From NCBI GenBank assembly GCA_023229785.1, contig JALNYV010000006.1:8695-72694 (forward strand): 64,000 nucleotides of DNA. Reading direction: 5' to 3'. Every line of letters begins with the position of its first letter. Within the stretch, counting starts at the first letter, position 1. Under the pieces are notes generated by a model. The model ran no database searches. It worked only from the letters and a program-made list of their open reading frames with translations, and was not told where the DNA came from. Of the stretch, positions 1-64,000 are shown piece after piece. Both the position numbers and the translations under genes were made by a program. Origin of the DNA: Candidatus Dojkabacteria bacterium. Its GTDB lineage: Bacteria; Patescibacteria; Dojkabacteria; SC72.

Positions 1-468
1 AAGAGCACACACACCAACGTTGCTATAATTTGTCCAGATCATGGGGAATTTTATCAATCACCATGTAGCCATACTTCTATGAAAACAGGATGCCCAAGGT
101 GTGTCACTCACACATATTCTAAACAATGTATAGGTTGGTTAGATTCAATAACTGAGAGAGAGAACATTCACATAAGTCATGCTCTCAATGGTGGAGAATA
201 TAAGTATAATCCAAAAAATAAAAAACAAAGCGCGGATGGATTTTGCAAGGAAACAAACACTGTGTATGAGTTTCACGGTGATTATTGGCACGGTAATCCT
301 AATACTCAACGTTCAGATAAAATAAATGGAACAAATTATAAAACCATGGGTGAACTATATCAAGCCACAGTGGAAAGAGAAGAAAAAATCAAATCACTTG
401 GCTATAACTTAGTAGTAATGTGGGAGTCTGATTGGAAAGAACTACAAAAGCTTTCTAAAATAAAATAG
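1..468 (+). CDS. Homing endonuclease, Vsr-like, C-terminal part (5' cut by window edge)
   Basis: The frame is open from the first base, so the gene starts outside the window. The visible part begins in a zinc-binding module (ICPDHGEFYQSP, then GCPRC) and ends in a Vsr/PD-(D/E)XK-like nuclease domain with the signature ADGFCKETNTVYEFHGDYWH. It shares this domain with the endonucleases at 17151 and 26252 and with a decayed copy at 7262. Such proteins cut intron-less or related phage DNA and spread by gene conversion (family knowledge). A bidirectional hairpin terminator overlaps the stop codon. Homing role is inferred from family; the nuclease domain is clear. Confidence 0.8.
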   Translation, partial: KSTHTNVAIICPDHGEFYQSPCSHTSMKTGCPRCVTHTYSKQCIGWLDSITERENIHISHALNGGEYKYNPKNKKQSADGFCKETNTVYEFHGDYWHGNPNTQRSDKINGTNYKTMGELYQATVEREEKIKSLGYNLVVMWESDWKELQKLSKIK

Positions 469-478
469 AAAGCTTTTG
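445..478. terminator. Bidirectional rho-independent terminator
   Basis: An 11-bp inverted repeat, CAAAAGCTTTC with GAAAGCTTTTG, overlaps the stop of the endonuclease. It lies between the convergent 468 (+) and 494 (-) gene ends. Confidence 0.7.
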
Positions 479-493
479 TGTTTACTAGTAAAC

Positions 494-2494
494 TTATTTC
501 TTTTTCTTTGCTTTCGGCTTCACAGTATCCACTACAACTTTGGGGGCGTAAATTGATTTCCCAGCATTTTGAAAGCCCTTCATCCAAGCTTTGTGAGCAA
601 TACTGCCTTTGGGGTGTGGACTTTGAGGAGCTTTGGCGTGATGGTTCATGTAAGCATTGTGAGCTTCAGTTTCAATTTCATCTTGCAATTTTTTCATATT
701 AGCTGCTGTATTGCTTCCAGTAAGCAGGTCATTTAGAAAACTAACTCTTGATCCTTGTTTACTAGTAGATTTAACTTCTTCGTCCTCCACTGGTTGCTCA
801 ACCGGTAACAAATCTTTTGTAGCTACCATTGTAATTCTACCTGTTGAATTATTGGTGTCTAGTACACCTGTATAGTCGCCGCCTGCCGGAGGAATGTCAA
901 CTTTATATTGCTTTCCCGTTTTCTTACAGGTAACCAATTGACCTTTGTGAAACTGACTTCCGCGGTCTGCAAGTTCTTCATTTTCCTCAGGACGTTTTGA
1001 TTTTCTACTCAACATTGTCCCATTGCCTACAGACCTATGCTCATATTCATCATCTTCATCTTTGTAACGATCTTCCGTCATATCTAAACCTTGGTTGATT
1101 GTTTCATCATCAAGATCTGCATCATCTTCATCATAATCATCACGATCACCTCTCTTATCCGTAGGTTCATCGTCATCAATAGCATCATAATCTTCATCAT
1201 CTAAATTATCGTACTTGTTATTGTTTGGTAATTCAAAATCCTCATCATCATATCCACGATCATCCTCTTCAAAGTCATCATCGGATTCTTCATCTTCCAT
1301 ACTTTGACTTTGTTTAAATAATTGGGAGAACGCTGATTCCTCTTCTTCATATTTTGGATTACGAGGTTTTTTCTTAAATGCTGGTAGGTGCGATGGGGGA
1401 GCAGGTAAAGCATGGTCTCTTGCATGGTTCAGGACATTTGCAAATTCTGCAGATTCTTGATCGTCCAACTCTTCATCCCAATCTAACATAGGCTCGTGGG
1501 ATGCTTCTTCATCTTCTTCTGATTTGGTACCTGATGCAACACCGGCAGCAAATCCGCGGTTATACTTAGCTGTCCACGCTTTACCAAAATGAGCATATTG
1601 TGTTACTTGTTTTTTACCCTGAACACCGTGAGTAAATCCGATATCATATGCTTTAGATGGTTCTTCGTTTTCCTCACCTTGTTGATGATCAAGATCTCCA
1701 GCTGTATATCCACGATCATATTCAACACGGTCACTATCTTTATCAAATGGTGCATATTTAGGAATAGGTTTTTGTCCTGATTTTTTATGTTTAACCCCTA
1801 GATCATAAAACCAAGAAGAACTTTCTTCATTTTCTTCTTTTCTCCTAAACGGATCATTCAGTTGGTTGTCCAACTGTCCTTTTTTATAACCTCTTTCATA
1901 CTCTCTACCAGGATCTCTGCCCATTTGAGCATATCTTGAAGTTCTTATTTGTCCACCTTTGCCATGACGAAATCCTGTAGTATAAGCTCCAGAACTTTCT
2001 TCATTTTCCTGAGCATCCATTGAATTCATGGTGTTGAAGTTTCTATTTCTTGCTCTAAGCGTATCCCCAGGTTGCTCTTCATCTTGGCAACCTTTCATCT
2101 TATTGAGTGCATACGATAATTGTTCTTCTTCTTCCTGAGCCCTTGCCACTCTCTCTACTTTGGAGTGTTGTTTTTGGGCTTTATATTTTGCCCACAACAC
2201 ATTGATAATAGCTTCTTGCATATCTTGATCTATGGGAGCTGGATCATTCTCCAACACTGCCCCTGCTGTATCAGCAAATACATTTTTTGAGCTGATCTTA
2301 AGACCTTCATCTTTCGCATATCCACATATCACATCTAACCATTTTTTGTAATCAGGTTCCGAAACCTGATATGATTCTACAATCCTACGAGCGGTTTTTG
2401 TATCTACAACACTCTCTAATATTGATATAGTAGTGTTTTGCTTATCACTAAGTTTTATTTGAAGCAGAGCTTCTTTTAATAAGTTAAAGGACAT
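494..2494 (-). CDS. Large acidic protein with RMF-like repeats, probable virion/head protein
   Basis: 666 aa. The N-terminal ~130 residues are a mixed helical domain. They are followed by three ~55-residue repeats of the form A-Y-x2-G-(x)-HG...YA...Y-x-RG-(Y/F)-x2-G, and a partial fourth unit near the C-terminus (AHKAWMKGFQNAGK). The pattern resembles the ribosome-modulation-factor fold that recurs in phage proteins. Modules are separated by E-E-(N/D)-E-E linkers seen at least seven times, and the middle (about 350-480) is extremely Asp/Glu-rich. The C-terminus is a basic KPKAKKKK tail. A late-type promoter lies 38 bases upstream and the SD is CAAGGAGAACC. Head or internal protein is an inference; no enzyme motif is visible. 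Confidence 0.6.
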   Translation of the reverse strand: MSFNLLKEALLQIKLSDKQNTTISILESVVDTKTARRIVESYQVSEPDYKKWLDVICGYAKDEGLKISSKNVFADTAGAVLENDPAPIDQDMQEAIINVLWAKYKAQKQHSKVERVARAQEEEEQLSYALNKMKGCQDEEQPGDTLRARNRNFNTMNSMDAQENEESSGAYTTGFRHGKGGQIRTSRYAQMGRDPGREYERGYKKGQLDNQLNDPFRRKEENEESSSWFYDLGVKHKKSGQKPIPKYAPFDKDSDRVEYDRGYTAGDLDHQQGEENEEPSKAYDIGFTHGVQGKKQVTQYAHFGKAWTAKYNRGFAAGVASGTKSEEDEEASHEPMLDWDEELDDQESAEFANVLNHARDHALPAPPSHLPAFKKKPRNPKYEEEESAFSQLFKQSQSMEDEESDDDFEEDDRGYDDEDFELPNNNKYDNLDDEDYDAIDDDEPTDKRGDRDDYDEDDADLDDETINQGLDMTEDRYKDEDDEYEHRSVGNGTMLSRKSKRPEENEELADRGSQFHKGQLVTCKKTGKQYKVDIPPAGGDYTGVLDTNNSTGRITMVATKDLLPVEQPVEDEEVKSTSKQGSRVSFLNDLLTGSNTAANMKKLQDEIETEAHNAYMNHHAKAPQSPHPKGSIAHKAWMKGFQNAGKSIYAPKVVVDTVKPKAKKKK

Positions 2495-2531
2495 TTTTTG
2501 GTTCTCCTTGACATTTCAATCATGATAAGAA

Positions 2532-2539
2532 TATTTATG
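2532..2539 (-). promoter_or_regulatory. T4-late-like promoter
   Basis: The minus strand reads CATAAATA about 38 bases before the start at 2494. Confidence 0.5.
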
Positions 2540-2556
2540 CTAAATGAACAAAAGCT

Positions 2557-3402
2557 TTACTTTAAATAGACGTGCTTTACTAATGTAATTGCTTCTGGTG
2601 GAACATAGTTTAGTGAATATAGTGCCATGTGTGGTCCTTCCTCATCTACATTGGGATCTTTATATAATTTAAAATATCCAAGTCCTCTAATATTGGGGAT
2701 CTTAGAAGTATCAATTTGTAATATAGCCCAGCTCTTATAGTGTGTGACTGGATTGAATTTGTTTTTATTATATATTTCATTAGATGATTGTTTAATTCGT
2801 TCTGATGCAAGTGTTGGTATTGTTCTTACAGCAGCTTTTAGTGTAGTGGTAAAATATACCCTAGATGGGTGAAACGCTATTACAGATTTAGACCTTGGAG
2901 ATAACCCAAAGCGTTTTATTTTATTTTGCCATGTATCAGAAGGAGTAACGTGGTATATCCAAGTGGGTGTAACTATATTCACACCTCTAATGGGTTCAAT
3001 TGTTATTATTGCACGTCCATAATCTTTCGTTTTCAATGTTGACATTGCTTGATCTATATTATTAATGGAAGTGATACCAATCTGCACTGTTGATATGAAC
3101 CAACCCACATTAGTTATAAACTGCTCTAATTTATGTATAGGGGACTCTCTATCAGCCGCCACCTCAATTAAAATATTATTTGGATCAATAGCTAAAGGAT
3201 AGATATACACACTATTTGAGAATTGTGATCGTAATTTTCTAACAACTAATTCTCTTGGATGAGAGGCTAATTCTCCCTCTTTGAGAAATTGTTGATCCAT
3301 TACAATGAATTGATCTTCATACTCACTAAGATATCTATCATAGGCTCCTTGAAGCCTATGGTTGTGGGGTAGAATTGGGATTAATATTTCATTTAGTTTC
3401 AT
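2557..3402 (-). CDS. Uncharacterised protein, possible ADP-ribosyl/phosphotransferase-like fold
   Basis: 281 aa, starting MKLNEI, the N-terminal signature shared by many proteins here. The middle contains IYHVTPSDTWQNKIKRFGL followed by a PSRVYFTTTLKAA stretch. The arrangement YHVT...GL.P...RVYF resembles the NAD-binding start of ART/KptA/DarT-type folds, but no clear catalytic Glu or Arg set can be assigned. It lies downstream of the P-loop gene at 3413 with a 10-base gap. The family link is a weak inference; hypothetical protein is the safe call. Confidence 0.45.
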   Translation of the reverse strand: MKLNEILIPILPHNHRLQGAYDRYLSEYEDQFIVMDQQFLKEGELASHPRELVVRKLRSQFSNSVYIYPLAIDPNNILIEVAADRESPIHKLEQFITNVGWFISTVQIGITSINNIDQAMSTLKTKDYGRAIITIEPIRGVNIVTPTWIYHVTPSDTWQNKIKRFGLSPRSKSVIAFHPSRVYFTTTLKAAVRTIPTLASERIKQSSNEIYNKNKFNPVTHYKSWAILQIDTSKIPNIRGLGYFKLYKDPNVDEEGPHMALYSLNYVPPEAITLVKHVYLK

Positions 3403-3412
3403 ATATTTAGCA

Positions 3413-3841
3413 TTAATATAGCGTTGAAAGACTCACAATAATTTCATCACCAGATTTTACTAAAGCATCTAATAATTTTTGAGTATCTTTACCATGGAAA
3501 TCATTTACGCTAAACTCATCCAACCAAATGATATTATATGTCTGATTAATCGCTGGGTGTGCATCTGGTTTGAAGTTTATTAAAGTGTGTGATGCAAAGG
3601 CATTTGCCACACCCTTCCCATGGTGATGTAGCATCAGAAGGGATGGATATAAAATAATATCATCTTCTGTAGCGTGAGTTTTAATGTAAGTGCTCTTGCC
3701 GACTTGACGGGGGAGTAAAAGTTGGATGGTTCTAAATTCTCTCATATACTGGGGAAGGCTTAGGCACATTCTTGCTTCTTGGTTGACACTTTGTCTAACT
3801 AATTGAATTGATTTGTCCACTATACTTGTACAATATTTCAT
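3413..3841 (-). CDS. Small P-loop ATPase, terminase/helicase-like
   Basis: 142 aa. It has a Walker A motif in LLLPRQVGKSTYI (about residues 41-53) and a Walker B in YNIIWLDEFS (about 103-112), followed by SGDEIIVSLST, which resembles a motif-III/coupling strand. The Arg-Gln-x-Gly-Lys-Ser-Thr order resembles phage large-terminase ATPases (RQ-x-GK-[ST]), but the protein has only a minimal ATPase domain and no nuclease. It could be a stand-alone regulator or a remnant. Neighbours give no clear role. Confidence 0.5.
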   Translation of the reverse strand: MKYCTSIVDKSIQLVRQSVNQEARMCLSLPQYMREFRTIQLLLPRQVGKSTYIKTHATEDDIILYPSLLMLHHHGKGVANAFASHTLINFKPDAHPAINQTYNIIWLDEFSVNDFHGKDTQKLLDALVKSGDEIIVSLSTLY

Positions 3842-3920
3842 TTTAATACTCCTAGGTTGTGTATGTGTTTATTGTTGCACACTTTTTACATTGGTCTTAC
3901 TTTTGTTTATATCTATAATT

Positions 3921-4163
3921 CTACTGTTGTCTCTCTATTAATTTAATTAAGTCTTTAAATGCTAATTGTTTTTGATCATCACAATGGATCATATAATCTT
4001 CTAAGCATTCTATTGTAGTATAATACGATCGTTTTTCAAAATCACCCTGACCATCACCACAATATATAGATCTGGTCCTATTAACTAGTTCACCATCTCT
4101 GTTGGTATCTTGCCAAGTATCAATTTCAATACTGTTAATATACTTTTCGATTCTTGTGTCCAT
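3921..4163 (-). CDS. Hypothetical small protein
   Basis: 80 aa, acidic, with a charged C-terminal helix. No recognised domain. It follows the QueD-like gene by 12 bases, so is probably co-transcribed with it. The SD-like TAGGAGACATCCACA precedes the ATG. Confidence 0.5.
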   Translation of the reverse strand: MDTRIEKYINSIEIDTWQDTNRDGELVNRTRSIYCGDGQGDFEKRSYYTTIECLEDYMIHCDDQKQLAFKDLIKLIERQQ

Positions 4164-4175
4164 TGTGGATGTCTC

Positions 4176-5048
4176 CTATTGCATATAAACACCTTTGGAT
4201 AATCCCTCACTTATATAGAAAGGACTGAAAAGACCAAATCTATAATTTACATAATTTGCAATATACTCAACTGTCGTTTCTGTGGCAAGGATTATAATTT
4301 TATTTAGATCCTTTTTGTAAGTAGCACCAAAGAATCCTCTTTTGGGAGTAGTATAAGAAATTGTAATTATTTCATCATCTTCATACACTATATTTTCTGG
4401 ATTAATGAAAACAGCATTGTGTAATTCTGAAGCTATGTAATCACAGGTATCTTGATCTTCATATGAGATGAAACTTAGATGGCCATGGAAAATATTGTTG
4501 CACCCATAAGAGGAACTATCCTTTAATCCGTGGCTATATCTAAAGAAACTAATTGGTAAATCGGGATCACAAACGTGAGCATCAGTTGTATTAATGCACT
4601 TAACTTCAATATTAACATCTGGATATTGTGGCCGTAAGCATTCTGTAAGATGATTAGCAATAGCATCTCCAATAAAATCATCACTAAATTTTAAATCTTT
4701 GGGATTTTTAATGTATCTAATAGCATCAGCAGGAACTGTTCCACTGAATGCTGGAGTGCCTATGGTAACAACACTTTCAGCTTCTGTAAAATTACATTTT
4801 GAATATCCTTCAATGATCCACAATTTATGATCAAATCCATTAGTTTCCACATCGAAAATGTGTTTATCAATATGAAATTTTAAATCGTGTTTTATCGTGC
4901 TAAAGTCGACTACAACTGACTCATCTGATGATACTTCACCAGATACCAAAAAATTTGGGTTATAAGACCCACCGATTACTTGGCCTGTGTCTGAAACATA
5001 AGCATGATCTATGATGGATAAGTTGCTAAGAAATAAGGTACTTTTCAT
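4176..5048 (-). CDS. QueD/6-pyruvoyl-tetrahydropterin-synthase-like protein, two-domain
   Basis: 290 aa, about twice a normal QueD. QueD makes 6-carboxy-tetrahydropterin in preQ0 synthesis. The N-terminal half has ESVVVDFSTIKHDL and a GFDHKLW element, matching the conserved VxDFxxLK...DHxxLN of the family, but the first zinc histidines are not evident. The C-terminal half has YGCNNIFHGHLSF (about 180-192), matching the family's Cys...HGH zinc/active site, and ETTVEYIANYV, like the family's PTxENxA helix. It therefore reads as two fused PTPS-like domains, one degenerate. QueE-like and DpdA-like genes at 10.5 and 14.7 kb support a deazaguanine role. Assignment is moderate. Confidence 0.5.
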   Translation of the reverse strand: MKSTLFLSNLSIIDHAYVSDTGQVIGGSYNPNFLVSGEVSSDESVVVDFSTIKHDLKFHIDKHIFDVETNGFDHKLWIIEGYSKCNFTEAESVVTIGTPAFSGTVPADAIRYIKNPKDLKFSDDFIGDAIANHLTECLRPQYPDVNIEVKCINTTDAHVCDPDLPISFFRYSHGLKDSSSYGCNNIFHGHLSFISYEDQDTCDYIASELHNAVFINPENIVYEDDEIITISYTTPKRGFFGATYKKDLNKIIILATETTVEYIANYVNYRFGLFSPFYISEGLSKGVYMQ

Positions 5049-5087
5049 TTTTATTTTCCTTTTATATTTATATTTAATTTAACAATT

Positions 5088-5116
5088 AGTATACTACACA
5101 ACACGAAAAAGAACAA
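5088..5116 (-). promoter_or_regulatory. Sigma70-like promoter
   Basis: Minus strand: TTGTTC, 17 bases, TATACT, 40 bases before the start at 5048. It is a near copy of the element at 5209. Confidence 0.55.
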
Positions 5117-5179
5117 CTATATTTTGTTTAATTTATTCCAAGCTTGTTCTATAAATTCAGCTGTGGTCTTTTTTCTCAT
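5117..5179 (-). pseudogene. Remnant of homing endonuclease N-terminus
   Basis: A 20-codon frame reads MRKKTTAEFIEQAWNKLNKI and then stops. It matches the repeated N-terminal module of the endonuclease at 26252 (TTEDFIEKANIIHNNKYDY). The SD is AAGGAAATAA. It is placed between two near-identical promoters, which suggests an old insertion that also duplicated the promoter. It could be translated, but a function is unlikely. Confidence 0.5.
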
Positions 5180-5208
5180 TTATTTCCTTATTATGTTATT
5201 TAGTGTTT

Positions 5209-5237
5209 AGTATACTATATAGTTTTAGAAAGATCAA
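5209..5237 (-). promoter_or_regulatory. Sigma70-like promoter (duplicate of 5088 element)
   Basis: Minus strand: TTGATC, 17 bases, TATACT, upstream of the remnant at 5117. Confidence 0.5.
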
Positions 5238-5331
5238 CTATAAATAAATATTATGAATAATATGTTGAATTTTATTCAAAATGTATTACACTATAATCTC
5301 TTTAAAATATTACAACTGGAGCATAACCCCA

Positions 5332-5511
5332 ATGAGAGAAGAATTAGAATTAGAATTAGAAGCCATAGAATTTTATTTAGCATATTTGCACGAAGGTAGA
5401 CAAGGTATAAACTATGTTCACATAAAGAAAGAGGAACAGTTAATAGAATTAATATTAGCATATGAAGGTATATTAGATGTATTGAAATATAAAATAGACC
5501 TTGCAGAATAG
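5332..5511 (+). CDS. Small acidic helical protein
   Basis: 59 aa, starting MREELELELEAIEFY, mostly amphipathic helix. The ATG at 5332 was chosen over an ATG at 5281 because a GGAG lies 10 bases upstream. An overlapping minus-strand frame encodes an unlikely Leu/Ile string. A strong bidirectional terminator follows. No recognised family. Confidence 0.5.
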   Translation: MREELELELEAIEFYLAYLHEGRQGINYVHIKKEEQLIELILAYEGILDVLKYKIDLAE

Positions 5512-5539
5512 AAACAAGCATAACCAATTGCTTTTATAG

Positions 5540-5576
5540 AAAAAGCCTAATAATTATATAATTATTAGGCTTTTTT
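5540..5576. terminator. Bidirectional rho-independent terminator
   Basis: A long hairpin, AAGCCTAATAATTAT and its complement, is flanked by A- and T-runs. It lies between convergent genes ending at 5511 (+) and 5585 (-). Confidence 0.85.
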
Positions 5577-5584
5577 ATTATATA

Positions 5585-7261
5585 CTACTCTTGGTTGGTT
5601 ACGTACCTATCATAGGCTCCCTTCCAATTTCCTGTTAATTCACCCCTTGCAGTATCAATATTTACCAATGTAGGATGTGCTACAACTGCTGGTGATATTG
5701 TACTTAAGTTAGCCAATGGAGAAGCGAATAGTGTACCAGCTGTAATTGAAACCGTTGAAGGATTTGCAATAATCGTGGCTGTAATTTTAATACTTCCGTT
5801 AGGACCACTAAATGCTGGACCCACTTGATCATAACTTGTCAATGCTGCAAACAAGTGATTAGTACCAGAATCCACAATAGCTACTGTACTTGTTGAACCT
5901 GCAGTAGCAGACAATACTTGAATATTACCAAGTGTATTTACAGATGCTACAGCTGAGGCTGCAAGGTCGGTATTAATCTCATTAATCAAAGTTGTAAATG
6001 TTTGAGCTGCACTTCCTAAAATTGAAATTGCTTTAGCTGAACCATCCACTGTTATAGTAGCTGTATAAGTAGTTGCACTTACTAATCCAGTAGCATCACC
6101 AACAAGCTTGGGAGTGCTAAACAAAACGTTTTGGAACCCAGGAGCAGATGGAATTATCGTTGCATTTGCAATGTTCGTACCTATCACTGGTGCTGTGATA
6201 GCAACATAATTTGTTAGTGTGCTAAATAAATCAACATCTGTAATAGCAACTGTGGATAATACACCCAACCTAGTTGCTGTGATTCTTAAGTTACCATTAA
6301 CTATGGTAGCAGTAGCATTACCAGAAAGATCAGTATTAAGTTCAGATAATAATGTTGTATAAGTTTGAGCTGCACCACCAACTATTGAAATTGGGGTAGG
6401 TACACCTTCAATGGCAACAGAAGCTGTATATACAGTTGCATCATTAGCTAACCCCGTTGGACTACCAACTACTTTAGCTCCACCAACGTTAACACCCTGA
6501 AACCCCGCGGTGTATGACAGGTCAGTGTTGATCTCATTGACAAGAGTTGTGAATGTTTGAGCATCACTACCTAATATTGAAATAGATTTTGAAACACCTC
6601 CAGCAACTATAGTTGAAGTGTATGTAGTGGCACCAACTAAATCTGTAGCTGTTCCACCTGTTAATAACGTAAAGTTTACTTTTTGAAAACCATAAGGATC
6701 CAAAGTGCACACTCTTTCTCTTAGTGTAGCTTCCAATGTATTTTTCATTGCTGTAGTATATGTTCCAGTGTCTGGCTGTGGCCACTTGTTGGCAATGTTG
6801 TTTGAACCTCCAAGTGATAACGGTATGAGTGAATCTAAAGTACAACCGCCAACACAGGGCGCAGCACTTTTCTTAAATGGGAAGTGATTGTTTACAAATA
6901 CTTGCTGGGCTTTTCCATTTAATACAGTAGATTCAGCTGGGACGTTGGCTAAATAACGTTCATTGCAGATATCTGCCAATTGAGGGATTGAAAGTGATTC
7001 ACCTGGAGACAGTGCATTGAATGGCAGATCTACAGGTGAGCAAGCTGGGGGGACAACACTAGGATTTGCTGAACTGCATAACCTTGGTCTAGCCAACACT
7101 CTTGATGTGTCTACACATTGAGGGGGTTGAATATTTGGGGTATAGATACTACAGGTTGGTGGGCTGAGTCCGAAAACTGCGGCGGGACTTGAGTTTCCAG
7201 CATTTGCTGGACTGGCTAATATTGCCAGGAAAAATACTATAATTGGTGCAAGATATTTCAT
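5585..7261 (-). CDS. Secreted protein: signal peptide, HNH-like region, three beta-type repeats
   Basis: 558 aa. A clear signal peptide (MKYLAPIIVFFLAILASPANA) precedes a Cys/Pro-rich segment. Next comes a region like secreted HNH-family proteins (TLDSLIPLSLGGSNNIANKW...MKNTLEATLRERVC), except that the usual DHLIPL reads DSLIPL, so the catalytic His is missing. The C-terminal ~350 residues hold three ~110-residue repeats with TTYT(S/A)TI...ISILGS(D/A)AQTFTTL(V/I)NEINTDL, a repeat type seen in T4-like virion proteins. It probably has a structural or adhesive role outside the cytoplasm (inference). A late-type promoter lies 29 bases upstream. Confidence 0.6.
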   Translation of the reverse strand: MKYLAPIIVFFLAILASPANAGNSSPAAVFGLSPPTCSIYTPNIQPPQCVDTSRVLARPRLCSSANPSVVPPACSPVDLPFNALSPGESLSIPQLADICNERYLANVPAESTVLNGKAQQVFVNNHFPFKKSAAPCVGGCTLDSLIPLSLGGSNNIANKWPQPDTGTYTTAMKNTLEATLRERVCTLDPYGFQKVNFTLLTGGTATDLVGATTYTSTIVAGGVSKSISILGSDAQTFTTLVNEINTDLSYTAGFQGVNVGGAKVVGSPTGLANDATVYTASVAIEGVPTPISIVGGAAQTYTTLLSELNTDLSGNATATIVNGNLRITATRLGVLSTVAITDVDLFSTLTNYVAITAPVIGTNIANATIIPSAPGFQNVLFSTPKLVGDATGLVSATTYTATITVDGSAKAISILGSAAQTFTTLINEINTDLAASAVASVNTLGNIQVLSATAGSTSTVAIVDSGTNHLFAALTSYDQVGPAFSGPNGSIKITATIIANPSTVSITAGTLFASPLANLSTISPAVVAHPTLVNIDTARGELTGNWKGAYDRYVTNQE

Positions 7262-7363
7262 TTAAAGCTCCTTGGTTTTAGTTGGTGTTGTATTTATAGT
7301 TTTGTTTTGCTTAGTCCAATCACTCTCCCACATAACTACTAAATTATAGCCAAGTGATTTAAT
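7262..7363 (-). pseudogene. Remnant of Vsr-like homing endonuclease C-terminus
   Basis: The minus-strand frame reads IKSLGYNLVVMWESDWTKQN and ends at a TAA directly before the ATG of the 7261 gene. It is nearly identical to the C-terminus of the endonuclease at 1-468 (IKSLGYNLVVMWESDWKELQ). The nuclease core is gone. The terminator and promoter module just upstream (7376-7439) is the same type that precedes the intact endonuclease at 26252. Confidence 0.8.
7290..7298 (-). promoter_or_regulatory. T4-late-like promoter
   Basis: The minus strand reads TATAAATAC, 29 bases before the start at 7261 and inside the endonuclease remnant. Confidence 0.65.
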
Positions 7364-7375
7364 TTTCTTTCTTCC

Positions 7376-7415
7376 ACAAAAAATCCCTATTAAAAATAAT
7401 ACTAATAGGGATTTT
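7376..7415 (-). terminator. Rho-independent terminator
   Basis: A 13-bp stem, AAAATCCCTATTA with TAATAGGGATTTT, is followed on the minus strand by a T-run. It overlaps the -10 of the promoter at 7411. Confidence 0.75.
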
Positions 7416-7439
7416 ATCATACTTTAAACAAGAAGTCAA
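7411..7439 (-). promoter_or_regulatory. Sigma70-like promoter overlapping a terminator
   Basis: Minus strand: TTGACT, 17 bases, TAAAAT. The -10 sits in the terminator stem, the same composite as at 27599-27653. Confidence 0.55.
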
Positions 7440-7442
7440 CAA

Positions 7443-8201
7443 TTAATCTTCTAATTGTACTTTTTCAATATCACACAGTTGGTTCTTGTAATCTTTTAGA
7501 TAAGTTGCTATTTTTTCTGCCTCTTCTATAGTCTGTACAAATACTGGTTCTTGATCAATACTATTTTCAGAAATCCATTGGTATAAATTCATCATTCTGT
7601 TCTCATGAAGTACATAAGATGGAATGTGAGGATGTCTTAACAAGTACCCTTCCTTGACAACTTGGTTCTTGATAGACTGGTATATAGTAGAAAATCCTGA
7701 TTTTGTCATACCGAAACCCTCAGCGGCTTTCCAAGCTTCCTTCCTATTATATCCGTTAGCCTTAATCCATGATCTAAGTTGTCCACTTTTGCTGCTTTCC
7801 TGTGGAGCCTTACCTTTTCTCTTAGCAACTACAGCTTCTTCTTTTTTCTCTTCAGTTGGAGTTTCTTTCTTTTCATCTTTAGCTACTTTAGTTTCTTGTT
7901 CTGCTTTTTCTTTAGCAGGAGATTCAGCTTTTTCGTGAGCTTCATTTTTAGCAGCTTTTTGTTTAGCGTTTCTACTCTTGTGAGCATTAGCTAAAGCTTC
8001 AATATCTTTATCCACATCTACTTCTGCAGTTTTTGGAAGCGCTATCTTCCTTTTCTTTAATTCTTTCTCTGCACGCTTGACGTCTGGATCTTCATCATCT
8101 GAGTCATCTTCATCATAAGCTTCATTCAGTGTCTTCTTTTTTAGTTCTGCAGCTTCATATATTCCAGCAATTCTGCGTATGTCATTTATATCCCATCCCA
8201 T
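7443..8201 (-). CDS. Lys/Glu-rich protein with structural N-terminal motif
   Basis: 252 aa from the second of two tandem ATGs, which sits at better distance from GGGAG. The N-terminus, GWDINDIRRIAGIYEAA, resembles the short N-terminal helix of T4-like head proteins and of the neighbour at 8228. An alanine/lysine/glutamate-rich low-complexity segment (about 20-135) is followed by a compact region, QLRSWIKANGYNRKEAWKAA, that may be a small DNA-binding or helical domain. A late-type promoter precedes it. Virion role is inferred. Confidence 0.5.
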   Translation of the reverse strand: MGWDINDIRRIAGIYEAAELKKKTLNEAYDEDDSDDEDPDVKRAEKELKKRKIALPKTAEVDVDKDIEALANAHKSRNAKQKAAKNEAHEKAESPAKEKAEQETKVAKDEKKETPTEEKKEEAVVAKRKGKAPQESSKSGQLRSWIKANGYNRKEAWKAAEGFGMTKSGFSTIYQSIKNQVVKEGYLLRHPHIPSYVLHENRMMNLYQWISENSIDQEPVFVQTIEEAEKIATYLKDYKNQLCDIEKVQLED

Positions 8202-8223
8202 CATGTTCTCCCAATATTTTGTG

Positions 8224-8232
8224 GTATTTATT
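8224..8232 (-). promoter_or_regulatory. T4-late-like promoter
   Basis: Minus strand AATAAATAC, about 25 bases before the start at 8201. Confidence 0.4.
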
Positions 8233-8449
8233 TCTTTACGTTGCGAACTTGTTGTAAGTGATTATCGCTTAAATATTTTTCCAACCACTTGTGATCTTCA
8301 AGGTGTTTTTTTAATTTAGCACATTCAGTATCGTTCATGCAAGTCTTAGCACTATCTTTTTCACTAGTTTTGGTGATAACCATTTTACCATCTGCTGCTT
8401 CTTCTAACAGTCCCGCGTGCTTGCGTATCTCTAAAATATCCCAACTCAT
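8228..8449 (-). CDS. Small protein sharing N-terminal motif with 7443 gene
   Basis: 73 aa. MSWDILEIRKHAGLLEEA parallels GWDINDIRRIAGIYEAA of the next gene, so the two may carry the same targeting or processing helix. The remainder is Lys-rich with two cysteines. SD AAGGAGATTGTT. A late-type promoter precedes it. Confidence 0.5.
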   Translation of the reverse strand: MSWDILEIRKHAGLLEEAADGKMVITKTSEKDSAKTCMNDTECAKLKKHLEDHKWLEKYLSDNHLQQVRNVKK

Positions 8450-8478
8450 AACAATCTCCTTAGATGTTTGTTTATCCT

Positions 8479-8487
8479 TTATTTATG
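8479..8487 (-). promoter_or_regulatory. T4-late-like promoter
   Basis: Minus strand CATAAATAA, 32 bases before the start at 8449. Confidence 0.5.
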
Positions 8488-8515
8488 GTTAGTTTTAAAA
8501 TAATGACCTATAATG

Positions 8516-8962
8516 TTAATCAATCTCTTCTAATTTTTTAATAAGTCTATACGCAGCGGCGATGACCGGTTTGTGTAATATTCTTCCTTCTTCTTGAAAT
8601 TGTTCATTGGTCATCCATTTGGTATCACCAGTTTCATCAGAAGGAATACCAAACATGTCTTTAGATTTGACTTTGCAAACAAAAACCATAGTGCGGCCCA
8701 TGAAGTTTCCTAATTCAGCATATTTGACAACATTGCCAAAAAACAAACCTGCCTCCTCTTTGGCTTCACGTTTCGCGCACGCAAGAAAATCCTGATCTTC
8801 TGTTTCTACCTTTCCTTTAATTAGCTGAAACTCACTTCCTCCGCGCTCGAAATCAGCTGGCTGCATAAACAACATTTGTATTTTTTCATTTTCAACTATG
8901 AATGGGATCATCGCTGATCTATAAATTAAAATTTTGTTCGGGTTCGATTGAGGGAGATCCAT
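8516..8962 (-). CDS. Nudix hydrolase
   Basis: 148 aa. The Nudix box is visible as GKVETEDQDFLACAKREAKE followed by EAGL (about residues 50-73); REAKEEAGL supplies the metal-binding glutamates. Nudix enzymes hydrolyse nucleoside diphosphate derivatives, and the substrate cannot be told from sequence. It could be mutated-dNTP, NAD or ADP-ribose cleanup, which would fit the ADP-ribose genes elsewhere in the window. A sigma70-like promoter lies upstream and divergent from the GIY-YIG gene. Confidence 0.85.
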   Translation of the reverse strand: MDLPQSNPNKILIYRSAMIPFIVENEKIQMLFMQPADFERGGSEFQLIKGKVETEDQDFLACAKREAKEEAGLFFGNVVKYAELGNFMGRTMVFVCKVKSKDMFGIPSDETGDTKWMTNEQFQEEGRILHKPVIAAAYRLIKKLEEID

Positions 8963-8996
8963 AATAATTTTTCCTTATTTTGTTATAATTGTGTGT

Positions 8997-9025
8997 ATTT
9001 TACCCAAGAGTTATAATAATGTCAA
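8997..9025 (-). promoter_or_regulatory. Sigma70-like promoter
   Basis: Minus strand: TTGACA, 17 bases, TAAAAT. Drives the Nudix gene. Confidence 0.7.
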
Positions 9026-9036
9026 CTATTATTAAT

Positions 9037-9045
9037 CATAAATAC
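9037..9045 (+). promoter_or_regulatory. T4-late-like promoter
   Basis: Plus strand CATAAATAC before the leader of the GIY-YIG endonuclease. Confidence 0.4.
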
Positions 9046-9056
9046 CTTTATAATCA

Positions 9057-9090
9057 AAAACACCAAAAGACGGGAATCTTTTGATGTTTT
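9057..9090 (+). terminator. Leader hairpin, terminator-like
   Basis: AAAACACCAAAAGA pairs with TCTTTTGATGTTTT (13 of 14). It belongs to a leader shared with the HNH endonuclease genes at 47839 and 53222. Confidence 0.6.
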
Positions 9091-9120
9091 CTAAACAAAA
9101 ATTAACTAAGGAGGTTAATC

Positions 9121-10287
9121 ATGTCTGAATCTATTTATCCAACCCCTAATGAGGTGGAAGTTAAACAATTTTATGCTTACAAATTAATAGATTCTTTAAC
9201 AGGTCTTCCCTTTTATATAGGAAAAGGTACTGGCGATAGAATGTATAATCACGAACAGTATCACACCAAAGTGTACAAAACTGCTACACACAATAACACC
9301 CTACTTAAAAATAAAATCAAAAAGTTATTAAGAAACTCTGGAACAGTGAGATATCAAAAGTTTAACTGCAAATCAGAAGAACAAGCTTTTTTGATCGAAA
9401 AAGCCCTAATACACAAGTATGGTAGAAGAAATATTAAAACTGGAATATTATGCAACATGACAGATGGTGGTGAGGGAGTATCTGGTCATGTCCGCACAGA
9501 ACAACACAAAGATCTGTTGAGAGTTGCTGCTAGGAGGAGAGCTATGAAAATTGATCAATATACCATGGATGGGAAGTTCATAAGAACCTGGGATTATTAC
9601 AAAGATATTATTAATCAGCTACACATAGATGGAGGTGGTTTATCTATGTGTATAACTAATAAAATTAAATCTACAGGTGGGTTTAGATGGACTAAATCAA
9701 ATGTCCCCCTTCTCAAGTGGGATCCAATACACAAACCTCGTAAACATACTGGTAAAACTGTATATCAATTTGCTCAAGATGGTGAGTTTATAGCAAAATA
9801 TGATTCTCTAATTGGTGCTGCAAAAGCCACTGATAAACATCCCAGTGGTATGTTAGCTTGTTGCAAGGGAGAAACACCCACTTGCGGTGGATTTGTGTGG
9901 AGGCATACTGATGATTTTGAAGGATATGAGCATAAACACACAGTGTTTCAATATGATGAAAATGGTAAATCTGTGTGTGACTATTATAATATAAAAGAAG
10001 CTTCATTATGCACAAACTCAACATACGCTCAAATACAAAATGCTATATTCAAGCGCACCAAAGGTAATGGTTTCTATTGGTCTAAACTCAAACAAGACAG
10101 TATAATAGTCCACGATAAGAAGACTAGTGGAAAACCAGTAATACAACTAACAAAAACTGGTGAGTTTGTTGCGCAATTTGTAAGTGCAAGACAGGCTCAA
10201 AATATCACAGGTATAAGAGGTGTTTCCAATTGTGTTTCAGGGTTGGCAGCTACTGCTGGTGGATACAAGTGGAAACATGTTAATTAG
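9121..10287 (+). CDS. GIY-YIG homing endonuclease with NUMOD1-type repeats
   Basis: 388 aa. The N-terminal nuclease domain has the GIY-YIG variant FYAYKLID...LPFYIGKGTGDRMYNH and a downstream catalytic-type Glu region (EEQAFLIEKALIHKYG). From about 155 on there are four ~45-residue repeats of type Q(Y/F)x2-(D/N)G-(E/K)F(I/V)...GG-(F/Y)-x-W, typical NUMOD1 DNA-recognition modules. SD is GGAGG, 7 bases from the ATG. The start MSESIYP and the leader are shared with the HNH endonuclease at 47839 although the nuclease domains are unrelated. Probably a free-standing mobile gene inserted between phage genes. Confidence 0.9.
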   Translation: MSESIYPTPNEVEVKQFYAYKLIDSLTGLPFYIGKGTGDRMYNHEQYHTKVYKTATHNNTLLKNKIKKLLRNSGTVRYQKFNCKSEEQAFLIEKALIHKYGRRNIKTGILCNMTDGGEGVSGHVRTEQHKDLLRVAARRRAMKIDQYTMDGKFIRTWDYYKDIINQLHIDGGGLSMCITNKIKSTGGFRWTKSNVPLLKWDPIHKPRKHTGKTVYQFAQDGEFIAKYDSLIGAAKATDKHPSGMLACCKGETPTCGGFVWRHTDDFEGYEHKHTVFQYDENGKSVCDYYNIKEASLCTNSTYAQIQNAIFKRTKGNGFYWSKLKQDSIIVHDKKTSGKPVIQLTKTGEFVAQFVSARQAQNITGIRGVSNCVSGLAATAGGYKWKHVN

Positions 10288-10294
10288 GATTCAC

Positions 10295-10570
10295 CTATAA
10301 TATTGGTGGAATAAAAGTGTTAATATCAACTAACCACCCCTTTTCCCAATGATAGACTAATTCTTTATTAACGAATACTCTAACTGCATGAGGATGTTCT
10401 TCAGCATACCAAGTTGTGTAATCTCTCCAGGATTTTGGTGGAAACCATGATGATAATTGATATTTATAATCATTATCTTTAGTAAAATCATAACCATGAG
10501 TACCTACACCTTTGGATGATTCATTTCTGAGTGTCCATCTAAGTGAAATCACGTCACGTCCCCACCACAT
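10295..10570 (-). CDS. Hypothetical protein downstream of queE-like gene
   Basis: 91 aa, Trp-rich (eight Trp). Its start overlaps the end of the radical SAM gene by 17 bases, so translation is probably coupled. No recognised family. Confidence 0.55.
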   Translation of the reverse strand: MWWGRDVISLRWTLRNESSKGVGTHGYDFTKDNDYKYQLSSWFPPKSWRDYTTWYAEEHPHAVRVFVNKELVYHWEKGWLVDINTFIPPIL

Positions 10571-11447
10571 TTCCCCAAATCTCTAGATGAACTCTGTGAC
10601 AATATGTGTACCCACGCTCAATACACTGTTCAGCTACCCTTTGAGTAATTTCTGATTGATCTGATTGTTGACAGGCCATGGGCATTATGAAAACCCCTAT
10701 ATCTCTTGGAACACCAGCATCATAATATGCTTCCATAGCTTTAGATACTTCATTAAACGAATTATCATCAGGTCCACATACAAATTTAAAATATTGTTCA
10801 AATTTCCAATCACCTAACAAATTTTTTGATAATTGTTTTATAGCTACATCAGGGCAGATTGCTTTTTCAAATGGTTCACCACTTACTGATAATTTTGGAC
10901 TATTACTCCAAATTACTTTTCGGCCTGGTTGATTATTTGTCCAATCGTTCAATTCATTCATAAACTTGTCCGATAAAGGTACTGAACAATTAGTCTCAAT
11001 CAATAATAATTTCAACCCACTCATAGTAGGATAATTTAATAATGCTGGAATAGTTTTCGCCCGTAAAGTAGGTTCACCACCTGTGAGACTAAAAATTATA
11101 GGTTGGCCTGTTTTTGGGTGGACCCACCTATAATTAGGTAAAGACATTATAAGTTCATGAGCTAAATCTTCTTCATCTCCCTCATGCCACATATGTCTAA
11201 ACTTACTATCCCATGAATATATAGAATCACACCCTCTTGTTATTAAAGGTATTGTATAGATATTATCATGATCTTTTGGATCAAAACCCAACACTTCCAC
11301 GGAAGTGGTATCTAACATATCTGGATTGTTAAACCCTCTACACTGGAAATTACACCCAGTAAAACGTGCATATGACGTGGGTCTCCCTGTGTAAGGTCCT
11401 TCCCCTTCTGTGCTCATGAATACTTCTGACCAACTAAATTTTGCCAT
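10554..11447 (-). CDS. queE: QueE-like radical SAM enzyme with split Cys motif
   Basis: 297 aa. QueE (7-carboxy-7-deazaguanine synthase) converts carboxy-tetrahydropterin to CDG on the way to preQ0. The start FSWSEVFMSTEGEGPYTGRP is the QueE signature. The SAM cluster motif CxxxCxxC is split: C32-x3-C36 is followed by 36 residues before C73 in GCDSIYSWD, which matches the usual CDTxYAW. FSLTGGEPTL is the GGE SAM-binding motif. The ATG at 11447 overlaps the upstream stop (TAATG) and has GAGG 8 bases away; the upstream ATG at 11465 lacks one. An alternative is a related phage radical-activating enzyme. Confidence 0.75.
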   Translation of the reverse strand: MAKFSWSEVFMSTEGEGPYTGRPTSYARFTGCNFQCRGFNNPDMLDTTSVEVLGFDPKDHDNIYTIPLITRGCDSIYSWDSKFRHMWHEGDEEDLAHELIMSLPNYRWVHPKTGQPIIFSLTGGEPTLRAKTIPALLNYPTMSGLKLLLIETNCSVPLSDKFMNELNDWTNNQPGRKVIWSNSPKLSVSGEPFEKAICPDVAIKQLSKNLLGDWKFEQYFKFVCGPDDNSFNEVSKAMEAYYDAGVPRDIGVFIMPMACQQSDQSEITQRVAEQCIERGYTYCHRVHLEIWGNVVGT

Positions 11448-12037
11448 TATACGTCCTCTCTCCAAACCATCTGTATTTTTGTTTCTTTATCTTGTTTTAC
11501 AATCACTTTACCAATAAGTCCTCTGTCATACTCACTCATAGTAGCAATGAATCGTTTAGCTTGTTTCAATACAGCTAAAGATACATTGTGTTGTTGAGCA
11601 AATTCTAACGCAGGTTCTGGAATTTCTGTAACTTGAAATAAAGCTTGTGTTATCTTATCACCCTTTCTGCCACGTTTTTTTGGGACTTTAATAACTACTT
11701 TCTTGGTTGCAGATTCAGCAGGAACTGGTTGCTCTATGTGTTGAGTGGTAATATCACCACACGCTTCAGACTTCGCTGCTGTTGGTAATTCAGACATTTG
11801 GTATATAGGATCTTGACTTAATTGAACAAGTAGTGCTCTATCTTCCCAAAATAGGTTATCATACTGATCGATATCCAAATCCTCCGTTGCTGCGAACGTC
11901 CCTGCATTTTTTAATTTTAAAGCTACTTCTAGCTCACTTATTGTGATACCAAAAGTATCACAAATGAGTTTATCACTTGGGTGATACTTCTCTATTAAAG
12001 CAAGTTTATCATTCCACGACATATTTTCCACACTCAT
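11447..12037 (-). CDS. Putative DNA-binding regulator
   Basis: 196 aa. The N-terminus, KLICDTFGITISELEVALKL, looks like a helix-turn-helix. The centre has a basic AT-hook-like KVPKKRGRKGDK, followed by a helical domain (about 135-190). It overlaps the queE-like start by one base. A sigma70-like promoter lies 40 bases upstream, so this is the first gene of the operon and may regulate it (inference). Confidence 0.5.
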   Translation of the reverse strand: MSVENMSWNDKLALIEKYHPSDKLICDTFGITISELEVALKLKNAGTFAATEDLDIDQYDNLFWEDRALLVQLSQDPIYQMSELPTAAKSEACGDITTQHIEQPVPAESATKKVVIKVPKKRGRKGDKITQALFQVTEIPEPALEFAQQHNVSLAVLKQAKRFIATMSEYDRGLIGKVIVKQDKETKIQMVWREDV

Positions 12038-12076
12038 TTTTCTATCCTCTATATATTGTTGAATTTTGTATAATAT

Positions 12077-12105
12077 ATTTTACACTAATAAAATACAAAA
12101 ATCAA
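12077..12105 (-). promoter_or_regulatory. Sigma70-like promoter
   Basis: Minus strand: TTGATT, 17 bases, TAAAAT. Drives 12037 and the queE-like gene. Confidence 0.65.
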
Positions 12106-12113
12106 CAAAGGGT

Positions 12114-12326
12114 TTACCATTTTTCCATAGGACAGGAAGCTTTCTTAAGTTTAGTTTTGGCTTTGGTGAAACACCCACATATAGTGCATATGTTGAGTGT
12201 TGTATTGCGAAGCTCACACTTTTGGCAAATTTCATATCGTTCATCTGCTAATTGCTTTGGCACCAATCTGAGTCTGAATGTAATGATATCCCACAATACA
12301 TTAAAAATATTATATCCCTTAAACAT
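12114..12326 (-). CDS. Small zinc-ribbon protein
   Basis: 70 aa. Two Cys pairs (ICQKC and ICTICGC) and a terminal SCPMEKW match a small zinc-binding protein common in T4-like phages, of unknown function. The ATG at 12326 was chosen because GGGAGA lies 7 bases upstream; the longer start at 12365 would overlap the previous gene by 47 bases. Confidence 0.7.
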   Translation of the reverse strand: MFKGYNIFNVLWDIITFRLRLVPKQLADERYEICQKCELRNTTLNICTICGCFTKAKTKLKKASCPMEKW

Positions 12327-12786
12327 TAGGTTTCTCCCACGGCATATTAACAAATGTTCCATCATCTGGTATAGTCACACCAATAAAAGTTGGAACAAAT
12401 ATAGGTTGGTCATGTTGTTTATAATATAGCACAGCTGAGTGTACTATATTCCCAGGGATTGGCTTATAGAAAGAGTCAATCTCTTTTAAAGTTCTCCCAC
12501 TGTCGGCAATTTCATCAATTAAAAATATATGCTCATCATACAACAGTGGTAAAGTATTGTGATGGTTTTTGTTATCACCCTTGCCGTGTTTAGACGAATA
12601 TGATACGGACACTAGTGGTGTATCTAAAAGATGTGAGAGAATTACAGCTGGAACAAGCCCTCCACGGGCTATTCCAAGTATTACATTAAATTGCAAATGC
12701 TGTTTCTTAATAGTGTCTGCTATGTGGACACATAATTGGTGAACATCAGCATATGTTGGATTATAAATATCTATCACCCAAAACAC
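12319..12786 (-). CDS. Type I phosphoribosyltransferase
   Basis: 155 aa. The PRPP-binding motif is HIFLIDEIADSGRTL (about residues 85-99), preceded by ILGIARGGLVPAVILS, typical of xanthine/hypoxanthine-type enzymes that attach ribose-5-phosphate to a purine base. In this neighbourhood the base could be a purine or a deazaguanine precursor. Its start overlaps the exonuclease end by 13 bases. Confidence 0.85.
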   Translation of the reverse strand: MFWVIDIYNPTYADVHQLCVHIADTIKKQHLQFNVILGIARGGLVPAVILSHLLDTPLVSVSYSSKHGKGDNKNHHNTLPLLYDEHIFLIDEIADSGRTLKEIDSFYKPIPGNIVHSAVLYYKQHDQPIFVPTFIGVTIPDDGTFVNMPWEKPNV

Positions 12787-13388
12787 TCATCAGCCATAGC
12801 TCTTGTGGTTTTAATAACTTGCAGCGCTGCTTTTGCATCATCCAAAGCATTGTGCTTAGCTCTAACAGGGACTCCAACCATTTCAAATAGATCATCACTA
12901 TTATATGTATCAAAAATTGTATAACCTATGGAGTGTGTATCAACCATCCTTGCGGCAAAGTTAATTTCTATGCCTTCTGATCTCAATGTTCTCCTCAAAA
13001 AGGCACGATCAAAAGATGGATTATGGCCTGCTAGGCAAACAGCAGAGGAAGGACCCCAATATTCAAGAATTAGGGAGGCGATTTCCTCAACTGCCTCGGA
13101 CATATCAACACCGTGTTCTTCTAAATATGCCCTTGACATCCCATGAACCTGTTCAGCTTTATCGCTCCACTGACTAACACCATCCCACTTAATTTCAAGA
13201 TAAAGTTCATCCAAAATTTCTAATGTTTGAGCATTTACAACCAACACACCCCAACTTACGGCTTGAAAATACTGACCAGTTTTAGAGTTAAAAGATGGAT
13301 TATCCTCCCCCAAAGCAACACCAGATGTTTCTGCGTCTGCTACAAGTAGTAGACTCATATATCCTCTTGGTTTTTTATCATCACTCAT
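12774..13388 (-). CDS. DnaQ-like DEDDh 3'-5' exonuclease
   Basis: 204 aa. Exo I is LLLVADAETSG, Exo II is LAGHNPSFDRAFL, and Exo III is HNALDDAKAAL with the histidine of the DEDDh type. The ATG at 13388 (MSDDKKPRGY) was chosen: AAAGGA precedes it, and the frame extends upstream only as unlikely sequence overlapping the 13405 gene. Likely acts in DNA or RNA end trimming or proofreading. Confidence 0.9.
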   Translation of the reverse strand: MSDDKKPRGYMSLLLVADAETSGVALGEDNPSFNSKTGQYFQAVSWGVLVVNAQTLEILDELYLEIKWDGVSQWSDKAEQVHGMSRAYLEEHGVDMSEAVEEIASLILEYWGPSSAVCLAGHNPSFDRAFLRRTLRSEGIEINFAARMVDTHSIGYTIFDTYNSDDLFEMVGVPVRAKHNALDDAKAALQVIKTTRAMADECFG

Positions 13389-13404
13389 TTTAATTCCTTT
13401 AAAA

Positions 13405-13596
13405 TTAAATAAAATCTGAGTTTGAATTGAGCAGAGGGCCCATACCAGACTCAGTTCTATTTGGATTGGATGGTATTTGACGTTGACCTGGTCCAGATTG
13501 TTCTTTAGGTTGTGGGAATACAACATATTCCAATCTAGATAGGCGTTGTTCAAGCTCAACAATTTTTAGTTCCAATTTTTCGCTTTTTTCACACAT
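13405..13596 (-). CDS. Small coiled-coil protein
   Basis: 63 aa. The first ~28 residues form a heptad-rich helix (KLELKIVELEQRLSRLEYVV), followed by a Pro/Gly/Asn-rich tail. SD AAGGAAATTATC. Resembles small phage structural or chaperone-like proteins; function unknown. Confidence 0.6.
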   Translation of the reverse strand: MCEKSEKLELKIVELEQRLSRLEYVVFPQPKEQSGPGQRQIPSNPNRTESGMGPLLNSNSDFI

Positions 13597-13632
13597 GATA
13601 ATTTCCTTATGTTAGTTAAATGATTGTTATAT

Positions 13633-14190
13633 TTAGTTGATTAAATCTTGAGGTTTCTTATATTCAGACCAATGAGTGTCCACTTCTGTATTATAACCTC
13701 CCGTATACAGTCCTACTGAATCACTTTGAACAAATTTAATTTGCCCTATTCTAGTGTTAGGAGCTAGTAATATTTTACACCCTCTGTTGTGGAGCATACC
13801 TGCAATATTGCCTACAAATCCACTGTCATATAATCCCGAAGTTAAAAACGTTCCATTTCGGTTGAGAGTGGAACGAATAACCAATTCTGCCGCTACTCCT
13901 TCTGGAAGATTAACATAGAAGTTTGAAGTGAAATCATAACAATTATCGGGTTCTAAACACCAAACCAAACCATATGTGTCGTTCGTCTGCGGTTCGAGTT
14001 TCCTCCACGCGGCCATTGATTTTGAGTCTTCGCTCAAAAATGCGTATCTATCCTCAGGGTTTGGCATGTGCATTAAGATCCCACAATCAAAATCTAAAGC
14101 ATTTGGTTGAATGTATTTTTTGATATCAGTTACTTTATCATTCCATGTAACCCAACCGTTATCAATAGCAGTTTTTGGTGATATTAACAT
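13633..14190 (-). CDS. dCTP deaminase/dUTPase-family protein
   Basis: 185 aa. It matches the Dcd fold: IQPNALDFDCGI near 28-39, RSTLNRNGTFLTSGLYDSG then FVGNIAGMLHNRG, and IGQIKFVQSDS. In Dcd the glutamate needed for deamination lies in a G-x-x-T-x-E strand; here that strand reads GNIAGML without Glu. It may therefore be a dUTPase-like or regulatory member rather than a deaminase. A separate classical dUTPase is at 22247. Confidence 0.7.
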   Translation of the reverse strand: MLISPKTAIDNGWVTWNDKVTDIKKYIQPNALDFDCGILMHMPNPEDRYAFLSEDSKSMAAWRKLEPQTNDTYGLVWCLEPDNCYDFTSNFYVNLPEGVAAELVIRSTLNRNGTFLTSGLYDSGFVGNIAGMLHNRGCKILLAPNTRIGQIKFVQSDSVGLYTGGYNTEVDTHWSEYKKPQDLIN

Positions 14191-14242
14191 ATTTTATATT
14201 CTCCATTTGTTTTTTACTTCCATTTTTTAATTCTTTTAGTTA

Positions 14243-14509
14243 TTATACAGAAGATTCAGCTTTGGGGCAACGATTATTTTGATGATAATATACGTTATCC
14301 ATCATCTCCTTCATCCAACAATCAATATCACACAATAATGATGGAATATCATCAAGATCTCCTTGATCTAAGTCAAAAGAATAAAAACCATCTTCAAACC
14401 ATATAACTAATTCAAGGCTATCATATTCTTCATTATATTTGATGTGGTGGCTTCTACCCCCAACTGTTGGATATTTAATTTGCAAAGCACTTAACAATTG
14501 ATAAATCAT
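14243..14509 (-). CDS. Hypothetical protein, paralogue of 14506 gene
   Basis: 88 aa. Shares KYPTVG...(F/Y).(F/L)DL...DLDDIPSLL with its upstream neighbour, so the pair is a tandem duplication. ATG overlaps the previous stop (ATGA). Unknown function. Confidence 0.55.
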   Translation of the reverse strand: MIYQLLSALQIKYPTVGGRSHHIKYNEEYDSLELVIWFEDGFYSFDLDQGDLDDIPSLLCDIDCWMKEMMDNVYYHQNNRCPKAESSV

Positions 14510-14718
14510 GTGTGACTCCTGGTGAGGTAATCAATACCATCTAATAATTTTGGAATATCTTCTAAATCCTTATCATCTAAACAAAACGTGTGAGGATAAT
14601 GGTTAACATACATCTGCAAAATCACCCGTTTCTTCTCATTACTATAATAGATTTCAGCTTTTTCTATCCCAACAGTTGGATATTTTTCATATAACGCTTG
14701 CATGAATTTACAAATCAT
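14506..14718 (-). CDS. Hypothetical protein, paralogue of 14243 gene
   Basis: 70 aa. KYPTVGIEKAEIYY...DLEDIPKLLDGID. Lies between the DpdA-like gene and its paralogue, in the same operon. SD AAGAGGAAGTAATT. Unknown function. Confidence 0.55.
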   Translation of the reverse strand: MICKFMQALYEKYPTVGIEKAEIYYSNEKKRVILQMYVNHYPHTFCLDDKDLEDIPKLLDGIDYLTRSHT

Positions 14719-14730
14719 AATTACTTCCTC

Positions 14731-15579
14731 TTATATATAATTTGATGGATACTTGAATATATCAAATGTGACATCTAAATTATATTGAATAGCTTCATGA
14801 ATATGATCTTTTTTAGACCAAGGTTCATTAAAATCCACCTCTCTTAAATATTTTTTATGAACAGGAAGAAAACTATCACCGGTGGTGTTGTATCTGTGCC
14901 CACATATAGCCGCCCAGACTGGTCCAGAACTATCACAACTATCTAAAGCATCCATTTTTATAAGTGCTGGGATTTCAACATTTGGTGCACTGTTTAACCC
15001 TAGGTAGTGGTGAAACTTAGTTGCTAGGGCAGACCTATCCAATAATAATTGTGTCATTACTACACGAGCGTAGGATTTGGGAATATGCGGTAGGGCATTT
15101 GGTATTCCTAAAATACTCATCCCGATTATGTCTATATCTGGATTTTCTCTAGCCCACTCATAAGCAGAAATCCAATCCTCTAGATCGTCAACAACACTTT
15201 GAGGTACAAACATAGTTTTGAACCCCTCATCTTTAAATTGAGGAATTAGTTTTATTGCTGCATTCACAGTCTTAATTGATTCCACACCTGGATAATCAGG
15301 CAACACTAGAGCATCTGCATTGATTCTATGGCCTAGTTCAACTAATTTGGATGGAGCATAGCTTCCCCCCAATTCGAACGCTCCATTGTCCATTATAACT
15401 CTATCTCCCCGGTCTGACATTTTTTTATAAAATGCAGCATACGTTGGGTTTGTGTCCACAATATGAGCTAATACCAAATGGGTGTGGGATTGAGTAGCAT
15501 ATTCTTCCAAATATGTTGTTGGTGTGATAACACAAAAATGTGGTTCTCCACCTATTTCAAAGTCTTTAAGATTAATCAT
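14731..15579 (-). CDS. dpdA: DpdA-like deazaguanine transglycosylase (TGT superfamily)
   Basis: 282 aa, TIM-barrel-like. VIMDNGAFELGG (about 61-72) corresponds to the D-(S/N)-G-(G/A)-F active-site loop of tRNA-guanine transglycosylases. ALVLPDYPG, then IIGMSILGIPN, then FHHYLGL and MDALDSCDSSGPVWA correspond to later barrel strands, including the second aspartate. The zinc-site cysteines of tRNA TGT are absent, as in phage DpdA proteins that insert preQ0-type bases into DNA. Context with QueE- and QueD-like genes supports genome 7-deazaguanine modification. The substrate remains inferred. Confidence 0.65.
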   Translation of the reverse strand: MINLKDFEIGGEPHFCVITPTTYLEEYATQSHTHLVLAHIVDTNPTYAAFYKKMSDRGDRVIMDNGAFELGGSYAPSKLVELGHRINADALVLPDYPGVESIKTVNAAIKLIPQFKDEGFKTMFVPQSVVDDLEDWISAYEWARENPDIDIIGMSILGIPNALPHIPKSYARVVMTQLLLDRSALATKFHHYLGLNSAPNVEIPALIKMDALDSCDSSGPVWAAICGHRYNTTGDSFLPVHKKYLREVDFNEPWSKKDHIHEAIQYNLDVTFDIFKYPSNYI

Positions 15580-15875
15580 GGTAATATTTTCTCCAAAATG
15601 TTTAATATAGGATCTATCATACCGAATACATTATGAGAAGTCAAGCGACTAATTATCACTAAGATGTCCCATCCAAAGAAAAACATACTCAGGGTGATAA
15701 GTGGATAATTTTTCTCACGAATAAAGCTGCCCACTATTAATGTATTACCTAACATTAATATAAGCCAAGGTGTGATTGATTTTGAGGCCATGATAGGGCT
15801 TAACAATAAGATCGTCCCAACAATAGCACAAACGTTGGAAAGCCACTTCATTATTTCCCATGTTTTATATGACAT
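15576..15875 (-). CDS. Small membrane protein
   Basis: 99 aa with two to three hydrophobic segments (about 11-30, 36-50, 58-78). Overlaps the DpdA-like start by 4 bases (ATGA) and is the first gene after a sigma70-like promoter. Function unknown. Confidence 0.6.
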   Translation of the reverse strand: MSYKTWEIMKWLSNVCAIVGTILLLSPIMASKSITPWLILMLGNTLIVGSFIREKNYPLITLSMFFFGWDILVIISRLTSHNVFGMIDPILNILEKILP

Positions 15876-15898
15876 ATGATTCTCCTGTATTAAGAAGA

Positions 15899-15927
15899 AT
15901 CATATTATGAAATTAGTTAAAAGTCAA
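15899..15927 (-). promoter_or_regulatory. Sigma70-like promoter
   Basis: Minus strand: TTGACT, 17 bases, TATGAT, before the 15875-14243 operon. Confidence 0.6.
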
Positions 15928-16682
15928 CTAATATGTTTGATTATTATTTCTTCCACTTGTTCACCATCTTTCATAACAGCGAGTATCGCTCCTTCTTGAG
16001 TGTGGTGCACTATTCTTGCTGTAGATCCATGTCTTCTTAGTTTATTAATTAAATCGTGTACAACTTCCCCAAGATCTTCTCCTTCAACCTCAACATCTGC
16101 TGTATTGGGGATACTTACGAAATATCTATGCTTACTTACATCTTCTGAAAGTGGTTGCATGGTGGGGGTGGCGGATTCAGAATACACCACCTCGGATTTT
16201 CTCCAAGACCCTTTGTTCCCCCTAGAATCCCACAATTGGTGGACTGCATATTTCAACAACTCTTCATATTGTTTCCATGCTGACTTTTGTGTGGGGATTG
16301 GACGGCGGATTTTAGAAACCATATAGGCAGTATCACAAAGTTCTTTCGCATCTGACCAACTTTGATTTAGATCCCGGCCACCTTTCCTAATTAATTTCTT
16401 TAGTTCTCCAACAACAACAGCAGGCAAAGAAGTTAATTTTTCCAAAGTTTTTGATTCAGCATCCTCTTGTATTAGATATCCCGAAAATGTCAGTCTCTCA
16501 GCAATAGCTGGAGTCCAGTAAGTTTTTTTATCCTTACCTGTAGATTTTACACTAAACTTATGGTTTTTTGCTTTTCTTTTCTTCCCATAATCAGTATTAT
16601 CTGTTTGCATAGGAATAGAGCCTTTGTTCATCTCTTTCGATTTTCTCGCAAGTTCGTTTTCTTGTGCTGGACCTTTCATCAT
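15924..16682 (-). CDS. Uncharacterised phage protein
   Basis: 252 aa. The Lys-rich N-terminus is followed by a helical region (AVVVGELKKLIRKGGRDLNQ...WKQYEELLKYAVHQL), a pattern I associate with conserved T4-like phage proteins of unknown role. It ends in a small alpha/beta domain. A late-type promoter lies about 26 bases upstream, which suggests a virion or late role. Confidence 0.5.
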   Translation of the reverse strand: MMKGPAQENELARKSKEMNKGSIPMQTDNTDYGKKRKAKNHKFSVKSTGKDKKTYWTPAIAERLTFSGYLIQEDAESKTLEKLTSLPAVVVGELKKLIRKGGRDLNQSWSDAKELCDTAYMVSKIRRPIPTQKSAWKQYEELLKYAVHQLWDSRGNKGSWRKSEVVYSESATPTMQPLSEDVSKHRYFVSIPNTADVEVEGEDLGEVVHDLINKLRRHGSTARIVHHTQEGAILAVMKDGEQVEEIIIKHIS

Positions 16683-16707
16683 AATTATCCCTGGATTGTC
16701 TATAGTG

Positions 16708-16716
16708 GTATTTATT
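16708..16716 (-). promoter_or_regulatory. T4-late-like promoter
   Basis: Minus strand AATAAATAC before the start at 16682. Confidence 0.45.
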
Positions 16717-16882
16717 ACTTTCTCCCCAAAGAAGCTATTTCATTAGAATGTCTATGAACCTCGTGTTTGAGCCTATTGTTTTCTTTTTGTAATAATTGTG
16801 TGTGCCTAAGAAGGTTATTGAATGCAACCTTTAGTTGTTGTATATCTTTTTCCATTTTCTTAAATTGGGCATCTGTTATCAT
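16715..16882 (-). CDS. Short coiled-coil protein
   Basis: 55 aa, starting MITDAQFKKMEKDIQQLKVA, heptad-rich throughout. SD AGGAAATATC directly before the ATG. A late-type promoter lies 27 bases upstream. Unknown function. Confidence 0.6.
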   Translation of the reverse strand: MITDAQFKKMEKDIQQLKVAFNNLLRHTQLLQKENNRLKHEVHRHSNEIASLGRK

Positions 16883-16908
16883 GATATTTCCTATATTATC
16901 TATTATTT

Positions 16909-16917
16909 TTATTTATC
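16909..16917 (-). promoter_or_regulatory. T4-late-like promoter (divergent pair, minus)
   Basis: Minus strand GATAAATAA, 27 bases before the start at 16882. Confidence 0.45.
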
Positions 16918-16919
16918 GA

Positions 16920-16928
16920 GATAAATAA
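16920..16928 (+). promoter_or_regulatory. T4-late-like promoter (divergent pair, plus)
   Basis: Plus strand GATAAATAA, 32 bases before the start at 16960. Confidence 0.45.
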
Positions 16929-16959
16929 TGTACCAACCAAACCAATCAGGAGAATTATC

Positions 16960-17184
16960 ATGGGAAAAGTAAAGAAAGGTACCACAGAGAAGAAATACGT
17001 AGCACCAAAAATAACTAAAGCTAAGCAACCCGTCCGTATGTATGATGGCAAGAAGGTACTATCTACTATGTATGATGGTCCACACGGTAAATATATGGCT
17101 GCCACCATTGATGGAAAATTGGTTTTAACTAAGACTGGTAAACCTTATTGTTATAAGGATTTGGGTAAATTAGTACAAGGTTGA
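16960..17184 (+). CDS. Small basic protein
   Basis: 74 aa, Lys-rich, with GKYMAATIDGKLVLTKTGKP. SD CAGGAG, 8 bases from the ATG. Its end overlaps the convergent endonuclease gene by 34 bases, suggesting the endonuclease inserted here. A hydrophobic minus-strand frame over the same bases lacks an SD. Unknown function. Confidence 0.65.
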   Translation: MGKVKKGTTEKKYVAPKITKAKQPVRMYDGKKVLSTMYDGPHGKYMAATIDGKLVLTKTGKPYCYKDLGKLVQG

Positions 17185-18533
17185 TTTATTGTGTGGGGGA
17201 GAAAGGGTTTGTTGATTTTATTCCAATCACTTTCCCACATAACTACTAAATTATAACCAAGCTCTTTAATTTTATTCTCTCTATCAATAGTATTCTGATA
17301 TAATTCACCCATATTAGTTTTTGTGATTTTGTTATAAAAATTGGGTGCATATATAGAGGGATTTCCATGCCAATAATCACCGTGAAATTCGTATATTGTG
17401 TTGGTTTTAGTGCAGTAACCATCTGCTCTGGATCTTTTATTTAACCTATCAAACTGATATTCATATTCAATTATAATTCCTTCTTCTTTTATTATACTCT
17501 CCATCCACAACTTAGAAACATAAGATTGGTGGTTTTTTCTAATATCAATTTGTAACATTCGCAAATGATTACCCACTGTGTTATCTGTTATTCCTAATTC
17601 GGATCCAATTTGAATTGCTGTTTTATTTTGTGTTATATATTGATCAACCATCCAATCATAATCTTCTACCAATGGAAGAATATCAATCATGTTTTTTTGT
17701 TTATAATGCCTGACACCATATTTTAGCAATCTAGTCTGAGCAGTACGATCTCTAACACAATGGGCTTTTTGTGGGTTGTCAACTCCATAATGGGTTATCC
17801 AAGTTTGTTTGATTTTTTCTTGAATTATTTTTGATTGTCTTGGGTTATCAACCCCAAATCTCTCAACGCAAGACAACCTAGTTTTTTCTTTAACCTCCAA
17901 ATTTTGTTGAGGATGAGACCCAAACCGCTCTAAACAGGTTTGTACTCTTTTTGTTTTAGAGGCTTCAATTTGATCTTCTGTTTTCAAGAGCCATGCCTCT
18001 TTTCTTTTCTGCTCAGAATTTGCTTTCTGTTCTTCAGTTCTTAACAAACGTGTTTGTTTTATTTTTTCCTTTGTTTCTGGCCATTGAGAAGCATGCTCTA
18101 CTTCATATTTTTCTAAATTTGTTTGCATTCTCTTTTCACCGCTTTTTCTTTTCTGTTCTTCAGTTCTTAACAAACGTACTTGTTTTATTTTTTCCTTTGT
18201 TTCTGGATTTTGGGATTGGTGTAGATACCCATGCTTATTGAAATATTCATTATTTTTTTTAGCCTTAACCCAATCTAATGAATTTGTGCTTTCTACCCCA
18301 TATCTCAATATCGATGTTTGTTTGGTTTTTTCCCTCCTACAACAGCAACACCCACAAAACCCACGCATATGAAGAGTTGGAGTTTGATCAAATTGGATAT
18401 TATGAGTAGTGCACAACAATGTTACCTTAATATCATTTCTAATATAATAAACGAAAGAATAGTCATACAAGTCATTATATTTGGCTTTGGACTTGGTTAT
18501 GAATTGTTGAGTTTTATCTACAACTGTGGTCAT
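17151..18533 (-). CDS. Homing endonuclease: Vsr-like nuclease with NUMOD-type repeats
   Basis: 460 aa. The N-terminal module has VTLLCTTHNIQF then GFCGCCCC, a zinc-type unit as in the 26252 protein. The middle (about 70-290) contains repeats of type T-x-L-x-(R/K)-(Y/F)-G-V...(P/S)-x-x-K-E-K-I-K-Q-T, DNA-recognition modules seen in phage endonucleases. The next part has an HTH-like TAIQIGSELGITDNTVGNHL. The C-terminus has RADGYCTKTNTIYEFHGDYW and LGYNLVVMWESDW, the Vsr-like domain. It abuts the RNA ligase gene with a 2-base gap. Free-standing mobile gene by family. Confidence 0.85.
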   Translation of the reverse strand: MTTVVDKTQQFITKSKAKYNDLYDYSFVYYIRNDIKVTLLCTTHNIQFDQTPTLHMRGFCGCCCCRREKTKQTSILRYGVESTNSLDWVKAKKNNEYFNKHGYLHQSQNPETKEKIKQVRLLRTEEQKRKSGEKRMQTNLEKYEVEHASQWPETKEKIKQTRLLRTEEQKANSEQKRKEAWLLKTEDQIEASKTKRVQTCLERFGSHPQQNLEVKEKTRLSCVERFGVDNPRQSKIIQEKIKQTWITHYGVDNPQKAHCVRDRTAQTRLLKYGVRHYKQKNMIDILPLVEDYDWMVDQYITQNKTAIQIGSELGITDNTVGNHLRMLQIDIRKNHQSYVSKLWMESIIKEEGIIIEYEYQFDRLNKRSRADGYCTKTNTIYEFHGDYWHGNPSIYAPNFYNKITKTNMGELYQNTIDRENKIKELGYNLVVMWESDWNKINKPFLPHTINQPCTNLPKSL

Positions 18534-18535
18534 GT

Positions 18536-19738
18536 TTAATTAAACTCAGTTGTAACTCCTTTTCTGGTTAAATAATCTTCATTCAATAGTTTGAGACTAA
18601 CCCTACACTGACCGTTGTGAAATGTTCTTTCCGGTACAGCTTTAATTACAACACCTTCTCTTATTTGATTTGAATCAAATACAGATTTAGTATGTTGTGA
18701 TAATTCATGAGCCAGTTCTTTTGAATATGGCCCACGATATAACATTGGAACTCTTTCTATCTTAGTAGCTGCACAAAAATCATCAAGTTCTGAATCTTCT
18801 AGCCATCTTCCTCTTCCACGCTCACCCAAGTACACATCAAAAACTCTGAATGATCTTTCGTTGTTTGTCATCCCATAAGTTAAATCCTGAATGTTATGGC
18901 CAAAAATCTCTCCAACAACCGTAAACATTTCGTTATTGAATTTGGTTACTAGAGCATTAATTAAATAGCTGTATATGGGATAAGTTGTTTTGAGATATAC
19001 ATTATTCTCATTTTCTTTATTGTGTTTTAGGAATAGGCCCTTCCCACCTTGGCCTTTACTAGACACAGCAATATATCCTGTCATATCTGGATCGTGTTCA
19101 TACTGCCTAAACAAGTGCTCTTCGTGGTGATATTCAGGTTTGATCGGAAGAACAACTACTTGAAAATTTATACCGTGTAATTTCTCTGTTATTTGAACTT
19201 GCTCACCCTCTTGTAGAACTGTTGAATGATTTTTAATATTCTCAACATCATAATTAACTCCAATGTTTGTTCCGCCGTTGTACACTTGGCCAAACATTGC
19301 TGCTGGAATAGTAGGTTCAAATTTGGTGATACCAAGAAGTTCTGTTACATCATCACCCTCCTCTACAAATTCTCCTGCTATTAAATAAGAAACTAAAATT
19401 CTATTAGGATCCTCTCCAGATGATGACTTAATTGTGGGGATACAAATACCCAATGAAAATTCGTTCCTGAGTCTGATTCCTTTCACTCTATCACCAAGAG
19501 ATCCTGCTAACATACCTTTATTTCGCTCTTCATTCCAAAAACCATACTTTTTAAGTATCCACTCAGGAACCACAGAGTTTTCTCCAATATAGGCACAAAG
19601 ATCTTGATCTTTGAAGGATCCTTTACGAACTACTACTTGCCATCCATCTGGAGATCCAATGTGTCCTACATCCAAAGCATCAGCGTTGGGGTGTTGTGTG
19701 ATGAATATCTTTTGGATTTTTACTTCAAATTCTGCCAT
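18536..19738 (-). CDS. RNA ligase, Rnl5/DraRnl type
   Basis: 400 aa. The N-terminal OB-type domain starts with FITQHPNADALDVGHIG. The ligase domain follows: motif I ITEKLHGIN (nucleophilic Lys near residue 186), a GEIFG motif IIIa, EGVVIKAVPE motif IV and VSLKLLNEDYL motif V. The family (Deinococcus DRB0094 type) seals 3'-OH/5'-phosphate RNA nicks. With the Rnl1-like ligase at 39519 it may repair host-cleaved tRNA or other RNA. SD AGGAACCTTACACT precedes it. Confidence 0.9.
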   Translation of the reverse strand: MAEFEVKIQKIFITQHPNADALDVGHIGSPDGWQVVVRKGSFKDQDLCAYIGENSVVPEWILKKYGFWNEERNKGMLAGSLGDRVKGIRLRNEFSLGICIPTIKSSSGEDPNRILVSYLIAGEFVEEGDDVTELLGITKFEPTIPAAMFGQVYNGGTNIGVNYDVENIKNHSTVLQEGEQVQITEKLHGINFQVVVLPIKPEYHHEEHLFRQYEHDPDMTGYIAVSSKGQGGKGLFLKHNKENENNVYLKTTYPIYSYLINALVTKFNNEMFTVVGEIFGHNIQDLTYGMTNNERSFRVFDVYLGERGRGRWLEDSELDDFCAATKIERVPMLYRGPYSKELAHELSQHTKSVFDSNQIREGVVIKAVPERTFHNGQCRVSLKLLNEDYLTRKGVTTEFN

Positions 19739-19753
19739 AGTGTAAGGTTCCTA

Positions 19754-20872
19754 TTAAAGTTGTGGATGTTGAACATTTAGTATTCTGTAATAATTACAAG
19801 AATCACTAAATGATGGTTTATTTAATTTCACTGATCTTGATTGTTTTGCACAATTGGTGCTGAGATTCATAACTTCTCCAAACGTTGTTTCATCATTAGT
19901 TAACCCATCGGATGTAATTGGCTGATAAGGACAATATACATATCCTGTATCAACTTCTGATACACCTTTATATCCAATTAAATATGTATCTTGATTGTTA
20001 ATATCTATCACACAGTCCGTTGTAAGTACCTTATACACTACTTTTTCAGTGGGGGTGTTTGTACACACAACATTGCCAACATGATTTAATACTGATTTTT
20101 TATTTTGACTGTCACTTGGAACAACAATGGGTTTAAATTCTAATAAGGTTTTTTCTTTTGATAAGTTTATAAACATCTGCAATTCATTTGCAGCAGCTGG
20201 AGAGCATACTATAAAGTTGCCTTTTCCTCTCCTGGTAAGCCTTGCAATTTTATTTGCCTGTTCATTTAACTTAGATACAACATTCTCAGCATGATCAGAC
20301 GTTGATAATCCTTCAGAATGATTCAAAGTGGTGGTATTATTTTTAGCCAAATCAAGCAGATCAAAAATAACCTCCATGATCAGTTCATTCCCTACTGCCT
20401 CTGATATAACAGCAATAAGCTCATTCCTCAACTCCAAATCATGAAAAAATTCTGACGGTACTGTGGTCTTTAGTTTTCTTAGTTTAGCCTCAACAGCAGT
20501 TGAAAGTATTTCTATAGTAAGAGTCGAGAGTGGGGCATCCATAGGATCAACATCACCCTTCTGCTTAACAAGCAAAATGTGTGTCAATGATGTTGGTGAT
20601 GCAAGCGGTTGAATACCTACTATATCACCAAAGGCTACAAATTCTCTTACCAACCCAGAGCTTATATCCAGCAGCAAATCCCTACAATTATCTTCAAGGT
20701 GTCGCTGATTAGATAAATATTCAATTTGATTTTTCATCAAAAACCTTGCAATTGTTTTGTGAGATTCAAGTTCAAATTGATTTGCTACATTTTCTATCAA
20801 ATCTTTGTGTTTGGGTGTAATGTGATTTTGTTTTTGAACTAGCATATCTAGCACTTCTTGTTTTGTTGTCAT
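19754..20872 (-). CDS. gp23/gp24-like capsid protein (short paralogue)
   Basis: 372 aa. ARLTRRGKGNFIVCSPAAA and YLIGYKGVSEVDTGYVYCPY match the conserved core of T4 gp23/gp24 (R-R-G-x-G-N-F-I-x-(C/A)-S and GYKG...DAG(I/V)(Y/F)Y(A/C)PY). At ~370 aa it is shorter than gp23 (~520) or gp24 (~430) and begins without a recognisable propeptide. It is probably a vertex or minor capsid protein; the main gp23 is not in the window. Unlike other structural genes here it has a sigma70-like promoter. Confidence 0.7.
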   Translation of the reverse strand: MTTKQEVLDMLVQKQNHITPKHKDLIENVANQFELESHKTIARFLMKNQIEYLSNQRHLEDNCRDLLLDISSGLVREFVAFGDIVGIQPLASPTSLTHILLVKQKGDVDPMDAPLSTLTIEILSTAVEAKLRKLKTTVPSEFFHDLELRNELIAVISEAVGNELIMEVIFDLLDLAKNNTTTLNHSEGLSTSDHAENVVSKLNEQANKIARLTRRGKGNFIVCSPAAANELQMFINLSKEKTLLEFKPIVVPSDSQNKKSVLNHVGNVVCTNTPTEKVVYKVLTTDCVIDINNQDTYLIGYKGVSEVDTGYVYCPYQPITSDGLTNDETTFGEVMNLSTNCAKQSRSVKLNKPSFSDSCNYYRILNVQHPQL

Positions 20873-20939
20873 TTTATAATATCCTTATAACTAGTTAGGT
20901 AATTGTGGGATCCCCTTCACGGGAATTAGCATACAAAGA

Positions 20940-20968
20940 ATTATACAAGGATACTTTAAAGAAGTCAA
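20940..20968 (-). promoter_or_regulatory. Sigma70-like promoter
   Basis: Minus strand: TTGACT, 17 bases, TATAAT, before the capsid-like gene. Confidence 0.7.
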
Positions 20969-20983
20969 CAGGTAGGTTTGAGG

Positions 20984-21481
20984 TTATAATAATATTTCTT
21001 CAGTGTGCATATCCTCACGAATATTATTTCTAACACTGGTTAGAACTTTTCCCAAATAATTTGAACCCTTCCACAAGTATGGTGGGGTTACAATAGCTGT
21101 CTTAGCATCTAGACCAATACCCCAAATCTTGTCCCATGAAGAAGCCTCCACCAGGATTGTAGTGCCAGTGGCCATTAGCCTTGCCAACAAGGTTGGGTTT
21201 TGTGTGAATTTGGCTTCATTTCCGATATAAACAATCTCAAAACAGTTTTGGTGCCAAGCTTTGGGATCGAAACCAGATACTTTTCTCCCCAACAATTTCT
21301 GCGTCTTGGGGTTTGTTGTTTTCATTATTTGTTGTGATGTGTGGTGATCACCAAAAAGTATTGCCTTTTGATACATCATAAATTGTTCAGCGCAACTAAA
21401 TTCAACATTATCCACAACAAATTTGCTAGGATACCATTGAGAAAATACTCCAGATGAGAAAAAAGTGTATTCTTCATTCAT
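20984..21481 (-). CDS. NADAR-family ADP-ribose-base N-glycosidase
   Basis: 165 aa, full YbiA/NADAR length. FFSSGVFSQWYPSKF, FSCAEQFMMYQKAILFGD, WDKIWGIGLDAK and WKGSNYLGKVL are the family's core motifs. NADAR proteins release ADP-ribose from modified bases, including guanine-linked ADP-ribose placed on DNA by DarT1-type toxins (family knowledge). In a phage this would be a counter-defence or NAD-salvage enzyme. An ADP-ribosylglycohydrolase is at 41745. Confidence 0.85.
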   Translation of the reverse strand: MNEEYTFFSSGVFSQWYPSKFVVDNVEFSCAEQFMMYQKAILFGDHHTSQQIMKTTNPKTQKLLGRKVSGFDPKAWHQNCFEIVYIGNEAKFTQNPTLLARLMATGTTILVEASSWDKIWGIGLDAKTAIVTPPYLWKGSNYLGKVLTSVRNNIREDMHTEEILL

Positions 21482-21522
21482 GATTTCACCATTAGTTTTA
21501 ATTTTAGTGTGGTTACCCTAAA

Positions 21523-21759
21523 TTATCCAGAATTTCTAGTTAATTGAACTTCATTAACAATGATTTTTGTATTCTTTAATGCAATAGCTTCCAGTTTTTC
21601 TTCAAAGTGATCCATAATTAGATCTTCGTCTATTTCATCCAACAAGTTGACAGCCACATCAAATCCTGTGTGAGATAGAAAGTCTGCAATAAGAAATGCT
21701 ATAGTGGACTTCCCCACACCAGATATACCTGTAACGTTGATTGTGATTTGATTATTCAT
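21523..21759 (-). CDS. Mini P-loop protein
   Basis: 78 aa. ITINVTGISGVGKSTIAFLI is a clear Walker A (about residues 8-18). The protein is far shorter than kinases of this class and lacks a lid, so it may be an ATP-binding regulator. A sigma70-like promoter precedes it by 36 bases. Confidence 0.6.
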   Translation of the reverse strand: MNNQITINVTGISGVGKSTIAFLIADFLSHTGFDVAVNLLDEIDEDLIMDHFEEKLEAIALKNTKIIVNEVQLTRNSG

Positions 21760-21794
21760 GTATGTTCTCCTCGATTGTTTAGTTGGTGAGGAGT

Positions 21795-21822
21795 ATTATA
21801 CTTTTTATGAGAGGAAAGTCAA
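21795..21822 (-). promoter_or_regulatory. Sigma70-like promoter
   Basis: Minus strand: TTGACT, 16 bases, TATAAT. Confidence 0.65.
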
Positions 21823-21830
21823 CTGAATAT

Positions 21831-22250
21831 TTATAATAATTTGAGGTGACCTGTTAGAGAGTCCACAACATCGGCTGAAGCCGGACCTACTGCTGCAGCA
21901 GTGATATTTTCAACACCTCCAAATTCAGTTAACCCGTGATCTACGATTAATGAACAAGGAATACCAAGTTGGACAGCTTGATTATAAATATCAACCAACT
22001 CTTGCTCTGAATTAACTACAACAGCTACTTTGGTGTATATACCAGTTATCCAATTACACAATGCATCTTGTCCATCCAAAGGAATTACAAGGTCTTTCCC
22101 ACCAATTGTATTTAATATTTCTCCACAATCTAAAATAGCTTTCAGAGAAGCGTGCGCAAGTTGGACGCATATTTTCCCAGTTCTGACCTTTTGCCCCTGA
22201 GTGGTTCTAAGGTCAGCCCTCCATATTAGCACTTGTTTAGGTTCTCTCAT
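21831..22250 (-). CDS. Peptidyl-tRNA hydrolase 2 (Pth2-like)
   Basis: 139 aa. GKICVQLAHASLKA (about 27-40), VVNSEQELVDIY and IVDHGLTEFGG...AAAVGPA match the archaeal/eukaryotic-type Pth2 fold. The enzyme hydrolyses peptidyl-tRNA released from stalled ribosomes. This is notable beside a phage tmRNA, which rescues the same kind of ribosome. The start overlaps the dUTPase stop by 4 bases (ATGA). Confidence 0.85.
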   Translation of the reverse strand: MREPKQVLIWRADLRTTQGQKVRTGKICVQLAHASLKAILDCGEILNTIGGKDLVIPLDGQDALCNWITGIYTKVAVVVNSEQELVDIYNQAVQLGIPCSLIVDHGLTEFGGVENITAAAVGPASADVVDSLTGHLKLL

Positions 22251-22699
22251 ACTATACTCTTATTATCAGTACTACCAAAGCCACCAGTCCCACGTTCAGT
22301 TGATGATAATTCATCAGTAACCAAAAATTCAACTCTGGGGTAAGGTATAATAATAGCTTGGGCTATTCTATCACCTGGGTATATTGTTAGACAATTATCT
22401 ACAGAAACAACATCTGGGTGCAATTTAACAATTACTTCACCACGATAGTCACTATCAATAACCCCAACACAATTAGCTAATCTTATTGCATTCTTAAATC
22501 CATGGCCACTTCTGCTGAAAACTAACATTACATAATTTTCAGGAATCTCAAACGCTATTCCAGTTTCTAAACTAATAGGTATAGCGCCCACCAATCGTTG
22601 GCTTTTGCCTGAGTAATATAAATCAAAACACCCTGACCCATCTGTAGCATATGTTGGTGTAATAGCTGTTTCAGTTAGTTTTTTAATCTTAATTTGCAT
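22247..22699 (-). CDS. dut: dUTPase (trimeric)
   Basis: 150 aa with all five motifs: GSGCFDLYY, FSRSGHGF, GVIDSDYRGE, GDRIAQAI and the C-terminal arm RGTGGFGST. Hydrolyses dUTP to dUMP, the substrate of the thymidylate synthase at 56416. Translationally coupled to the pth2-like gene. Confidence 0.95.
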   Translation of the reverse strand: MQIKIKKLTETAITPTYATDGSGCFDLYYSGKSQRLVGAIPISLETGIAFEIPENYVMLVFSRSGHGFKNAIRLANCVGVIDSDYRGEVIVKLHPDVVSVDNCLTIYPGDRIAQAIIIPYPRVEFLVTDELSSTERGTGGFGSTDNKSIV

Positions 22700-22702
22700 G
22701 TT

Positions 22703-22924
22703 TTAATCCTCTAATAATTCTACAACACTGCCCATAAATATACCTGCTTCAAAAGATTCTCCATCTTCAACCATCCTAACACAACTGCCTCTAATCCAAA
22801 TTCTATAATAATCTTCCCAATTTTTAAACATCGAGTGCGCTCTCAACTCTTCTGCAGATGAGAAGGTACAACTCTCATATCCTAAGTTTTCTGTTTCATA
22901 TCTGCGGGGAGTAAATTTATACAT
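22703..22924 (-). CDS. Hypothetical protein
   Basis: 73 aa. MYKFTPRRYETENLGYESC...YRIWIRGSCVRM. Ends 3 bases before the dut start. First gene after the structured RNA region, so probably read from the tRNA promoter. Unknown function. Confidence 0.5.
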   Translation of the reverse strand: MYKFTPRRYETENLGYESCTFSSAEELRAHSMFKNWEDYYRIWIRGSCVRMVEDGESFEAGIFMGSVVELLED

Positions 22925-22929
22925 GTTAT

Positions 22930-23500
22930 GTATTCCTTGATTAAAGTAGGAGGTGTAAGTCGAAAATTACACCAGAAAAGGCTCGTCTAACTATTTCCAT
23001 ATCTGATCACCTCTTTCTTGAGGTAGGAGCCTTTTCTGGTGGCCACTTGATATACCCCAAGTGGCTTGGGTCTTTACGTTGGGGAGCCCTTACGGGTAAG
23101 TCCTACCAACGCTTCTAAGTGTGACTTAGCTTATTTCTTCAACCTCCCACTAAGAAAGGTAGGGTAATGTGCCTACACCATCTCAATGTATGATGCAGGA
23201 TTGAAGTATTTGCACACAACTGTGTAGGCCTTTCACCCTACTCTATGATTCCTTCCGAAAGCTCAAGTCACTCACAAGGGATTTTTTAAACAGGCCCTCG
23301 CTTAACCGCCATTAAATGGCCCCTGTATACCCACCTAGGTCACTAGGATATGGGATGTGATACAATATTATCTCAAGGAGGGTTTATCACTGCTTCTCTA
23401 TCCACTCCAAGGTCTAGTATGAAATTATCTCTGGTGATGTACCTAGATAATACTGCTCTACATTTATTTTAAAATTGGTGATGAACACCAACGTTATCCA
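22930..23500 (-). ncRNA. Large structured noncoding RNA candidate (~570 nt)
   Basis: No credible gene lies in 22925-23517. Perfect or near-perfect helices (plus coordinates): 22971-22984 with 23027-23040 (14 bp), 23042-23049 with 23058-23065 (8 bp), 23077-23082 with 23106-23111, 23115-23120 with 23124-23129, 23159-23165 with 23235-23241 (7 bp) enclosing 23171-23178 with 23222-23229 (8 bp), 23308-23312 with 23316-23320, and 23475-23480 with 23486-23491. Strand follows the adjacent tRNA/FmdB operon. Size, density of helices and position beside phage tRNAs recall the GOLLD and ROOL ornate RNA classes, but I cannot confirm membership. Confidence 0.6.
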
Positions 23501-23517
23501 CAATCTATTATTAATCA

Positions 23518-23712
23518 CTAGTGTTTCTTGCTGACGTGCATCCCTGGGGCTGACCAGTTATCTCCCATCAAACAAAAATTACCTTGAGAAATTAACTTCT
23601 GAAGAGCTTCCTCCCCACACTCTGGGCATTCTAACAATGGTGCATCAGAAAACTTCTGAATCTTTTCTAATGTGTGTCCACACTTCCTACATGTATATTC
23701 GTATATTGGAAT
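23518..23712 (-). CDS. FmdB-type zinc-ribbon protein, probable ATT start
   Basis: 64 aa. IPIYEYTCRKCGHTLEKIQ...LLECPECGEEALQKLI is the FmdB regulatory zinc ribbon, whose members usually start MPIYEY. Here that Met codon is ATT, 7 bases after AAGGAG, so ATT probably initiates translation. The frame stays open to an ATG at 23820 (100 aa), but the extra 36 residues overlap a hairpin (23768-23786) and have no family match. It sits between the tRNAs and the structured RNA. Confidence 0.65.
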   Translation of the reverse strand: MPIYEYTCRKCGHTLEKIQKFSDAPLLECPECGEEALQKLISQGNFCLMGDNWSAPGMHVSKKH

Positions 23713-23972
23713 GGTCCTTCTCCTTGTATTTAATTTAGTCAATAATAGGTCTTCAATCTTTAAATAAGACCTCCACTCAAGGTGGAGGCAGGTACTACAA
23801 GGTCTTACATGATATCTCATTGTTAATTGGAAGATATCACCAACCTTTTTTTAAAATTGGTGAGCTATAGCCATTAGAGGGGCTCATGTCTCTAATGCGG
23901 TATTCTGTCTAGTGGATTATAGAAGAACCATCCAGAGATTTTACAAATCCAACCACGTAGGTCCTCTGCGTT
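23713..23972 (-). other. Leader/spacer between tRNAs and FmdB gene
   Basis: 260 bases without a clear gene. It holds hairpins CATTAGAGAC...CTCTAATG (minus strand) and CACCAATTTT...GGTTGGTG. The 15-base TTTTAAAATTGGTGA also occurs at the distal end of the structured RNA near 23468. It may be part of the same structured transcript. Confidence 0.35.
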
Positions 23973-24047
23973 TGGAGCGGGTGAAGAGATTCGAACTCTC
24001 AACAATTAGTTTGGAAAACTAATACTCTACCATTGAGCTACACCCGC
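23973..24047 (-). tRNA. tRNA-Gly (TCC)
   Basis: Complete cloverleaf: acceptor GCGGGTG with CACCCGC, D arm GCTC/GAGT, anticodon stem TTAGT/ACTAA with loop TTTCCAA, T loop TTCGAAT, encoded CCA. Confidence 0.95.
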
Positions 24048-24054
24048 AAACAAT

Positions 24055-24129
24055 TGGAGCAGAACTGTTGGAATCGAACCAACGTGGTTTCCTGGAGGGG
24101 AATACACTCTACCATTGAGCTAAGTCTGC
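24055..24129 (-). tRNA. tRNA, anticodon uncertain (CTC, Glu, by position; TCC possible)
   Basis: Acceptor GCAGACT with GTTCTGC, D arm GCTC/GAGT, T arm GTTGG/CCAAC with loop TTCGATT, encoded CCA. The anticodon arm is imperfect: stem TATTC/GGAAA has an A-A mismatch and the loop is CCCTCCA. By position the anticodon is CTC, but residue 33 is C instead of U. Confidence 0.7.
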
Positions 24130-24199
24130 AATTTTAAAATTATAAGTCCCTGAGGGGAGATAATATTGATATTATCAGCAATCCTCAAGGCGCATATAT

Positions 24200-24275
24200 T
24201 GGAGCCTTCAATCCGAGTCAAACGGACAACCTACGCATTACAGGTGCGTTGCTCTATCAATTGAGCTATGAAGGC
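24200..24275 (-). tRNA. tRNA-Thr (TGT)
   Basis: Acceptor GCCTTCA with TGAAGGC, anticodon stem ACGCA/TGCGT, loop CCTGTAA, encoded CCA. Residue 33 is C, not the usual U. Sister of the tRNA at 35001. Confidence 0.9.
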
Positions 24276-24300
24276 AAATCTTTTTTAATCTATGTCAAGT

Positions 24301-24328
24301 ATTATATACACTTTTATTATAATGTCAA
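24301..24328 (-). promoter_or_regulatory. Sigma70-like promoter of tRNA cassette 1
   Basis: Minus strand: TTGACA, 16 bases, TATAAT. Strong consensus, shared with tRNA cassette 2 (35100). Confidence 0.8.
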
Positions 24329-24330
24329 CA

Positions 24331-24828
24331 TTATTTCTTCAATTGTTTTACAAATTCTATAAAAGATCGTTTGGTTTCACCTTTCATGGATGATGATAAC
24401 AATACTACAGCTTTTGAACCACCGTTCAGTGATATTATAGGTGTGATAGTTCCAAATGTTTTAACAAATTGTTTAGCAATTCTACTATAGATTCTCATGC
24501 GTTTTTCAATATTATTTGATGCTACCAATATAATAGCATCAGCTTGATATTCTTTTATTTTTTCATAGGTTCCATTCACTATAGCCCCTAATACCTTAAC
24601 CACTCCTGGAGTATCCAATGTTAAATCCATAGTATATGTACCATCATTCAATATTCTAAAGAAGTTAATATTTAAAAAAGAATAAGTTTCTCCACCAAAT
24701 TCATAAGTGTGTGGATCAATTACCAATAAGTACTGTTTATTATTTACGGTGAAATTTGTTTGAATTGATTGATCTTTATTGTACCAAATCAGATGCACAG
24801 TGGAGTTGAAAATCTCATTCATTAGCAT
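24331..24828 (-). CDS. Uncharacterised protein, family of 35851 and 36356
   Basis: 165 aa, MLMNEIF N-terminus (shared signature). The TPGVVKVLGAIVNGTYEKI...NIEKRMRIYSRIAKQF region matches (T/S)GD/N(A/S)xxVFxTVVxVxxAF...NRMxLYxRMxK in the two plus-strand relatives. Unknown role; probably virion-associated through the N-terminal signature. Confidence 0.55.
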   Translation of the reverse strand: MLMNEIFNSTVHLIWYNKDQSIQTNFTVNNKQYLLVIDPHTYEFGGETYSFLNINFFRILNDGTYTMDLTLDTPGVVKVLGAIVNGTYEKIKEYQADAIILVASNNIEKRMRIYSRIAKQFVKTFGTITPIISLNGGSKAVVLLSSSMKGETKRSFIEFVKQLKK

Positions 24829-24862
24829 ACTACAATAATCCTCATATTTTTACTACTTCTTT

Positions 24863-24889
24863 AATTTACACCAATTTTTATGGTGTCAA
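24863..24889 (-). promoter_or_regulatory. Weak sigma70-like promoter
   Basis: Minus strand: TTGACA, 15 bases, TAAATT, before the start at 24828. Confidence 0.35.
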
Positions 24890-24891
24890 CA

Positions 24892-25407
24892 TTATATTTC
24901 TAATATTTCTAATATCTCTACTGGTGTGATTTTTCCTGATTCCACCTCTAAACACTTAATGCTATTTTCATCCAAGAATGATTTAATCTTGTTTGATATG
25001 ACATTAGCCTCAGATTCTGTTTCACGTCTTCCCACTTCAGAATAAATATGACTTCTATTTATGAAAATGTTTATATTGTCATACATATGAAACACTTCAT
25101 CAATTAATTTTTCCAAGGTTTCTTTATATGGGCAAACTTTTGGTAAATAAAAGTGACTTAAAATTATAGGAGAGTCTACAACAACATAGTCTACTAACCC
25201 CTGAAGTCTTGCTATTCTCCTATGCTGCTTAGCAAGCATGTATATAGGGTCTGCTAAAATATTGGCTCTATTCTCCCACACCATATCCTTCGCATACTCT
25301 GTCACAATTTCCACATTCAATCCAGCCATCTTTAGCTCATAGAATACACCAGAGCATAGTGTTGATTTTCCACTACCTGGTGACCCAAAGAAGTTTATAA
25401 TTTTCAT
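24892..25407 (-). CDS. P-loop NTPase/kinase-like protein
   Basis: 171 aa. Walker A INFFGSPGSGKSTLC (about 4-18), VDYVVVDSPI as Walker B, and a C-terminal helical region. Resembles the AAA_28/NadR-type nucleoside-kinase-like proteins of phages. The phosphoryl acceptor is unknown. It could be an RNA 5' kinase partner for the RNA ligases, but no family evidence supports that. Confidence 0.7.
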   Translation of the reverse strand: MKIINFFGSPGSGKSTLCSGVFYELKMAGLNVEIVTEYAKDMVWENRANILADPIYMLAKQHRRIARLQGLVDYVVVDSPIILSHFYLPKVCPYKETLEKLIDEVFHMYDNINIFINRSHIYSEVGRRETESEANVISNKIKSFLDENSIKCLEVESGKITPVEILEILEI

Positions 25408-25410
25408 AAA

Positions 25411-25614
25411 CTATGACACATTATCATCTGTTGGTGGTGTTTCCACTTGGGGATTGTTTGCATCCCAATCGATGTTAATTACAAAATGATCATCATTAAT
25501 TACATATGATATAGTTTCAAACCTATTGTATCCTACTTGTACATATATAGGTAGTGTGGGATTTGCTTGCATGTGAGCAGCTAATGATAATAATGGATTT
25601 TTCTTTTCAGGCAT
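25411..25614 (-). CDS. Hypothetical protein
   Basis: 67 aa, ending in a Pro/Asp-rich tail (VETPPTDDNVS). Three bases before the kinase-like gene. Unknown. Confidence 0.5.
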   Translation of the reverse strand: MPEKKNPLLSLAAHMQANPTLPIYVQVGYNRFETISYVINDDHFVINIDWDANNPQVETPPTDDNVS

Positions 25615-25625
25615 ATTTAATTCCT

Positions 25626-25928
25626 TTAATTATAATGATTATCTAGTGTCACTCTATAGATACCAGGAAGTTGTGGGGTGAATATAACGTGGTGGTTTTC
25701 CATTCTCGTATTATTAGCTCTCCAATCTATATAAACGGATTCTGTCACATAACAATAAAAAACATCTCTATCAATAGTTGCAGGTTTGACAAGCCCCCTT
25801 CCTAACTCAGGGGCTTCTACTACTATCCGTTGCCACATAATAGATTTAATAACATCTTGAAGATGTTGAGCGTCTTTAATTTTTCCAATTGTTGGGTATA
25901 CCAACTTATCAAATTGTTGTCTATTCAT
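25626..25928 (-). CDS. Hypothetical protein
   Basis: 100 aa, alpha/beta. MNRQQFDKLVYPTIGKIKDA. First gene after a sigma70-like promoter at 25961. No family recognised. Confidence 0.5.
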   Translation of the reverse strand: MNRQQFDKLVYPTIGKIKDAQHLQDVIKSIMWQRIVVEAPELGRGLVKPATIDRDVFYCYVTESVYIDWRANNTRMENHHVIFTPQLPGIYRVTLDNHYN

Positions 25929-25960
25929 AACATATATCCCTTGTGTATAATTTAAGATTA

Positions 25961-25988
25961 ATTGTACACAATTCTAAAACAAAGTCAA
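25961..25988 (-). promoter_or_regulatory. Sigma70-like promoter
   Basis: Minus strand: TTGACT, 16 bases, TACAAT. Confidence 0.6.
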
Positions 25989-25996
25989 CATTTATA

Positions 25997-26242
25997 TTAA
26001 AGAACTATAACTGAACCTCTATATGCTGCCAACGCGGAATCTACGTCATTGTAAAGGGTATTTTCTAGAACTAATGCACTTCCTTGTGAGGTTTTCTTGA
26101 AAGCAATGCTATAGGTTATTGCTACACTGGTTTGAGATATTGCAATTGATATTCCTTTTACTATCGCATCACGAACCCCGAGGGTCTCACTCACGTGGAA
26201 CACTTCTTGTGTAACTTCATAATTGTGTATAATTGATGGCAT
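25997..26242 (-). CDS. Small beta-rich protein
   Basis: 81 aa, beta strands and Ser/Thr/Val-rich, SD TAGGAGAATAAT. A late-type promoter lies 23 bases upstream, so a virion component is plausible. No family recognised. Confidence 0.5.
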   Translation of the reverse strand: MPSIIHNYEVTQEVFHVSETLGVRDAIVKGISIAISQTSVAITYSIAFKKTSQGSALVLENTLYNDVDSALAAYRGSVIVL

Positions 26243-26251
26243 ATTATTCTC

Positions 26252-27595
26252 CTAATTGTGTTTAGTATTTATCCGTGCAGAGCGTTTTAATAATTTTTGT
26301 GACTTATTATAATCATATTCCCACATCACCACTAAATTATAACCTAGTGCTTTAATTTCATTTTCTCTAATAATTGTTTCTTGGTATCTTTGACCCATAG
26401 TCTTCTCCATAACTTTATTCCAAACTTCTGGTTTGTATATTTGGGGGTTACCGTGCCAATAATCACCATGAAATTCATATATTGTTTTTGTTTCAGCGCA
26501 ATAACCATCTGCATGATACAGAGTATTAGGAATACTATATTCTCCACCATTTTCACCATGTTGGATGTGTATCCCATGAACTGTTGCTAATGCATTTAAC
26601 CAAGTAATGGAATTCTTTGAGTGTCTTTGGGGGCACATAGGACAGCCATGTTTACTACTGACGTGGTGAGTAGGAGATTGAAGGAATATCCCATGAGACT
26701 GGCAAATAATTTTAACTTTGGTGCTGGTTGTTATATAATCAACCAACGAATAATCATACTTGTTGTTGTGTATAATATTTGCTTTTTCTATAAAATCTTC
26801 AGTTGTTTGTTTTTTATTATCAAAACTACAGCGTTTGCAGCCTGTTTGGTGAGCTATATGATTATTAGGAGATTGTTGGAAATCCCCATGCTTATCACAA
26901 GTGATGGTTAACTTTGTACAAGCATCTATGTAAATAGATTTGGCATAATCATATTTGTTGTTGTGTATAATATTTGCTTTTTCTATAAAATCTTCAGTTG
27001 TTTGATTTTTTCCAGCACACTTGGGGCATCCAGCTTTCCCATGCGTGTGAGTGTCTGGTAGTTGAGAAAAGTTCCCATGAATTGGACAAATTATGATTAC
27101 TCCAGTGGTTGAATTTTTATAATCAACTAGCTTATAATCATATTTGTTGTTGTGAATTATATTTGATCTCTCTACAAACGTCTCCACATCCAACGTTCGT
27201 TGTTGTATTCGTTTTTCTTCACTACAAGCGGGGCAGTTATTTTCACCAAGTGTGTGGTTTGCGGGTGTTTGTTGGAACTTCCCATGAATTGGGCAAATTA
27301 TGATTACTTTAGTGTGAGCATTTTTATAATCAACCAAAGCATAATCATACATATTATTGTGGATTTTACTAGCCTTTTCTATAAAACTCTCAAGTGTTTG
27401 ATATTTCCCAGCACACTTGGGGCAACCTGTTTTCCCATATATGTGTTTATCTGGTGCTTGAACAAATATTCCATGAAGGGGGCATATTATAGATACTTTG
27501 GTGGTATAATTTATATATTCAACTTTTGAATAGTCATAAGTATTTCCATGTACTAGGTTTGCTTTTGCTATAAATTTTATTTTTTTCTCAAACAC
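26252..27595 (-). CDS. Homing endonuclease: five zinc-type repeats plus Vsr-like nuclease
   Basis: 447 aa from a GTG at 27595 with AGGG 6 bases upstream; the longer TTG-initiated frame runs into a terminator. Five ~65-residue repeats, each with (E)FIEKA..IHNNKYDYS..(V/I)DY....K(V/I)x(I/L)xCPxHG.F.Q.P..H..G..GCP.C, form DNA-recognition/zinc modules. The C-terminus has HADGYCAETKTIYEFHGDYW and LGYNLVVMWEYDY, the Vsr-like nuclease. The gene sits behind a terminator-promoter composite identical in type to that before the remnant at 7262. A late promoter for the next gene overlaps its stop. Confidence 0.85.
   Translation of the reverse strand: MFEKKIKFIAKANLVHGNTYDYSKVEYINYTTKVSIICPLHGIFVQAPDKHIYGKTGCPKCAGKYQTLESFIEKASKIHNNMYDYALVDYKNAHTKVIIICPIHGKFQQTPANHTLGENNCPACSEEKRIQQRTLDVETFVERSNIIHNNKYDYKLVDYKNSTTGVIIICPIHGNFSQLPDTHTHGKAGCPKCAGKNQTTEDFIEKANIIHNNKYDYAKSIYIDACTKLTITCDKHGDFQQSPNNHIAHQTGCKRCSFDNKKQTTEDFIEKANIIHNNKYDYSLVDYITTSTKVKIICQSHGIFLQSPTHHVSSKHGCPMCPQRHSKNSITWLNALATVHGIHIQHGENGGEYSIPNTLYHADGYCAETKTIYEFHGDYWHGNPQIYKPEVWNKVMEKTMGQRYQETIIRENEIKALGYNLVVMWEYDYNKSQKLLKRSARINTKHN
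26265..26273 (-). promoter_or_regulatory. T4-late-like promoter
   Basis: Minus strand GATAAATAC, inside the end of the endonuclease gene, before the start at 26242. Confidence 0.5.
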
Positions 27596-27596
27596 A

Positions 27597-27629
27597 AAAA
27601 TCCCTATCAATTAATTTAATAGGGATTTT
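27597..27629 (-). terminator. Rho-independent terminator
   Basis: An 11-bp stem, AAAATCCCTAT with ATAGGGATTTT, then a T-run on the minus strand. Terminates the 27661 gene and overlaps the promoter at 27625. Confidence 0.75.
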
Positions 27630-27653
27630 ACTATAAATTAAAATAAAAGTCAA
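27625..27653 (-). promoter_or_regulatory. Sigma70-like promoter overlapping a terminator
   Basis: Minus strand: TTGACT, 17 bases, TAAAAT, reading into the endonuclease gene at 27595. Confidence 0.6.
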
Positions 27654-27660
27654 CGATTAT

Positions 27661-28878
27661 TTAATCATATCTACCTGGTCTCTGTTGAACCTGCTGTTGA
27701 GGTTGGTTTTGAACTTTGTATAATTTTAATACTACTTGACCTAATTGTTGAATGGTTTTTATGAGATCTGCTTGTTGGCTTGCTTGTCGTCCTTGAGCAT
27801 GAATATTTTGTACAGCACCTTTAACCGCGGATCCTGCACCTTTGACATAATCGTAGAACCCTTCATTTGTTGGAGCTTGTTGTTGAGCAGCAGCTAAAAA
27901 GTCTTTTTTTAATCGTTTAGCTAAATTAATTTGTTTTTGAGCAAACACTTGGTTGATAGCTTTAACCACATTATCAGGACCCATTTTTCCAGCATATTGA
28001 ACTAATCTTTGCATTAATTGAGTTTTAGAATTAGTTAAACTTCTGATATCACTTTGTTGGCTTGCTTGCTGGCCTGCTGCATGAGCTTGTCTAATAGGTT
28101 GTAGTATTTGTCTACCTTTATCAGCCATAGAATTAGCAATTTTACTTCCAACATGCTGGCCTACTCCTTTTAAATAATCAAAGGCACCTTCAGAAACATG
28201 ATCTTCGGGTTTATACTTCCTGTAGGGTTTTTTCTTTGTTACCTCATAATCTCTGTGGTAAACACTCTTGGCAACCTTCTTCAAGGGTTTCTTTTTTTCA
28301 TTAATTATCATCAAATCCTGGAGAAAGTTGCATTGTGTTGCTTCTCCTATACCATCTTCATCTTCTCTACCGCTATATTTGCTAGATCTAAAATCCCCCT
28401 GACCTTGGCTTTTTTCATCAACGTCTGCTTCGTCAAAATTATCACCAAACTCATCTTGGTCTTCATCTTGATCGTGTTCTTTCACCTCATCATCATCTAA
28501 CACATCAGCTAGTTTATGACCTTTGTGATTCTTTAGATCATCCTCATCTGTTAGATCAGCATCATCAAACTCTCCATCACCTTCTTCAGGATTATCTAAG
28601 TCATCTTGATTTTCTTCATCATAATCAATTTCATCTTCATGTGAACCGTAGGATACATCCCCAACCTCATTCATTTCAGATAATGATAAAAATTGTTTGA
28701 GACTAAGTTCCCTCACACTCTCTTTCATTAATTTCTTAAAAATTCCCGTAATATACGCAAAATTTTCACCCTTGCCTTCTTTGACCGCAGCAGTTTTGGC
28801 GGTTTCCCACTTTCCTTCAGCTGCTTCCACAGAGGTGTGGTGTTTTTTTGCTATTTTTGTAATATAAGCAGTAGGCAT
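27661..28878 (-). CDS. Acidic phage protein, probable head/scaffold-type component
   Basis: 405 aa. The N-terminal ~55 residues (PTAYITKIAKKHHTSVEAAE...FAYITGIFKKLMKE) form a domain common at the start of large T4-like phage proteins. A very acidic stretch follows (about 70-170). Then come two copies of a G-(A)-F/Y-D/DYxKG(V/A)G...A(H/A)xQGxQASQQ(S/A)D repeat and a Gln-rich tail. A late-type promoter lies 30 bases upstream and a terminator follows. Structural role inferred. Confidence 0.55.
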   Translation of the reverse strand: MPTAYITKIAKKHHTSVEAAEGKWETAKTAAVKEGKGENFAYITGIFKKLMKESVRELSLKQFLSLSEMNEVGDVSYGSHEDEIDYDEENQDDLDNPEEGDGEFDDADLTDEDDLKNHKGHKLADVLDDDEVKEHDQDEDQDEFGDNFDEADVDEKSQGQGDFRSSKYSGREDEDGIGEATQCNFLQDLMIINEKKKPLKKVAKSVYHRDYEVTKKKPYRKYKPEDHVSEGAFDYLKGVGQHVGSKIANSMADKGRQILQPIRQAHAAGQQASQQSDIRSLTNSKTQLMQRLVQYAGKMGPDNVVKAINQVFAQKQINLAKRLKKDFLAAAQQQAPTNEGFYDYVKGAGSAVKGAVQNIHAQGRQASQQADLIKTIQQLGQVVLKLYKVQNQPQQQVQQRPGRYD

Positions 28879-28907
28879 TTGATATTCTCCATTGTTCAGT
28901 TTATCAA

Positions 28908-28916
28908 GTATTTATG
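28908..28916 (-). promoter_or_regulatory. T4-late-like promoter
   Basis: Minus strand CATAAATAC, 30 bases before the start at 28878. Confidence 0.6.
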
Positions 28917-28918
28917 AA

Positions 28919-29101
28919 TTATCCAAACAATATTTGCTTTCCTGTAGATGTAATTGGTCTAATTTCTACCAAGTGTTGATTGTGGGAGGGTAAACCACAC
29001 ACTATCATTTCAGCTAACATCATACTAGGTTGTTTATCTCCAAACGGTACACCATTTACAAACACCTGAAATGAAATGGGAGGGGTATTTTCTGTAAGCA
29101 T
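28919..29101 (-). CDS. Small hypothetical protein
   Basis: 60 aa from the ATG after GGAGAATAAT; the frame also runs to a TTG at 29113. MLTENTPPISFQVFVNGVPF. A late-type promoter is upstream. Unknown. Confidence 0.5.
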   Translation of the reverse strand: MLTENTPPISFQVFVNGVPFGDKQPSMMLAEMIVCGLPSHNQHLVEIRPITSTGKQILFG

Positions 29102-29122
29102 ATTATTCTCCAAAATAAACCT

Positions 29123-29131
29123 TTATTTATT
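29123..29131 (-). promoter_or_regulatory. T4-late-like promoter
   Basis: Minus strand AATAAATAA before the start at 29101. Confidence 0.35.
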
Positions 29132-29360
29132 GATTAGAAAAGTGGGTTAAAAACCAAGCCATCTTCACTGCCTCTAATAATCCCAAAGCTACACGCTGGT
29201 CAACTGTGCTTGTGTATATTTGTTTTAGTGATTCTGTTATGATATATTCAATATTTTGTTCCATAGAGTTAGTTGTTTCGTCGTTATCGGACTCTAACTC
29301 TCTCAATGATTGTAGTATGCTGACCACCGCCTCATCAAGCACATATTCAGGATTTTGCAT
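29127..29360 (-). CDS. Hypothetical helical protein
   Basis: 77 aa, acidic, two long helices. SD AAGGAGAAATAAT. Unknown function. Confidence 0.5.
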   Translation of the reverse strand: MQNPEYVLDEAVVSILQSLRELESDNDETTNSMEQNIEYIITESLKQIYTSTVDQRVALGLLEAVKMAWFLTHFSNQ

Positions 29361-29387
29361 ATTATTTCTCCTTGTTATTAAATTGTT

Positions 29388-29762
29388 TTATTGTGCTTCA
29401 TCATAATCTCTACCCTTTGGTGTGGATTTGAATGCTGGGTCAAAACAACCACCTCTAGGTTCATTATCAATAGATGTGCCTGTTTGTTGAGGAGGGAAAT
29501 CGCCAACAACATAAAGTGGAGGAATAGTATCTCCTGCTAAGAATGGATAATTTAGCACTGGTTTTGGTGTAAGCAGACTAGGAATATTTGTTGGTTGGTG
29601 ATGATTCGTATATTTCATCTGTTGGACAAATACAGTTTGACCTTCAGCAGTAGCTGTTTTTAATTCACCAACAACTTCCCAACCCAAGTCAATCATTAGG
29701 TTGACTTCGTTTTCAATCCTTGCTAAATGATTAATGCCTCCACTAACTAATTTATAACTCAT
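29388..29762 (-). CDS. DUF1737-like N-terminus with Pro-rich tail
   Basis: 124 aa. YKLVSGGINHLARIENEVNL...LGWEVVG matches the short DUF1737 fold (Y-x-L-V...L...VN.L(I)..GW..VG). The remaining ~60 residues are Pro/Thr-rich. Start overlaps the SLOG gene stop by 4 bases. Function unknown. Confidence 0.55.
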   Translation of the reverse strand: MSYKLVSGGINHLARIENEVNLMIDLGWEVVGELKTATAEGQTVFVQQMKYTNHHQPTNIPSLLTPKPVLNYPFLAGDTIPPLYVVGDFPPQQTGTSIDNEPRGGCFDPAFKSTPKGRDYDEAQ

Positions 29763-30301
29763 AATATGATTCCTTCTGTTGGATTAAGTAAAAATTCAAG
29801 GGCGGCTTCCAGTCTTTGCTCTTCAAATATGTTAAAAATTGGAATAAAATTCTTAGATGCCAGTGCAATTGCACTTCCTGTTCCACCCGTTTTTGATGAA
29901 TAGTTTGAATGGTGTTCAACACCATCGGGAGTGAAGCAGATTACAAACTTAACAGGATCGTTTAATTGTGGTCCTAACACCAAATGCATGTTCCTAGCTA
30001 ATAATAACCTTGCTGGTTCACTTAGTTTATTATAGGCTGGATGAATAGTCTTAGCTAATTCCTGAGATGCAAACGTTGGTGCTATATACTGGGATTTATT
30101 GTTATTAAAATTCATCCAAGGCAGAAAGATTTCTTTTTGTCCACACACTCTATCACAACCTCTCTCAAACGCAGAATCGGATCCTGAGGCCCCTCCAGAC
30201 CTCAGGATCCATCCCTTATTAGCAGCCACACAAGCAAACTGCTCCATATCTTGTTCAATAGATTTAGATATTTTTCGAGAACCTATTCCACTGTAGTGCA
30301 T
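29759..30301 (-). CDS. SLOG/DprA-like Rossmann-fold protein
   Basis: 180 aa. Starts HYSGIGSRKISKSI, then WILRSGGASGSDSAFERG, the nucleotide-binding glycine-rich loop of the SLOG superfamily, then KEIFLPW and a late TGGTGSAIALA. Phage members of this type are common and of unknown role. SLOG proteins bind nucleotide or NAD-derived ligands, which may link to the ADP-ribose genes (inference). Confidence 0.75.
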   Translation of the reverse strand: MHYSGIGSRKISKSIEQDMEQFACVAANKGWILRSGGASGSDSAFERGCDRVCGQKEIFLPWMNFNNNKSQYIAPTFASQELAKTIHPAYNKLSEPARLLLARNMHLVLGPQLNDPVKFVICFTPDGVEHHSNYSSKTGGTGSAIALASKNFIPIFNIFEEQRLEAALEFLLNPTEGIIL

Positions 30302-30388
30302 GTTTAACTATACTCCTTAGGCATTATAAGCCCAATTTGGTTCAGTACCATCAAGTTCGTCTTGATTCATATGTAGCTGTGTATTGTG

Positions 30389-30853
30389 CTACTGGGTTTG
30401 GTGTTTGGGTGCATCATCACCAACATCTATACAATATACTCTTCTCAGCGAAGCCACCAATTGAGGTTTGATGAGATAAACAGTCAAAATACCATCTAGT
30501 AATTTGACATTATTTATTTCTACCCCAACTCCAAGGAAAAAAGATATGTCAAATGGTCTGGTTGATATTCCTGAATATAACGTGTCAATAATTCTAGGAT
30601 CAATATCTATGCTAGCATGCCAACACGGTGTGTTAATATCTCCTCCGCTTATGGTTAGTATCCTTTCATCTAACTCCACAGATAATTCATCACGTTTGAA
30701 GCCTGCTACTGCTAGGGATATGGTGTATTCAGTTGATAATGTTGTGAGTTTGTGTGTAATGTTGTGAGGGGGGTACATTTGAAATTTCCTATCCCTAAAC
30801 TTATACACTTGAATTGCTATATTACTATCTAAATATTCATATGTTTGTTTCAT
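30389..30853 (-). CDS. Hsp20/alpha-crystallin-type small heat-shock protein
   Basis: 154 aa. The alpha-crystallin domain is visible: YTISLAVAGFKRDELSVELD, ILTISGG, GISTRPFDISFFL and DGILTVYL. T4-like phages often carry an hsp20 gene that helps folding late in infection. The ATG at 30853 (MKQTYEYLD) follows AGGAGAATAAT and is preferred over the longer frame. A sigma70-like promoter and a long hairpin lie upstream. Confidence 0.9.
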   Translation of the reverse strand: MKQTYEYLDSNIAIQVYKFRDRKFQMYPPHNITHKLTTLSTEYTISLAVAGFKRDELSVELDERILTISGGDINTPCWHASIDIDPRIIDTLYSGISTRPFDISFFLGVGVEINNVKLLDGILTVYLIKPQLVASLRRVYCIDVGDDAPKHQTQ

Positions 30854-30931
30854 TATTATTCTCCTAAAAGCAATAAATATGCTGTCCTCTCTCTGTTGAG
30901 CAACAGCTAGTCGAGCTATCCTCTCAATGAG

Positions 30932-30967
30932 CAATAGCCAGGTATTTTTAATAATACCTGGCTATTG
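30932..30967. repeat. 15-bp perfect inverted repeat
   Basis: CAATAGCCAGGTATT and its complement with a 6-base loop. No T-run on the minus side, and it overlaps the -10 of the promoter at 30964. It may be a terminator read on the other side, an RNA-processing site or an operator. Confidence 0.6.
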
Positions 30968-30992
30968 TATGGGGTGTTATGAATAAAGTCAA
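30964..30992 (-). promoter_or_regulatory. Sigma70-like promoter
   Basis: Minus strand: TTGACT, 17 bases, TACAAT, reading toward the hsp20 gene. Confidence 0.55.
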
Positions 30993-31000
30993 CAGTTAGT

Positions 31001-32140
31001 TTATAAATTTAATGATTCTCTCTGTTTTTGATTTGTTGGTCTTTTTCCTGGAGTCACACCATTTAAATGATTCCATATGCTCTGCTCCTCCTCCTCCACA
31101 GATAACTTACGATCAAATATTTTTGTTCTCAAATCAGATAATTCTTCCAAATATCCCTCATTTCTTAATATTTTAAAAGCAACATTTTCTGTTGCAAATT
31201 CACCACTTTTATCCAATCCGGCTTGTCTCATTTTAGAAAGTTTCTTCATAAATGATTCTATAACAGAAGCTTTGTTGCTTCCCATCAAATCCCTAATTGT
31301 ACCAATCCAATCCACCACTTTGGCTTTTACAGCAGCATCATCAACTGAAGGTTTTTCAAACTTGGGTTTAACTACCCACAACTGATTGTATATTGAGTAT
31401 ATCCCAGTAGAAGTGTGTAGCTCTTCTTTATCCTGCACATACAATTCTGTTGGGAGACCTTTGATTTTAATATCATGAAGTTCATTCCATATTTTCCTTT
31501 TGCAATCAAAATAATTAACAGCCAACTTTCCAAACCTTGTCTCTATTGATTTGATATCAACAACTATGTGTATATCTAAATCACTAGATGCTGTGTAATT
31601 ATAATTTGCAGAGCTTCCTGTCAAAATAACATCTTCAATTGGTAGGTTAGGAACATCTAGAAAATCATAAAAGGCCTGAGCCACATCTTCTAAAGCTTCT
31701 TGAACTTCTTGGTGTAACAGATACTCACCTTCTTTATCACGGTCCCACAATGTAGGATTTAATTCATCATGATACTCTACATTAATTTCAATATCCTCTG
31801 GGGATGGTGAACCATCGTACTTCACCCTATGCCTCTCCAGTATGGATTGAACAACTTCCAGTTGATTCTTGGGGCCGGTAATGGTTAGCATCCCCGCTGA
31901 TCCAACACCTCCAAATGGATGCTTAGTTGTTTCTATTTTAATTCCACCATCACGTACCTTATCAACCCAAATGTAGGTATCTCCTTTCAGTTGTCGCTCA
32001 CACTCATCTTCTACAACTTGTTCGGTTAATAAAGCATCCAAAAACTTAATGAATCCATTTGGGAAAACGGTATTCTCATACACTAGTTGTTTTGCAGCTT
32101 TAATGTGTTCTTTTGCTCTAAATTGCTTTAACATGCTCAT
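31001..32140 (-). CDS. Nucleotidyltransferase-fold protein
   Basis: 379 aa. LTGSSANYNYTASSDLDIHIV (about 190-210) is the GS...DxD motif of the nucleotidyltransferase superfamily, and TELYVQDKEE follows as the third acidic strand. Such proteins transfer NMP to RNA, proteins or small molecules. The N-terminal 150 residues are unassigned, with a region rich in Lys/Gly/Val. A late-type promoter precedes it. Confidence 0.7.
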   Translation of the reverse strand: MSMLKQFRAKEHIKAAKQLVYENTVFPNGFIKFLDALLTEQVVEDECERQLKGDTYIWVDKVRDGGIKIETTKHPFGGVGSAGMLTITGPKNQLEVVQSILERHRVKYDGSPSPEDIEINVEYHDELNPTLWDRDKEGEYLLHQEVQEALEDVAQAFYDFLDVPNLPIEDVILTGSSANYNYTASSDLDIHIVVDIKSIETRFGKLAVNYFDCKRKIWNELHDIKIKGLPTELYVQDKEELHTSTGIYSIYNQLWVVKPKFEKPSVDDAAVKAKVVDWIGTIRDLMGSNKASVIESFMKKLSKMRQAGLDKSGEFATENVAFKILRNEGYLEELSDLRTKIFDRKLSVEEEEQSIWNHLNGVTPGKRPTNQKQRESLNL

Positions 32141-32163
32141 ATTTTAATCCAATAGTTTGTGGT

Positions 32164-32173
32164 GATATTTATA
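32164..32173 (-). promoter_or_regulatory. T4-late-like promoter
   Basis: Minus strand TATAAATATC before the start at 32140. Confidence 0.6.
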
Positions 32174-32178
32174 TGTTT

Positions 32179-32784
32179 TTAATGTCCGCGATACATATGA
32201 GGGGGTAATCCCTCCACAACAGGAAATAAGGTGTTTGCATATTCCCAGGTCAGAGATTCATTTACATCCCCTTTCCTTTGTGTTCTCCAAACTTCTTTCC
32301 TTTGTAGAAACCGTAAAGTGTCTCTGTCCCCATCTGTTGCTATGCCAAGTATATTTTTTGATTCTATAAAATTACGATATGACATCCCTTCATCAGTATC
32401 ACACTGAACAAAACCAGGTAAGACTTTTGAATCCAGCAACTCATCATCTAAAACAACATAATTAGTTATTTCTGGATGATCAAGTAACCAATTTTTTATC
32501 TCCAGAGTTCTTGTATCACCTCTAGTGGTTCGCCAATCTTGGTGAATGTTCTCCGGATCTATCCCATTGGTTTGCAACAGTGTTTGACAAGCCTGCAACC
32601 CTGAATATCTCCAACAACTGGATATTACCAATCGAGCGCCAGATATTTTTAATAATTCATTAAGCATAGAAGCTGCGCAGGGATCAAATGTAGAGAAATG
32701 TTTCTTTTGTTTGGGCAAGAATCGAGCTTTGCTTGGGATCATGGGACCATCTATATCCAGGAATATGCACGGTTTACTGTTCAT
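32179..32784 (-). CDS. HAD-domain protein
   Basis: 201 aa. IFLDIDGPM (catalytic DxD motif I), LVISSCWR (motif II) and VVLDDE (motif IV) mark a HAD-like phosphatase domain of the kind fused or adjacent to phage RNA-repair enzymes. The ATG at 32784 is preferred to an upstream TTG. Substrate unknown. Confidence 0.75.
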   Translation of the reverse strand: MNSKPCIFLDIDGPMIPSKARFLPKQKKHFSTFDPCAASMLNELLKISGARLVISSCWRYSGLQACQTLLQTNGIDPENIHQDWRTTRGDTRTLEIKNWLLDHPEITNYVVLDDELLDSKVLPGFVQCDTDEGMSYRNFIESKNILGIATDGDRDTLRFLQRKEVWRTQRKGDVNESLTWEYANTLFPVVEGLPPHMYRGH

Positions 32785-32859
32785 GAATATATAATACCTC
32801 AATCGAATTTAGAAAAAGATATTATATATCAGTTAGAAGTAGAATACAACAAAAGGTTT

Positions 32860-33174
32860 CTACTTTAATTTGAATGATGTTACTTTTAGTATGATATTAC
32901 GGTCAAAACTCTCAAATGTACCATTAACCGTATCTTCAGCGGTATCTTCTACGTATTCTAAGGTGAGTGTGTCCCCTGGTTGAACCAAAAATAAAATCTC
33001 ATCTGTATCATTCATTAACATAGTCCAACGCTGAAAGGATTCCCCGGCTGTTGTGAGTATTTGAAACCACATTCTCACCCCCAGAGTCGCATTGGCACAT
33101 CTGAGTATTGTTACTGTTTTCTCTTTGATATCTTTCTTGTCTATTAGTTTTTCATTAAATACAAGTGCACTCAT
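32860..33174 (-). CDS. Hypothetical beta-rich protein
   Basis: 104 aa. VTILRCANATLGVRMWFQIL...GDTLTLEYVED, probably a beta barrel. A weak late-like element (AATAAATA, 33201-33208) lies 27 bases upstream. Unknown. Confidence 0.5.
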   Translation of the reverse strand: MSALVFNEKLIDKKDIKEKTVTILRCANATLGVRMWFQILTTAGESFQRWTMLMNDTDEILFLVQPGDTLTLEYVEDTAEDTVNGTFESFDRNIILKVTSFKLK

Positions 33175-33209
33175 TTTCTACTCCCTGATTGTGTATATTA
33201 TATTTATTA

Positions 33210-33542
33210 TTATATAAGGATTGGGGAGTTTTCCGAATCTACAATTATGCTCAGAGGAATATAATTACTTTCCGAATCATATCTGCCATAGGTGCATATA
33301 GTTACGTCCCCTCTGGGAAAATCATCTACTGTTATTCCTTGAGGAATGGCTACAAATCCACTCCTCCCTGATATTGCGTATGAAATTATAATCTCTCCAG
33401 TAGCTACTTTGTATACGTAAACCTGTTCATATTCTTGGATATTTGCGGCTTCCATCAGATCCGCCGGAATAACACAAGAACCATCATATGTAAAATTAAC
33501 TATCGCTGCTCTGTGTATGATTGATTTGAGTTTTGTTATCAT
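33210..33542 (-). CDS. PanD-like protein (aspartate 1-decarboxylase fold)
   Basis: 110 aa. IIHRAAIVNFTYDGSCVIP (about 8-26) aligns with the PanD self-cleavage site Y-x-G-S, keeping G21-S22. LMEAANIQEYEQVYVYKVATG and SYAISGRSG...GDVTICTYG follow the family through its length. PanD makes beta-alanine from aspartate for pantothenate. However, the substrate Arg of NGxRFxTY is replaced (TGEIIISY), the active Lys of KxHR is Ile, and the Asn of NGAA is Gln. It may self-cleave but lack decarboxylase activity. Confidence 0.7.
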   Translation of the reverse strand: MITKLKSIIHRAAIVNFTYDGSCVIPADLMEAANIQEYEQVYVYKVATGEIIISYAISGRSGFVAIPQGITVDDFPRGDVTICTYGRYDSESNYIPLSIIVDSENSPILI

Positions 33543-33585
33543 TGTTTTTCCTTTTGGTTATATTATTTGTGTATATTGCATATAT

Positions 33586-33613
33586 ATTTTATACACATTT
33601 ATTGCAAAATCAA
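33586..33613 (-). promoter_or_regulatory. Sigma70-like promoter
   Basis: Minus strand: TTGATT, 16 bases, TAAAAT, before the PanD-like gene. Confidence 0.5.
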
Positions 33614-33624
33614 CAATTAATAAG

Positions 33625-33633
33625 TATAAATAC
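33625..33633 (+). promoter_or_regulatory. T4-late-like promoter
   Basis: Plus strand TATAAATAC, 31 bases before the start at 33656. Confidence 0.65.
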
Positions 33634-33655
33634 GATATAAGTATAGGAATTGTTA

Positions 33656-34288
33656 ATGAAACTATTTGAAATTGTAACACCACTGGAATCTATGACAGAG
33701 AAACAACAAATTGCTTTAGTTAGCCAGGACGGTAAGAAAATTAAACAAATCCCCAATCCAAGTGTTGTTGTTCAAACAGCAGCAGTAAAACAGTACCCCA
33801 ACAGCATTCAGTATATCAAGAATCCAAGCGAAGATGTTCAGTTAGTAGCAGTTACAACCAATCATATGTCTTTGTTTGTTATAATAAATAAATGCAAAAT
33901 TATACCATCAGAAGCTGTTCAAGTGGCTGCTGTTTCCAGCAGTGGATATACTATCAGATGGATTAAAAAACCATCTGAACAAGTTCAACTTATTGCTATA
34001 CACAGCGACCCAGACTACTTGAGGTTTATTAAAAAACCAACAGAAGCTGTTCAACTACTAGCTGTAACTAGGAGTGGTTGTGCTATTATAGAATTACTCG
34101 ATAAAGGAATAAAAAAATTCTCCGACAATGTCATCAGAACTGCATTGATTGATCTAAACCTAATCAAGTATTCAAACAAATGGGGGGCGGTGAAACACTA
34201 TGATGATGTTGTTAGGGCCTTATTTCCCAACAATTCGTTATTAATGAAGAAATGGATTAGATATGGCCAAGCTTTGAGAGATGAATAA
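33656..34288 (+). CDS. Helical-repeat family protein (IKNPSE repeats)
   Basis: 210 aa from the ATG after AGGAATTGTTA. MKLFEI signature, then a QIALVSQDG unit and six ~26-residue repeats ending I(K)(N/K)P(S/T)E-x-VQL-x-AV. The C-terminal cap SLLMKKWIRYGQALRDE is the hallmark of this family. Seven relatives are in the window (45094, 45801, 54295, 54690, 55276, 55790, 62939). The repeats should form an alpha-solenoid. Unknown function; late promoter and N-terminus suggest a packaged protein. Confidence 0.7.
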   Translation: MKLFEIVTPLESMTEKQQIALVSQDGKKIKQIPNPSVVVQTAAVKQYPNSIQYIKNPSEDVQLVAVTTNHMSLFVIINKCKIIPSEAVQVAAVSSSGYTIRWIKKPSEQVQLIAIHSDPDYLRFIKKPTEAVQLLAVTRSGCAIIELLDKGIKKFSDNVIRTALIDLNLIKYSNKWGAVKHYDDVVRALFPNNSLLMKKWIRYGQALRDE

Positions 34289-34376
34289 TTAATGCTTTGG
34301 TGGGAGGGGATGATATTCATTGTTTCTTATGTCGTCCTGAATATCACCCAAGCGCTTTGTTACCTCCACATTCTGT

Positions 34377-34820
34377 TTATTCGTTATAATATGGAATAGC
34401 CTCATAACTCTTACCATCAAAGTAACGAACTGCCTCAATTTTACCACTAGAACTAAATTTATGAACCATGTTCTTGGGAATTGAAACATAATCTCCTGGG
34501 TACACCCGCAATTCAATCATAATATCATCTACAGGGAATTCAAATATTCCTATCCCTTCCAAAATTACTATAGTTTCAGTTCCCATATGAGAATGCATAT
34601 CAGTACTAAATAAATTGTATGATGTAAAGATGTCGTGACTTTTGTGGTTGAAGTGTTTATATCTAAAAAGAACACCGGACACAGATAGCTGATCAAGAGG
34701 ATGTTTTAAATATGTTATTCCAGACTCTGCTAATGTTGAAGATATTAGTTTTGGGCTAATTATATAACCCATTATACCAATGGGTGAATATAGTGTGAGA
34801 GAGGTAATATACGAAAACAT
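34377..34820 (-). CDS. Cupin, acireductone-dioxygenase-like
   Basis: 147 aa. DMHSHMGTETIVILEGIG supplies H-x-H-x4-E-x5-G-like metal ligands, and YVSIPKNMVHKFSSSGKIEAVRYF supplies the second motif histidine and the R-x-F of ARD proteins. ARD enzymes act in methionine salvage with a bound metal. Whether this phage version oxidises acireductone is unknown. It lies just downstream of tRNA cassette 2. Confidence 0.65.
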   Translation of the reverse strand: MFSYITSLTLYSPIGIMGYIISPKLISSTLAESGITYLKHPLDQLSVSGVLFRYKHFNHKSHDIFTSYNLFSTDMHSHMGTETIVILEGIGIFEFPVDDIMIELRVYPGDYVSIPKNMVHKFSSSGKIEAVRYFDGKSYEAIPYYNE

Positions 34821-34842
34821 AATTATATCCTATTGATTTTGG

Positions 34843-34916
34843 TGGAGACTCATAGGAGAATCGAACTCCTGTCTAAGATTTTGCAGATCCCCGCACTACC
34901 ATTGTGCTAATGAGTC
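34843..34916 (-). tRNA. tRNA-Cys (GCA)
   Basis: Acceptor GACTCAT with ATGAGTC, D arm GCAC/GTGC, anticodon stem GGGAT/ATCTT, loop CTGCAAA, T loop TTCGATT, encoded CCA. Confidence 0.95.
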
Positions 34917-34924
34917 AATATTAA

Positions 34925-34997
34925 ATTTCAGGGGGAGAATCGAACTCCCTACCATGCAGCCCACAGCCACAAGCTCTACCAATGAGCTTACCTGAAA
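34925..34997 (-). tRNA. tRNA-His (GTG)
   Basis: Acceptor TTTCAGG with CCTGAAA, anticodon stem TGTGG/CTGCA, loop CTGTGGG, T loop TTCGATT. No CCA is encoded, unlike the neighbouring tRNAs, and the usual G-1 is not evident. Confidence 0.85.
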
Positions 34998-35000
34998 AAT

Positions 35001-35075
35001 TGGAGCCCTCCATCCGATTTGAACGGATAACCTACACATTACAGGTGTGTTACTCTACCATTGAGTTAGAAGGGC
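35001..35075 (-). tRNA. tRNA-Thr (TGT)
   Basis: Acceptor GCCCTTC, anticodon stem ACACA/TGTGT, loop CCTGTAA with C at position 33, T loop TTCAAAT, encoded CCA. Sister of the tRNA at 24200. Confidence 0.9.
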
Positions 35076-35099
35076 ATAACTTTTTAATCTATGTTGGGT

Positions 35100-35127
35100 A
35101 GTATACTCTATTCTTATATAATGTCAA
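35100..35127 (-). promoter_or_regulatory. Sigma70-like promoter of tRNA cassette 2
   Basis: Minus strand: TTGACA, 16 bases, TATACT. Near copy of the element at 24301. Confidence 0.8.
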
Positions 35128-35139
35128 CAACACACAAGG

Positions 35140-35168
35140 AAAAACCCTATATTAAATATAGGGTTTTT
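35140..35168. terminator. Bidirectional rho-independent terminator
   Basis: AAAAACCCTATAT pairs with ATATAGGGTTTTT, 13 bp, with A/T flanks. Separates the 35230 gene from the tRNA promoter. The 60 bases beyond it (35169-35229) hold further short hairpins. Confidence 0.85.
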
Positions 35169-35229
35169 GGTCGCCTATCATAGGCCGGACGATGCAGCCA
35201 CCTCTTTCTACCATCGGTAGGTGAGCTTT

Positions 35230-35439
35230 TTAATCATTCCAATCAGAGTTGTGGAGAACTCCCTCTAGGGTGTTTATAAAATCCCACAGTGGACAAGATA
35301 ATACTTCTCTATGAACACTCCTCCACCCATAGTCTCTACCAATCATTTTTACAATCTTGTGAGGATTTTCAGACCCTATAATTTTTCCAAACGGAGGTTT
35401 ATAAAAATGAATTACAGGTTGATTGCTATCAATAATCAT
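35230..35439 (-). CDS. Hypothetical protein
   Basis: 69 aa. MIIDSNQPVIHFYKPPFGKI...YGWRSVHREVLSCPLW. Weak SD. Six bases downstream of the 35446 gene. Unknown. Confidence 0.5.
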   Translation of the reverse strand: MIIDSNQPVIHFYKPPFGKIIGSENPHKIVKMIGRDYGWRSVHREVLSCPLWDFINTLEGVLHNSDWND

Positions 35440-35445
35440 AATATT

Positions 35446-35733
35446 TTACTTTTTTTGTTTGGTTAATTTAGCAACAGAAAATGCTAAATTAATTGCTGCA
35501 TCTTCAGACATTTTATTTTCTTTTTTGAATTTAATTACATCAGCAACAAACTTGTCTTTTTGCTGCTTGGTTGGTGGAGTAAAACCTTGTTTTTCTGCTC
35601 TATACTGGAATATTCCCAATAAGCTATTGAGTGGAACATCTGGATGTTCATCAGCCCAACGCTCCTCTAATACACTCAATTGATTTTTAATATTACTAAG
35701 AGTGGTTCCCTCAAACAATTCTTCAATTTTCAT
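35446..35733 (-). CDS. Small protein with MxIxE N-terminus
   Basis: 95 aa. MKIEELFEGTTLSN, then a helical KFVADVIKFKKENKMSEDAA region and Lys-rich end. Carries the shared N-terminal signature and a late-type promoter 29 bases upstream. Unknown. Confidence 0.5.
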   Translation of the reverse strand: MKIEELFEGTTLSNIKNQLSVLEERWADEHPDVPLNSLLGIFQYRAEKQGFTPPTKQQKDKFVADVIKFKKENKMSEDAAINLAFSVAKLTKQKK

Positions 35734-35761
35734 TATATTACACCTTTTAAATGTGATAAGT

Positions 35762-35770
35762 GTATTTATG
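35762..35770 (-). promoter_or_regulatory. T4-late-like promoter
   Basis: Minus strand CATAAATAC, 29 bases before the start at 35733. Confidence 0.55.
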
Positions 35771-35786
35771 ACTACATTAATTAATG

Positions 35787-35815
35787 TTGAATATTATACA
35801 CTGTTCTGTTATAAT
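35787..35815 (+). promoter_or_regulatory. Sigma70-like promoter
   Basis: Plus strand: TTGAAT, 17 bases, TATAAT, 36 bases before the start at 35851. Confidence 0.6.
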
Positions 35816-35850
35816 GTTTAGCACAATTTTAAAGTCAAAAAGGAACTATA

Positions 35851-36249
35851 ATGTTTAATCAACCTATGCAGTGGAAATGGGTATTTAAAAGTGATATAAG
35901 AGCTTCTGCTATCTTTGCTGTGGGTAGTATTGATTATGAATTCAACGCAAATTGGCAAGGTGGTGATAATATGAAGCAGGAGCACTGGTGGTTGAGTTTT
36001 TCTCCAGTTGATAAAAATGATTTTAGCGTAACTGGCTCTGGCAATAGTGTTAATGTATTTGCTACTATTGTAGATGTTGTAGGAGCTTTTATGTGTGATT
36101 ATGATCCATCTAATATATACTTATCAGCAAATGAACACAATCGCATGAAATTATATTTAAGAATGATAAAGAAATTTTTGCCAAGTTGGGTCACAACCGT
36201 TGAGGATACATACATTATAGCTCATCACAAGCATATTGATTCTTATTGA
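35851..36249 (+). CDS. Uncharacterised protein, paralogue of 36356 (duplicated cassette, copy A)
   Basis: 132 aa. Shares W-x-(F/Y)K(D/S)...VFATIVDVVGAFMCDYDPSNI and NRMKLYLRMIKKFLPSW with the 36356 protein, but it lacks the MLLNEI start and begins MFNQPMQWKWVFKSD. SD AAAGGAAC. Followed directly by a fragment of a kinase gene end, showing that this gene and its neighbour were duplicated together. Unknown function. Confidence 0.6.
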   Translation: MFNQPMQWKWVFKSDIRASAIFAVGSIDYEFNANWQGGDNMKQEHWWLSFSPVDKNDFSVTGSGNSVNVFATIVDVVGAFMCDYDPSNIYLSANEHNRMKLYLRMIKKFLPSWVTTVEDTYIIAHHKHIDSY

Positions 36250-36323
36250 TTGTTGGACATTGCTTTGTATAGGATCTAAACATACTAACACTGGGCCCTG
36301 TGGTGGTTCCCTACACATTAGAT
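36250..36323 (-). pseudogene. Fragment of kinase-fold gene C-terminus
   Basis: The minus strand reads MCREPPQGPVLVCLDPIQSNV, matching the last 21 residues of the intact neighbour (MYRKSPRGPTLVFLDPIQSD). The original stop is lost and the rest of the gene is missing. It is the relic of a duplicated cassette. Confidence 0.8.
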
Positions 36324-36332
36324 TATAAATAC
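36324..36332 (+). promoter_or_regulatory. T4-late-like promoter
   Basis: Plus strand TATAAATAC, 32 bases before the start at 36356. Confidence 0.65.
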
Positions 36333-36355
36333 CTTAATACAAAGGAGATTGTAAT

Positions 36356-36769
36356 ATGCTTTTAAATGAAATTTTTAATATACCTTACAAATGGACTTGG
36401 AATTATAAAGATTCTAGTCACTTTGAAGCTGTTTTTTTATCAGATAGTGGCATTAAATATAGCGTAAAGGGAGCAGCAGTTAGAGCTGGATGTGGGCAGA
36501 GATGGGTGATTGCGTTTTCACAGGTTGATTATAAAAATAACCAAGATGTATACGATATAACCAACACTGGAGATGCGTACAAGGTGTTTGGAACTGTGGT
36601 TGAGGTGTTGTCTGCATTTATTGAGGAACAATCACCTTCTGCTATAACATTTGTTGGTAAGGAGGCTAATAGAATGCAATTATACAAACGAATGGTTAGA
36701 AATATGTTGCCTAGTTGGAAAATAAGCGATGAGCATGGGGATATGCTCACCATATCACGCGCTGAATAG
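36356..36769 (+). CDS. Uncharacterised protein, paralogue of 35851 (cassette copy B)
   Basis: 137 aa, MLLNEIF start with SD AAAGGAG. GDAYKVFGTVVEVLSAFIEE and NRMQLYKRMVRNMLPSW define the family with 35851 and 24331. The strict late promoter and N-terminal signature suggest a late, possibly packaged protein. Confidence 0.6.
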   Translation: MLLNEIFNIPYKWTWNYKDSSHFEAVFLSDSGIKYSVKGAAVRAGCGQRWVIAFSQVDYKNNQDVYDITNTGDAYKVFGTVVEVLSAFIEEQSPSAITFVGKEANRMQLYKRMVRNMLPSWKISDEHGDMLTISRAE

Positions 36770-36782
36770 ATCTTATTAATTT

Positions 36783-37403
36783 TCAGACATCACTTTGTAT
36801 AGGATCTAAAAATACCAATGTTGGACCTCGTGGGGATTTTCTATACATTATGTTGTATTGGTGAATATCTGGCAAATAATGTCGGAATAATGGCTCCAAT
36901 AACCTAAGAGCTTGTCGCAGTGATGCATGTTGGGTTTTTGTAGCTATTTCTTTTCTTAATTCTAATTCATCAAAGGTATACAACAACGTGCTCAAAGTTA
37001 AATCTATATCATTGGGCATAAGGCCAAAAAGATAATACAACAATTTATTATCATCTGGAATCCTATATAATTTCTCCATAGTTATTATTAACACAGATGA
37101 CCCACCCTTATTTTGATATTCTTTGATGGAATATATCTTTGGAAAATGAGGGTTGGTTTGATGATTATGACACAGTCTTAGGAACTGATAACTAGGATCA
37201 GAATCACCGGTAATTCTCACAACCTTAATCACAACATCCTTACCTAATTTACTCGCTTGTTGATAGGCTTTGGCTTGCAAACCCGATACACCAATCTGAT
37301 TCCATTTGTTTGATTGAGGGACTTTAGCTAATACCTTGGTTGATTTATGAATATCACCAATTGGCTTATTCAACTGTTCAGTTACCAAATCTGATAATTT
37401 CAT
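36783..37403 (-). CDS. Protein-kinase-fold protein 1
   Basis: 206 aa, MKLSDL start. KDVVIKVVRITGD gives a VxK ATP-binding strand, VLIITMEKLYRI a hinge, and LPDIHQYNIMYR...LVFLDPI the catalytic-loop and metal-binding counterparts (D-x-H-x2-N and D-P). The catalytic-loop order D-(I/M)-H-x-x-N-I is shared with the paralogue at 37414. Substrate unknown. The two paralogues share GDSDPSYQFLRL. Confidence 0.6.
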   Translation of the reverse strand: MKLSDLVTEQLNKPIGDIHKSTKVLAKVPQSNKWNQIGVSGLQAKAYQQASKLGKDVVIKVVRITGDSDPSYQFLRLCHNHQTNPHFPKIYSIKEYQNKGGSSVLIITMEKLYRIPDDNKLLYYLFGLMPNDIDLTLSTLLYTFDELELRKEIATKTQHASLRQALRLLEPLFRHYLPDIHQYNIMYRKSPRGPTLVFLDPIQSDV

Positions 37404-37413
37404 CTAATGTTCC

Positions 37414-38112
37414 TTAATCTGAACCATATGTACTATGAGTAATGGGATCTACAAACACCCAACTGTTTCCTCTCGTGAGGATATTGCCACTGTGCATATC
37501 AGGGGCAAAGTGCTTGAACAGCGGCTCTAGTAATCTAAGAGCTTGTTTTAATGCAGGGTCTCGCACAAACTGTTGCATGTGCAATCTCCATTTTGGATCG
37601 TTGAATGCTTGTCTAAACTTAATCTCAGCTTGCCTCCTCCATGTTTTCATCCTCTGTGGGATGGGAAAATCTTCTATTCCAAAACGTTCTAAATCTTGTT
37701 CCGTCATTCCAATCAGCGGTTGTAATCTTTCCATAACAACATATAGTGTATATTCAGCTTGATACGGGGCTGGAGAAAATTCTTCAGTTGGATCTATCTC
37801 TTCAAATGACCTTGCCCGTTCATTTCCAAAAACTCGTTCGGTTGGGTACATTTTTACACTAAATATTTTTGGAAAATAAGGATTATCTTGATGTTTTAGT
37901 GCTAATCTGAGGAACTGATAACTAGGATCAGAATCACCATAAACTTGAATAGTTTTAATTACTTTTCCTGGGAATTTCTTATGCAAATAAGCTAAAGATT
38001 GTGCTCCTACCCCAACAACTTGATGTTTTTTCTGGGACAATAGATCATTTACCCGCTTGTTAGAGGTTTTTATATAGGGTGATGATTTATCTAATATCTC
38101 ACTCAACAACAC
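37414..38112 (-). CDS. Protein-kinase-fold protein 2
   Basis: 232 aa, MLLSEI start. GVGAQSLAYLHKKFPGKVIK is the glycine-loop region and Lys, LYVVMERLQPL the hinge, and FAPDMHSGNILTRG...VFVDPITHS the catalytic and metal sites. Paralogue of 36783 with a ~25-residue insertion. Probably co-transcribed with it. Phage kinases can reprogram or inactivate host targets, but this role is inferred. Confidence 0.65.
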   Translation of the reverse strand: MLLSEILDKSSPYIKTSNKRVNDLLSQKKHQVVGVGAQSLAYLHKKFPGKVIKTIQVYGDSDPSYQFLRLALKHQDNPYFPKIFSVKMYPTERVFGNERARSFEEIDPTEEFSPAPYQAEYTLYVVMERLQPLIGMTEQDLERFGIEDFPIPQRMKTWRRQAEIKFRQAFNDPKWRLHMQQFVRDPALKQALRLLEPLFKHFAPDMHSGNILTRGNSWVFVDPITHSTYGSD

Positions 38113-38133
38113 ATTAAAATCCTGGTTTTTTCA

Positions 38134-38376
38134 TCATGATTGCTCCCACAAAACATTTGCTAATGCTCTTGCTACTTTTGAATTTACACAAGTGCACAAT
38201 TGCTGTTGATTGACATCCGTTACATTATTTCCTAAACTGTAGAATGGTGGAGTGTATGTTACCCCACCAATGTCTATTGATTCTTGAGGTTCTGGTGATG
38301 GGAAAGCTTCCTTCAACACCCTCTTTTTCTTTGCTTTTGGTTTTTTAGGTTTAACTAATAATTCACTAATATACAT
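38134..38376 (-). CDS. Small basic protein
   Basis: 80 aa, MYISELLVKPKKPKAKKKRV start chosen after AAGGATTAATAAT. Shared N-terminal signature, then a Lys-rich patch. Five bases downstream of the 38381 gene. Unknown; may be packaged with DNA. Confidence 0.5.
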   Translation of the reverse strand: MYISELLVKPKKPKAKKKRVLKEAFPSPEPQESIDIGGVTYTPPFYSLGNNVTDVNQQQLCTCVNSKVARALANVLWEQS

Positions 38377-38380
38377 ATTA

Positions 38381-39379
38381 TTAATCCTTCTTTTTATTAT
38401 CCCACACATCATAAAACATATTCTTTAATGATATTGGTTGTCTACCTTTTTTGTAAAGAAAATCTGTTAATACTGGTGGAAAATTATTCAAGATTGGTGA
38501 CATTAGTGTAGTAATTTTTATCTGCGCTTGTTTGAGACCCTCTTCTGTGTTTAGGTCTAAACAATCTTTAATCATCCTAAGCGCCTCTGCTACAGTTAAA
38601 GCAAAACTGGCTGCGGCGTCATCCCTAGTATTATTAAAGTCTGCTGCTTTTTGGAACGTTTCTATGGATGCTTTGATTGCTCTCATTACGCTCTTGGGAG
38701 TTTTAAATTCAGCGCAAAGGGGTTCTATATCTTTAGAGTAATTTGTATCTTTTTCATTTCTAGTATCCTGCATAAAGGCTATAGTTGGTATCTTTTTCAT
38801 ATCCAAAGCTGTATTCTTATTTTCAGATGGTGTAGCATCCAATTGAGGTTTATTAGGCATGGTTGCACTCTCTCTTACTGGTCCATTGCCACTTGGAGTG
38901 TTTGCGCGGCGACCTTGCATCATCCTTGTTTCTATGGGAGACATGAAAGATTGTTCATTTTCTTCACTATCCATATTATCGTCCTGATCTACAGAATCTT
39001 CATCTTGATATTCATCAGAATCATCCATTTCAATATTATCATCATCCATATTCAATTCATCTTCTGGATCATCTGATAACTGACCAGCTGACATATCTTC
39101 ATCACCAGATGTTTGTGTTACCGGTGGTAGATTTTTATTGGGGCCGTCATCTGGAAATTCAAATTCCATAGAAGATGCTTCAACCAAGCGAGATGAATAT
39201 TGACCATTTTTGAACAACTTAGTGAGAGCATTGTTTGCTAATTCGGCTGTTAGATATCTAGTGGCTTCTTTTAAAGGTAAAAATCGTGGACTATCATAGG
39301 CACTAGAGGAAGTAAAAAATGCAGATAGTGTACTATTCTGAGCAATTAAATATCCTGATTGTTTATTTTTCGTTGTCAT
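38381..39379 (-). CDS. Uncharacterised late protein with acidic middle
   Basis: 332 aa. The N-terminal ~60 residues include SAFFTSSSAYDSPRFLPLKEAT. An Asp/Glu-rich stretch (about 85-145) is followed by a helical C-terminal domain (SVMRAIKASIETFQKAADFN...). A late-type promoter is upstream. Architecture resembles the acidic late proteins at 494 and 27661. Structural role inferred. Confidence 0.5.
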   Translation of the reverse strand: MTTKNKQSGYLIAQNSTLSAFFTSSSAYDSPRFLPLKEATRYLTAELANNALTKLFKNGQYSSRLVEASSMEFEFPDDGPNKNLPPVTQTSGDEDMSAGQLSDDPEDELNMDDDNIEMDDSDEYQDEDSVDQDDNMDSEENEQSFMSPIETRMMQGRRANTPSGNGPVRESATMPNKPQLDATPSENKNTALDMKKIPTIAFMQDTRNEKDTNYSKDIEPLCAEFKTPKSVMRAIKASIETFQKAADFNNTRDDAAASFALTVAEALRMIKDCLDLNTEEGLKQAQIKITTLMSPILNNFPPVLTDFLYKKGRQPISLKNMFYDVWDNKKKD

Positions 39380-39409
39380 CTGTATTGATCCTATTAAACT
39401 TTATAGATA

Positions 39410-39417
39410 TATTTATG
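39410..39417 (-). promoter_or_regulatory. T4-late-like promoter
   Basis: Minus strand CATAAATA, 31 bases before the start at 39379. Confidence 0.55.
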
Positions 39418-39457
39418 ACTTGTCTTCGTGGTTTATATGAAATAAATTAATGCATCA

Positions 39458-39493
39458 CAAAAAAGGTCTCATCGTAACATACGATGAGACCTT
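39458..39493 (-). terminator. Rho-independent terminator
   Basis: AAGGTCTCATCGTA pairs with TACGATGAGACCTT, 14 bp, loop of 3, followed on the minus strand by TTTTTT. Ends the RNA ligase operon. Confidence 0.9.
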
Positions 39494-39518
39494 AATGTAT
39501 TTTAATAGGTGTTGGAAA

Positions 39519-40640
39519 CTAGGGTTCAATCAACAGAGGCTGGGTTGAACTCGAAAACATATCATAGTGTTTTAGCATGTATTCTTTATAATTGGCTGGT
39601 TTTCCTAAATATAAATTCATTGCTAGACTAAAATATCTACCATCCACTCTCTCCCTGCACAATATAGCATAATCTTTACGATCCAAGTGTTTATTAGTAT
39701 TATAGAAACATTCTACAGTGGAAGCCATTTGATTGTATTCTTGGTTGACTCTGATTTGTTCCACAGTAATTTGTTTTATAAGTAATTTGTCGTCAGCAAA
39801 TAACGAGAGTAAATCATCCAACCCTTCTGTTACTATAGCTTCATATAATCCTCTAGGATTTGTAATACTATCCTTACACGAGTGCAACTTCTTGTATTTT
39901 AAGGTCTTTATTTTAAACCACACTCCAGATTTTAATTTTACAACAAATCCTTCTATATCATCCAGCATATCAGGTACCTGAGCAACAAACCCACTAGGTT
40001 GCAGACCTAAAAGATCAACAGGAGGGCTCATGTGTCTGACTAACACTTCGGCAAATTCTTTAGCATAATGCCCATTATTAAACGAACGCACATTCAACAC
40101 TATTAAATTTGGTTCTGTATACCCTAAAACTACTCTGTTCGACGGCCCTACCCACTCCAAATTTACAGTATACTCTGATTCAGCATAAAATTGCAGAGTG
40201 CGCTTAAATGCACCGTGTTCTGGCTGATTTAGCCACTCCATAGCATCAATAGCTTGAGTTGAAAACAAAGCCCCTTTAGATTTCAAGTATAATTCACCAT
40301 GGTGTAAGTAGGTGCTTATAAGGCTTCCATCACTCTTTGTTGATATGGAGTCAATGTCCTCTAGATCAAGGTTGGTGGTGAGAGGATTTTCTCCAAGATT
40401 CCAAAATTTATTCATAGGAAGTGAGGCTAATCTAATAGCCTCACCATTTTCATCCACTTCAAACATCACTCCTCTGGCTTCTATGGCCCCAGGAGCTAGG
40501 AAATCAGTATATGACGCTAATCTATAATTATAAATTTTGTAAATTGAATCATCTCTTTTTGTAGTCAAACAAAAGAAAGCATTGTTGGTATCAACCAATA
40601 CTCTCAAATTATCATACAATGTTTGTTGCCACTCATTCAT
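39519..40640 (-). CDS. rnlA: T4 Rnl1-like RNA ligase
   Basis: 373 aa, the size of T4 Rnl1 (374). Motif I STKSDGSLIST has the AMP-accepting Lys near residue 100. YTVNLEWVGPSNRVV is motif III, IEGFVVKLKSG motif IV and WFKIKTLKY motif V. T4 Rnl1 reseals tRNA cut by host anticodon nucleases. No polynucleotide kinase/phosphatase is visible nearby, though a HAD protein (32179) and P-loop proteins are in the window. The stop overlaps the next start by 4 bases. Confidence 0.9.
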   Translation of the reverse strand: MNEWQQTLYDNLRVLVDTNNAFFCLTTKRDDSIYKIYNYRLASYTDFLAPGAIEARGVMFEVDENGEAIRLASLPMNKFWNLGENPLTTNLDLEDIDSISTKSDGSLISTYLHHGELYLKSKGALFSTQAIDAMEWLNQPEHGAFKRTLQFYAESEYTVNLEWVGPSNRVVLGYTEPNLIVLNVRSFNNGHYAKEFAEVLVRHMSPPVDLLGLQPSGFVAQVPDMLDDIEGFVVKLKSGVWFKIKTLKYKKLHSCKDSITNPRGLYEAIVTEGLDDLLSLFADDKLLIKQITVEQIRVNQEYNQMASTVECFYNTNKHLDRKDYAILCRERVDGRYFSLAMNLYLGKPANYKEYMLKHYDMFSSSTQPLLIEP

Positions 40641-40804
40641 TCACTCACCTCTGGAAATCTTTCTGGATATTGTTGTTTCAGGTTCGATTTTGTGGGATGT
40701 TTTATGTAAGTCTCCAATTGTCTTATGTATTTAAAAACTTCTTCAGATACCCAAAACCCCTCATAATCATCCTCACCCACTTTTATACTAACTAGATGTG
40801 CCAT
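40637..40804 (-). CDS. Small hypothetical protein
   Basis: 55 aa from the ATG at 40804 (MAHLVSIKVGEDDYEGFW). Overlaps the RNA ligase start by 4 bases, so it is translationally coupled. Unknown. Confidence 0.5.
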   Translation of the reverse strand: MAHLVSIKVGEDDYEGFWVSEEVFKYIRQLETYIKHPTKSNLKQQYPERFPEVSE

Positions 40805-40818
40805 AATTAAAAAAATCC

Positions 40819-41181
40819 TCAATAAAAATATGGAGCGATAACTCTACCAAACCAACCCACCACCTTATCAACAGCTGTTAATGGCGTTGGTTCTGATTGT
40901 TTTTCAATTCCCCAAGCTGCTGATGTGTAATCACAGCTGTGAGTTGCATACAATCTTCTGGTATATCGTGGGACACCAAACAATTCATTCATAGATCCCA
41001 CGCGTGTGTGGTTGCCTCTATATTTGCCATTTCTTTTGTATATAACAACAGAGTTAAATAATTCTTCAAATATTACCCCATCCAATATAGTAGTATCAAA
41101 ATCCAAATCAACAGCCAACATGGTTATACCACTTGTTGTAGGTACATATACAATCTTGAAATTTGAACATTTCACACTCAT
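40819..41181 (-). CDS. Hypothetical protein
   Basis: 120 aa. First gene of the RNA ligase operon, after a sigma70-like promoter. NHTRVGSMNELFGVPRYTRRL in the middle. No family recognised. Confidence 0.5.
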   Translation of the reverse strand: MSVKCSNFKIVYVPTTSGITMLAVDLDFDTTILDGVIFEELFNSVVIYKRNGKYRGNHTRVGSMNELFGVPRYTRRLYATHSCDYTSAAWGIEKQSEPTPLTAVDKVVGWFGRVIAPYFY

Positions 41182-41209
41182 AACACTCTCCTTTTATATA
41201 AAGATTAAA

Positions 41210-41238
41210 ATTATAATTCACAAATACAAATAAGTCAA
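41210..41238 (-). promoter_or_regulatory. Sigma70-like promoter
   Basis: Minus strand: TTGACT, 17 bases, TATAAT. Drives 41181 to 39519. Confidence 0.7.
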
Positions 41239-41250
41239 CGGTTCACCACC

Positions 41251-41691
41251 TTAGATTACAAAACCATAGTTTGAAAAGTTTGGATGTTTTATGATACCGT
41301 AAACCTCCCCACGCTGAATAACATATAATGGTTGGTCGTTTTCATAGACTTCACTTTTATAAAACCAAACATTATTCCAATTGGTATTGGCGGGGGCTAT
41401 TTTAGTGTATATAAGAATATTAAACTTGGCGTCATCTAGTGTGTAATTCTCTGTTAATTCCACAGTAGGAAAGGTTTGCAATGCTGATTCAACTGCGGTG
41501 CCTATGGTGTTTTCTGTTTCTACAAAAATACTATTATCAGCAGCGTCAAATAAATCACTTGCTGAAAAATTTACCACAAATATTCCTTTGCCCGTTGCTG
41601 TTACATAACTACCAAATACAGGCATGGGGGCTGGTTGAGGTATTACAATATGACCCACATAATCTTTCCAATTTTTCATCAGTTTCTCCAA
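41251..41691 (-). CDS. Hypothetical protein
   Basis: 146 aa, starting with a possible second Met (MKNWKDYVGHIV). Beta-rich. Pro-rich IPQPAPMPVFGS near 18-29. No family recognised. Lies downstream of the ADP-ribosylglycohydrolase. Confidence 0.5.
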   Translation of the reverse strand: MEKLMKNWKDYVGHIVIPQPAPMPVFGSYVTATGKGIFVVNFSASDLFDAADNSIFVETENTIGTAVESALQTFPTVELTENYTLDDAKFNILIYTKIAPANTNWNNVWFYKSEVYENDQPLYVIQRGEVYGIIKHPNFSNYGFVI

Positions 41692-41744
41692 GTTATTAAG
41701 TTGATTTTTTGTTGCTTTTAGAAAATATCTTATTATTCAGTATA

Positions 41745-42638
41745 TTAGTTTGAATTGTATAATTCATCAAATATTATTCCCAATTCTGTTTTCCAAGCGA
41801 GATTTTTAATCCACCGCTCAGGAATACTTTCATACCCATACAAAGCGCCGGCGAGCTGGCCCGTTACTGCACCAACTGTGTCTGAATCATTAGCTAAATT
41901 TACAGCTAAAATTAAAGCTTCTTCAAAAGAAGAAGTGTTGCTTACTGCCCATAAAGCGGCTTCCCAAGTGTGTATAACATATCCACTAGACTGAACATCA
42001 TCACGAGGAATATTCTTATATTGATCCACATAAACAAAATCATCCCATTTAGCTCCACTAGCTAGATTCCACAAACAGGCGGCCATTTTCCCACAAGTTT
42101 CCACACAATCAAATGAGGCGTGAGTTAGTTTACTCTGTTCTTGTGCGTATGTTATACAATCATACAAGTTATATTTGTAAAATATTGGTATGGGGGCTAA
42201 CCTCATTATTGATCCATTTCCAGATGATGAGGGAGATGTTGAACCAGCCCACGGATTATCAAACTCCATATAATTACGAAGGGCAGCAACTGTGGTTTGT
42301 CCAATGTCAAAACATGTTCCTGTATGTGAATGTTCACCCTCCAACCACCAGTGCACAAAACTATTCATCACATCTGTGGGATTAAAACCCTTGCAAGATA
42401 TTAACGAATCAGCAAGACAAAGGGCCATGCTGGTGTCATCTGTCCACTCTCCAGGTTTTAGATTAAATGGCCCTTTGCCTATCATATCAGTCACTACAGG
42501 ATGAGTGTCTCTGATTTCAAATTCCAACGGAACGCCCAGAGCATCACCTACAGCTAACCCAAAAAAGCACCCCTTTAGTTTATCGTATCTTGGGCAAGGG
42601 GTTTTTGTTGTTGATTTATTAGTTTGTTTTGATATCAA
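41745..42638 (-). CDS. ADP-ribosylglycohydrolase (ARH/DraG family)
   Basis: 297 aa. KLKGCFFGLAVGDALGVPLE (about 22-41), GEWTDDTSMALCLADSL (metal-binding TDDT), SGNGSIMRLAP and NDSDTVGAVTGQLAGALYG carry the full set of magnesium-binding residues of DraG-type hydrolases. They remove ADP-ribose from modified Arg or other acceptors. With the NADAR protein this gives the phage two unrelated ADP-ribose removal enzymes. The start overlaps the upstream gene by 20 bases. Confidence 0.92.
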   Translation of the reverse strand: MISKQTNKSTTKTPCPRYDKLKGCFFGLAVGDALGVPLEFEIRDTHPVVTDMIGKGPFNLKPGEWTDDTSMALCLADSLISCKGFNPTDVMNSFVHWWLEGEHSHTGTCFDIGQTTVAALRNYMEFDNPWAGSTSPSSSGNGSIMRLAPIPIFYKYNLYDCITYAQEQSKLTHASFDCVETCGKMAACLWNLASGAKWDDFVYVDQYKNIPRDDVQSSGYVIHTWEAALWAVSNTSSFEEALILAVNLANDSDTVGAVTGQLAGALYGYESIPERWIKNLAWKTELGIIFDELYNSN

Positions 42639-43068
42639 GGTGATCCTCGTTTATTATTAATTTTACAATTTTAGCATCATCCAGTACGTTTGTTTTAACA
42701 TAATCACGCCCGCCATCAATATACACAGATCTGTCACCAGACCACACAAAATCATGCCTGTATCTACTAAATATTATTTCACCATCATCAGCTACTACAC
42801 CAATTATTGGATCCACAAAAGCGGATTCTGCATTCACTATTATAACTTTTCTGGAATCAGCTACAAACAATCCAAAATAGTGGGTATGGCCTAATTCTAA
42901 ATTAGGGTTAGGTTGATAAAAAACAGCTGCTGGTGTTTCAGTCCAAGATTGAAGTGATCTAATACAAAAATCCCCAATAAACTTAGATCCATAATGATCC
43001 TCTGTTTTCTTGATATTGATAGGTTGATAAGACTTGTATTCGTGTTTCTTTATAAACAAAGGTTTCAT
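42619..43068 (-). CDS. Hypothetical protein upstream of ARH gene
   Basis: 149 aa. LGHTHYFGLFVADSRKVIIV...VVADDGEIIFSRYRHDFV. The pattern hints at a small beta-barrel domain; no family assigned. Coupled to the ARH gene by a 20-base overlap and read from the promoter at 43097, so it may share its pathway. Confidence 0.5.
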   Translation of the reverse strand: MKPLFIKKHEYKSYQPINIKKTEDHYGSKFIGDFCIRSLQSWTETPAAVFYQPNPNLELGHTHYFGLFVADSRKVIIVNAESAFVDPIIGVVADDGEIIFSRYRHDFVWSGDRSVYIDGGRDYVKTNVLDDAKIVKLIINEDHLDIKTN

Positions 43069-43096
43069 AGTTGCTCCAAGTGTAATTAGATAACAG

Positions 43097-43125
43097 AGTG
43101 TACAGCACTCTCACAACGAAGACAA
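43097..43125 (-). promoter_or_regulatory. Sigma70-like promoter
   Basis: Minus strand: TTGTCT, 17 bases, TACACT, before 43068 and the ARH gene. Confidence 0.5.
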
Positions 43126-43131
43126 CTATTT

Positions 43132-43425
43132 TCATTTATCGTAAAATTCATCAAAGAACTCATCAATTTTTTCTTTTAAGGTTATTCTTGAATCTAAGGT
43201 AGAGTGTTTTAATTCTGATACTAAATCTGTTAATTCGTTGCACTTATCTATAGCCTCATCGAGGGCATCCATAGCATCATCATACTTATTTCCCAACTTC
43301 TGAAATTCATCAAATGTGATTAGTACATATTTTCCTTCAAGGGCTGGCTGGAATATTGAATTGTAATCTGGACTAGTCCAAGTCGCTTCACTACTATATC
43401 TTTGTATTATATCAAATCTGTTCAT
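43132..43425 (-). CDS. Coiled-coil protein
   Basis: 97 aa, long acidic coiled coil from about 45 to the end (YDDAMDALDEAIDKCNELTD). Starts 1 base after the 43427 gene ends. Unknown. Confidence 0.5.
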   Translation of the reverse strand: MNRFDIIQRYSSEATWTSPDYNSIFQPALEGKYVLITFDEFQKLGNKYDDAMDALDEAIDKCNELTDLVSELKHSTLDSRITLKEKIDEFFDEFYDK

Positions 43426-43426
43426 T

Positions 43427-43723
43427 TTAAAATCCGTGAGTGACTAAATGTATTTTGGCTTTTAATCCAGTCAACATTAGAAATTTATTTTTAAGTCTTA
43501 AAATCTGTTCTTCATCCCACACAAAATCTACAGCACTAAACACACTAGTGTAAACATATGATAATCCTATAATGTCATCAATATGAACACCATACTTATC
43601 TGAGCTAAACACTGCTAATTCCCATTTGGTTATTAGATCTTGTATGTTGGTAGGAGCATCTGTGATTTCCTCTCTTGATAATCCAACTACAATAACAGCT
43701 TTATAACATGTTCCAACACTCAT
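43427..43723 (-). CDS. Hypothetical protein
   Basis: 98 aa. ATTIC-like hydrophobic start (MSVGTCYKAVIVVGLSREEI) then a small alpha/beta domain. Sigma70-like promoter 31 bases upstream. Unknown. Confidence 0.5.
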   Translation of the reverse strand: MSVGTCYKAVIVVGLSREEITDAPTNIQDLITKWELAVFSSDKYGVHIDDIIGLSYVYTSVFSAVDFVWDEEQILRLKNKFLMLTGLKAKIHLVTHGF

Positions 43724-43753
43724 AACAATACCCCTCTTAATAATTTAAGAGAG

Positions 43754-43782
43754 ATATTACCACATTAATATGAGAGTGTCAA
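43754..43782 (-). promoter_or_regulatory. Sigma70-like promoter
   Basis: Minus strand: TTGACA, 17 bases, TAATAT. Its -35 overlaps the end of the endolysin gene. Confidence 0.6.
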
Positions 43783-44414
43783 CAAAGTTTTGCGAACAAG
43801 GTATGAGTCAATTGTTCCCGAGCTTCTAAACCAATTGGTGTTCCTTTTGCATTAACGCTACCGAGGTTAATAGCCTTAGATATCTTTAATATGCAAGCGT
43901 TGGATTTATCACCACAATATTGCCACAAGTGATTAGTATCAAAGAAAAATTTGGCAGAGCTAAAGTAGTACTCTGGTGTTAATATAACATTAGGATCAGT
44001 ATCAAGTGGCAAACCCACTGATTTAAAAAACAATTCATGATTCGCCCGTCCTGTCAGCTGAAGTCCAGCGTTACCACGATATTTCCAACCATCTCCTGAT
44101 GATATGTTGCCGTTACCCATTCTATTTGCATATATGATGTTCGCTATTTTCTCTGGCTGTCTAGCCACTGTATTTGGTGAGATAGTCTTAAAATATTTTC
44201 CAAATAATTTTGATAAGGCGTCTGCGGAATAGTTCAGATTCTCTCTACCCGCTGTGAAGCTACCAGATTCGTGTTGTATTTGCGCTATGAAATGACAAAA
44301 AGCAATTTTAGATTGAATCCCCAACTCTTCCATCATTACTTTTGCAGTTCCTGGGCCTACAACACCATCTGGAGTTAAGTTATGACTTTTTTGATACTGA
44401 ATAAGATAATTCAT
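43779..44414 (-). CDS. GH19-type endolysin
   Basis: 211 aa. A short N-terminal peptidoglycan-binding-like piece (LIQYQKSHNLTPDGVVGPGT) precedes a glycoside hydrolase family 19 domain. FIAQIQHESGSF has the catalytic Glu (about residue 49); YANRMGNG, DGWKYRGNAGLQLTGRANHE are conserved. No signal peptide, so release depends on a holin, perhaps the protein at 60547. A late-type promoter lies 28 bases upstream. Confidence 0.92.
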   Translation of the reverse strand: MNYLIQYQKSHNLTPDGVVGPGTAKVMMEELGIQSKIAFCHFIAQIQHESGSFTAGRENLNYSADALSKLFGKYFKTISPNTVARQPEKIANIIYANRMGNGNISSGDGWKYRGNAGLQLTGRANHELFFKSVGLPLDTDPNVILTPEYYFSSAKFFFDTNHLWQYCGDKSNACILKISKAINLGSVNAKGTPIGLEAREQLTHTLFAKLC

Positions 44415-44441
44415 AATATGTTCCTTTTTGCTTAAAATTAA

Positions 44442-44449
44442 TATTTATC
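44442..44449 (-). promoter_or_regulatory. T4-late-like promoter
   Basis: Minus strand GATAAATA, 28 bases before the endolysin start. Confidence 0.55.
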
Positions 44450-44450
44450 G

Positions 44451-44479
44451 TTGAATTTGAGGAGCTGTTGGTATATAAT
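44451..44479 (+). promoter_or_regulatory. Sigma70-like promoter
   Basis: Plus strand: TTGAAT, 17 bases, TATAAT, 40 bases before the GTG at 44520. Confidence 0.55.
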
Positions 44480-44519
44480 ATTAGTAAATACACCCGGAAA
44501 ACAAACTGGAGGTTAAGTG

Positions 44520-44687
44520 GTGATATGTAAGGTGTATATAACTAACGGGTTTACAGTAATGGTTATACAAAATGCTGTTTCATTATATTTTAATAATATT
44601 ATGGTGGGTAAGTATGAGAACGAACAGACAGCATTGGATCACGCTTCAATCCGAAAGCTCCCTATATATAGACATCCACCAATATAG
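44520..44687 (+). CDS. Small protein with GTG start
   Basis: 55 aa, MICKVYITNGFTVMVIQNAV, ending HPPI. A GTG start lies 7 bases after a strong GGAGG. No family recognised. It has its own sigma70-like promoter, so probably an early small protein. Confidence 0.5.
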   Translation: MICKVYITNGFTVMVIQNAVSLYFNNIMVGKYENEQTALDHASIRKLPIYRHPPI

Positions 44688-44728
44688 GGTAAAACTAAAT
44701 TTATTAACCAACCGGGGATAAAACACTA

Positions 44729-45097
44729 ATGTTTGATATAAAGATAGAAGAATTAAGAAGAATGAAAACAATATATGACACTATGGAATATTGTGCTGAT
44801 CTTTATGGCAGAGCACATTATGATATAAAAGATATGACTAGTGTGGGTGATGTAGAGATGGATGGGTTTCGAGTTACTAGTTATCTACCCAACGGGGATG
44901 ATGAAGGTGGGTTTATTAAATATGAAGAGATGTTGACTATTGACTGGCACAATCAAATGCATCTTATGATTAGTCAACGTGAAATTGACAGGAAAAGGAA
45001 AGAAGCTGCAGCGGCTTCCAACGAGCAAAAGAAAAAAGATGAAAACGATAGATTATTATATGAAAAATTAAAGTTAAAGTTTCAATCAGATTACTAA
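44729..45097 (+). CDS. Hypothetical protein with charged C-terminal helix
   Basis: 122 aa. The C-terminal third is an Arg/Lys/Glu/Ala-rich coiled coil (SQREIDRKRKEAAAASNEQK). SD GGGGAT. Overlaps the convergent repeat gene end by 4 bases. Unknown. Confidence 0.5.
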   Translation: MFDIKIEELRRMKTIYDTMEYCADLYGRAHYDIKDMTSVGDVEMDGFRVTSYLPNGDDEGGFIKYEEMLTIDWHNQMHLMISQREIDRKRKEAAAASNEQKKKDENDRLLYEKLKLKFQSDY

Positions 45098-45495
45098 TTA
45101 TATTCTTCTCTCATAGCTTGACCATATCTAAGCCATTTTTTCATTAATATTGTGTTATTTGCGAAGAGTTTTTTAACTACTCTTTCATATTTTGTAGTCA
45201 TTCTTATAAATACTGGGGCTTTCAGCGCTGTTAATAATGCTTCCTGTGTGGGGTTATCAATATACTCAAGGGCTGGGGGCCAACGCGAAACAGCAACCAG
45301 TTGGACTTGGGGGGTAGGATGTTTGATATATTGAATAATCCAACCATCATTCTGAACTGCAATTAGCTGAAGGAACTCTGATGGATTTATTACTTCACGG
45401 ATTGAAGATGGGTTACGTCTAACACGAGATGTTTGCTCTTTCTCTGATGTTGTATCCCAGTATACTGAGGATTGGGTAATTTCAAATAATTTCAT
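45094..45495 (-). CDS. Helical-repeat family protein (IKNPSE repeats)
   Basis: 133 aa. MKLFEI signature, EKEQTSRVRRNPSSIREVIN start unit, then IxxPSEFLQLIAV and IKHPTPQVQLVAV repeats, and the C-terminal cap NTILMKKWLRYGQAMRE. Late-type promoter 29 bases upstream. Same family as 33656. Confidence 0.7.
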   Translation of the reverse strand: MKLFEITQSSVYWDTTSEKEQTSRVRRNPSSIREVINPSEFLQLIAVQNDGWIIQYIKHPTPQVQLVAVSRWPPALEYIDNPTQEALLTALKAPVFIRMTTKYERVVKKLFANNTILMKKWLRYGQAMREEYN

Positions 45496-45523
45496 ACAGG
45501 AGGGTCCTAACAGTCGTTTATTA

Positions 45524-45531
45524 TATTTATG
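45524..45531 (-). promoter_or_regulatory. T4-late-like promoter
   Basis: Minus strand CATAAATA before the start at 45495; divergent from the one at 45548. Confidence 0.55.
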
Positions 45532-45547
45532 AACAAAAGTAATATAC

Positions 45548-45555
45548 CATAAATA
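45548..45555 (+). promoter_or_regulatory. T4-late-like promoter
   Basis: Plus strand CATAAATA, 39 bases before the start at 45587. Confidence 0.5.
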
Positions 45556-45586
45556 TAATAACTACAACCAATATGGGTATAACACT

Positions 45587-45796
45587 ATGAAAAAAACACT
45601 ACACCAAAAAGTATCTACACAAGTGCAAATACAAGAAGCTAGCACAAAGGCTATGTATGAACATACAAAAAATCCGGAAGCAGTTATTGGTTTGCATGAT
45701 TCTAGCAAATTAGCTTATTTAGATTATATAGAAGGACTTGATCCATCAAATGTGTATGATGCAAAAATACTACACAGGATTGCTTCAGGTAACTAG
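45587..45796 (+). CDS. Small hypothetical protein
   Basis: 69 aa. MKKTLHQKVSTQVQIQEAST...DPSNVYDAKILHRIASGN. Late-type promoter upstream, no strong SD. Unknown. Confidence 0.45.
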   Translation: MKKTLHQKVSTQVQIQEASTKAMYEHTKNPEAVIGLHDSSKLAYLDYIEGLDPSNVYDAKILHRIASGN

Positions 45797-45800
45797 AGAA

Positions 45801-46202
45801 TTATTGTTCTCTTATAGTTTCCCCATATCTAAGCCATTTTTTCATTAATAATGCATTATCAGCAAAATGGCGTCTTACAAACCTAAAGTAAGCCTCAGGT
45901 TCGTGTTTTATGAATTGTGTGTCTTTTAAGGCAATTCTTACTACATTATGAGTAGGATGCTCTATCATTGTAACATATACAGGTATGTACTTAACAACAA
46001 ACAGTTGCACATTTTCTGTTGGATTTTTAATATACTGGATTGCTCTTAAACTTTGTTGAACAGCTGTTAGTTGAACAGCTTCAGACGGATTATCAATGCG
46101 AGATATTTTCGTCCAATTATTATATACAGCAGCTATCTGCTCCTCTTGTGTTCCTGGGCGGCTTCTAGATTCTTCCAATCTTATTATTTTAATCAATTTC
46201 AT
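45801..46202 (-). CDS. Helical-repeat family protein (IKNPSE repeats)
   Basis: 133 aa from the ATG after GAGGG (46202). MKLIKIIRLEES, QIAAVYNNW, IDNPSEAVQLTAV, IKNPTENVQLFVV, then cap ALLMKKWLRYGETIRE. Late-type promoter 39 bases upstream. Same family as 33656. Confidence 0.7.
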   Translation of the reverse strand: MKLIKIIRLEESRSRPGTQEEQIAAVYNNWTKISRIDNPSEAVQLTAVQQSLRAIQYIKNPTENVQLFVVKYIPVYVTMIEHPTHNVVRIALKDTQFIKHEPEAYFRFVRRHFADNALLMKKWLRYGETIREQ

Positions 46203-46240
46203 TATCAACCCTCTGTACAACAATCATATTATTTAAACTA

Positions 46241-46248
46241 TATTTATG
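46241..46248 (-). promoter_or_regulatory. T4-late-like promoter
   Basis: Minus strand CATAAATA before the start at 46202. Confidence 0.55.
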
Positions 46249-46259
46249 GTAACCTCCTG

Positions 46260-46287
46260 TTGACATTTATACAATATATGTTATAAT
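46260..46287 (+). promoter_or_regulatory. Sigma70-like promoter
   Basis: Plus strand: TTGACA, 16 bases, TATAAT, 36 bases before the start at 46323. Confidence 0.75.
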
Positions 46288-46322
46288 ACACCCAACATTT
46301 AATATTTTAACAAAGGGTCAAC

Positions 46323-46802
46323 ATGATACATCCCGAGATTTTCCAGGCTTTCGTTGCTCCAGCTATATTCTTCTCTGCAGCTGGACTATTAATACTTTCA
46401 ATTAATGTAAGACAGATGGCCATAGTATCAAGACTTAGGGCTTTTCACAAAGAAAAGTATCAAGCTGTGGTGGCTGGAAAAAGACAAGAAGCTGTGTTGC
46501 TGCAGGCTCAAATTAGTTCCATAGAGCCCAGAGCTCGGAAAATACGAAACGCTTTTCTTTATTCCCTGATTGGTATATTTGGAGTGTTGTGCACTTGCTT
46601 AATATTAGGGTTGGCTGTATATGTTCCAGAAGCTATGATTATAGCTGTGATTACTTTTGTTATTTCTGTGATATCAATGATAGGAGGAACTTATTTTTAT
46701 ATCAGCGAAGTAGCGATCAGTTTGACATCAGAAAGAGAAGAAGAACAATTTTACGCTTTATTGGAGGCTATAGAACCAAAAAATAAAAACAATTTGATTT
46801 AA
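46323..46802 (+). CDS. DUF2721-like membrane protein
   Basis: 159 aa. Hydrophobic segment about 12-28, an amphipathic Arg-rich middle (RQMAIVSRLRAFHKE, ARKIRNAFL), then two more membrane helices (about 80-100 and 105-128). The order matches DUF2721 proteins of unknown function. It has a consensus early-type promoter, so may act on the host membrane early. Confidence 0.7.
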   Translation: MIHPEIFQAFVAPAIFFSAAGLLILSINVRQMAIVSRLRAFHKEKYQAVVAGKRQEAVLLQAQISSIEPRARKIRNAFLYSLIGIFGVLCTCLILGLAVYVPEAMIIAVITFVISVISMIGGTYFYISEVAISLTSEREEEQFYALLEAIEPKNKNNLI

Positions 46803-46843
46803 AGAACATTTACCATTAAATGTTACTACCATTAAGTGGTGAG

Positions 46844-46851
46844 TATAAATA
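46844..46851 (+). promoter_or_regulatory. T4-late-like promoter
   Basis: Plus strand TATAAATA upstream of the phoH-like gene, with a 130-base leader. Confidence 0.5.
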
Positions 46852-46987
46852 AGTATAACATACCCCAATCACGAGCTTAAATGACAATATACAATTTCAT
46901 TTTTCAACAGCTTTCTCAAATTTGTGGATTAACATCCACACTTACCCCCGTGCTTTACCCCAATAATATCCAAAATGGAGAAATATT

Positions 46988-47791
46988 ATGCCTAGAACTA
47001 ATCGCAGTCGCAACCAAGAACGGAACCATCACGAAAAAGCAGTGCACCCAAGGAAGGCGCAGCTGAGACACCTAGAAGAAGCTCTCATGAATAATGGTAG
47101 AGCTATAGAAGAGGGTGGAAAGAAAAAAACTTGGTCAATTCATGATTTAAAATCAATAAGACCACTCACACAAGCTCAGCATGATATGTTTACAAGCTGG
47201 ATTGATAATAGTGATATTTGTGGATATGGATCAGCAGGAACAGGGAAATCATTCCTCGCAATGTATCTTGCATTATCTGATGTGTTGAATGAAAAAACTG
47301 AAACAAATAAAATCATCATAGTACGTTCTATAGTGACCACTCGTGACCCTGGCCACCTACCTGGGACTTTGGATGAGAAGGTTGCTCCTCACGAAGTGGC
47401 TTATCAAAATATTTGTCAGGAGCTGTTAGGAAAAGCATCTTCTTATCAAGATTTAAAAGATGCTGGGATTATTGAATTTCACATAACCTCATTCCTAAGA
47501 GGATTAACTTGGAATGATGCTATTATCATAGTTGATGAATCTCAAAACATGAATTTTGAAGAATTTCACAGTGTTATGACCAGGGTAGGTAAAGAGTCAA
47601 AGGTGTTGGTGCTTGGTGATATACGTCAAAACGATTTGATTCACAGCAGAAAAGAAACAAGTGGCTTTGCAGAAGCTATGAAGGTTATGGATAATATGAG
47701 AGAATTTTCAATGATTAGATTCCTACCACAAGATATTGTAAGAAGTGATTTCTGCAAATCTTGGATTATGGCTTATGAGGCGATGGGCTGA
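46988..47791 (+). CDS. phoH: PhoH-like ATPase
   Basis: 267 aa. GYGSAGTGKSFLAMYLAL is Walker A (about 77-94), IIIVDESQNM Walker B, and VRSIVTTRDPGHLPGTLDEK, LRGLTWND, VLVLGDIRQNDL are PhoH signatures. The N-terminus has a basic Arg/Asn/His-rich 40-residue extension. PhoH-family proteins are RNA-linked NTPases common in marine and T4-like phages. SD GGAGAAATATT. A strong terminator follows. Confidence 0.92.
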   Translation: MPRTNRSRNQERNHHEKAVHPRKAQLRHLEEALMNNGRAIEEGGKKKTWSIHDLKSIRPLTQAQHDMFTSWIDNSDICGYGSAGTGKSFLAMYLALSDVLNEKTETNKIIIVRSIVTTRDPGHLPGTLDEKVAPHEVAYQNICQELLGKASSYQDLKDAGIIEFHITSFLRGLTWNDAIIIVDESQNMNFEEFHSVMTRVGKESKVLVLGDIRQNDLIHSRKETSGFAEAMKVMDNMREFSMIRFLPQDIVRSDFCKSWIMAYEAMG

Positions 47792-47801
47792 CATTAGAAA
47801 C

Positions 47802-47831
47802 AAAAAAAGGGGTGGTTAACACCCCTTTTTT
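47802..47831. terminator. Bidirectional rho-independent terminator
   Basis: AAAAAAGGGGTG pairs with CACCCCTTTTTT around a 5-base loop. Lies between the convergent phoH and HNH endonuclease genes. Confidence 0.9.
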
Positions 47832-47838
47832 GATTTAC

Positions 47839-48597
47839 TTAATATCCATCTGGAATATTATCGCTTTTCAATATGTTATCCAAAGCCCACAGCGGTTGGA
47901 AATTTGTATAGTGATTTATCTCAATCAAATGAGCTTCATCTGTTGCTTTTGCAACCGGATAGATATGATCATAGTGCCATTTGCCATGATTATCCCAACT
48001 CATTCCTTCTGTGAACTGATCTTCAATATAAACTTTAAATTCTTCAAAAGAACACCCAAGAATTTGTGATGTTCTGCCTGATTTTGAGAAACCACCCCTA
48101 GCCATTGAACTGCGTATTAGATTTCTAACATCTTCTGTCATTTTATACAGCGGGTCAATTAATCTTCTTTTCTTTCTATATAGTGTTCTGGTAGTGCAGA
48201 CTTTCTCCGGATTGGATTTGCGATAATTACTCTCCCTTAACATAGCTGCTCCTATGTTATCCATACGATATTGTCTTTTCTTTGCTGAGATTTCTACTGC
48301 ATGTATCTTATCATATACCTTTCCTTGAGTAGATAATTTTTCTGCATTATCTTTGCGATATTGAGTGTGGTAGGATAACACAGTTTCCTTATTATTTTTG
48401 TAATATTGTTTGTAATTATTTTTTATTTTTTCCGGATTGTCTATATTCCATTGGGTTTTACAAACCAAGCAACTTCCACTACCCAACTCTCTCTGTGATA
48501 TGTGCCCTTTGCAACAAGGCTTTCCAGTAAAATATTTGTTCAACCCTAATGCTTTTGCTTCTTTTCTTGAAATAATTGGATAAATAGATTCAGACAT
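47839..48597 (-). CDS. HNH homing endonuclease
   Basis: 252 aa from the ATG at 48597 (MSESIYPIISRKEAKALGLN) after AGGAAGG. A zinc-type N-terminal module (GKPCCKGH...GSCLVCK) is followed by a charged repeat linker. The C-terminal HNH-type domain has GKWHYDHIYPVAKATDEAHL and HYTNFQPLWALDNILKSDNI. Nearly identical in both ends to the endonuclease at 53222. Shares leader and first residues with the GIY-YIG gene at 9121. Mobile gene inserted next to phoH. Confidence 0.9.
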   Translation of the reverse strand: MSESIYPIISRKEAKALGLNKYFTGKPCCKGHISQRELGSGSCLVCKTQWNIDNPEKIKNNYKQYYKNNKETVLSYHTQYRKDNAEKLSTQGKVYDKIHAVEISAKKRQYRMDNIGAAMLRESNYRKSNPEKVCTTRTLYRKKRRLIDPLYKMTEDVRNLIRSSMARGGFSKSGRTSQILGCSFEEFKVYIEDQFTEGMSWDNHGKWHYDHIYPVAKATDEAHLIEINHYTNFQPLWALDNILKSDNIPDGY

Positions 48598-48676
48598 GAT
48601 TAACCTTCCTGTTAATTGTTGTTTAGAAAACCTCATTGAATTGGTAGTTCTTTGGGGTTTTTGTTTGTAATAATGT

Positions 48677-48685
48677 GTATTTATG
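48677..48685 (-). promoter_or_regulatory. T4-late-like promoter
   Basis: Minus strand CATAAATAC, 80 bases before the HNH gene start. Confidence 0.45.
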
Positions 48686-48759
48686 ATTAATTTCTGTTGG
48701 GGTTAAACTAAAAACAAGTTATAATATTTTGCTTTAATAATAGTACAGTCTTCCATTTG

Positions 48760-48768
48760 TATAAATAC
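48760..48768 (+). promoter_or_regulatory. T4-late-like promoter
   Basis: Plus strand TATAAATAC, 47 bases before the start at 48807. Confidence 0.6.
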
Positions 48769-48806
48769 TTTAATAAATTATAAACACATATCTAGGTGAT
48801 GATAGT

Positions 48807-51431
48807 ATGGATAACACAAGAGCTGTTTTAGTAAAGAAATATTTGCAACATATGCGACAATTCCACTCAGGTGCAGTGAGCAAAGGCAACATGTTAGTGT
48901 CGCCGCCAGGCGTGGGGAAATCCCAGTTTGTGGCTGCACTGGCCAGCCTATTAGGGATTGAATTAGTAACAATAGAAGCCCCACATATTGTTGAGGAAAA
49001 ATTAATTAACATCCCATTCTTAGTTAAAAAGCCAACCTCCAACACACAACAACAAGGGAGCACAAAGGTTCAAGTCACCAAAGGAACAGCACAGGACGAG
49101 TTTGATATCGAATTGGCTGATTCTCACTTGTTTACTCAATTGATTAATGCACAAGCAATTCCAGATGCACAATATATTCAAAATGTGTATAACAATGCTA
49201 ATATTGCAGCATTGTATGAATCTATGGGTGGAACTAGAGAGCAAATACCACAACTTATTAAAGATATTCGCAGCAAATATAGAGTTATATTATTTCTTGA
49301 CGAATTTTTCAGAGTTCCATCTCCCACTATTGCTGCTATTCTTAGAAGTTTATTAAACAAAAGATTAGGTATGCACCAATTGCCAAATTATGCGTACCTC
49401 ACATATGCCTCCAATTTAACAGACACTGGAGATAGTATTGCTAAGAGACAGCAAAACCAAAGGTTCAATATGTATCACCTTAATGCTGCCTCAAAAGAAG
49501 ATTGGTTCGCTTGGTTGTTAGCTAAGTTTAACAACGATGCCAGTGGTGTCAAGCTTAACATGAATATTATCAATAAGTTTGGTAAGATATTAGAAGATGC
49601 TGACATTAGCAGTGATTTTGAAACCACATCAGGAGATATTGTGAGAGCTTCTCCTAGAAGATGGGAACAATTAATTTTATATATTAATTCAGCCTTTCCG
49701 ATCAAGGATGAGCAGGATGCAAAATCTTTAATTACTAATGTTCAAATAAACTTCTTACATTATTTGGATAGTGAATATCACCCTATAGCTAAGAAAGTAT
49801 TAAAAGCTGTTGTTGAATTAATAAAGGAAGTATCTGGAATCACAGTAAAAGAGTCCGATGTTAATAGTGATACAGACTGGAGACACACACTTAAGCATCA
49901 GGTTGAAATGAAGCAAATATTAGGTGATTCGCGTTCTTATATCCCAGTGGTCTCTGGCCCACCTGGGATAGGCAAAACGAGTAACGTAGCGGCTGTTGCT
50001 CAGGAAATGAATTTAAGGTTAGTAGTTATTGATGCTAGTGAGTTGGTTGACCCAGGTGAAGTTATAGGGCTGCCTGCACCAGACACCAAAGAAGGTAGAA
50101 GAAGTGTCAAGTTTGTTGCTTCTAAGTTATTCAAACAAATAAATGATATCATTGATCATGAAGACCAAAGATATAAAACTAATTTAATAGCTAAATTAGG
50201 TCAAGATGCTGGATCACAAGCATATGCTAAGTATGAAAAAAGTCGTTGGAAATACCTAATCTTTTTTGATGAATTAAACAGGGCGCCTCCTCAAGTAATG
50301 AATGCATTACGTAGAGTTATATTGGAAAAGAATTTTGGTGAAAAAGATAACATGGGTGTTGAAATGAAGCTTCCAAAGGAAGCTATCGTCATGGGAGCTA
50401 TTAACCCAACTGGAGAGGGAACTCATGAATTAACACACCACATGCGTGATGTAATGGATATTATACCGGCATCTGCAAGTTGGGCAAGACAGAAACAATT
50501 CTTAGAATCTAAAGATATAGAAGGAACATCTCCTGAAGTTCGCAATGCTATTATTCAGGCGTTTGAGCTTATTAGTTCACACTTTAGCCTTAAGTCCTTG
50601 GATAATGATAAAAAACCATTTTACTTAGATGTGGGAGGCGGCGAGGGGTTATATATAACACCAAATGATATGACAGATATGTATGCTGCTGCTTCAGATA
50701 GTGTTCAGAGTGTTATAGATGATAAATTGAGAGAATATAATGCTGATAGAGTTACTGACTTAGCGGCAAGTGAAATTAAACAACTGGATCGTGATATCAA
50801 AGAAAATATCTACGATTCGTTTGAACCATCCCTGTATGATATATTTCACAACCATGATTTGGATGGAACCAGGTGGTTACAAGCCTTTCACACCTGGATG
50901 TTGAACTCTAACGTGGGTGAACAATTAACAAAGGCATCTTCTTCTAAGTTAACATCCAGAGGAGATATTAAATCAATATTAGAACAACACTTGGGTGGAA
51001 CTGCGACAAAACCACTGAAGGATGATTCAAGATTTGTAAATTATGTAAAATCAAAAGATCACGTTTCTGTAGCTCATGAAATAGACGCGGCATTGAGTGC
51101 TATGGTTAAAGTTCCAGACGATGCAAAAAAATTGATAGCTACTCCGAGTGTAAAGCAAGTAGAATATAATGCTGAAAATGAAGAATTTACAACCACTGAT
51201 ACAAAAGTGCCACCTATGTTTAACCTACTAACAAATGTTGGTGTAGCATTAAGCGTTAATGGATTTTCTGGTGAAGTGTTTGAACATATAGTTGGAAACA
51301 TGGATGAGTTAATGGATAAAACATTATCTGGACTATTAAAAACTAACCCTCCTCTTATTACCAAGGAACAGTATACAGTACTATACGATGAAGGCTATGA
51401 TATCATTCTTAAACTACAAGAGTTGGCATAA
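48807..51431 (+). CDS. Double-AAA+ MoxR-like ATPase
   Basis: 874 aa with two AAA+ modules. Module 1: Walker A LVSPPGVGKSQFVAAL (about 30-45), Walker B VILFLDEFFRVP. Module 2: Walker A VSGPPGIGKTSNVAAV (about 381-396), IDASELVDPGEVIGLPAP, Walker B YLIFFDELNRAPPQVMNAL, and IVMGAINPTGEG as sensor 1. The MoxR subgroup works with VWA partners as chaperones that mature or remodel protein complexes. The next gene, 3 bases away, encodes such a partner. A double-headed form is unusual. Confidence 0.9.
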   Translation: MDNTRAVLVKKYLQHMRQFHSGAVSKGNMLVSPPGVGKSQFVAALASLLGIELVTIEAPHIVEEKLINIPFLVKKPTSNTQQQGSTKVQVTKGTAQDEFDIELADSHLFTQLINAQAIPDAQYIQNVYNNANIAALYESMGGTREQIPQLIKDIRSKYRVILFLDEFFRVPSPTIAAILRSLLNKRLGMHQLPNYAYLTYASNLTDTGDSIAKRQQNQRFNMYHLNAASKEDWFAWLLAKFNNDASGVKLNMNIINKFGKILEDADISSDFETTSGDIVRASPRRWEQLILYINSAFPIKDEQDAKSLITNVQINFLHYLDSEYHPIAKKVLKAVVELIKEVSGITVKESDVNSDTDWRHTLKHQVEMKQILGDSRSYIPVVSGPPGIGKTSNVAAVAQEMNLRLVVIDASELVDPGEVIGLPAPDTKEGRRSVKFVASKLFKQINDIIDHEDQRYKTNLIAKLGQDAGSQAYAKYEKSRWKYLIFFDELNRAPPQVMNALRRVILEKNFGEKDNMGVEMKLPKEAIVMGAINPTGEGTHELTHHMRDVMDIIPASASWARQKQFLESKDIEGTSPEVRNAIIQAFELISSHFSLKSLDNDKKPFYLDVGGGEGLYITPNDMTDMYAAASDSVQSVIDDKLREYNADRVTDLAASEIKQLDRDIKENIYDSFEPSLYDIFHNHDLDGTRWLQAFHTWMLNSNVGEQLTKASSSKLTSRGDIKSILEQHLGGTATKPLKDDSRFVNYVKSKDHVSVAHEIDAALSAMVKVPDDAKKLIATPSVKQVEYNAENEEFTTTDTKVPPMFNLLTNVGVALSVNGFSGEVFEHIVGNMDELMDKTLSGLLKTNPPLITKEQYTVLYDEGYDIILKLQELA

Positions 51432-51434
51432 TAT

Positions 51435-53225
51435 ATGAGAATTTCTGAAGCTATTAGTAACGTAAAGCAGCAAGTAACTTTTGCATCATCAGATTGGAAC
51501 TCTCCTTTTATTGTTCACATTTTACAAGTGTTGCAGGGGGTGGGAATACCTGCAGATGCTATTAAACTGGCTGTGGCTGATGATTTGGCCGACCTAGAAC
51601 AATCACACTCAATTGCTCCAAAATTATTTAAAACAATGTATCAAAATAGAGTTGAAAACGCTTTATTTACTTTCATGTGGCAGCAAGTGGACCCCACTTT
51701 GCTTGCTCAAAAAATTGGGGCGCCAAGGTTTAGTAGACCTATGATGCAGAGATTACTAGCTGAAATGGCTGGTGCAAATAGTGGTGAGTTTTTTCCACTA
51801 AGAAGTGTGACTGAAAAACAAACATTAAAGCATCCATTGCTTGAATATTCAGACGATGATCCATCTTACGCTAATATTACAACAGCTGCTGCATCACCCA
51901 ATGGTAATTTTATATTTGATCCTAAGTTTATGCAGGCGTTAATCAATTATGCATACCTAAAGCAAGTTAAGCCTACATCAGCTTTTTTCAAGTCTAATGG
52001 TGGCCCAATTCCTGATGAGTACGCTTATGCTGAATTCGTATTGGCGCATGAATTGTTGCATTACACTCACTCAGATTTTTCAAGACAGCATCTATTACAC
52101 AACCCTAGCCATAAGATAATTAACTGGGCTTCTGATTTAAGATCAAACTATATTTTAGTAAAATCAGGATACTCTCAGCTGCCGATTGGGTTGTACAGCA
52201 GTGAGTTTAATTACGACAAGTACCGAGATTTTAATAAACTGTACGAGGATGTAAAAGCTGAATTAGATAAACTTCCCAAAAATGAACAACAACAGGTTGG
52301 TGACTCCATGGATGGGCAATCTTCTGATAGTCACGAGAAAGGTCAAGAGGAAGGTGCATCACAGAGTGAAAAGGCAAAAGCTGGTGCTGCTGGTAAGGAT
52401 CAAATGGATAAGCACGATCAGAAACAAAATGAAGCGGTGGAGAAGGGGAAAGAACAAGCAAACAAGCCTGGAAAAGCAGATGCTAAGCTTGATCCCAATG
52501 CTAAATCTACAGGCCAACCAGGAACAGGTGAAGGATATGATCAAATTATTGATACATCAAAAGAGAGACCTAGAATCTCATGGAAACAAATAATAGCCAA
52601 ATTTGTAGTGTCCGCAAAACAGATATCACAAAAGTCATACAGCAAGATATCCAGAAGGTCAGCAGGAACAGCTGCTGCTGTTTCTAGTTATGGAGCAGGA
52701 GCTATTACAGCTGGACAAGTGAAGTTTGACGATGTTCAAGTAAATTTAGTTATTGTTTTAGATCTGTCAGGTAGCATGGGGGGAGTTGCTGCGAGGGTGT
52801 TAGTGGAGGTATCTAATTTAATAGCTAAACATTTCCCAAGATCAGACTTCTTTATCATAGCGTTTAGTAACACATCTCAGATGTTTAGATGTAATTTAGC
52901 TAAGAATACAGCAATGGAAATTAAGGATATTAGCGAAACAAAAGGATCTGTAACACCACTAAAGCAACTGCTTACAACATACAAAGGAGGAGGTACAGTG
53001 TTTAGTGCTGTTAAAGCACCTCTACTTGGATTGTTAAATAAACAGTATAATGTGTTGTTGATTACAGATTCAGATCTCATAGGGGGTGATAATTTATCTG
53101 TGTTTGTAGAAATGTTGATGAAATATAGATCATTATTTAATGTGATATTGGCAAGTGCTAATGATTTTCAAACGGTCAGTAAGGCATTACCCGTTTTACC
53201 TAACAATATCACACACCTTACTTAA
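51435..53225 (+). CDS. Metallopeptidase-like/VWA protein, MoxR partner
   Basis: 596 aa, MRISEA start. FVLAHELLHYTHSDFSR (about 200-216) is an HExxH zinc motif as in the DUF2201 N-terminal domain. A Gln/Lys/Glu-rich linker (about 285-365) follows. The C-terminal VWA-type domain has VIVLDLSGSMGG (MIDAS, about 437-448) and GGGTVF and LLITDSDLIGG. Operates with the AAA+ ATPase upstream, probably as an adaptor that holds substrate. Its last 4 bases overlap the convergent HNH gene. Confidence 0.85.
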   Translation: MRISEAISNVKQQVTFASSDWNSPFIVHILQVLQGVGIPADAIKLAVADDLADLEQSHSIAPKLFKTMYQNRVENALFTFMWQQVDPTLLAQKIGAPRFSRPMMQRLLAEMAGANSGEFFPLRSVTEKQTLKHPLLEYSDDDPSYANITTAAASPNGNFIFDPKFMQALINYAYLKQVKPTSAFFKSNGGPIPDEYAYAEFVLAHELLHYTHSDFSRQHLLHNPSHKIINWASDLRSNYILVKSGYSQLPIGLYSSEFNYDKYRDFNKLYEDVKAELDKLPKNEQQQVGDSMDGQSSDSHEKGQEEGASQSEKAKAGAAGKDQMDKHDQKQNEAVEKGKEQANKPGKADAKLDPNAKSTGQPGTGEGYDQIIDTSKERPRISWKQIIAKFVVSAKQISQKSYSKISRRSAGTAAAVSSYGAGAITAGQVKFDDVQVNLVIVLDLSGSMGGVAARVLVEVSNLIAKHFPRSDFFIIAFSNTSQMFRCNLAKNTAMEIKDISETKGSVTPLKQLLTTYKGGGTVFSAVKAPLLGLLNKQYNVLLITDSDLIGGDNLSVFVEMLMKYRSLFNVILASANDFQTVSKALPVLPNNITHLT

Positions 53226-54214
53226 TATCCATCTGGAATATTATCGCTTTTCAATATGTTATCCAAAGCCCACAAAGGTTGAAAATTTGTATAGTGATTT
53301 AGCTCAATCAAATGAGCTTCATCTCTTCTCTTAGCAATTGGGTATATGTGGTCATAATGCCATTTGCCATGATTATCCCAATTCATTCCTTCTGTGAATT
53401 GATTTTCAATATGAGTTTTAAATTCTTCAAAAGAACACCCAAGAATTTGTGCTGTTCTGCCTGATTTCTTGAAACCACCTCTGCTCATGGAATCTTTAAT
53501 TAAATTTCTAATATCACTGGTCATTCTATATAATGGATCAGTTGATCTACGATTCCTTTGATAATATTTGTTGTATTCTTTTTGTGATTCTTTGAACTCA
53601 TCAGATTCTCTGTATTTTTTGTACGCAGCTGATTTCTGATATTCTTTTTGTGATTCTTTGTATTCATCAGATTCTCTGTACTCAGCTAAGTTTTTGTAGT
53701 AGTCTTTCTGATATTCTCTGTATGCATCTGTTTTTTGGTATTCTTTTTGCAATTGTTTACATTCATCAGATTCTCTGTATTTTTTGTATTCATCAGATTC
53801 TCTGTATTTTTTGTTATAATCTTTTGATTTGTCAGATTTGCTACACACAACACATTTACTAACTGAAACATATTTATCACACAAATGTCCACACACACAG
53901 AGTTTTCCAGTGAAGTAAAACTTTAGACCCTGAGTTTTTGCTTCTTTTCTTGAAACAATGGAGTGTATCAAGCTAAAATCTGGGCTTCGATGTTTTTTAT
54001 TCTGGTTCTCACGTTGTTCTTTGTGGTATTTCTTTTGGTATTCTAGGCTTTCGTCTGATTTTTGACGTAGTTTTTTGCACACTACACAACAACCGTCTGA
54101 AGTCAATCTCTCAGACAAATGTCCACGCTTACAGGGCTTTCCAGTAAAATATTTGTTCAACCCTAATGCTTTTGCTTCTTTCCTCGAAATAATTTGATAA
54201 ATATCTTCAGACAT
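53222..54214 (-). CDS. HNH homing endonuclease with YRESDEYK repeats
   Basis: 330 aa. Two copies of the N-terminal zinc-type module (ALGLNKYFTGKPCKRGHLSE and GLKFYFTGKLCVCGHLCDK), then a low-complexity stretch of about ten (Y)RESDE(Y/F)K(E/K)-type repeats (about 130-220), then the same HNH domain as the 47839 protein (GKWHYDHIYPIAKRRDEAHL). The repeat region is coding, with internal slippage likely between strains. SD CGGAGATTATC. Inserted after the MoxR/VWA operon. Confidence 0.88.
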   Translation of the reverse strand: MSEDIYQIISRKEAKALGLNKYFTGKPCKRGHLSERLTSDGCCVVCKKLRQKSDESLEYQKKYHKEQRENQNKKHRSPDFSLIHSIVSRKEAKTQGLKFYFTGKLCVCGHLCDKYVSVSKCVVCSKSDKSKDYNKKYRESDEYKKYRESDECKQLQKEYQKTDAYREYQKDYYKNLAEYRESDEYKESQKEYQKSAAYKKYRESDEFKESQKEYNKYYQRNRRSTDPLYRMTSDIRNLIKDSMSRGGFKKSGRTAQILGCSFEEFKTHIENQFTEGMNWDNHGKWHYDHIYPIAKRRDEAHLIELNHYTNFQPLWALDNILKSDNIPDGY

Positions 54215-54290
54215 GATAATCTCCGTTAAGATTGTGGTGTTTAGAGAACCTCATTAGCTGCCAGGCTTTTGGGGTTTTTGTTTATATAAT

Positions 54291-54299
54291 GTATTTATT
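54291..54299 (-). promoter_or_regulatory. T4-late-like promoter
   Basis: Minus strand AATAAATAC, upstream of the HNH leader, overlapping the 54295 stop. Confidence 0.4.
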
Positions 54300-54693
54300 C
54301 TTGATTCCTCATTGTTTCTCCATATCTCAACCACTTCTTCATTAATAAATCATTGTCCTTGAACAACCAATTAACTGTTCTAATATATGAACTAGGACTT
54401 TGTATGAACCTAATATCAGTCAGAGCCATTCTAATGATGGCTGGATCTGGATTTTTAATAGCATCAAGCTGCCAGGGTTCTAACTTCACAGCTAGCTTCT
54501 GAGCAGCTAATGTGGGATTTTTGAGAAAGACCACAGCCCAGGGTTGGTGTCTAATAGCTGCTAATTGAACTGCTTCACTTGGATTGGCAATTCTGGTTAC
54601 AGCATGTCCTTTTCTTCTAACCATAGCAATCTGCTGTTTTTCAGATTTAGTGTTCCAATCAACTGGAAGTTTCGCTACCTCTATTAATTTCAT
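54295..54693 (-). CDS. Helical-repeat family protein (IKNPSE repeats)
   Basis: 132 aa. MKLIEVAKLPVDWNTKSEKQ, QIAMVRRKG, IANPSEAVQLAAI, LKNPTLAAQKLAV, cap LLMKKWLRYGETMRNQ. Last gene of a four-gene array; start overlaps the 54690 stop by 4 bases. Confidence 0.75.
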   Translation of the reverse strand: MKLIEVAKLPVDWNTKSEKQQIAMVRRKGHAVTRIANPSEAVQLAAIRHQPWAVVFLKNPTLAAQKLAVKLEPWQLDAIKNPDPAIIRMALTDIRFIQSPSSYIRTVNWLFKDNDLLMKKWLRYGETMRNQE

Positions 54694-55286
54694 TCTTCTT
54701 CCCTCATTGCTTCACCATATCTAAGCCATTTTTTCATTAATAGTGTATTATTAGCAAATATCTTTCGTACAGACTCCTCATACCCAGCTTTGTGATTTAT
54801 AAGGCGGGGTGTTGTTAATGCCATCTTAATTATAGATGGGTCTGGATTATTAATATCATCTATTATATCACAATTTTTCATAATCACTGCTCTTTGAACA
54901 TATAGTGTTGGATGTTCAATATATATAATAACCCTTATGGACTGATTGATTGCAGCTATCTGAACATCTTCACTGGGATCCGTTATGTGTTGAATTGCCC
55001 ATCCATCTTGTGTAACTGCGGCTAATTGAACCGCTTCACTTGGACTTTTGATGTGTTGAATCGCGGAACCATATTTTGTAGCAGCAGCTAGTTGAACAGC
55101 TTCAGATGGATTTTTGATATATAGAATTGCGTGGCCATTTTGTGTAACTGCGGCTAATTGAACCGCTTCACTTGGACTTTTGATGTGTGACACACGATAT
55201 CCATTCTTTTTAACTGCAGCTAATTGCTGCTTTTCAGATTTAGCACTCCAATCTACTGGTTGTTTAAATACATCTTTAACTTTCAT
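54690..55286 (-). CDS. Helical-repeat family protein (IKNPSE repeats), most regular member
   Basis: 198 aa. MKVKDVFKQPVDWSAKSEKQ, then five near-identical 26-27-residue repeats of (Y/H)IKSPSEAVQLAA(V/A)TQxGxAI, degenerate IxHPTLYVQRAVI, and the cap LLMKKWLRYGEAMREE. At nucleotide level the repeat aattgaaccgcttcacttgg recurs, pointing to recent unit duplication. Confidence 0.75.
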   Translation of the reverse strand: MKVKDVFKQPVDWSAKSEKQQLAAVKKNGYRVSHIKSPSEAVQLAAVTQNGHAILYIKNPSEAVQLAAATKYGSAIQHIKSPSEAVQLAAVTQDGWAIQHITDPSEDVQIAAINQSIRVIIYIEHPTLYVQRAVIMKNCDIIDDINNPDPSIIKMALTTPRLINHKAGYEESVRKIFANNTLLMKKWLRYGEAMREEE

Positions 55287-55800
55287 ACCTTGCCATCCTC
55301 ATTGCTTCACCATATCTAAGCCACTTTTTCATTAATAGTGTATTATCAGCAAATATCCTAGCAACTTCATGTTTAAATGTGTCATACAAATGATCATGTA
55401 AAAAATATTGAGGGTTTGAAAAGGCAAATTTCACAACTCTAGGAGTAGGATTAACAATACTAGATATTGTGCCTATGTGATCTTTGATAGCTGTCATTTG
55501 CATCTCTTCGGATGGATCATCTATACTACCAATCACAAAGCCGTTGTGTGATATAGCCAACAGTAACATATCCTCATCAAAATGAGTACCATGATTCTTC
55601 ATTGCAGCAATGATGGTAGGTTGCTTCTCAATAGCAATTCGCTGCATCTCTCTTGTAGGGTTTTTTATGTTCTGGATAGCGTTGGCGTTCTTTTTTATAG
55701 CAGCTAATTGCTCTTGGGGTGAGGCGTGAGCTAGTTCTGGTTGATTGCAAGCTGCCAAATCATCTACCCACCCTTCTTTAACTATATCTTTAAGCTTCAT
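55276..55800 (-). CDS. Helical-repeat family protein (IKNPSE repeats)
   Basis: 174 aa. MKLKDIVKEGWVDDLAACNQ, QLAAIKKNANAIQNIKNPTR, IDDPSEEMQMTAI, cap LLMKKWLRYGEAMRMAR. More divergent repeats than its neighbour. Overlaps both neighbours by 11 bases. Confidence 0.7.
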   Translation of the reverse strand: MKLKDIVKEGWVDDLAACNQPELAHASPQEQLAAIKKNANAIQNIKNPTREMQRIAIEKQPTIIAAMKNHGTHFDEDMLLLAISHNGFVIGSIDDPSEEMQMTAIKDHIGTISSIVNPTPRVVKFAFSNPQYFLHDHLYDTFKHEVARIFADNTLLMKKWLRYGEAMRMARYES

Positions 55801-56128
55801 TTGTATTCCTCATTGTTTCACAATATCTGAGCCATTTTTTCATTAACAGTGTGTTGTTGGCGAAGTGCCTCTTGACAAAAAAATTGTAATGTATTGGGTG
55901 GTTAATAAATCGCTCATCCTTTAAAGCCGTCAACACTACTTTCTGAGAGGGGTTTTTAATCAAACCAACAGAAAGGGGGTTTTCGCGAATTGCTACTGCC
56001 TGAACAGCTTCTGATGGATTTGTTATATTCCTAATCAAATATCCATTCATGGAAACATCAGCCAATAGCTGGGCTTCAGACTTAGTATCCCAAGATTCGT
56101 TCAATCTTATTATTTTCACTAATTTCAT
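55790..56128 (-). CDS. Helical-repeat family protein (IKNPSE repeats)
   Basis: 112 aa. MKLVKIIRLNESWDTKSEAQ, ITNPSEAVQAVAI, IKNPSQKVVLTAL, cap LLMKKWLRYCETMRN. First gene of the array, late-type promoter 30 bases upstream. Confidence 0.7.
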   Translation of the reverse strand: MKLVKIIRLNESWDTKSEAQLLADVSMNGYLIRNITNPSEAVQAVAIRENPLSVGLIKNPSQKVVLTALKDERFINHPIHYNFFVKRHFANNTLLMKKWLRYCETMRNTNEA

Positions 56129-56157
56129 AACAAAAGGTTGCCTATATCATTTGTAGT

Positions 56158-56166
56158 GTATTTATG
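56158..56166 (-). promoter_or_regulatory. T4-late-like promoter
   Basis: Minus strand CATAAATAC, 30 bases before the start at 56128. Confidence 0.6.
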
Positions 56167-56180
56167 GTGATAGTATGATG

Positions 56181-56208
56181 TTGACTTAATTCTTAATTAA
56201 TATATAAT
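56181..56208 (+). promoter_or_regulatory. Sigma70-like promoter
   Basis: Plus strand: TTGACT, 16 bases, TATAAT, before 56234 and thyA. Confidence 0.75.
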
Positions 56209-56233
56209 ATCACCTTTATTATAAGGAGGAACT

Positions 56234-56419
56234 ATGACTAAGACTTGGGTGTATGATAACACAGAAATCAAACGAACAAAAAGAACAGCTTCAAAGAAAT
56301 TGCCCAGCGGGAAGGTAGACTTGTTGGTAGAGATAACACCACTGCACCAAATAACTGGATCTTGGCACAAATGGGTGAGAGAATCTGACCTTTATGAAAT
56401 AGATGGAGAAGCTGAATGA
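56234..56419 (+). CDS. Small protein coupled to thyA
   Basis: 61 aa. MTKTWVYDNTEIKRTKRTA...SWHKWVRESDLYEIDGE. SD AAGGAGGAACT. Stop overlaps the thyA start by 4 bases. Unknown. Confidence 0.6.
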   Translation: MTKTWVYDNTEIKRTKRTASKKLPSGKVDLLVEITPLHQITGSWHKWVRESDLYEIDGEAE

Positions 56420-57333
56420 AAAATCCTAATTACACAGTGAGAGAATATGATCAAGCTCTATCACAGATTTTAAATCATGGGTTTGATATAGATGGTGATA
56501 GAACTGGTGTGGGCACAAGATGTAAGTTTGGACTAAGTACACAATATGATATATCAAAAAGGGTGCCTGTACTAACAAAACGTAAAGTATTTTGGAAAAG
56601 TATAGTAAAAGAGGTTCTTTGGTATGTGTCAGGAAGCCACAACATTAATGATTTAGAGGCAACGGGATCTAATATCTGGACACCATGGAAAAATAAAGAA
56701 TTTGCGGATAAATACGGGTTTCCAGAAGGATCTGGTGGGTACATATACGGATTCAATTTGATCCACTATGGAGCTAATTTGGGACTAGTTGATGCTTCGC
56801 AAAAATATGGAACTTATGAAGAACATCCAGATTGGCACGGATTTAATCAATTGAATTATGTAATTAATACACTAAAAGCTAATCCCAAATCAAGGCAAGC
56901 ATGCTTTACATTCTGGAGACCAGATACTAACACTATGGCGATTTTACCTGCTTGTCATGCATTCTACAGCTTTATAGTATCTCCTGATGTTAATGGTGAG
57001 TTGACTGTGTTGAATTGTCACTTGTTTCAACGCAGCAATGATTTTCCGGTGGGAGTTGGGTACGGAAATCTGTGGATTGCTACACTATTTACACACATGA
57101 TAGCTCAACAGATAGGAATGACTCCAGGCATGTTATATCATAGTGGCAGTCATTGTCACATCTACCTCAACGCAATTGAAGCTACCAAAGAATATATTTC
57201 CAGAGAAGAAGAACCAAACTCTCCTATATTGCATCTGAATCACAAATCATCAATATATGATTACACAATTGATGATTTTGAATTGGAAGATTATAATCCA
57301 TTACCTGTTATAAAATTTCCAATAGCTGTCTGA
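56416..57333 (+). CDS. thyA: Thymidylate synthase (ThyA)
   Basis: 305 aa. GTRCKFGLSTQYDISKRVPV and VLTKRKVFWKSIVKEVLWYV mark the N-terminus. LPACHAFYSFIV carries the catalytic Cys (about residue 179), and LFQRSNDFPVGVGYGNLWIA holds the dUMP-binding QRSxD and an Asn. That Asn argues for thymidylate synthase rather than the related dCMP hydroxymethylase, which has Asp there. HCHIYLNAIE ends the core. It is divergent around PFN (here GYGNLW). Works with dUTPase (22247) and DHFR (59805). Confidence 0.85.
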   Translation: MKNPNYTVREYDQALSQILNHGFDIDGDRTGVGTRCKFGLSTQYDISKRVPVLTKRKVFWKSIVKEVLWYVSGSHNINDLEATGSNIWTPWKNKEFADKYGFPEGSGGYIYGFNLIHYGANLGLVDASQKYGTYEEHPDWHGFNQLNYVINTLKANPKSRQACFTFWRPDTNTMAILPACHAFYSFIVSPDVNGELTVLNCHLFQRSNDFPVGVGYGNLWIATLFTHMIAQQIGMTPGMLYHSGSHCHIYLNAIEATKEYISREEEPNSPILHLNHKSSIYDYTIDDFELEDYNPLPVIKFPIAV

Positions 57334-57342
57334 AAAATCAAG

Positions 57343-57371
57343 TTGACAACCCCCAACAACTAATATATAAT
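57343..57371 (+). promoter_or_regulatory. Sigma70-like promoter
   Basis: Plus strand: TTGACA, 17 bases, TATAAT, before ligA. Confidence 0.8.
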
Positions 57372-57409
57372 AAACCCATAACAATTAAAAATACTGGAGA
57401 TTGCTACAC

Positions 57410-59377
57410 ATGATAACACAAGAACAAGGCCGCAAAATTGCTAACGATATTACTATGTTTGGATTGGAAGAACAGCCCATCTCTGAAATTATATCACTGC
57501 TTGAATTAGCTGATGAACTATATTATAACGATGAAGAATCGTTTCTAAGTGATACTGAATACGATGTCATATACCGTTATGCAAAAAATACAGAACCCAC
57601 AAACACCTTGTTTCTTGGAGTTGGTTCTATGGTTAGGGGTGGAAAAACTACACTCCCATTTCAGATGGGTTCATTGGATCAGATCTATGAGGGTGAAATT
57701 CAGCAGTGGGTGAAAAAATGGAATCTTCAAAGCAACAAGGGTGTAGTATCTGATAAGCTGGATGGAGCATCCGCTATGGTTGTATATGACTCATCTGGGA
57801 AATTCCAGATAGGCTATTCGCGTGGAGATGGATTACAAGGGGCAGATTTATCAAGACACTTAACCCAAATGTCATCCGTACCAAAATCAATAATGACATC
57901 TGGAAAACCCTTTGTGGTGCGTGGTGAGAATATCATTTCTCTTGAAAACTTTCCTAAAATTCAAGAAGTTGTTAAAACAAGTGGTGGAAAACAATACAAG
58001 AACCCTAGAAATTGCGTTTCAGGTTTGATGAATGCTAGTTCTAATCCTCTACAAGCTTACAAATATATTGACTTCATAGCATATGAGATTGTTGGATCTG
58101 AACTAAGTAAGAAAGAACAATTACACTTATTAGCTGATTTAGGGTTCTTGGTGGTATCCTGGGAGGATTGGAGATTTGACAGTATGGATGATGGTACTTT
58201 AACCACTCATCTAATTAATCGCAAGCTTAACTCACCCTGGGAACTTGATGGGATAGTGATTGATGTAAATGATGCTGTTAAACGTGCTTCTATGAACCCA
58301 ACTCGTTCATCATTGAACCCCGCAATAGCAGTAAAGTATAAGGTTGCTGATGCAAGCAATTATGCAGAAGTTGTTGTTACGGATGTTACGTTTTCCATAA
58401 GTAAACATGGTTATTTAAAACCAACTATTCAATTAGTGCCTACTGATCTTGTTGGTGTTACAATATCAAATTGTACTGGATTTAATGCCAAATTTATCAA
58501 AGACAATAAAATAGGACCAGGGGCAATAATAGGGTTGGTGAGGAGTGGAATGGTAATACCATTCTGCACAACTGTTATTAAGCCAATGCTTGTTGAAAAT
58601 TATGATGACTGGTTTGATGCAAAAATCAAAGAATTTGGAGATACCCACTGGACTGCCACTGGTATTGATTTAGTTCTTGATGATGCAGACACAGATGTTA
58701 CCGCTAAGTATGGAAGACTTGTTGATTTTTTCAATACCATTGATGCTCCATTTTTAGCTGAAGGCCACCTACAAAAGATTTTCGATATGGGGTTTGAAAC
58801 TCCAGAGAGTGTTATTATGCTCACACAAGAAGATTTGAGTAGCCTTCTCAACTCCAAAATTATGGCTAAAAAGATATTCACAGGTTTAAGAGAAAAATTA
58901 ACTAATATCCCAATATACAAACTGATGGGAGCTTTTCCTTCTTTTGGACGTGGGATTGGTGTAAGAAAAATGAAGGCATTGTATGATGCATTTGAAGGTG
59001 ATATGTCTCTGTGTGAAAGTTATAGCAAAATTGTTGATGTAACTGGATTTGAAGATAAAACAGCCACTAAGGTACAAAACGGTTATGCTCCCTTTGTTGC
59101 ATTCTTATCTGAAATAGGCAATGCTGTTACTATAGCTCCCTACGAGGCACCCAAGAGTGGAAAGTGGGATGGTATAGTGGTAGTGTTTACTGAAGTCCGA
59201 GACAAAAATTGCGAAGCTCAAATTATCAACCAGGGTGGAAAGATTGGAAGCAGTGTTAGTGGTAAGACTGGTTTATTAGTAGCTAAGGATCCAGAAGGTC
59301 TTAGCGGAAAGGCCAAGAAGGCCAGAGACTTAGGTATAAAAATTATAACATTGGATGAATTAAAGGAGTTATTATAA
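57410..59377 (+). CDS. ligA: NAD+-dependent DNA ligase (LigA)
   Basis: 655 aa. DEESFLSDTEYDVIYR is the NAD-binding Ia domain, LPFQMGSLDQIYE the adjoining motif, SDKLDGASAMVVY motif I with the AMP-accepting Lys (about 115), and YSRGDGLQGADLS and WELDGIVIDV follow. OB fold, then a helix-hairpin-helix region (SVIMLTQEDLSSLLN, FPSFGRGIGVRKMKALYDAF) and a C-terminal BRCT domain. The four-Cys zinc finger between OB and HhH is missing, replaced by an unrelated ~50-residue linker. The ATG at 57410 follows GGAG; a TTG at 57401 is too close to it. Confidence 0.9.
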   Translation: MITQEQGRKIANDITMFGLEEQPISEIISLLELADELYYNDEESFLSDTEYDVIYRYAKNTEPTNTLFLGVGSMVRGGKTTLPFQMGSLDQIYEGEIQQWVKKWNLQSNKGVVSDKLDGASAMVVYDSSGKFQIGYSRGDGLQGADLSRHLTQMSSVPKSIMTSGKPFVVRGENIISLENFPKIQEVVKTSGGKQYKNPRNCVSGLMNASSNPLQAYKYIDFIAYEIVGSELSKKEQLHLLADLGFLVVSWEDWRFDSMDDGTLTTHLINRKLNSPWELDGIVIDVNDAVKRASMNPTRSSLNPAIAVKYKVADASNYAEVVVTDVTFSISKHGYLKPTIQLVPTDLVGVTISNCTGFNAKFIKDNKIGPGAIIGLVRSGMVIPFCTTVIKPMLVENYDDWFDAKIKEFGDTHWTATGIDLVLDDADTDVTAKYGRLVDFFNTIDAPFLAEGHLQKIFDMGFETPESVIMLTQEDLSSLLNSKIMAKKIFTGLREKLTNIPIYKLMGAFPSFGRGIGVRKMKALYDAFEGDMSLCESYSKIVDVTGFEDKTATKVQNGYAPFVAFLSEIGNAVTIAPYEAPKSGKWDGIVVVFTEVRDKNCEAQIINQGGKIGSSVSGKTGLLVAKDPEGLSGKAKKARDLGIKIITLDELKELL

Positions 59378-59808
59378 TGGACGGTATAGATCAAGTAAGA
59401 TTAAATAAGGTAATTAATACTATCCTCTCTGGGGATAAAGAGTCACTCACCAGAGGAGAAGGATTGACTACTGGATACTTGCATCTAATGTTGCAAGAAA
59501 TACTTAAAGGAAATGATGGTAAAAGTTATGTTTATGTTGGGGAGAGAACTGCTGAAGTTAGAAATACATTTAAAGACTTTCAGCATTTATTACACGATAA
59601 TAAGATAGGAACTACCAGCAGAATTGTAGATTTGTTTATCAAAATTCATAACAGTGGGCAGACTTTTAGATTCATGTCTGTTGGACAGGCTGATGATTTA
59701 AAATATTGGAGGGGTCATAGTGTATATAAGTGCTATATGGACAATTACGCCTTTAATCGCGGCGACTTATACATAAACGCATACACATCAGGAGCAATAG
59801 TTCTATGA
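59377..59808 (+). CDS. Hypothetical protein between ligA and DHFR
   Basis: 143 aa. MDGIDQVRLNKVINTILSGD...GKSYVYVGERTAEVRNTF. The start shares a base with the ligA stop (TAATG) and the end overlaps the DHFR start by 4 bases. Possible P-loop-free alpha/beta domain; no family recognised. Confidence 0.55.
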   Translation: MDGIDQVRLNKVINTILSGDKESLTRGEGLTTGYLHLMLQEILKGNDGKSYVYVGERTAEVRNTFKDFQHLLHDNKIGTTSRIVDLFIKIHNSGQTFRFMSVGQADDLKYWRGHSVYKCYMDNYAFNRGDLYINAYTSGAIVL

Positions 59809-60428
59809 CACCAGAAGAAACACTAGCAGCTCAAATGTCAGAACAGATGAGGAAACAGCAATATGCTCAGATGCAAGATATGCTTGCTCAACAACAAAAA
59901 CAACAAAGTGCCATGATACCCAACCAGGCTTATGCCATTATAGCTGCAATAGATGCAACATGGGGTGGATTTTCAAATAAGGGTGAAATTCCCTGGAACA
60001 TTCCAGAAGATTTTAAACACTTTAAAGAGATAACCACAGGCAGCGGTGTTGTGATGGGTAGGAAAACTTATGAAGACATCAACAAAAGATTAGGTGATAA
60101 AGCAATTGAGAGTGTGTTACCTGGTAGAAAATGTTTTGTGGTTTCAAGAACATTAACTGAATTACCCAATGCTGTAGTTGTCCCCAACATTAGACACGTT
60201 GAATACCTTACAGATGAACCCGAAAAGCCAATCTTTATTATAGGTGGTAGAAGAGTGTTTGTTGAAGGTATTGCTCTGGCTAATGAATTATATTTAACCC
60301 TAATAAATAGAAAAATTGAATGTGATATGCACTTTCCTATCAAAACAGTAGCTAAGTATTTCAGGGTAGAAAGTGTTAGGGACTCTAGTGATCCTGATGT
60401 AAAATTCTTTCATTTTGTGAGAAAATAA
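59805..60428 (+). CDS. folA: Dihydrofolate reductase with Gln/Met-rich N-terminal extension
   Basis: 207 aa, about 45 longer than typical DHFR. Residues 1-42 are Gln/Met/Ala-rich (MRKQQYAQMQDMLAQQQKQQ), probably a helix. The DHFR core follows: AIIAAIDATWGGFSNKGEIP, WNIPEDFKHFKEIT, VVMGRKTYEDI and IFIIGGRRVF. It regenerates the tetrahydrofolate used by thymidylate synthase. The extension may mediate assembly with other replication or nucleotide proteins (inference). Confidence 0.9.
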   Translation: MTPEETLAAQMSEQMRKQQYAQMQDMLAQQQKQQSAMIPNQAYAIIAAIDATWGGFSNKGEIPWNIPEDFKHFKEITTGSGVVMGRKTYEDINKRLGDKAIESVLPGRKCFVVSRTLTELPNAVVVPNIRHVEYLTDEPEKPIFIIGGRRVFVEGIALANELYLTLINRKIECDMHFPIKTVAKYFRVESVRDSSDPDVKFFHFVRK

Positions 60429-60455
60429 CAATTGTAATAGCTCCTTGAACTCTTA

Positions 60456-60464
60456 TATAAATAC
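60456..60464 (+). promoter_or_regulatory. T4-late-like promoter
   Basis: Plus strand TATAAATAC upstream of the holin/spanin genes. Confidence 0.6.
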
Positions 60465-60546
60465 ATAAGACAGTATAAAATTTATAAGCAGGAACGCCTC
60501 TTAACAATTGCGCACCATTCCTGCAATTTTCAAAGGAGTAAGGAAG

Positions 60547-60801
60547 ATGCTAGAACCAGTAACAGGATTTATCGTAGGTCTCACCGCTGCTATTACCATA
60601 GTGGCTGATTGTGTTCCGAAAATTATAGCGGCTGCTGTAATCATTTTAAGTGGATTGTCAACCGCATCTGGTGCAATAACTACAGTTTGGAAACAACCAA
60701 AGGGTAAAGGAATATTAACTAAAATACATAAGTTTATTAATTTTATGGCTTGGAACTTTGGTCATGCTACAAATAAGAATATAGATTCTGGTGGTGTGTG
60801 A
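60547..60801 (+). CDS. Small membrane protein, holin candidate
   Basis: 84 aa from the ATG after AAGGAGTAAGGAAG. Two hydrophobic segments (about 7-22 and 25-45) and a basic C-terminal tail. Immediately upstream of the spanin pair and read from a late promoter, which suggests a lysis role; holin is inferred from size, topology and context. Confidence 0.6.
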   Translation: MLEPVTGFIVGLTAAITIVADCVPKIIAAAVIILSGLSTASGAITTVWKQPKGKGILTKIHKFINFMAWNFGHATNKNIDSGGV

Positions 60802-61313
60802 TGGGCATAAGTGCATACATATACGCCGCTATATTTGCGGTGGGGATGGCTATCGGGGGTGGGGCTGCTTATAAAATAACATATAGTATTCAGCATGCTC
60901 AAGTAGTTAAAATGGAATTAGCAATTGCTAACCAAAAGATTGAAGCTGCTCAAACACTAGCTGTGGAAACTCAAAAGGTTGCTGATGCTACCAACACACA
61001 AGTAAAATTAAATTTAGAAAAGGATAAACTCCATGAAGAACTCATTCAAAATAAAAACGATAGTGTTGTTAAGCTTAATAATTTTATTGCCAGCATGCGC
61101 AGCCAACCAGTCAGTGGGAAGAGTGGTATTGACTCCTCAGTACCAGGTAGCAATACCACTATCAATTCAACAAATGAAACCGAGTTTGTTATTGTATCCC
61201 GAAAACTACTTACGTATCTTGGAGCTGAATCAGCAAGAGCTCAAGTAGATGGTATTGACAAAAACGAGCTTCTTAAATTTGTTATGGTAGATAATTGTGG
61301 TATTCCTAAATAA
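60801..61313 (+). CDS. i-spanin (Rz-like)
   Basis: 170 aa. One N-terminal membrane helix (AIFAVGMAIGGGAAYKITY), then a coiled coil (KMELAIANQKIEAAQTLAVE...) reaching into the periplasm. The ATG shares a base with the previous stop (TGATG). A second gene for a lipoprotein is nested in another frame. i- and o-spanins bridge the envelope and fuse membranes in the last lysis step, which implies a Gram-negative host. Confidence 0.75.
   Translation: MGISAYIYAAIFAVGMAIGGGAAYKITYSIQHAQVVKMELAIANQKIEAAQTLAVETQKVADATNTQVKLNLEKDKLHEELIQNKNDSVVKLNNFIASMRSQPVSGKSGIDSSVPGSNTTINSTNETEFVIVSRKLLTYLGAESARAQVDGIDKNELLKFVMVDNCGIPK
61033..61248 (+). CDS. o-spanin (Rz1-like lipoprotein), nested in i-spanin gene
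   Basis: 71 aa in a different frame entirely inside the i-spanin gene. MKNSFKIKTIVLLSLIILLP then ACAANQ: a signal peptide with lipobox (L-P-A-C), cleaved before Cys22. The mature part is Pro/Gln-rich. Nested Rz/Rz1 organisation is typical of lambda-like spanins. Confidence 0.8.
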   Translation: MKNSFKIKTIVLLSLIILLPACAANQSVGRVVLTPQYQVAIPLSIQQMKPSLLLYPENYLRILELNQQELK

Positions 61314-61326
61314 GGTCAATCACGCG

Positions 61327-61358
61327 TGAGGGAGGGCATAAAAGTACCTTCCCTCATT
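61327..61358 (+). terminator. Hairpin terminator candidate
   Basis: TGAGGGAGG pairs with CCTTCCCTCA (one mismatch), then TTTAT, just after the spanins. Confidence 0.55.
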
Positions 61359-61402
61359 TATCAAACACAGGTAAAACTTAGTAGCAACTTGGAGTATAAA
61401 CA

Positions 61403-61579
61403 ATGATGAGATCATGGTGCAAAATATTACCATTCTTTTTTGTAGAATGGTATGCTAGAAAGTATGGTGAACGATTCAGAACACCTTACTTCAACACACA
61501 AAGAACTATAGTTTCACCTTTCAAGTATTCTGTATTTGTGTTTCCACCAGATGATAAGGATAATAATGAAATTGTATGA
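61403..61579 (+). CDS. Small aromatic-rich protein
   Basis: 58 aa. MMRSWCKILPFFFVEWYARK...SPFKYSVFVFPPDDKDNNEIV. GGAG lies 8 bases before the ATG. The end overlaps the next start by 14 bases. Basic and aromatic; unknown. Confidence 0.5.
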   Translation: MMRSWCKILPFFFVEWYARKYGERFRTPYFNTQRTIVSPFKYSVFVFPPDDKDNNEIV

Positions 61580-62069
61580 GATAGCAAGCAAAAAGGGAAC
61601 GTACGCTGCTGTTAGATTTAGTGATGAGACAAATAAAGCTATTCTCAAATACATTAAAGATAATAAGATTCCCAATGGTTTAAAAACTAAAGATTTGCAC
61701 ACCACACTATTATACAGCAGGAAATTCTTGCCTGATTACAAACCAGGTGGTAAATATGAGAAACCTATGGTTGGTATTCCTACAGAGTTTGATGTTTGGG
61801 AGTCCAATAATGAGGATGGGAATAATACTAATTGCTTAGTTATTAAATATAAGTGTCCTGAATTGACCAAGCACCACAAGCAATTGATGAAGGATCATAA
61901 AGCAACTTTTGATTATCCTGATTATAATTGTCATGTTACGCTATCATATGATATCAAAGACACAGATATTAAAAAGTTACCCAAATTTAAAGATATTGTT
62001 CCAACCATCAACATAATTAGTGAATATGGGGAGGATTTAAATCTTAGTTGGAGCCAAACTAAAAAATAA
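61566..62069 (+). CDS. 2H phosphoesterase, Acb1-like (anti-CBASS candidate)
   Basis: 167 aa, MKLYEI start. Two H-x-T motifs: KDLHTTLLYSRKFLPDY (about 43-59) and YNCHVTLSYDI (about 120-130), with AAVRFSDETNKAILKYIKDN in front. This order (FAAVxxDExTxxxIxxxxxxxxIPNxLKxxDxHxTxxYS) is that of phage Acb1/T4 57B proteins, which hydrolyse cyclic di- and trinucleotides and block CBASS (family knowledge). The ATG after AAGGATAATA was chosen. Identity is good at fold level and moderate for the anti-CBASS role. Confidence 0.75.
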   Translation: MKLYEIASKKGTYAAVRFSDETNKAILKYIKDNKIPNGLKTKDLHTTLLYSRKFLPDYKPGGKYEKPMVGIPTEFDVWESNNEDGNNTNCLVIKYKCPELTKHHKQLMKDHKATFDYPDYNCHVTLSYDIKDTDIKKLPKFKDIVPTINIISEYGEDLNLSWSQTKK

Positions 62070-62075
62070 TATTTG

Positions 62076-62104
62076 TTGCATTACCTCTATTGATGATATA
62101 TAAT
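62076..62104 (+). promoter_or_regulatory. Sigma70-like promoter
   Basis: Plus strand: TTGCAT, 17 bases, TATAAT, 31 bases before the start at 62135. May also supply the tmRNA. Confidence 0.6.
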
Positions 62105-62134
62105 AAAATCAACTTACAATCTTGGAGATGTGAT

Positions 62135-62503
62135 ATGACTCTGGAACAATATATTAAACAAATACAAGAAACGTCTTCAGTTTCTAAAGAGGATCAAGAG
62201 GTTTGGCTCACTGTTAGTGAATCTGCTATTGCTGAGGGGGAAGTGGAAAAATTATCAATCAAAGGATTAATGCAGGTTGTTAGTCAGATCGCGTATAGGA
62301 TTATTACAGATTCCCACATAGGTGTTCAATTGAATATGTCAGATGAAGAATTTGTAATAATGGAAGAAAAAGTACTTCCAGCTCAGAATGAGATTGTGGA
62401 GGTAGCGAGTTTAGGGTCTGGAATTCACCCAGAGGTGATTGAGGAAATGATTGACATTAGATGTGAATATTATTCAGAATTGTATTGTAAATATTTTGGA
62501 TAA
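62135..62503 (+). CDS. Hypothetical acidic protein upstream of tmRNA
   Basis: 122 aa from the ATG after TTGGAG. MTLEQYIKQIQETSSVSKED, all-helical, acidic. Ends 18 bases before the tmRNA acceptor piece. Not SmpB: no matching basic motifs. Unknown. Confidence 0.55.
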   Translation: MTLEQYIKQIQETSSVSKEDQEVWLTVSESAIAEGEVEKLSIKGLMQVVSQIAYRIITDSHIGVQLNMSDEEFVIMEEKVLPAQNEIVEVASLGSGIHPEVIEEMIDIRCEYYSELYCKYFG

Positions 62504-62512
62504 GTTTATTAT
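62485..62512 (+). promoter_or_regulatory. Possible tmRNA promoter
   Basis: TTGTAA, 16 bases, TATTAT, at the end of the 62135 gene, predicting a start near 62519, just at the beginning of the acceptor piece. Confidence 0.4.
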
Positions 62513-62570
62513 TGTATGAAGTGAGGTGGAAATGTGTAAGACGGGGGTTCAAATCCCCCCTCCTCCACCA

Positions 62571-62687
62571 AAAGTGTTTTAGGCTTTTAATATCGTGAAT
62601 TAATGTTAATATGTGTATTGCTTAATATATTAAACAACTATATTATAAGTTAGGAAGCATATATTTACAATCTAGAACACTTTTGAT
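62571..62687 (+). other. tmRNA intervening segment (removed on maturation)
   Basis: AAAGTGTTTTAG at its start pairs with CTAGAACACTTT at its end (one G-U), extending the acceptor stem. This is expected of permuted tmRNA precursors processed by RNase P and tRNA 3' enzymes. Confidence 0.85.
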
Positions 62688-62788
62688 GGGGGAGAAGCTG
62701 GTTTCGATTGCGCAGATAAACAACATGGACAATAGGTGAGATGACCTACCAGATTAGCAATAGTCTATTGGCATAAAATAAAATATTT

Positions 62789-62830
62789 GCAAATGATGCA
62801 TATTATTCTATGGAAGCTCAAGTAGCTTAA
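62789..62830 (+). other. tmRNA tag reading frame
   Basis: GCA AAT GAT ... GTA GCT TAA encodes ANDAYYSMEAQVA. It begins with the A-N-D typical of tmRNA tags. The end is QVA, not the usual (L/V/A)AA. A hairpin GTGAGGTTCATCAC follows. Confidence 0.88.
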
Positions 62831-62872
62831 TCCACAGTGAGGTTCATCACCTTATTACAAGACGATGACTGA

Positions 62873-62896
62873 AGGGGTGTTCACACCCCTTTTTTA
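62873..62896 (+). terminator. Rho-independent terminator of tmRNA
   Basis: AGGGGTG-TTCA-CACCCCT followed by TTTTT. Confidence 0.9.
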
Positions 62897-62903
62897 TGTA
62901 AAC

Positions 62904-62912
62904 TATAAATAC
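62904..62912 (+). promoter_or_regulatory. T4-late-like promoter
   Basis: Plus strand TATAAATAC, 35 bases before the start at 62939. Confidence 0.65.
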
Positions 62913-62938
62913 ATTAAACTACTTTTGAGTGTTACAGT

Positions 62939-63352
62939 ATGCTACTTAAAGAGATAAAAGAAGAAGAACCACAAAGATACAAGCCAGATTGGACTGAAAA
63001 AACTGAAAAGGAGCAAATTGCTATAGTCAACAATGATGGTTTTCAGATCAGAAATATATCAAATCCTTCGTTGGCTGTTCAAATAGCTGCTGTTCATAGG
63101 AATCCTATTGTTATTAGACATCTTCCTGATTCATCAGAAGTGGTGCAACTGTCTGCTATTGCAGATCTACAAGGGTGGGCTATCCAATTTATACACAATC
63201 CAACAACGAAAGTATTATTAACAGCATTAAAGGATCTAAAATTCATCAAAGATGAAGAAGAATATGAAACATTCATTAAACAATATTTTGCTAATAATAC
63301 ACTATTAATGAAAAAATGGCTTAGATATGGTCAAGCGATGAGGGAATCATAA
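62939..63352 (+). CDS. Helical-repeat family protein (IKNPSE repeats)
   Basis: 137 aa. MLLKEIKEEEPQRYKPDWTE, QIAIVNNDG, ISNPSLAVQIAAV, LPDSSEVVQLSAI, cap LLMKKWLRYGQAMRES. Eighth family member in the window. Late-type promoter upstream; stop overlaps the next start (TAATG). Confidence 0.7.
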   Translation: MLLKEIKEEEPQRYKPDWTEKTEKEQIAIVNNDGFQIRNISNPSLAVQIAAVHRNPIVIRHLPDSSEVVQLSAIADLQGWAIQFIHNPTTKVLLTALKDLKFIKDEEEYETFIKQYFANNTLLMKKWLRYGQAMRES

Positions 63353-64000
63353 TGTTGTTGAGAGAAATATTTGCAAATAGACAAGTTACACCACAAGGGA
63401 CTTACGAATATACCCCTGATTTTGAAAAAAGCAAACTGGTGCCCGCTGGTGCAAAAATGGTTGAAGTGAACCCGCACTACGAAGAGGTTGAAATGTTTAA
63501 GAGGTTGGGGTTAGATCCAAAAAAACCCCAACACTTTCCTGTCGTCTATGCTTATACACTAACTAAGAAAGCTGAAAAACCAGAAGAGCAGGAGCATATC
63601 ACAGGATTGATGGATGCTCTCAAAAAACGCAATCCTCAACACACCATGTCTGATGAAAATCTAAATGCTATATACACTAGTGCTTTAAAAAGAATAATGA
63701 AAATGGCTATTCCTACTCACCTCAGCGGTGATGCCAAACAGGGGTTTACCCAATTAAAAAATATACTAAACCATACTGCAGTATCCAAATCTGCTGTTAT
63801 AGTACCAATAGCTTCTAGTTCTCCAGTAGTTCAGATGATGGCTAAAGCAGTGTCTGATGTTACAGGGGCTCCAGTAGTTCAAATGTTCAAGAAAGAGGGG
63901 TGGCCAGAACAATCATCTCATTCATTTACCAAGAGTAGAGGATATGAGCCCCGCGATAACTGGATTAACCCCAAACAGCGAACATTCAACCTAGATAGAG
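63352..64000 (+). CDS. Uncharacterised protein, cut by window edge
   Basis: At least 216 aa, open at the window end. MLLREIFANRQVTPQGTYEY start (shared signature). The middle AVIVPIASSSPVVQMMAKAV followed by TGAPVVQMF could be a phosphoribosyltransferase-like Rossmann region, but the PRPP motif is not seen. Coupled to the 62939 gene. Confidence 0.55.
   Translation, partial: MLLREIFANRQVTPQGTYEYTPDFEKSKLVPAGAKMVEVNPHYEEVEMFKRLGLDPKKPQHFPVVYAYTLTKKAEKPEEQEHITGLMDALKKRNPQHTMSDENLNAIYTSALKRIMKMAIPTHLSGDAKQGFTQLKNILNHTAVSKSAVIVPIASSSPVVQMMAKAVSDVTGAPVVQMFKKEGWPEQSSHSFTKSRGYEPRDNWINPKQRTFNLDR

Follow-up and report, generated by a model that had tools for sequence, protein, structure and literature searches.

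The window (the whole stretch of 64,000 nucleotides analyzed here) very probably belongs to a phage contig that carries a tmRNA gene in circularly permuted form; judged from its sequence, the gene is predicted to yield a two-piece RNA that would work with the SmpB of the host in ribosome rescue and add the tag ANDAYYSMEAQVA. The Rfam model tmRNA_permuted (RF04321) matches positions 62510-62830 over the full length of the model; the score is 82.9 bits, where 47 is the cut-off, and the E value for the whole window is 2.3e-14. ARAGORN independently called a permuted tmRNA with the same tag, and it made no tmRNA call in any of 2,000 dinucleotide shuffles of 62400-63000. Together with the permuted tmRNAs found in two related virus contigs, these results bear out the first-pass annotation, which had proposed a phage-encoded circularly permuted tmRNA. 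That the gene belongs to the phage rather than to a host is indicated by the phage genes around it and by its conserved place in related viruses. Permuted tmRNAs in phages have already been published, and the window gene is a further diverged example.

Anatomy of the permuted gene

The gene has the permuted order: its acceptor half comes before its coding half, and a spacer separates the two. All the diagnostic parts that had been read from the sequence at first are present, at or near the positions first given for them, as follows.

62510-62570 (5' end approximate), + strand: acceptor piece, the 3' part of the tRNA-like domain, ending in ACCA (RF04321 match)
62509-62515, + strand: outer cross-piece helix, acceptor-piece strand UUAUUGU, partner 62729-62735 (covariance-model structure, pairing test)
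62543-62559, + strand: T arm, 5-bp stem GGGGG/CCCCC, loop TTCAAAT
62560-62566, + strand: acceptor 3' strand CTCCTCC including U70, followed by ACCA at 62567-62570
62571-62687, + strand: intervening segment of 117 nt, predicted to be removed, with the helix 62571-62583/62671-62683 (13 pairs)
62688-62694, + strand: acceptor 5' strand GGGGGAG, with which the coding piece begins, 7/7 with 62560-62566
62695-62707, + strand: tmRNA D-domain AAGCTGGTTTCGA, with CTGGTTTCGA ending at 62707
62708-62714, + strand: inner cross-piece helices UUG and GCA, partners 62537-62539 and 62533-62535 (covariation)
62729-62735, + strand: outer cross-piece helix, coding-piece strand ACAAUAG
62789-62830, + strand: tag reading frame ANDAYYSMEAQVA and stop codon (ARAGORN, translation)
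62871-62892, + strand: intrinsic terminator, GAAGGGGTGTTCACACCCCTTT and then a T-rich tail (last helix of the beta_tmRNA alignment)

The acceptor stem of 7 bp is fully paired, as had been claimed, and G3-U70, the alanine identity pair, is one of its pairs. When 62540-62710 is folded, the structure of minimum energy (z = -4.8, with 200 dinucleotide shuffles as the control) holds both this 7-pair stem and the helix that closes the spacer. The length of 117 bases first given for the intervening segment is correct; its closing helix is also present, although the 12 bp assigned to it become 13 pairs in the computed duplex and 15 in the fold. The closing duplex reaches -13.7 kcal/mol, whereas 1,000 shuffles averaged -3.0 and got no lower than -10.2, in a control that covered the window only and shuffled letters singly. 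The gene start had been placed at 62521, and the gene extends slightly further 5' than this, since its outer cross-piece helix starts at about 62509. In the RF04321 alignment of the window gene, 13 of the 15 cross-piece pairs are standard, and two of the four pairs in the middle cross-piece helix are non-standard.

The comparison with Rfam that the first-pass annotation had suggested came out well above the cut-off with the newer merged model but not with the older subtype models. Among the latter, beta_tmRNA (RF01850) stands at the top of the clan with 58.6 bits but falls short of its gathering score, which is 84; its alignment runs from position 52 of the model on and reaches the terminator at 62892, with the 3' terminal helix included. 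The beta_tmRNA cut-off that the window gene misses is passed by two relatives, L003 (95.2) and L004 (94.3).

The motif TATAAATA, which we take to be a T4-like late promoter box, occurs once in 61901-62960, at 62904, on the 3' side of the terminator. There are 15 copies of this box in the window, on both strands; it stands shortly before the tmRNA in L003 (G001) and about 280 bases upstream in L004.

Gene neighborhood and two related virus contigs

The head protein of the window is a member of the T4-type family (phrog_138). The window also encodes an NAD-dependent DNA ligase, homing endonucleases, two RNA ligases and an endolysin, together with thymidylate synthase, DHFR and PhoH as assigned by Pfam. 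The nearest annotated phages are all large and of low identity: XacN1 and Stenotrophomonas CM1/RAS14 for head protein and ligase, and Sinorhizobium Phosso and Agrobacterium Atu_ph07 for ligase. Two genes lie before the tmRNA.

61536-62069, + strand: homologue of Acb1 (anti-CBASS phosphodiesterase), two genes upstream of the tmRNA (Pfam PF23474, E 1.3e-31)
62135-62503, + strand: acidic small protein of 122 aa, directly upstream of the tmRNA (ATG start, upstream GGAG)

The scan of virus contigs for Acb1 relatives gave one contig, which was already among the known loci; in several phage records among the 30 matches listed, Acb1 relatives bear the label "RNA ligase" or gp57B. The 122-aa protein (ORF 62090-62503) has no match in Pfam or PHROG. 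A protein search with this ORF returned itself and one 89% homologue on a contig of 6,873 bases, and a scan of virus contigs for relatives of that homologue found none. On the 3' side of the tmRNA, the gene at 62939-63352 matches only PHROGs of unknown function.

By scanning virus contigs with the DNA ligase, we found two relatives, 62-63% identical: L001 (190,391 bp, IMGVR 3300036715) and L002 (19,993 bp, IMGVR 3300009091). Each carries a permuted tmRNA, with RF04321 scores of 115.6 and 111.1 bits, both higher than that of the window gene, and these tmRNAs resemble the window's in being beta-type, on the same strand and beside the same neighbors. In all three contigs the tmRNA is preceded by a run of DNA ligase, small ORF, DHFR, Acb1 and small ORF. 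Thymidylate synthase stands 5' of the ligase in the window and L001, and L002 begins within the ligase. An extra ORF of the window (60798-61313), between DHFR and Acb1, is unmatched in L001 and L002, and about 440 bases separate the second small ORF from the tmRNA call in L002. At the matching place, the Acb1 homologues are 58% (L001) and 63% (L002) identical to that of the window, and homologues of the 122-aa protein, with 23% and 36% identity, lie between Acb1 and the tmRNA. Retention of the tmRNA gene at one place across three related phages argues for selection rather than chance capture.

The tags of the relatives, ANSENYALAA in L001 and ANDENYNVAMVA in L002, have diverged from ANDAYYSMEAQVA. 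The spacers measure 117 nt in the window, 12 nt in L001 and 89 nt in L002; therefore, the spacer itself can change freely. The tmRNA of the relative L001/L003 reads ACAA at the expected ACCA, whereas the window encodes ACCA; since CCA is not encoded in that gene, its CCA end would need completion after transcription. In a tree of 101 virus, 3 beta and 2 MAG rows, the three tmRNAs group with a support of 89/69, and the window joins L001 at 94/77, both of which are moderate; the window tmRNA sits on a long branch (0.67). This tree left out 33 of the 38 sampled bacterial or MAG loci (alpha 30/30, beta 1/4, cyano 2/2), and alpha and cyano genes could not be placed in it because none of their loci parsed. 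We also considered the Acb1 linkage as a general rule and dropped it, as it is confined to the window, L001 and L002: no Acb1 match (E 1e-3) was found in ORFs of at least 60 aa at L005-L132, where the flanking DNA covered only 1-4 kb at some loci.

Permuted tmRNAs in other viruses and in bacteria

Scans of virus contigs with a sequence pattern, in spacer ranges of 91-121, 61-90, 31-60 and 1-30, gave 16, 78, 16 and 19 stretches, or 128 loci (L012 appears twice). ARAGORN called a tmRNA in 119 of these loci and a permuted one in 117. Our parser accepted 119 of the 128, which with the window makes 120 genes, 97 of them distinct. U70 was set by the pattern, G3 was left free, and a gene needed at least 6/7 acceptor pairs to pass the parser; within these terms, all 97 distinct genes, window included, have 7/7 acceptor pairs and G3-U70.

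Each of the six pairs of the inner cross-piece helices is a standard one in 83 to 100 of the 100 sequences scored and occurs as several pair types, and the helices therefore covary. The middle helix is ill conserved in the wider set (standard in 20 to 61 of 98-100 sequences). Acceptor and outer-helix columns were out of register in the alignment of 100 sequences and are void, and the outer helix was scored without alignment. An outer helix of at least 6 bp forms in 79% of 101 cognate half-pairs and in 58% of 3,000 random non-cognate ones, with mean scores of 13.4 and 12.2; the p value of 4e-10 is only indicative because the non-cognate pairs are not independent. The window's own outer helix is matched or beaten by 7/100 and 19/100 non-cognate partners and so is not decisive alone. 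We may conclude that the two pieces pair with each other below the tRNA-like domain, the middle helix being weak.

Among the 97 distinct genes, window included, 87 of the 89 with a spacer of at least 24 nt have a closing duplex of -8 kcal/mol or better. Such a helix was considered as a phage hallmark and dropped, since the three bacterial beta genes that parsed have such a helix too, though a weaker one (-6.4, -7.9 and -9.0). Three bacterial beta-type genes have spacers of 24, 30 and 42 nt, compared with 117 nt in the window.

The permuted model scored above its cut-off in 131 of 142 genomes sampled in the class to which an Azospirillum belongs, in 5 of 150 in the order of the betaproteobacterium Thauera and in 2 of 117 in the phylum that includes a Synechococcus, counts that may be low because at most 14 to 18 candidates per genome were scored, under strict filters. 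One of the five hits in the Thauera order is one-piece by ARAGORN, and the four that remain include Thauera itself. In genome contigs, the same pattern with a spacer of 61-91 gave 52 stretches, with ARAGORN tmRNAs in 8 loci and permuted ones in 2, both in metagenome-assembled contigs. By comparison, ARAGORN called permuted tmRNAs in 75 of the 78 virus-contig matches with a spacer of 61-90, which is a lead and not a measured ratio because the virus and genome collections differ in size and make-up. Viruses may thus be the main carriers of this permuted sub-form. Three genome-contig loci (L166, L172 and L178) with 6/7 acceptor pairs and no ARAGORN call were counted as chance, and in one MAG contig (L169) a one-piece and a permuted tmRNA call adjoin and overlap.

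The tmRNA genes of mycobacteriophage Bxz1 and phage G are one-piece, unlike the permuted order of the window. Mycobacteriophages (Bxz1 and others) and Bacillus phage G share with the window a phage-encoded tmRNA, and ten phages with ssrA are listed in PMC4131195. The first-pass annotation had treated the permuted form as an organellar or bacterial lineage trait and, by implication, phage tmRNAs as one-piece. This is not supported: PMC9004378 reports a two-piece tmRNA for phage Melnitz and, of 133 unique tmRNA structures from phages, lists 53 as two-piece by ARAGORN. According to the same paper, OM43 phage Melnitz and related marine myophages carry a permuted ssrA that, like the window's, is called by ARAGORN, and upkeep of the host translation machinery is likewise proposed as one possible role (PMC9004378). 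The Melnitz gene is described there as alphaproteobacterial-like with a glutamine riboswitch (PMC9004378), whereas the best sub-model for the window is beta and no riboswitch match accompanies it; compared with the Melnitz gene as far as that text describes it, the window has the 117-nt hairpin-closed spacer and the Acb1 neighbor. Elsewhere, a current database holds 79 unique bacteriophage tmRNA sequences (PMC11915505), huge phages are reported with tmRNAs and SmpB (PMC7162821), and the host tmRNA is described as an integration site (PMC12595487); further sources are PMC4383926, PMC3978253 and PMC11273794, the last as a reference entry.

Xanthomonas phage XacN1 is another parallel: a large phage with a beta-type permuted gene and with DNA ligase and head protein related to the window's. 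It differs in having two equal-scoring copies (AP018399 37231-37530 and 356026-356325; L145), a tag that ends in DYALAA, a GOLLD RNA that follows and other gene neighbors. For the first copy, both the tmRNA and the following GOLLD RNA (227 bits, L145 2840-3253) are unannotated, and two tRNAs with a CUA anticodon lie nearby. Sinorhizobium phage Phosso has an alpha-type permuted tmRNA with a spacer of about 410 nt (PV764938 349596-350198; L146), which ARAGORN misses. By eye, its spacer holds a long complementary copy for each of the two acceptor strands, and the precursor could therefore fold another way. No permuted tmRNA match was found in RAS14 and Atu_ph07. DNA searches of phage records with the window or L001 tmRNA gave no match along the gene, with short pieces of at most 10% of the query among the matches listed in one search and none in the other. 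Among the titles and abstract openings listed, we found none that dealt with beta-type permuted tmRNAs of this group of phages and none on a tmRNA beside Acb1, in literature queries that did not combine Acb1 with tmRNA.

The form of the tmRNA had also been taken as a hint of the host lineage, and this is not supported. We tried to infer a host from the tmRNA subtype and dropped the attempt because a beta-type permuted gene occurs in a Xanthomonas phage and is rare in the sampled betaproteobacterial genomes (4/150 in the Thauera order). A Pseudoxanthomonas genome, from a relative of Xanthomonas, has a one-piece gene. The form of a tmRNA should thus be read with caution, as it is no guide to the host of a phage.

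Possible role and other readings of the gene

It is plausible that the gene supplies the phage with its own ribosome rescue. Transcription would run through to the terminator at 62892, and the spacer hairpin would bring the two halves together and serve as the substrate for processing, in which host RNase P and 3'-end RNases would cut out the 117-nt spacer and leave a predicted acceptor piece and coding piece. Host AlaRS would charge the RNA with alanine, and the two pieces with host SmpB would most probably free stalled ribosomes by trans-translation, adding ANDAYYSMEAQVA to unfinished proteins and making use of host proteases. The likeliest benefit would be that ribosomes are kept available in infection, when mRNA decay, caused by the phage or by RNase-based defenses of the host, may produce many non-stop messages. 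SmpB gave no Pfam match in the 47 ORFs scanned of 78 with at least 100 aa in the window, itself part of a genome (for 30 ORFs, 25 of 29 families were displayed, the four others having one member each and an E value weaker than 0.0058). It is also absent from all 12 virus records with a permuted tmRNA, which may be fragments.

The Acb1 neighbor offers a concrete idea of when a phage would need ribosome rescue. A broader proposal, which we put forward tentatively and consider doubtful as a whole, is that the beta-type permuted tmRNA is a mainly virus-borne lineage, which travels with phages whatever the form of the host's own tmRNA; here it would sit in a counter-defense and translation-upkeep set (Acb1, small ORF and tmRNA in a row, with PTH2, RNA ligases and NADAR elsewhere) that undoes stalling caused by RNase-based host defenses.

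The tags bear on another reading, in which the phage RNA would sequester SmpB of the host, or provide a tag that is poorly degraded, and in this way dampen or redirect host trans-translation rather than add to it. ARAGORN gave tags for a set of 97 distinct permuted genes (95 parsed, plus L001 and L002); 11 of these tags lack the final AA, four of which (L008, L034, L079 and L108) may be frame mis-reads by ARAGORN, and the window alone ends in QVA. But the window tag frame is full and has a stop, unlike that of DS6A; the L001 tmRNA, the nearest tree row to the window, has the ordinary end ALAA; and most viral tags end in LAA (72/97; AA in 86/97), which suggests ordinary tagging. We regard interference with the host system as unlikely.

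Own ribosome rescue also has to be weighed against decay, that is, a pseudogene copy of a host-derived tmRNA retained by chance. The covariance-model score below those of the syntenic relatives, the long branch, the two non-standard pairs and the unusual tag end QVA would all fit such a copy, yet the acceptor stem is intact with 7/7 pairs and the T stem with 5/5, as are G3-U70, the inner helices and the frame of the tag, and the gene keeps the same place in two diverged relatives whose tags have changed and are still intact. A decaying copy is thus quite improbable. More improbable still is a regulatory sensor, in which the tmRNA level or ribosome stalling would be a cue, for example for lysis, and tagging a side effect. 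The idea draws on a statement, for which a review is cited, that tmRNAs serve phages as sensors of the host's condition and that lysis can be induced once stalled ribosomes are numerous (PMC7162821). Against it, no riboswitch or other regulatory RNA family reaches its cut-off in 61000-64000, and neither flanking gene has a match to a lysis family (none of any kind for 62090-62503, and only PHROGs of unknown function for 62939-63352). Misassembly of a bacterial tmRNA onto a phage contig, for which nothing speaks beyond the window being one contig, can practically be set aside, as it is contradicted by the same gene order in two virus contigs of other metagenomes.

Elsewhere in the window, a PTH2-type peptidyl-tRNA hydrolase (21831-22250, - strand; PF01981, E 8e-24) would belong to translation upkeep, and a NADAR domain protein (20984-21481, - strand) is a possible counter to ADP-ribosylating defenses; with the two RNA ligases, we infer that they fit a phage that tends translation and counters defenses. 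A member of the ADP-ribosylglycohydrolase family (41745-42638, - strand) is another possible counter to ADP-ribosylating defenses. Two adjacent genes at 36783-38112 (- strand) are akin to phrog_15752, a family of phage protein kinases that inhibit transcription in the host.
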